Source: Candidatus Peregrinibacteria bacterium (GTDB taxonomy: Bacteria > Patescibacteriota > Gracilibacteria > UBA1369 > LOWO2-01-FULL-3). From it: 14,058 nt of DNA. The stretch covers positions 1 to 14,058 of the forward strand of contig JACROX010000089.1 in the NCBI GenBank assembly GCA_016214225.1. The letters run 5' to 3'. Made by a program: the position numbers and the translations under genes. The notes under the pieces were generated by a model. That model was not told where the DNA came from and searched no databases. It was given only the letters and a program-made list of their open reading frames with translations. This document shows positions 1 to 14,058 of this stretch, in pieces (position 1 is the first letter of the stretch; each line of letters opens with the position of its first letter).

Positions 1-73
1 AGCTTACGAACGAGCCGCGCAGCGAGGCGAACAATCTGGCTCCGCCAGTTGTGAGACGAAGCGAGCTTACAAA
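1..73 (+). repeat. Degenerate copy of the dispersed hairpin/tail repeat family
   Basis: GC-rich repeat-like sequence at the window edge. A hairpin is formed by CAATCTGGC (33-41 region) and GCCAGTTG around a TCC loop, with one T-T mismatch. It is followed by a tail GTGAGACGAAGCGAGC that resembles the GTGAGCGAAGCGAAC tail of the copies further downstream. AGCTTACGAA at 1-10 recurs as AGCTTACAAA at 64-73, so part of the unit may be repeated with a period of about 63 bases. The apparent GTG start of the downstream gene lies inside this repeat. Confidence 0.5.
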
Positions 74-1160
74 TAAGGAGCTTGTACGGCGAGGAGGAAG
101 CGACGAAGTTGACACAGCAAGACGCGTTTTTCAGAGATTCCCTAAAATTGACTTCGCGGTCGGAGGACAAGCGGTTATTGAGGGCGTGATGATGAGATCT
201 CCGGGACATATAACAACCGCCGTAAGAAAAACGGATGGAACAATCAAGGTTGATAAAAAAAAGTATGAGCCACTTATAAAAAGATACAATTTTTTAAATA
301 TTCCAATAGTCAGGGGAATAATCAATTTGTTTGAAATGATGGTTATAGGGACGAAAGCAATTAATTTTTCCGCGAATGAGTTTATGGCAAGCAATCCGGA
401 GGATTGCATACCAAGTAATGTGAGCGAGCATAGCGAGCGAACTCCCAAGAATACCGAAGGTGTTCTAGCCAGTAGCGTGAGCGAGCATAGCGAGCGAACT
501 CCGATTACTAAAAAACTTTTTGAATATTTCATGTTCGCGCTTTCTTTAATCTTCGCGCTTGCCTTCAGCATTTTGCTTTTCAAATTTATTCCGCTTTGGA
601 TTACAACTTATATCGATTCACACGTTACTTACGTGCACGAAAATTATTTTATTTTCAATTTGATTGACGGTTTGCTAAAGGCGCTGGTATTTCTCGCGTA
701 TATTTATATACTCACGCTTTTGCCAAGCTTTAAGCGGATTTTTGAATATCACGGAGCGGAACATAAATCCATTTTTACTTATGAGAACAATCTTGCTTTG
801 GAAGTTGAAAACGCAAAAAAACAAATTAGATTTCATCCGCGTTGCGGAACAAGCTTTATTTTAATTGTTTTTATGATAAGTATTTTGGCTTACATGTTTT
901 TACCTAAACAGGATTCATTTGCGCAGAATCTTGGGCTGAGAATTTTAGCTCTTCCGGTTATCGCCGGAATTTCATATGAATTATTAAGGCTCACCGCGAA
1001 ACACATGCAGAGCGTATTCTTCAAGCCGTTCATATTGCCGGGACTCGCGTTTCAAAGACTTACAACAAAAGAACCGGACGACAGCCAGCTCGAAGTGGGT
1101 CTTTCTTCACTGAAAGAGGCGTTGGTTTTGGAAGGAAGGCGACCCGAAGGGTTGCCCTAG
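51..1160 (+). CDS. yqhQ: DUF1385 (YqhQ-like) multi-pass membrane protein carrying translated repeat inserts
   Basis: An integral membrane protein of the DUF1385/YqhQ family, which is widespread and lacks a firmly established biochemical role. Seen directly: the family N-terminal motif GGQAVIEGVMMRSP (residues 39-52), EYHGAEHK (232-239), FHPRCGTSF (261-269) and GISYELLR (307-314), with hydrophobic segments near 156-188, 203-227, 268-288 and 298-318. At 369 residues it is longer than the usual family member of about 300. The excess is an internal insert (residues about 115-152) made of two translated copies of the dispersed repeat, placed in the linker between SANEF and the first hydrophobic segment, plus a repeat-derived end RRPEGLP. 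The start is uncertain: GTG at 51 is the only usual start codon before the GGQAV motif, it lies in repeat sequence, and the frame is open upstream to the window edge. No Shine-Dalgarno sequence is visible. Identity is confident; the first 25 or so residues are not. Confidence 0.88.
   Translation: MRRSELTNKELVRRGGSDEVDTARRVFQRFPKIDFAVGGQAVIEGVMMRSPGHITTAVRKTDGTIKVDKKKYEPLIKRYNFLNIPIVRGIINLFEMMVIGTKAINFSANEFMASNPEDCIPSNVSEHSERTPKNTEGVLASSVSEHSERTPITKKLFEYFMFALSLIFALAFSILLFKFIPLWITTYIDSHVTYVHENYFIFNLIDGLLKALVFLAYIYILTLLPSFKRIFEYHGAEHKSIFTYENNLALEVENAKKQIRFHPRCGTSFILIVFMISILAYMFLPKQDSFAQNLGLRILALPVIAGISYELLRLTAKHMQSVFFKPFILPGLAFQRLTTKEPDDSQLEVGLSSLKEALVLEGRRPEGLP
391..446 (+). repeat. Dispersed repeat copy inside yqhQ (in frame)
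   Basis: Stem GCAATCC, loop GGA, stem GGATTGC (391-407), then a spacer and the tail GTGAGCGAGCATAGCGAGCG followed by AACTCC. It is read in the yqhQ frame as NPEDCIPSNVSEHSERTP. The tail is identical to that of the adjacent copy at 448-502, while the stem is different yet still perfectly paired. Confidence 0.85.
448..502 (+). repeat. Second dispersed repeat copy inside yqhQ (in frame)
   Basis: Stem AGAATACC (448-455), loop GAA, stem GGTGTTCT (459-466). All eight pairs form, one as a T-G wobble. The spacer CTAGCCAGTAGC leads into the same tail as the preceding copy. Translated in frame as NTEGVLASSVSEHSERTP. The two copies together form a tandem insertion of about 38 codons. Confidence 0.85.
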
Positions 1161-1186
1161 CCAATAGCGTGAGCGAAGCGAACTCC
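1138..1186 (+). repeat. Dispersed repeat copy supplying the 3' end and stop codon of yqhQ
   Basis: Stem GGCGACCC (1138-1145), loop GAA, stem GGGTTGCC (1149-1156), then CTAGCCAATAGC and the tail GTGAGCGAAGCGAACTCC. The TAG inside the spacer (1158-1160) is the yqhQ stop codon, so the last residues RRPEGLP are repeat-encoded. The remainder fills most of the 41-base gap between the converging yqhQ and rplA. No run of T follows the hairpin on either strand, so a classical intrinsic terminator is not supported. Confidence 0.85.
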
Positions 1187-1201
1187 ATAGATGGTAATTT
1201 C

Positions 1202-1888
1202 TCAAAGACTCTTTAAATCGATACCAATCCCCGGTCCCATTGTAGAAGAAATAGAAATAGTGTTTAAATAAGTGCCTTTGATTGAACTTGGTTTTACTTC
1301 CGTTACGGCCTTAATTACCGCTTTCAAGTTTTCTTTCAATTTATCTTCATCAAAAGAAACTTTTCCGAATATACTATGCAAATTCGCTTCTTTATCCAAA
1401 CGAAGCTCAATCTTTCCTTGTTGCAATTCGTTGATTGTTTTTGTAACTTCAACCGTTACGGTCCCGCTTTTAGGGTTTGGCATAAGTCTTTTTTGTCCCA
1501 AAACTTTTGCGACTTTCGCAAGATCCTTCATTTGATCCGGAGTAGCTATTGCCACATCAAAATCCAACCATCCTTTTTCGATTTTTTCTATCAACTCACT
1601 AGTCCCGGCCTCTACTGCTCCGGCGGCCTTGGCCTCTTTTATTTTTTCTTCGCCGACAAAAGCGACAACTCTGACTTTTTTACCTGTTCCATGTGGAACA
1701 ACCACGGTTGTTCTGACATTTTGATCGGCCTGTTTTGGATCGACTCCAAGTTTAAAATGCACTTCACAGGTGGAATCAAATTTAGTCGTGGAAGTTTTTT
1801 TCAGCAGAGATATCGCTTCGTCCAATGTATAAAAAGGCTTATCTATAAGCTTTAAGGCCTCTCGATACTTTTTACCATGTTTTTTCAT
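1202..1888 (-). CDS. rplA: 50S ribosomal protein uL1
   Basis: Ribosomal protein L1, which forms the mobile L1 stalk on 23S rRNA near the E site and in many bacteria also represses its own operon by binding mRNA. The 228-residue length is normal. Seen: VRTTVVVPHGTGK (58-70), GQKRLMPNPKSGTVT (131-145), KEANLHSIFGK (167-177), and the C-terminal TMGPGIGID (216-224), all hallmark L1 segments. It follows rplK with a 58-base gap holding a possible RNA structure. It ends in TGA exactly where L1 proteins normally end, which shows TGA is a stop here. The start ATG at 1888 gives the usual MKKHGKKYRE beginning. There is no Shine-Dalgarno sequence; the upstream context is AACAAAAACAATT. rplJ and rplL, which usually follow, are absent, because yqhQ converges from the other side. 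Confidence 0.97.
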   Translation of the reverse strand: MKKHGKKYREALKLIDKPFYTLDEAISLLKKTSTTKFDSTCEVHFKLGVDPKQADQNVRTTVVVPHGTGKKVRVVAFVGEEKIKEAKAAGAVEAGTSELIEKIEKGWLDFDVAIATPDQMKDLAKVAKVLGQKRLMPNPKSGTVTVEVTKTINELQQGKIELRLDKEANLHSIFGKVSFDEDKLKENLKAVIKAVTEVKPSSIKGTYLNTISISSTMGPGIGIDLKSL

Positions 1889-1903
1889 AATTGTTTTTGT
1901 TAA

Positions 1904-1938
1904 GTGGTGTTAGCGCCCGCTATAGGACAGGCTCCCAC
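1904..1938 (-). promoter_or_regulatory. Possible structured leader of rplA between rplK and rplA
   Basis: Read on the minus strand, the rplK-rplA spacer can fold as three stacked helices: GUGG/CCAC, UGU/ACA and UAGC/GCUA around a GGGC loop. The 3' side is continuous and the two bulges (GAGCC, CCUA) lie on the 5' side. An asymmetric helix just ahead of rplA would suit a binding site for L1 itself, but I cannot match it to the known L1 target. The function is inference. Confidence 0.3.
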
Positions 1939-1946
1939 AAAATAAT

Positions 1947-2372
1947 TTATCCTTCAACTTTTACTCCCATGCTTCTCGCGGTGCCGGCAATAATTTTAAT
2001 GGCGGCATCAATATCGTTAGCGTTTAAATCAGCCATTTTTATTTTGGCGATTTCTTGCAATTGAGCTCTTGTTATTGTCCCAACTTTATCTTTATGAGGG
2101 ACTCCGGAACCTTTCGGGATATTCAACGCTTTTTTTATTAAAATCGCGGCGGGAGGACTTTTCAGTATAAATGTAAAACTCCTGTCATCAAAAACCGTTA
2201 ATTCAGCGGGAATAATGGTATCTCCCAATTCTTTGGTTTTAGCGTTAAATTGAGTGCAGAATTCCTGAATATTAACTCCGTGAGGACCTAAAGCGGTACC
2301 AACCGGAGGTGCCGGAGTGGCTTTCCCCGCGGGGATTTGCAACTTAACCATTGCTTTCACTTGCTTTGCCAT
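1947..2372 (-). CDS. rplK: 50S ribosomal protein uL11
   Basis: Ribosomal protein L11, which binds the GTPase-associated centre of 23S rRNA and takes part in factor-dependent steps of translation. The full length of 141 residues is canonical. Seen: [20 protein letters not shown] (10-29) with the proline-rich hinge region, [11 protein letters not shown] (29-39), FILKSPPAA (68-76), and the C-terminal signature [20 protein letters not shown] (115-134) ending MGVKVEG. The ATG at 2372 gives the standard N-terminus. It is the first gene after a strong promoter (-35 at 2428-2433, -10 at 2406-2411) and is followed by rplA. Upstream lies the 143-bp inverted repeat, so rplK is likely transcribed mainly from its own promoter. 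No Shine-Dalgarno is visible ahead of the start. Confidence 0.97.
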
Positions 2373-2405
2373 AAGGCTTTTTTTTACTTAATTAAAAACG
2401 AAGCC

Positions 2406-2433
2406 ATTCTACTGAAATAACAGCTGTTGTCAA
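2406..2433 (-). promoter_or_regulatory. Sigma-70-type promoter for rplK-rplA
   Basis: On the minus strand: TTGACA (2433-2428), a 16-base spacer, then TAGAAT (2411-2406). The -35 is a perfect consensus and the -10 has one mismatch. Predicted initiation is near 2399, giving a leader of about 27 bases to the rplK start. It begins only five bases past the end of the inverted repeat. Confidence 0.75.
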
Positions 2434-2437
2434 CATC

Positions 2438-2580
2438 AAGGAAAGGAGGCATAAGATTTTTTCACAAACCATGTATGACGTTGTGGACACTGCATGCAGT
2501 GTCCACATTCGGCGGAGCGTACACGTTAGCGCAGCCGAATCGTCATTGGTTTGTGAAAAAATCTTATGCTTCCTTTCCTT
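2438..2580. repeat. 143-bp inverted repeat with two inner hairpins (three-way-junction element)
   Basis: Outer arms 2438-2480 and 2541-2580 are near-perfect inverted copies: AAGGAAAGGAGGCATAAG on the left against AAGGAAAGGAAGCATAAG on the inverted right, continuing through GATTTTTTCACAAACCA to ATGACG. The only differences are one substitution and one 3-base gap. Between them lie a perfect 26-bp palindrome (2482-2507, half TGTGGACACTGCA) and a second hairpin closed by TTCGGC/GCCGAA (2508-2513 and 2534-2539), with a possible inner GCG/CGC pairing. The stop codon of the minus-strand unknown gene (TAA, 2581-2579) overlaps its right edge. No T-run follows the structure on the minus strand and I see no clear target-site duplication. 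It may be a MITE-like element, an RNA processing site or a transcription insulator; none is proved. Confidence 0.85.
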
Positions 2581-3436
2581 AAAATTCCATCGCCAACAAC
2601 TGGACCAAATTCTTAACTTGAGGATGATAGGTCTTGGGATAAGAAAATCCGTAAACAAGATTTTTAAATCTGACAACCAAAAAAGCCGTTTCCTGTCTCT
2701 TTGAATCGTTCAAATAAAAAGAAGCTTTCCCGAACTCATTCGTTTCATTTATCTCCGTATCAAGCCCTTCGGAAGCCCGTTTTTTAAGTGAACCATACAC
2801 GTCCTCAATTGAATTCAGCGGCCCTATTTTAAAAATATAAACTTTCAAAATGGGAGCATCTTGCGTCATTACGGCATTTTTAATCACCTGAACATCTTTT
2901 AAGTCGTCTATGTAAACAGTTTTAAATAAAAATCCGTTATGGGCTTCTTTCTCGATACTTACATTAACAAATCCGGCGCTTTTCAACTGATCCTCATTCA
3001 AATAAACGTATTGCGACATATCCACAAAATTCGCGGTTTCAAAATCCTTGCTTGAGTCCGTATTTTGATCGGAGTTTTGAGGAGTGGTTAAATTCTGCGA
3101 CTCCAAATCTTTAGAATCATATTTTATGGGAGATCCCTGCCCGGAATTTTCACCCAAAAAATTGTCGTTGTTAAGTGACATGGGATTTTGGCTTGTGGAA
3201 GGCGCGATTTTATTGACAGGAGGCTCATTTTGTAAATTGTTTTTTTGGATATTTTCAGTTCCTAAAACATTTGTAGAGAGATTTTGCGTCAAATCCAATT
3301 TTTCAGGAAGAGGAGATTTTGAATTTTCTGTTATTTGTAAATTCGCGGTTGGCAGATAATCCTTGGCAATAATTTGAACCACAACGGCAATAACTACGAC
3401 AGTCAAAATGAGGGTGAAAATTGTAAACTTCCGCAT
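2579..3436 (-). CDS. Membrane-anchored protein of unknown function between nusG and rplK
   Basis: I do not recognise this 285-residue protein. It has an N-terminal hydrophobic helix (residues 4-25, after MRKF), then a linker of about 105 residues (30-135) rich in Asn, Gln, Ser, Thr and Pro, and a probable folded domain (about 138-285) with alternating hydrophobic stretches such as LKVYIFKIGPL and TAFLVVRFKNLVYGFSYP. The topology suggests a single-pass anchor with the C-terminal domain outside the membrane. It lies on the same strand as secE-nusG, 59 bases after nusG, in the place where rplK normally follows directly. Its stop codon abuts the 143-bp inverted repeat. The start ATG at 3436 directly precedes the anchor; no Shine-Dalgarno is seen. 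Codon use looks like that of its neighbours. It may belong to the nusG transcript; a role there is not evident. Confidence 0.8.
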   Translation of the reverse strand: MRKFTIFTLILTVVVIAVVVQIIAKDYLPTANLQITENSKSPLPEKLDLTQNLSTNVLGTENIQKNNLQNEPPVNKIAPSTSQNPMSLNNDNFLGENSGQGSPIKYDSKDLESQNLTTPQNSDQNTDSSKDFETANFVDMSQYVYLNEDQLKSAGFVNVSIEKEAHNGFLFKTVYIDDLKDVQVIKNAVMTQDAPILKVYIFKIGPLNSIEDVYGSLKKRASEGLDTEINETNEFGKASFYLNDSKRQETAFLVVRFKNLVYGFSYPKTYHPQVKNLVQLLAMEF

Positions 3437-3495
3437 GCGACAAGATTAAAATAAAACAAGCCAAATTGCAAGGTGTCTCGAGATATTCTGAAAAA

Positions 3496-4041
3496 CTATT
3501 TTTTCCTAACCTGAGTGAAATCCAGCTCGACCGGAGTTTCTCTTCCAAAGATTGTTATCAGGACCTTAACTTTTCCTTTTTCTTCGTCTATCGCGCTGAT
3601 AATCCCTTCATAATTGGCAAAAGGACCGTCAAGTACGGTAACATGATCGTTCAAAGTAAAATCAATCTTAAATTTAGGCTCGGACTGCCCCATGTGTTTT
3701 TTAATAACCTTCCATTCTTCCGGTGAAACGGGGATTGGGATTGTACCTGAGCCGACAAATCCAGTTACATTCGGAGTATTTCTAACAACATACCAGCTAT
3801 CATCGGTAACGGTCATGTCAACAAGCACATATCCGGGGAAAATGCGTTTTTCTTCCGTAATCGGCTGACCTTTTTTAATGACTATTTGGGTTTCTTTAGG
3901 CACGACAACATCGAAAATCAAATCTTGCATTCCAAGAGATTCGATCCTCTGCTGGAGAGCTTCTTTTACGGCATCTTCGTAGCCGGAATACGTATGAATA
4001 ACATACCAATGCCTGCCCGTGTTTTCGGCTTGTCGTCCCAT
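3496..4041 (-). CDS. nusG: Transcription termination/antitermination factor NusG
   Basis: NusG binds the RNA polymerase clamp, affects pausing and processivity, and links transcription to Rho or to the ribosome. The 181-residue length is usual. The NGN domain shows HWYVIHTYSGYE (11-22), FPGYVLV (68-74) and VRNTPNVTGFVG (86-97). The KOW domain shows NDHVTVLDGPFANYEGIISA (131-150) and IFGRETPVELDFTQV (164-178). The start is two bases after the secE stop (TAAACATG on the minus strand), so the two genes are probably translationally coupled. It is followed not by rplK, as in the usual order, but by an unknown membrane-anchored gene. Confidence 0.97.
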   Translation of the reverse strand: MGRQAENTGRHWYVIHTYSGYEDAVKEALQQRIESLGMQDLIFDVVVPKETQIVIKKGQPITEEKRIFPGYVLVDMTVTDDSWYVVRNTPNVTGFVGSGTIPIPVSPEEWKVIKKHMGQSEPKFKIDFTLNDHVTVLDGPFANYEGIISAIDEEKGKVKVLITIFGRETPVELDFTQVRKK

Positions 4042-4043
4042 GT

Positions 4044-4241
4044 TTAAGGTCGGAGAGAAATTACATAATCAAAAAGAGTGCTGAACCCAAGATCGAGTAC
4101 TCCTAAAAAAACCGCGACAACAACACAAAAGATAAGTACAATAATCGTAAGCTTTATTGCCTGTTTTCTCGTCAGCCAAGTCACTTTTCCAAGTTCCTCC
4201 AGACTGCCTTTTATATAGTTTGTTACTACGTTTTCTTTCAT
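4044..4241 (-). CDS. secE: Preprotein translocase subunit SecE
   Basis: SecE is the small subunit that clamps SecY in the protein-translocation channel. This 65-residue form is the short single-TM type found in most bacteria. Seen: the conserved amphipathic region EELGKVTWLTRKQA (15-28) and one hydrophobic helix (about 30-52, LTIIVLIFCVVVAVFLGVL). Its position directly before nusG is the canonical arrangement and confirms the call. It is the first gene of the minus-strand operon, expressed from an extended -10 promoter about 45-75 bases upstream. A tiny GC hairpin followed by five T lies in its leader. No Shine-Dalgarno is visible. Confidence 0.95.
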   Translation of the reverse strand: MKENVVTNYIKGSLEELGKVTWLTRKQAIKLTIIVLIFCVVVAVFLGVLDLGFSTLFDYVISLRP

Positions 4242-4254
4242 AATTAGGGTAATT

Positions 4255-4272
4255 TTAAAAAGCCCGCGGCTT
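4255..4272 (-). terminator. Attenuator-like hairpin in the secE leader
   Basis: On the minus strand AAGCC-GCG-GGCTT is followed directly by TTT and an AT-rich stretch. It lies between the predicted start of transcription (about 4279) and the secE start codon (4241). A five-pair stem is short for an intrinsic terminator, so it might attenuate weakly or have no function. Confidence 0.3.
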
Positions 4273-4285
4273 GCTTTACGGTCGA

Positions 4286-4315
4286 ACTATAACATTTACC
4301 ATTTCCAAAAAGCAA
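4286..4315 (-). promoter_or_regulatory. Extended -10 promoter for secE-nusG
   Basis: On the minus strand: TTGCTT (4315-4310), an 18-base spacer, then TATAGT (4291-4286) preceded by TGT, giving an extended -10 of the TGn type. The predicted start of transcription is near 4279. It overlaps the oppositely directed promoter of the pilin-PKD operon. Confidence 0.55.
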
Positions 4316-4331
4316 GTATTTCTGGTAAAAT
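4303..4331 (+). promoter_or_regulatory. Extended -10 promoter for the pilin-PKD operon
   Basis: TGG followed by TAAAAT (4326-4331) makes an extended -10 with five of six consensus bases in the hexamer. The -35 candidate TTCCAA (4303-4308, 17-base spacer) is poor. The predicted start is near 4338, with a leader of roughly 17 bases before the ATG at 4355. Confidence 0.45.
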
Positions 4332-4354
4332 ATAGAGAAGAAAAACAAAAACCA

Positions 4355-5347
4355 ATGAATCTCAGATTAAAAAATGGGTTAAGAATTATACTGCAATTTA
4401 TGTTATTGATGATAGCGATATTTACGATACTGCATTTTCAGGCATTCGCGGTCGATAAATCTTTGCCTATTCCAAGCGCGGAATATGAGAAATATAATAT
4501 TCCAAAACCGCCTGACAAAGAGGGACAATTGATAGTAAAAGATCTTGTGCTGGGCGGACTTGCTTATGTTAAAGCCATTGTTGTTGCGATAGGAATTTTA
4601 ATGATTTCTCTTTTAGGATTGCGCTTGCTCATGGCGTATGGGGAAGAGGAAGAGATAAGCAAAGCAAGGAGAGGACTAATTTACGCTTTGATTGCTTTTG
4701 TAATTATAAGCATGTCGCAGGATTTCGGAAAAATCTTTGACATGGGCGAAAAAAGTCTTCTCCAAAGTCCGCAGAATATTTTGAACAGAGTTAAACTTTT
4801 CGACAAAGAAATCGAAATTTTCATGACATTTATAAAATATGTAATAGGCGCTTATGCCGGCATAATGATTCTTCGCTACGGCATAGGCCTTGTAACGGCA
4901 GGTGGGAATGAAGAAGAAGCCACAAAAAACAAAAAAGGAATCATGTATGCCATGGGGGGACTTTTAATGACGTATTTCAGCCAGACTTTTATCGACAAAG
5001 TCTTTTATAAAATCAACAAGGATGCTTATTACTCGACAGGTGTTCATCCGGGGGTGGATGTTAAAGCGGGAGTTGAACAAATTTCTGGAATAACAAATAT
5101 GGTGATGCAATTTGTGGCTCCGATAGCTCTTGTAATGTTTATAGTAACAGCGATTATGTACGCGACGGCGGCGGGAAAAGACGAACAGGTGGAAAAAGCG
5201 AAAAGGCTCCTCACCGCGACAATTATTGGAGTCGTAATAATTTACGGAGCGTTCGCCGTGGTGAGTACGATTATCGCGAGCAAACTGGGAAGTATAGATC
5301 CAAATTTAATCAGCAAGGCTCCAGCCGCAGGCTGGTTGCCTATTTAG
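4355..5347 (+). CDS. Membrane protein with three tandem VirB2/TrbC-like pilin units (operon gene 1)
   Basis: A 330-residue membrane protein. A signal-like segment (residues 7-32, ending FQAFA) is followed by three repeats of one pattern: hydrophobic helix, a short glycine/acidic turn, a basic KA(K/R)R-type patch and a second hydrophobic helix. The turns are MAYGEEEEISKARRG (93-107), TAGGNEEEATKNKKG (181-195) and TAAGKDEQVEKAKRL (271-285), within units at about 62-121, 150-210 and 243-309. This is the layout of VirB2/TrbC-like T4SS pilins, here fused in series. The ATG at 4355 was chosen because it begins the signal sequence; the in-frame ATG at 4271 lies upstream of the predicted promoter start. 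The last residues APAAGWLPI and the stop fall in a divergent copy of the dispersed repeat. No conjugation motor is near, so the role is inferred: a membrane scaffold or subunit of a surface structure. Confidence 0.8.
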   Translation: MNLRLKNGLRIILQFMLLMIAIFTILHFQAFAVDKSLPIPSAEYEKYNIPKPPDKEGQLIVKDLVLGGLAYVKAIVVAIGILMISLLGLRLLMAYGEEEEISKARRGLIYALIAFVIISMSQDFGKIFDMGEKSLLQSPQNILNRVKLFDKEIEIFMTFIKYVIGAYAGIMILRYGIGLVTAGGNEEEATKNKKGIMYAMGGLLMTYFSQTFIDKVFYKINKDAYYSTGVHPGVDVKAGVEQISGITNMVMQFVAPIALVMFIVTAIMYATAAGKDEQVEKAKRLLTATIIGVVIIYGAFAVVSTIIASKLGSIDPNLISKAPAAGWLPI

Positions 5348-5378
5348 TAATGTCCGCCGTAGGTGGACTTCCACACTC
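5316..5378 (+). repeat. Divergent dispersed repeat copy at the junction of operon genes 1 and 2
   Basis: First hairpin CCAGCC-GCA-GGCTGG (5321-5335), then TTGCCTATTTAGTAATG, then a second hairpin TCCGCC-GTA-GGTGGA (5353-5367) and the tail CTTCCACACTC. The order hairpin, TTGCCTA spacer, hairpin, (G)AACTCC-like tail matches the copy at 6538-6595. The TAG in the spacer (5345-5347) is the stop of gene 1, as in the copy ending yqhQ. Confidence 0.6.
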
Positions 5379-5379
5379 A

Positions 5380-6537
5380 ATGAAAAATAAAAAAACATTA
5401 AAAAACATTAAGTCTAAGCGACCCGAAGGGTTGCCAGCAAGTAGCCTGAGCGGAGCGAAGTCTAAGCGACCCGAAGGGTTGCCAGCAAGTAGCCTGAGCG
5501 GAGCGAAGTCCCTCCTATGGCTTTTTCTAGCGATAAACTTGGCTTTGACTGTTCAAATGGCGGTGGCCTTCGCGGCTCCATCGGCCTCGGGAGGAATGAA
5601 TCCGATAGATCTTATTCAAAATATAGGAAAAGGAACCGGTTTGCCGGATTTTAACGCCACGGGACAGCATCCCGACGCCCCTCCGGATTACGCGCAACCG
5701 GGCGTGGGAACTTTAACAAGTCCGATTTTTTTCGCCATTGATTTATTCCGTTATTTTATAAGCGGAATTGCTTTAATCGTGATCACAATAGAGTCAATAA
5801 AACTTATTTCTTTCAATAACGATGAAGTTGTTGGAAAAGCAAAATCGACTTTAATCATGGCGGTAATAGGGCTTTTGATAATACAAATCGCCGATGTCGC
5901 CGTGAAAAAAATGTTCTTTGGACAAAGCGGAGATATACTCGAAACCGCCACAACCGCGCAAATTTACGGTGAAGAAACCGTAAAACAATTTAGAGGAATA
6001 ATGGGATTTATTGAAATTTTGCTTGGAGTTATCGCGGTGCTTGTAATTGTAATTCGCGGACTTGTTTTAATGACGGGCGGAGGCGAAGAAGAATCCATGA
6101 CAAAGGCAAAAAATCACGTTCTATACGCAGTCGTTGGATTATTTGTGATAATTTTATCGGATGTTGTCATCCGTGGAGTAATATTCCCTGAAGCCGGTAA
6201 ACAACTGCCAAACACGCAAAAAGCGGCATTCATAATTGTATCGGTAATCAATTACGTTTCGGGATTCGTTGCGATCATAGCATTTTTGGCTTTGTTCTAC
6301 GCGGGATATTATTATGTTGTTTCAGCTGGTAACGACGAAGCGAATGAAAAAGTGAAGAAAATCATTACTGGGGCGATAATCTCACTGGCGCTTGCTTTAG
6401 GCGCTTTCGCCATTGTGAACACATTGATAAAATTTGAGCCTGCCAAGCAATCCGAAGGATTGCCAGCCAGTAGCGTGAGCGAAGCCAAGTCAATAGTTGC
6501 AATAAGACAAACTAAACAATATAATCAAACAAGCTAA
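5380..6537 (+). CDS. Second membrane protein with three tandem pilin-like units and repeat-derived inserts (operon gene 2)
   Basis: A 385-residue paralogue of the preceding gene. Pilin-like units occur at about 116-176, 205-265 and 284-351, with turns ISFNNDEVVGKAKS (143-156), TGGGEEESMTKAKN (232-245) and SAGNDEANEKVKK (315-327), each followed by a hydrophobic helix. The N-terminus is MKNKKTLKNI, then two exact copies of a 16-residue repeat-encoded peptide (KSKRPEGLPASSLSGA), then KSLLWLFLAINLALTVQM and a likely cleavage region at AFA-APSASG. The dispersed element has thus entered between the basic and hydrophobic parts of a signal peptide without breaking the frame. A further copy near the C-terminus gives KQSEGLPASSVSEAKS (357-371 region), followed by a short polar end. 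The ATG at 5380 is preferred over 5350, which lies in repeat sequence. The function is presumably shared with gene 1. Confidence 0.8.
   Translation: MKNKKTLKNIKSKRPEGLPASSLSGAKSKRPEGLPASSLSGAKSLLWLFLAINLALTVQMAVAFAAPSASGGMNPIDLIQNIGKGTGLPDFNATGQHPDAPPDYAQPGVGTLTSPIFFAIDLFRYFISGIALIVITIESIKLISFNNDEVVGKAKSTLIMAVIGLLIIQIADVAVKKMFFGQSGDILETATTAQIYGEETVKQFRGIMGFIEILLGVIAVLVIVIRGLVLMTGGGEEESMTKAKNHVLYAVVGLFVIILSDVVIRGVIFPEAGKQLPNTQKAAFIIVSVINYVSGFVAIIAFLALFYAGYYYVVSAGNDEANEKVKKIITGAIISLALALGAFAIVNTLIKFEPAKQSEGLPASSVSEAKSIVAIRQTKQYNQTS
5411..5510 (+). repeat. Tandem pair of dispersed repeats, 48-bp period, inside operon gene 2
   Basis: Two identical 48-bp units (5411-5458 and 5459-5506), with four further bases AGTC continuing the period. 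Each holds the hairpin GCGACCC-GAA-GGGTTGC (5418-5434 in the first), the spacer CAGCAAGTAGC and the tail CTGAGCGGAGCGAAGTC. The period is a multiple of three and adds 16 codons per unit. Sequence identity indicates a recent duplication or a recent arrival. Confidence 0.92.
6447..6491 (+). repeat. Dispersed repeat copy in the 3' part of operon gene 2 (in frame)
   Basis: Stem GCAATCC, loop GAA, stem GGATTGC (6447-6463), spacer CAGCCAGTAGC and tail GTGAGCGAAGCCAAGTC. It is read in the same frame as the N-terminal copies, giving SEGLPASSVSEAKS. Relative to the 5411 copies the stem carries a compensatory T-A for C-G change. Confidence 0.87.
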
Positions 6538-6595
6538 GGCCACCCGAAGGGTTGCCTAGCCATGAGTGTGAGCCCGCCACGGGCGGGCGAACTCC
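6538..6595 (+). repeat. Dispersed repeat copy filling the gap between operon genes 2 and 3
   Basis: Stem GGCCACCC-GAA-GGGTTGCC (6538-6556, one mismatch), TAGCCATGAGT, then the tail GTGAGC-CCCGCCACGGGCGGG-CGAACTCC, in which a 6-bp hairpin replaces the middle of the usual tail. It starts immediately after the TAA of gene 2 (6535-6537) and makes up almost the whole 72-base spacer before the start at 6610. The ATG at 6562 is part of the repeat and unlikely to be a real start. Confidence 0.87.
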
Positions 6596-6609
6596 AACCT
6601 CTCATCCCT

Positions 6610-9600
6610 ATGACAACACTAAAAAGAATCCTCATTCTGGCGGCTGTAATAATTTCTTTTTCAGCGACAACACTTGCCGTTCATGCTTATAGTTTGGATG
6701 AGTTCAAACAAGATGTTGGAAATTTAATTTCAACCGGACAAAATCAAGGCCCATCATTTACGCAATATTCCACTCAAGGCTTACAGCTTGAGAAAAAAGG
6801 CTTAAATGACACGTTGACTCAATCTTCAGACATAAAGGAATTTGTCATAAAAATAGTAAATTTCGCGCTCGGATTTTTGGGACTTCTGGCGATAATAATT
6901 GTAATTTACGGCGGTGTTCTTTATGTAACCGCGGCCGGAGAAGACGAGGGAACTCAGAAAGGCAAGAAAGCGATTACTTACGCCTTGATAGGATTGATTA
7001 TCATTATAGCGTCATACGCCATTGTAAATACGGTAATACAAGGCGCGAGTGTTGGAACCGAAGGTGAGAAAAAAACAACAATAGGGGCGAATTCCGCTCC
7101 AAGTTTCAACGCGGCGGCCATCCAAGTTAACACTCTCGCGAAAGAAATTTACACGGGTTTTGTGCTTTTTGGCGAGACAATGGAGGAAATAAAAAACATA
7201 GTGAACGACGCGAATAAATCATCTTTGAGTTACTTAAATGATGGAGCTGTAAATTTTGTGTCTAAAAATAATATTGTAAATTTTCTTTATAGCGTAAAAG
7301 AAAAACTTTTAAACATAAGATCGAAACTCGAACAATTTGCCGGAGTTTATAAATTTTCGGGAACTTATCTTAAGGTCAGTGATTTGGTTAGACAGGCTGA
7401 TGATTATATAGATGAAATTCAAAGTTTAAATGAAACTGTAAATGCGAAAATAAGTACGGATGGAGCTACTCTCACGCAGTGCGAGGAACCGCCAGCGGAA
7501 GAAGAGAAAAAAGATTGCCACGAATATACAAAAGGGCTTTTTGAGAAATGGACCGCCATAAAAAAAGACTTGATATCAAATGACGATAAAAGTCCAAAAT
7601 CCCTCAATTACCTCGTTGAACCGATGAAAAACGATTACGTCAAAAGCGCGATTGGAACGCTTCAAAAAATAAAAGACTTGAAAGATTCGTTTTTCTCGAT
7701 AGAAAAAAATGACCCGATTGACGCGTTATATTCCACAATGATGAACATTTACGGTTATGATCCTCAAAGTCCAAACGGTCCGTATGAAGCCAACTCTTTC
7801 CTATATGAAATTTCACAAATTAAAGCCGGAGATAATCAAGACGCCATTTCCAAAGCCGCGGATTTATTGATTCAGGCGATAAAAAAACAAATTGAACTTC
7901 AAGACGCGTTAACGAAAGTTCAGAGCGTCGAAGCGCATTTGAAAGCGAATGTTGTTGAAGGCAACGCGCCGCTTGTAGTGGTTTTTGACGTTTTGGATTC
8001 AATCGATCCCGCCGGAGGCGCCATACTCGATAGCAATATCATTTGGGACAACATAACGGGAAAAGCGACTTATGACGGCAAAAATGAAGTGGATTTAAGC
8101 CAAGCGGTTGAATGTATTATGCCGAGCGACAAACAATTCAGTCCGAAAGTTTTCGGACCGGCATTCAGGCAATGCACATTCCATTATCCGGGGACATACA
8201 TCGCGACGGTTAAAGTAAAATCCAGAGATCAGGGGAAATATACAACGGGGATGAGCAGTCTTGTCATAAAAGTAAAACCGCCGACAACAAAAATTAATTT
8301 AAAAATTAAAGCGGGGAACAAAAACATTCCGGTAATGTCATATTACGATAATGGCATTTTGAAACTGGACAGAGATTATATTCCCGTAACATTGGCGGAA
8401 GCCAAAAACGGGCTCGTGTTTGACGCCACGGAAACAACAAAAACGGAAAATGTAACAAATTTCAAATGGGATTTTGGAAACGGAAAAACCATTGATGGAG
8501 ATGATACGTACGGTCAACAGACAATGTCATTTGATAATGAAGGACGGTACAGTATAAATCTGCAGGTAATGAATAAGCTTGGGGAGCTTTCCGCTAAAAC
8601 ATTTATATTGGATGCCAGGAAAGTTGCCGCGAGAATTCAAATAACTCCGGCTGAAAAGTTATTTATAGGGAGTCCCGTGATTATAGATGGCGGCATGTCT
8701 TCGGCTTCCGGCGGCAATATAAAATCTTATGAATGGAAGCTTTACCAAATCGCTCAAGGAGAAACAAAACCCATAGACTTGGGCGGAGATGTAAACAAAA
8801 TATCGTTCATGTATAAATTCAAAGAGCCCGGAAAATACACGGTTAGTCTCAAGGTCTCAAGCGAACTTGAATCCGTTGACGCGGAGCCGTACACGTTCAC
8901 CGTTCAATCGAAATCTCCTGTTGCTCTTTTCGAAAATAATGTAAGCAGGCCGTCAGAGCCGGGAATTGTTAATTTTGACGCGAGCAAAAGTTTCGATCCG
9001 GATGGAATTAATAAATCTCTTGTATATAAATGGACGCTTACTCCGGATTCAAATAACGGAGAAGTTTGGGGATTTATAAACGGCACAACTTCGGAAAGTA
9101 AAAATCCCATTATAAAATTTAAGAAAAAAGGAAATTATCAAGTCGGATTAAAAGTTACGGATTCATCAACGGTTGGAGTCGGTATTTTGGAAGAATCGGG
9201 AGAAACGGCAAAAAATATGGAAATAAAAAATATTTTAAACATAAGCTGGGACGAGAACCAAGTGGTTACGTCAATATTGAACAAAGAAGGAAAAGCGCCG
9301 ATGGATTTCAAGATAAAGAGCGACAATGCCATCGCTTATGAAATCGATTTCGGGGATGGTGAAAAAAGTTCGGGAGACATGAAGCTTACAAAAACGATTC
9401 CCCACACTTATTTGGCTGGGGGGAAATACAGCGTAAAAGTTACGGTTTACGATTCGGAAGATAATGACAATTCGATTGAAAAAAGAATTTTCATCGGAGG
9501 AGGGGATTCTCCTCTCGCGAAAGCGGCTATTTTTATTAACGGAGTGCAGATTTTGGATGAAAAAGAAACAATAATCGCACACAAAAAAGACATTATAACT

Positions 9601-11460
9601 TTTGACGGAAGCGAATCAAAAAATCTCGACGGTACCGGAAAAAATTTAAGATACAATTGGGATTTTGGCAACGAAGATAAAAGTTCGAATAAAACGGCGA
9701 CATATTCATACAAGGAATTAAGCCCCAAAGATGCCGGATACTACACCGCGAAACTTCAGGTGTATGACAAAGACGATCCTAAAAAAATAAGTTCCGATGA
9801 AGTAAAAATAAAAGTTATAAACAGTCCCCCGACATTTTCGTCTATTCAAGTCATTCCTGACACGGCGAATAAAGACATGGTAACTCCGGTGAATGTTGAC
9901 GTGAAAGTTTTTGGCGACGAGGACAAAGACGGAAGCATAACGCAATATAAATGGTGGTATTACGATTTGGATGATCCGTCGGAACCTTTGGGATTGCAAA
10001 TTACAACCGGTCCGACGGCGAAAATAATTATCGGAACTCACGGCAAAGAAAACAAAGAAGTGACCTATGCTTTTGGTCTTGAAGTAACGGATTCCGACAA
10101 CATAAGCGTTAAGAGCGAAGATATTTTAAATAAAGAACAGATTCCTAAAATTAAAGTAACGAATGGTCCGAATGTCCTGCCATCGGCCAAATTCAGCGTA
10201 AGCCAGACAAAGGTTTTTGTTAATGATAAAGTTGTGTTCACAAGTTCATCGAAAGATCCGGACGGGAAAATAAAACAATATATTTGGGATTTTGACGGAG
10301 ATGGATTTTTCAATGATAAGCCGACAGAGCTGTCCACGGTGGAACATACGTACGCGAAAAAGAATTTAAGCGGATATGATGTCAGATTAAAAGTTGTGGA
10401 CGATAAAGCGGGAGAAGCGGTTTCCGATCCGATAAAAATTTACATTGATAGTTTATCGAAACCGCCCGTGGCCGCGTTCACTTTTAAAGTCGTGGAAGGC
10501 AGCGGCGGCAAGAAAGTGAAATTTATAAATAACTCAACAGCGGACAGCGAAGGAGGCGCGAAAATAGTTAAATACATTTGGGATTTTGACACGCAATCAA
10601 ACCTTCCCACGGCCGATAGTGACGGTAACGGCAAAAAAGATGATGATGCGGATTCAACGGATAAAGAACCGGAGAGATTATACACGGAGTCAAACGCATA
10701 CAATGTGAAATTAACGGTAACGGACGATCAGGGTGGAACGAATTCCGTAACAAATCCGGTAACTGTTCCATTGGCGAATCCGCCAAAAGCGGCGTTTACT
10801 TATGAAGTGAAAGGGGACAGTGTTGCGTTTAAAAACAACTCCGAAGCCGATGCTCAAAAAGGCGCGAAAATAATTAAATATATTTGGGATTTCAGTACTT
10901 TGGTTGACATGGATGGTGATGGCAAAACAGATAACGATAAAGATTCCACGGAAAAAGAACCGACATATAAATATCCCGTTGCCGGAACATATAAAGTAAA
11001 ACTTACGGTAATTGACGATCAAGGAGGAGAAACAAGCGTCGTGAACGATGTTAAATTTATATCTGGCGTTGGTAGCGGCACAGGCGCGATTGATATAACA
11101 ACAGGCCCTTCCGGCCAAATTATTCTTCCTCAAAATTCAGGAAATCTATTGGCGGTTTTACATACAAACCCGACGCAAGGTAAAGACGGAATTATTTATT
11201 TGACTGGAAATGTTGGAGCGGTTACTTTTGATTTCAGTAAATCAACAGGCTCGATTTCAGAATATATATTTGATAAAAATATCTATTTTGATACCGATGG
11301 TAATACGGTAAAAGATGATGATGTTGATTTTAAAACAAATTTACCGGGCACATGGAAAACAAATTTTGATAAGAGTTGGGGAAAGATAGTCGTCAGACTT
11401 ACGGTGGTTGATATTTATGGAAATACAAATTCAATAAATCAAGAAATTAAATTTAAATAA
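6610..11460 (+). CDS. Giant pilin-PKD fusion protein, 1616 residues (operon gene 3)
   Basis: A very large exported or membrane-anchored protein. Residues 5-26 form a signal sequence (ILILAAVIISFSATTLAVHA). One pilin-like unit follows: hydrophobic helix 78-108, turn TAAGEDEGTQKGKKA (107-121), helix 121-145. A mainly helical region (about 157-435) contains two cysteines (CEEPPAEEEKKDC). From about 436 to the end there are ten or eleven beta-rich PKD-like domains. The clearest show FKWDFGNG, YEIDFGDGE, YNWDFGNE, YIWDFDGDG and YIWDFST with G-x-Y-x-V-x-L-x-V ends. Boundaries are roughly 436, 559, 671, 768, 876, 967, 1073, 1188, 1284, 1390 and 1488. The last three contain acidic DxDGxG-type loops (1336-1350, 1433-1447, 1561-1573) that look calcium-binding. 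The ATG at 6610 is preferred over 6562, which lies in a repeat. It probably forms a rod-like extracellular module carried by a pilin-type membrane anchor. Confidence 0.82.
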   Translation: MTTLKRILILAAVIISFSATTLAVHAYSLDEFKQDVGNLISTGQNQGPSFTQYSTQGLQLEKKGLNDTLTQSSDIKEFVIKIVNFALGFLGLLAIIIVIYGGVLYVTAAGEDEGTQKGKKAITYALIGLIIIIASYAIVNTVIQGASVGTEGEKKTTIGANSAPSFNAAAIQVNTLAKEIYTGFVLFGETMEEIKNIVNDANKSSLSYLNDGAVNFVSKNNIVNFLYSVKEKLLNIRSKLEQFAGVYKFSGTYLKVSDLVRQADDYIDEIQSLNETVNAKISTDGATLTQCEEPPAEEEKKDCHEYTKGLFEKWTAIKKDLISNDDKSPKSLNYLVEPMKNDYVKSAIGTLQKIKDLKDSFFSIEKNDPIDALYSTMMNIYGYDPQSPNGPYEANSFLYEISQIKAGDNQDAISKAADLLIQAIKKQIELQDALTKVQSVEAHLKANVVEGNAPLVVVFDVLDSIDPAGGAILDSNIIWDNITGKATYDGKNEVDLSQAVECIMPSDKQFSPKVFGPAFRQCTFHYPGTYIATVKVKSRDQGKYTTGMSSLVIKVKPPTTKINLKIKAGNKNIPVMSYYDNGILKLDRDYIPVTLAEAKNGLVFDATETTKTENVTNFKWDFGNGKTIDGDDTYGQQTMSFDNEGRYSINLQVMNKLGELSAKTFILDARKVAARIQITPAEKLFIGSPVIIDGGMSSASGGNIKSYEWKLYQIAQGETKPIDLGGDVNKISFMYKFKEPGKYTVSLKVSSELESVDAEPYTFTVQSKSPVALFENNVSRPSEPGIVNFDASKSFDPDGINKSLVYKWTLTPDSNNGEVWGFINGTTSESKNPIIKFKKKGNYQVGLKVTDSSTVGVGILEESGETAKNMEIKNILNISWDENQVVTSILNKEGKAPMDFKIKSDNAIAYEIDFGDGEKSSGDMKLTKTIPHTYLAGGKYSVKVTVYDSEDNDNSIEKRIFIGGGDSPLAKAAIFINGVQILDEKETIIAHKKDIITFDGSESKNLDGTGKNLRYNWDFGNEDKSSNKTATYSYKELSPKDAGYYTAKLQVYDKDDPKKISSDEVKIKVINSPPTFSSIQVIPDTANKDMVTPVNVDVKVFGDEDKDGSITQYKWWYYDLDDPSEPLGLQITTGPTAKIIIGTHGKENKEVTYAFGLEVTDSDNISVKSEDILNKEQIPKIKVTNGPNVLPSAKFSVSQTKVFVNDKVVFTSSSKDPDGKIKQYIWDFDGDGFFNDKPTELSTVEHTYAKKNLSGYDVRLKVVDDKAGEAVSDPIKIYIDSLSKPPVAAFTFKVVEGSGGKKVKFINNSTADSEGGAKIVKYIWDFDTQSNLPTADSDGNGKKDDDADSTDKEPERLYTESNAYNVKLTVTDDQGGTNSVTNPVTVPLANPPKAAFTYEVKGDSVAFKNNSEADAQKGAKIIKYIWDFSTLVDMDGDGKTDNDKDSTEKEPTYKYPVAGTYKVKLTVIDDQGGETSVVNDVKFISGVGSGTGAIDITTGPSGQIILPQNSGNLLAVLHTNPTQGKDGIIYLTGNVGAVTFDFSKSTGSISEYIFDKNIYFDTDGNTVKDDDVDFKTNLPGTWKTNFDKSWGKIVVRLTVVDIYGNTNSINQEIKFK

Positions 11461-11471
11461 TATTTAAGACT

Positions 11472-13571
11472 ATGAATGAAATACAAACAAACGTTACCCC
11501 ATCCGATAACACTCCCGTAAATCCATCACAACAAGTCGCACAATCAACACCTCCTACCCCTCCCAAAAAAAATCTCAAAAAATACATAATACTTTTTCTA
11601 ATACTTCTGATTCTCATAGGCGGCGGCGCTTTCTTTGCCGTAAGTCAGACAATCCAAGGAGTAAATCCGCTCGCGGACAGCATAGGGATGAATCAAGTAT
11701 CATTTTCAAAATTATTGATTGCGACTGTCCATCTGGTTTTTATGATAATTGCCGCGATGATTTTTATATTTACGGCATATAATTTCTTCAAATCGGCAAC
11801 AACAAAAAAAGAAGACATCCTAACAAAAAAATCCTACAAGAAAAAAAGCATCAGTTCAGCCGCAATTCTGCTTATTATTCTCATCGGCTGGGGGATTTCC
11901 TACATTTATCTTGATGGCAAAAGAGCGGAGGTGGAAGCGACAGTAAAACCACCGATAGTAACAACGCCGACGGAAACTTTACACTTAACGGCTCCGGTTG
12001 AAATTAAATTCGACGCTACAAATGTTCCCATGGACAGGACTCAATTTCAAATCATCGCGTACGATTGGAATTTTGGAGATCACTCTTCCGGCACAAGCCA
12101 GAAATCCGCTCACCAGTATACGAAAAAAGGCGTATTCAATGTTGTTCTTACCGTAACAAAAAGAGATAGAAACACATTGCAGGAAACAAAAGATCAATAC
12201 AGTACGATTGTCAGTATAGAAAAACAGGCGCTAACCGCCGACATGTCCGCGGCTCCCGAGTCGGGAGAAGCTCCGCTCGAAGTTTCTTTTGATGCCGCTA
12301 AATCCGTAAATCCGGACGGGAAAATTGATAAATACGAATGGGATTTTAACAACGATGGCGACTTCAGCGACGGTCAAGGGGTTGCCGTAAAACACACTTT
12401 CGATAAAATGGGAAAATATAGAGTGGTGCTAAGAGTTACATCCAAAGCAGGCGATTATAATACAATTGATAAAGAGATAAATGTTGAAGAATCGAAAGCT
12501 CCAAAAGCGGTAATTACGGTTGTTGGCGAGCCGTCGGTGTATACGATAGGACAAGGTTATACTTTTAAATCCGAAAACAGCGTTTCCCCAAACGGAAAAA
12601 TCGAAAAATATTCTTGGGATTTTGATGATGGTTCTACGGTTGTAAGCACCAAGTCCGCGACTCATATATTTAAAAAAGAAGGGAACTATAATATAAAACT
12701 AACGGTTACGGATGAAAAAGGAAAAGATGGAGAAATTAAAAAAGTAATCAATGTTGGAATTCCCAAAGGAATACCAAAAGCTAAAATAACAACGGAACCG
12801 GCGGAGTCAAAGCCGGACGCGGGGCTGGAAGGCAAAGTGCCTTTCGCGATTTCGTTCGACGCCTCGAAAAGCGCGGACAGCGATAATAATATGGTCGAGT
12901 ACAAATGGGATTTCGACGGTGACGGCACTTATGACTCTTTCGGGAAGACTGTTTACTATACCTATAATAAGGAAGGAACATACAACGCGACGCTTGAAGT
13001 CGTGGACGCGGATAACAATTCGGGCAAAGATTCAATAAAAGTAAAAGTTGGAAGCCAAGGGATTAAAGCGGAATTGAAAGCTGATAAGTTGGATGGCAAC
13101 GTGCCTTTGACTGTGCAGTTTGACGCGAGCGGATCATCATACGCGAGCGGAAAAATAACAAATTATAAATGGGATTTCGGAGACGGCACTCCGGTAAAAT
13201 TCAGTACTTCCTCAATCAGCCACAAATACACAGCGACAGGCACTTATACCGTTTCTGTCACGGCCATTGGCTCCGACAACTCGGCCGGTACGGCTCAAGT
13301 GATAATAAATGTAAGGGAAATTCCGCTATCCGCGTGCTTTAAAGCATTGTCGGATGGAGGCAAAGCGCCGTTCACGACAACATTCGACCCAAGCTGTTCA
13401 ACGGGAACAGTGGCAAAGTATTCATGGGACTTTGGCGACTCGGGCGCTTCATCGGATGTAAAACCTTCGCATACCTTTAATAAGGCGGGCGATTATACGG
13501 TAACTTTGGAAGTATCGGACAGCGACAATACTGTCAGCCAATCTTCAATTAAAATAAAAATTACGGATTAG
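11472..13571 (+). CDS. Three-TM protein with six PKD domains (operon gene 4)
   Basis: A 699-residue protein 11 bases after gene 3. A Pro/Gln-rich N-terminus (1-36) precedes three hydrophobic helices (37-58, 80-106, 127-148). The second and third enclose a very basic loop, KSATTKKEDILTKKSYKKKS (107-126), placed like the glycine/acidic turn of the pilin units in the other three genes, so this is probably a diverged pilin-like unit. Six PKD domains follow (about 160-254, 256-340, 343-431, 434-526, 531-616, 617-699). Core motifs are YDWNFGDHS, YEWDFNNDG, YSWDFDDGS, YKWDFDGDG, YKWDFGDGT and YSWDFGDSG, each with a closing G-x-Y/F-x-V strand. These are closer to the PKD consensus than most in gene 3. 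PKD domains are mostly extracellular and mediate contacts between proteins or with glycans. Partnership with gene 3 is inferred from order and shared architecture. Confidence 0.83.
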   Translation: MNEIQTNVTPSDNTPVNPSQQVAQSTPPTPPKKNLKKYIILFLILLILIGGGAFFAVSQTIQGVNPLADSIGMNQVSFSKLLIATVHLVFMIIAAMIFIFTAYNFFKSATTKKEDILTKKSYKKKSISSAAILLIILIGWGISYIYLDGKRAEVEATVKPPIVTTPTETLHLTAPVEIKFDATNVPMDRTQFQIIAYDWNFGDHSSGTSQKSAHQYTKKGVFNVVLTVTKRDRNTLQETKDQYSTIVSIEKQALTADMSAAPESGEAPLEVSFDAAKSVNPDGKIDKYEWDFNNDGDFSDGQGVAVKHTFDKMGKYRVVLRVTSKAGDYNTIDKEINVEESKAPKAVITVVGEPSVYTIGQGYTFKSENSVSPNGKIEKYSWDFDDGSTVVSTKSATHIFKKEGNYNIKLTVTDEKGKDGEIKKVINVGIPKGIPKAKITTEPAESKPDAGLEGKVPFAISFDASKSADSDNNMVEYKWDFDGDGTYDSFGKTVYYTYNKEGTYNATLEVVDADNNSGKDSIKVKVGSQGIKAELKADKLDGNVPLTVQFDASGSSYASGKITNYKWDFGDGTPVKFSTSSISHKYTATGTYTVSVTAIGSDNSAGTAQVIINVREIPLSACFKALSDGGKAPFTTTFDPSCSTGTVAKYSWDFGDSGASSDVKPSHTFNKAGDYTVTLEVSDSDNTVSQSSIKIKITD

Positions 13572-13898
13572 CATAACGCCTTCGGCAACATCGACAAAAA
13601 CGGAAGAGCCTTTGAATAATCCAATTCAAAGTAATTTACGCCCAGATTTAAATTTGCGTAATACTTGGAGCGGTTTTCCCAATAAAACTTTTCAGCGGGA
13701 ATTTTCCACGCGTTATTCCCAAGATGCGCGGCCAAAAACCATCGCTTTTAAGAAATTTTTCTCATTAAAATCATGATTTTTTGCAAATTCATAGGCTTTC
13801 ACCAAGTCTTCAATTTCCGCAATTTCCTTATTTTTTTTAAATTGGACATTATTGGCTCGATAATTCATAAAAGTGTTCAAATCAATGGAATTTCCTTA
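13568..13898 (-). pseudogene. Decayed gene, tentatively Fic/DOC family, with frameshift and lost core
   Basis: Two overlapping minus-strand frames hold protein-like sequence. The first (from the stop at 13898-13896) reads GNSIDLNTFMNYRANN, then NKEIAEIEDLVKAYEFAKN and NEKNFLKAMVF before a stop. The second, in another frame, reads LAAHLGNNAWKIPAEKFYW, then YYANLNLGVNYFELDYSKAL and PFLSMLPKALC, stopping at 13570-13568. The order recalls the N-terminal helical part and the C-terminal end of Fic-family AMP-transferases, but the catalytic HPFxDGNGR segment that should lie between is missing. That would fit an internal deletion plus a frameshift. Family assignment is from memory of such proteins, not from a search. 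The remnant overlaps the end of the PKD gene by four bases, tail to tail. Confidence 0.5.
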
Positions 13899-13959
13899 AT
13901 AATTTTTCCATAAATCACATTACGTAGTTTCACGAATCTCAGGTACACCTTGACATGTG

Positions 13960-14003
13960 GGGATATAGAATAAAAGAGATTCTATATCTTTAACCTATAT
14001 CCC
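13960..14003. repeat. Competing inverted repeats near the window end
   Basis: GATATAGAAT (13962-13971) pairs perfectly with ATTCTATATC (13979-13988) around a seven-base loop. The overlapping GGGATATAG (13960-13968) pairs equally well with CTATATCCC (13995-14003). The two hairpins exclude each other because they share one arm. A perfect TTGACA sits at 13950-13955, but no convincing -10 lies at the right distance. This could be a regulator binding site or an RNA switch ahead of the possible start at 14005. Confidence 0.5.
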
Positions 14004-14004
14004 T

Positions 14005-14058
14005 ATGCAAGTATACCGAAAAACATATTGTCTGCGAGGCATTCGAAGGGCACTGAAA
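14005..14058 (+). CDS. Possible start of a gene running off the window
   Basis: An ATG two bases after the competing hairpins opens a frame that stays free of stops for 18 codons to the end of the window (MQVYRKTYCLRGIRRALK). The product is very basic and I do not recognise it. The stretch is too short to judge coding potential, so it is offered only because of its position next to a possible regulatory structure. Confidence 0.2.
   Translation, partial: MQVYRKTYCLRGIRRALK

Follow-up and report, generated by a model that had tools for sequence, protein, structure and literature searches.

A small two-hairpin repeat resident in frame in conserved genes of a Candidatus Peregrinibacteria lineage

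The repeat described here is, with a probability that we put at roughly 0.8, a small non-autonomous element that has multiplied to about 77 detected sites in one lineage of Candidatus Peregrinibacteria, spreading in frame through proteins in the manner of Rickettsia palindromic elements (RPEs). Its copies form a family with covarying hairpins, reside in frame in genes in both orientations, are missing from the corresponding sites of relatives and are enriched for CC at their 5' side. The host is an uncultured Candidatus Peregrinibacteria bacterium with a very small genome (0.8 Mb, 84% complete). It carries roughly one detected copy every 10 kb, and over half of the copies are intragenic. The original prediction of a dispersed, RPE-like element that inserts in frame in unrelated proteins is upheld, by copies in conserved genes as well as by empty sites in relatives.

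The repeat and its copies

Seven + strand copies, with E-values from 4e-18 to 6e-14, were confirmed in the window (i.e. the whole stretch of 14,058 nucleotides analysed) by scanning with a covariance model with filters off. Two of these lie in tandem inside yqhQ (DUF1385; 3..1160, + strand, 5' end truncated by the contig start; PF07136, E 3.9e-76), at 389..445 (57 nt, 65.2 bits, E 6e-16) and, one base further on, at 447..502 (56 nt, 73.5 bits, E 4.1e-18), while a third at the end of the gene (1137..1186, 68.1 bits, E 1e-16) provides its stop codon (..GRRPEGLP-stop), ORF 51-1160 terminating within it. The other four are associated with a gene of the T4SS pilin family (5350..6537, + strand; PF18895, E 2.6e-18), the true start of which may, by inspection, be the ATG at 5380. 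Near the N-terminus of the encoded protein, ahead of a hydrophobic segment, there is a tandem pair of 48-nt copies (5416..5463, 63.7 bits, E 1.5e-15; 5464..5511, 65.9 bits, E 3.8e-16), a further 48-nt copy is in frame near the C-terminus (6445..6492, 57.5 bits, E 6e-14), and a 59-nt copy lies between this gene and the next (6537..6595, 60.2 bits, E 1.2e-14). The window's seven copies are among the 42 from which the model was built, and the E-values of these training copies are therefore not independent.

Eight copies had originally been listed, of which the seven above have E-values below 1e-13, whereas the one at 5316 (5315..5371, + strand) scores at chance level (6.6 bits, E 1.2). It resembles a long-stem variant of hairpin 1 and may be a decayed, though unproven, copy; the upstream pilin-family ORF 4271-5347 terminates within it. 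Five copies are translated (389 and 447 in YqhQ/DUF1385; 5416, 5464 and 6445 in the T4SS-pilin-family protein), and the claim that these share one frame holds for their tails but not for the hairpin 1 half of 389..445, which is in a different frame until a length change brings the tail back. Similarly, the all-plus orientation is correct for the confirmed copies in the window but not genome-wide, where 44 of the 77 copies are on the + strand and 33 on the - strand.

These 77 copies were detected by the covariance model at E <= 0.0102. The model gave 80 matches in all, and the three with E above 0.0102 were kept out of the context counts; of these, C71:5113, situated within the gene of a phosphomannomutase, looks real, C18:243 is the second, and C40:5391 is probably a chance match. 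Pattern searches that do not depend on the model gave 13 genome sites for an exact match to the 15-mer tail and 28 for the hairpin 1 pattern with at most one mismatch, compared to 0 for either reversed pattern.

The short form measures 48 bp and reads AAGC-hairpin 1-linker-GTGA-hairpin 2-GAACTCC, with lengths of 44-72 nt over all detected copies. The two hairpins are separate, on one strand, with a short linker in between, and both show covariation: 94.8% of 504 cells are paired (compared to 23-42% when the structure is slid along the alignment as a control), with changes on both sides of a pair in 41 cells versus 8.3 in shuffles. AAGC at one end and CTCC at the other do not form an inverted repeat, and no terminal inverted repeats are present in the 42-copy alignment. 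CC directly precedes the element in 26 of the 77 copies, against 3.4 expected. Some copies are followed by a second repeat. As DNA, the 48-mer is not unusually stable (z -0.85), and as RNA it is slightly more stable than shuffles (z -1.52). In a crude search, GNA loops were found in hairpin 1 of 48 copies and in hairpin 2 of 27 (out of 77), which is a weak mark of a fold at the DNA level.

Residence in genes and empty sites in relatives

Gene context was assessed around the copies only, i.e. in 43 merged stretches covering 185,439 of 795,301 bases, with genes called by our own dicodon script (which requires an open frame) and not by a standard gene finder. The genome-wide comparison of genic and intergenic copies proposed with the original prediction yields, by these gene calls, 44/77 copies wholly inside genes (21 along the gene and 23 against it) and 21/77 between genes. 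TypA, LepA, HflX, MutS, Mur ligases, Ddl and PurN are among the hosts checked by Pfam.

Some copies lie between convergent genes or provide stop codons, as in yqhQ, and some precede a second repeat, as would be expected of an RNA device (a transcript end or a stability element) spread by regulatory selection, with the intragenic copies being accidental. However, with 44 of 77 copies inside genes, and 23 of these antisense, the covarying strand is often outside the mRNA. The G-U pairs present in hairpin 1 become A.C mismatches on the other strand, which, with about half of the intragenic copies being antisense, makes a function in host mRNA less likely. Moreover, Rfam has no match in the window and only 3 of 40 relatives have matches, and an RNA device is considered very unlikely.

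Genome-wide, four reading registers are used (13 and 8 copies along the gene, 14 and 9 against it). In the consensus, both other forward frames contain stops (TAG and TGA in one, TAG in the other), so that a single forward frame is forced, and the bias to one frame, originally put forward in favour of insertion, is a weak argument. Three of the six consensus frames are open, and shuffled sequences of equal base composition have at least as many. None of the 23 antisense copies uses one register that is open in 40 of the 77 copies, which hints at selection for a soluble peptide. Coding sequence makes up 88% of the DNA sampled, and genic copies are depleted relative to this share; this is what purging predicts, but a target preference could equally produce it.

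Short bypassing elements are known in some yeast mitochondria; they are of similar size to the present copies, also have GC-rich hairpins and are likewise located in core genes. Intragenic copies could likewise be skipped by the ribosome or removed, leaving the peptides absent from the proteins. It would then be needless for these copies to stay in frame without stops, as they do (be it under gene calls that require an open frame), and inspection of the non-genic copies by eye showed no pair of same-strand neighbours that resembled two halves of one gene. Skipping or removal is thus given only a slight chance.

Comparison of orthologues with and without the insert, as the original prediction had also suggested, revealed empty sites at TypA, LepA and PurN. 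Both LepA inserts are absent in 25/25 orthologues of relatives, and TypA insert 1 is absent in 23/23 relatives. TypA insert 2 is a clean gain of 16 codons, absent in 22/22 informative relatives; in a DNA-level comparison of this one site, the gain is exactly 48 nt (with at most one ambiguous base) and there is no target duplication beyond one base. PurN is 19 residues longer than the protein of the relative G002, with 57 extra nucleotides for a copy of 56 nt. The insert is also absent from the PDB homologues of HflX, MutS, phosphomannomutase, RNase H, TypA and LepA, while the Ddl alignment was ambiguous and that of MurD stopped short of the insert. In a structure model of TypA, both inserts are located between strands and have a pLDDT below 50.

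Conservation of the peptide in YqhQ orthologues had been named as evidence against insertion, but the element peptides are absent from all 59 aligned homologues (of 119 that were listed apart from the query, out of 7,991 found). In a crude motif test of the 119 listed homologues, only P0002 and P0101 matched, with four letters each, and no PDB relative of YqhQ was found. In YqhQ the linker at this site varies in length, and P0002 contains a short stretch that looks similar, both of which would fit peptides that are ancient or functional linker motifs of their host proteins, without any insertion. Yet the DNA itself is conserved besides the peptide, in both orientations and in several registers, 21 of the 77 copies lie between genes, and TypA, LepA and PurN orthologues lack the segment. 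The antisense copies and empty sites in particular speak against host linker motifs, an explanation that is highly improbable and largely refuted.

Distribution, mobilisation and known systems

The family is confined to a single lineage of Candidatus Peregrinibacteria, and a second genus (genome G017) has a sister family. Matches were found in 3 of 40 other genomes, and in at least 4 of 352 in a wider survey; G002 has one copy. A scan of genome contigs returned one record, JACRIB010000024.1 (Candidatus Peregrinibacteria), with match coordinates equal to those of contig C78 of G042. Contig C94 of G042 is near-identical to contig C85 of the genome analysed here (99.8-100% over about 3 kb), which makes G042 doubtful as an independent carrier; judged from this identity, C94 is probably cross-binned. 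In this only near-identical contig pair the same site is occupied in both, and no movement was observed; a 57-bp difference between them was considered as a polymorphic insertion and rejected, being unrelated sequence adjoining T-runs. Two exact patterns had 0 matches in viral contigs, and a search of 192 genomes of the class with pattern GAGCGAAGCGAR gave no information, its reversed control being nearly the identical word. Among the titles and abstract beginnings listed from the open-licence literature, none describes such an element for Peregrinibacteria, the candidate phyla radiation or Patescibacteria, nor does any open-licence PMC paper combine 'Peregrinibacteria' with 'repetitive element'.

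No mobilising enzyme was found in a search for the Y1 transposase family (PF01797) in the 84% complete genome. Likewise, PF01797 has no match in G017, G042 and G044; among 30 genomes of the family it matches in four, of which G002 is the only carrier of the element, and there the match has an in-frame stop. The element could nevertheless be a GTAG- or CGTC-type REP whose mobilising RAYT (Y1 tyrosine transposase) has been lost or is missing from the assembly. In the available excerpts of PMC3733652, such REPs are 20-40 bp hairpins in uneven, lineage-specific families, with some GTAG REPs intragenic, in frame or stop-providing, features which the present element shares; Patescibacteria are not among the phyla that these excerpts name. 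GTAG precedes hairpin 2 in 20 of the 77 copies (27/77 have it anywhere in the element), and the one-copy carrier G002 does have its Y1 match, stop notwithstanding. On the other hand, the tag is not conserved (57/77 lack GTAG at that position), a CGTC end occurs in 0/77 copies, the four genomes, this one included, have no PF01797 match, and the element consists of two hairpins with a linker, altogether making a REP very unlikely.

In function the element is like RPEs, yet it is built differently and occurs in a very distant lineage. RPEs (also present in Wolbachia) are described in the excerpts of PMC2229807, PMC3767692 and PMC10969869 as dispersed palindromic elements with stop-free frames, in frame in conserved genes and with an unknown mobility enzyme, about 105-150 bp long, carrying long stem-loops and terminal inverted repeats of 12 bp. 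The residence in frame inside conserved protein genes (44/77 wholly intragenic) is shared, while size (48 bp in the short form, 44-72 nt overall) and architecture (two separate hairpins, no terminal inverted repeat) set the present element apart. Bacterial MITEs with reading frames (ERIC, YPAL, Correia/NEMIS) are, as excerpted from PMC2229807, also non-autonomous, with stop-free frames fused in frame with genes, but with about 100-200 bp they are longer, and mostly have terminal inverted repeats and target duplication. Here the 42-copy alignment shows no terminal inverted repeats, and the resolved sites, TypA insert 2 and PurN, show no clear target duplication.

Proposed spread and implications

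We infer that the element moves. The foldable strand, probably as single-stranded DNA, would be the form that is copied or moved, by a putative enzyme acting in trans. Insertion would be roughly blind to genes, after which selection would retain those intragenic copies with a net length that is a multiple of three and a stop-free frame, sitting in loops, linkers, tails or removable leaders. After insertion, the peptide is probably near-neutral.

More tentatively, and with the odds against it, the element could belong to a separate class of mobile DNA that codes for protein and is found in the candidate phyla radiation: two hairpins, 16 codons in the short form, spreading in single-stranded form with neither terminal inverted repeats nor target duplication nor a RAYT. 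Two sister families would then have expanded separately in two genera, with the peptide being filtered at the protein level, so that core GTPases, ligases and repair enzymes would keep gaining loops.

How selfish DNA survives in frame inside genes is an old question, and examples had been described in Rickettsia and, in the form of REPs, here and there in other phyla. The empty sites of relatives within the same family provide many natural before/after pairs with which to ask how a conserved protein accommodates some 15-24 residues inserted at random. For annotation they carry a warning, as such loops are probably DNA parasites and not domains.

Copies and fold of the element

The original prediction had listed eight copies of the element in the window. 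Seven of these are scored by a covariance model (R1), built from an alignment of 42 element copies that includes these seven, with E-values of 4e-18 to 6e-14 (389-445, 447-502, 1137-1186, 5416-5463, 5464-5511, 6445-6492 and 6537-6595), whereas the eighth, near 5316, is at chance level (E 1.2). Across the assembly in which the window is contig C86 (795,301 bases, 121 contigs, 84% complete), R1 gives 80 places at E <= 0.5, of which 77 remain at E <= 0.0102, and two sequence patterns give 13 and 28 places against 0 for reversed-pattern controls.

The short form of the element (48 nt) consists of AAGC, hairpin 1 (stem RACCC/GGGTT, loop GAA), the linker GCTAGCYARTAGC, GTGA, hairpin 2 (GC GAA GC) and GAACTCC; the 77 copies range from 44 to 72 nt, the longer forms being extensions of either stem. 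Over both hairpins, base pairing is found in 94.8% of the 504 cells of the 42-copy alignment, falling to 23-42% in slid control structures, and 41 cells are changed on both sides, compared to 8.3 in shuffles. The outer pair of hairpin 2, which lies beside two G.A mismatches, is changed on both sides in 7 of the 42 copies. Since hairpin 1 often contains G-U pairs, the fold is probably a property of the aligned strand and not of its complement.

Other repeats occur as well. Positions 1-80 of the window are GC-rich and repeat-like, with the words GTGAGACGAAGCGAGC and GCAGCGAGGCGAAC, and R1 gives no copy there. Members of a second repeat family contain the word TTTTTCAGAG(A/G)TT and have arms of the kind GGAAGCGACGAAGTTGACACAGCAA; they are present at window 90-143 and on other contigs (C34:5138 and 5219; C71:6101 and 6183; C40:9934; C73:4429), and some element copies are directly followed by a stretch related to them. 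Between two minus-strand genes lies a 143-bp inverted repeat (window 2438-2580; 34-nt arms, 97% complementary, spaced by 75 nt, with further palindromes in the loop), which looks like a separate MITE-like element. Window 6562-11460 holds a 1,632-residue ORF with a T4SS-pilin-type membrane domain and many PKD domains, and a PKD protein of 699 residues comes after it.

Insertion into host proteins

Our own dicodon-based gene calls place 36 of the 77 copies well inside genes (17 along and 19 against the gene) and 8 more inside but within 10 codons of an end; another 12 run across a gene end, and 21 fall between genes. As predicted genes make up 88% of the bases sampled around copies, genic copies are below the coding share, though still the majority. 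All 20 scanned host proteins have a Pfam match, including TypA, LepA, HflX, D-Ala-D-Ala ligase, two Mur ligases, MutS, RNase H, a PurN-type formyltransferase, a PfkB kinase, an HD hydrolase, transaldolase and riboflavin kinase (the finer names are in part putative). Two copies are present in each of TypA, LepA and the PfkB protein; the scanned phosphomannomutase hosts a copy left out of the 77-copy counts.

Orthologues show the corresponding empty sites. Both inserts of LepA (here 644 residues) are absent from 25 of 25 family orthologues. For TypA (here 640 residues), 23 of 23 relatives lack insert 1, and insert 2 is absent from each of the 22 informative ones. For the latter, comparison at the DNA level gives a gain of exactly 48 nt, with one C assignable to either side, between flanks that are KS and ENG in 15 of 21 relatives. 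PurN is exactly 19 residues longer than its counterpart in the relative G002, around a 56-nt copy that the gain exceeds by one base. The proposal that YqhQ had received its peptides by insertion agrees with their absence from 59 of 59 aligned homologues, and homologues under the name Candidatus Peregrinibacteria occur among the matches listed; its two copies fall within a linker of variable length. No insert is present in PDB homologues of HflX, MutS, phosphomannomutase, RNase H, TypA and LepA, while the alignment of Ddl is ambiguous at the insert, that of MurD stops short of it, and a search for a PDB relative of YqhQ found none. In an AlphaFold2 model of TypA (22 sequences), both inserts are predicted to be unstructured, between beta strands, at a modest mean pLDDT of 64.3 and with other low-confidence stretches too.

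In three prepilin-like genes (C77:4898-4956, C77:2862-2920 and C39:7280-7347), an antisense element extends up to the glycine in front of the hydrophobic segment. The N_methyl motif was found by scan in two of them, the third being alike by inspection. Prepilin peptidase removes the prepilin leader, and with their ends just before this motif the inserts would sit in the leader and be cleaved off with it.

Reading frames and a possible mode of spread

The consensus is open in one of three forward and two of three reverse frames, which is ordinary for shuffles of the same composition. Anchored on the 3' end, same-strand intragenic copies use register 0 (n = 13) or 2 (n = 8), and antisense ones register 2 (n = 14) or 0 (n = 9). 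On the same strand, the remaining register is open in just 8 of 77 copies. Antisense register 1, on the other hand, is open in 40 of 77, yet none of the 23 antisense intragenic copies uses it (~ 6 expected from openness), a possible sign that either the peptide or the codon phase of the target is filtered; intergenic copies, C73:5681-5728 among them, go with this observation.

In 26 of 77 copies the element is directly preceded on its 5' side by CC, compared to 3.4 expected. Unlike a typical MITE, the element has no terminal inverted repeat in the 42-copy alignment and no target duplication of more than one base at the one site resolved at the DNA level (TypA insert 2), so that HUH-type chemistry on single-stranded hairpins would fit better. 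No Y1 transposase family member was found in the 84% complete assembly, and among the carriers only G002 has a match, with an in-frame stop. The element is therefore probably non-autonomous and moved in trans by an enzyme, with selection clearing out insertions that break the frame. It fits such purging that the same-strand neighbours of non-genic copies never resembled (by eye) the halves of one gene.

Known systems and relatives

Rickettsia palindromic elements, to which the element had initially been likened, and intragenic REPs are similar in how they work (PMC2229807, PMC3767692, PMC3733652, PMC10969869). The element has neither the size and architecture of the former nor the GTAG and CGTC tags of REPs, and is therefore filed as neither. 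An earlier published description may exist, the literature covered being open-licence papers.

Among 40 relatives, R1 has matches in 3 (one strong in G002, three weak in G017, one borderline in G031), and among 352 other genomes of the class in at least 4 at E <= 1e-4 (G002, G017, G042 and G044), a lower bound as scoring was limited to 15 candidates per genome. A fuller scan gave 3 matches each in G042, G044 and G017, 1 in G002 and none in G012, G043 and G045. In-frame copies in G002 and G044 lie in shikimate dehydrogenase and polysaccharide pyruvyl transferase. Contig C94 of G042, a genome placed in one tool-defined family with that of the window, is 99.8-100% identical over ~ 3 kb to contig C85 of the window's genome, and is probably a cross-binned contig. 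A 57-bp difference between the two, with adjoining T-runs, does not have the sequence of the element.

The weak G017 matches belong to a sister family with a consensus of its own, in which hairpin 1 is similar, the linker is of type CTAATAAAAA and hairpin 2 is paired throughout (CGTTCGC GAA GCGAACACC). A pattern for it (<= 2 mismatches) is found at 16 places in G017, 11 of which have a hairpin upstream that is clear by eye; the reversed pattern is found there at 0. Over 30 family genomes the pattern matches in 8, the copies of the window's genome counted in, and its reverse occurs once each in G015 and G016. The six scanned G017 hosts have Pfam matches to a radical SAM protein, PriA, a D-Ala ligase family protein, a glycosyltransferase, an EngA-type GTPase and a methyltransferase. 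The expansion of the element itself is lineage-limited.
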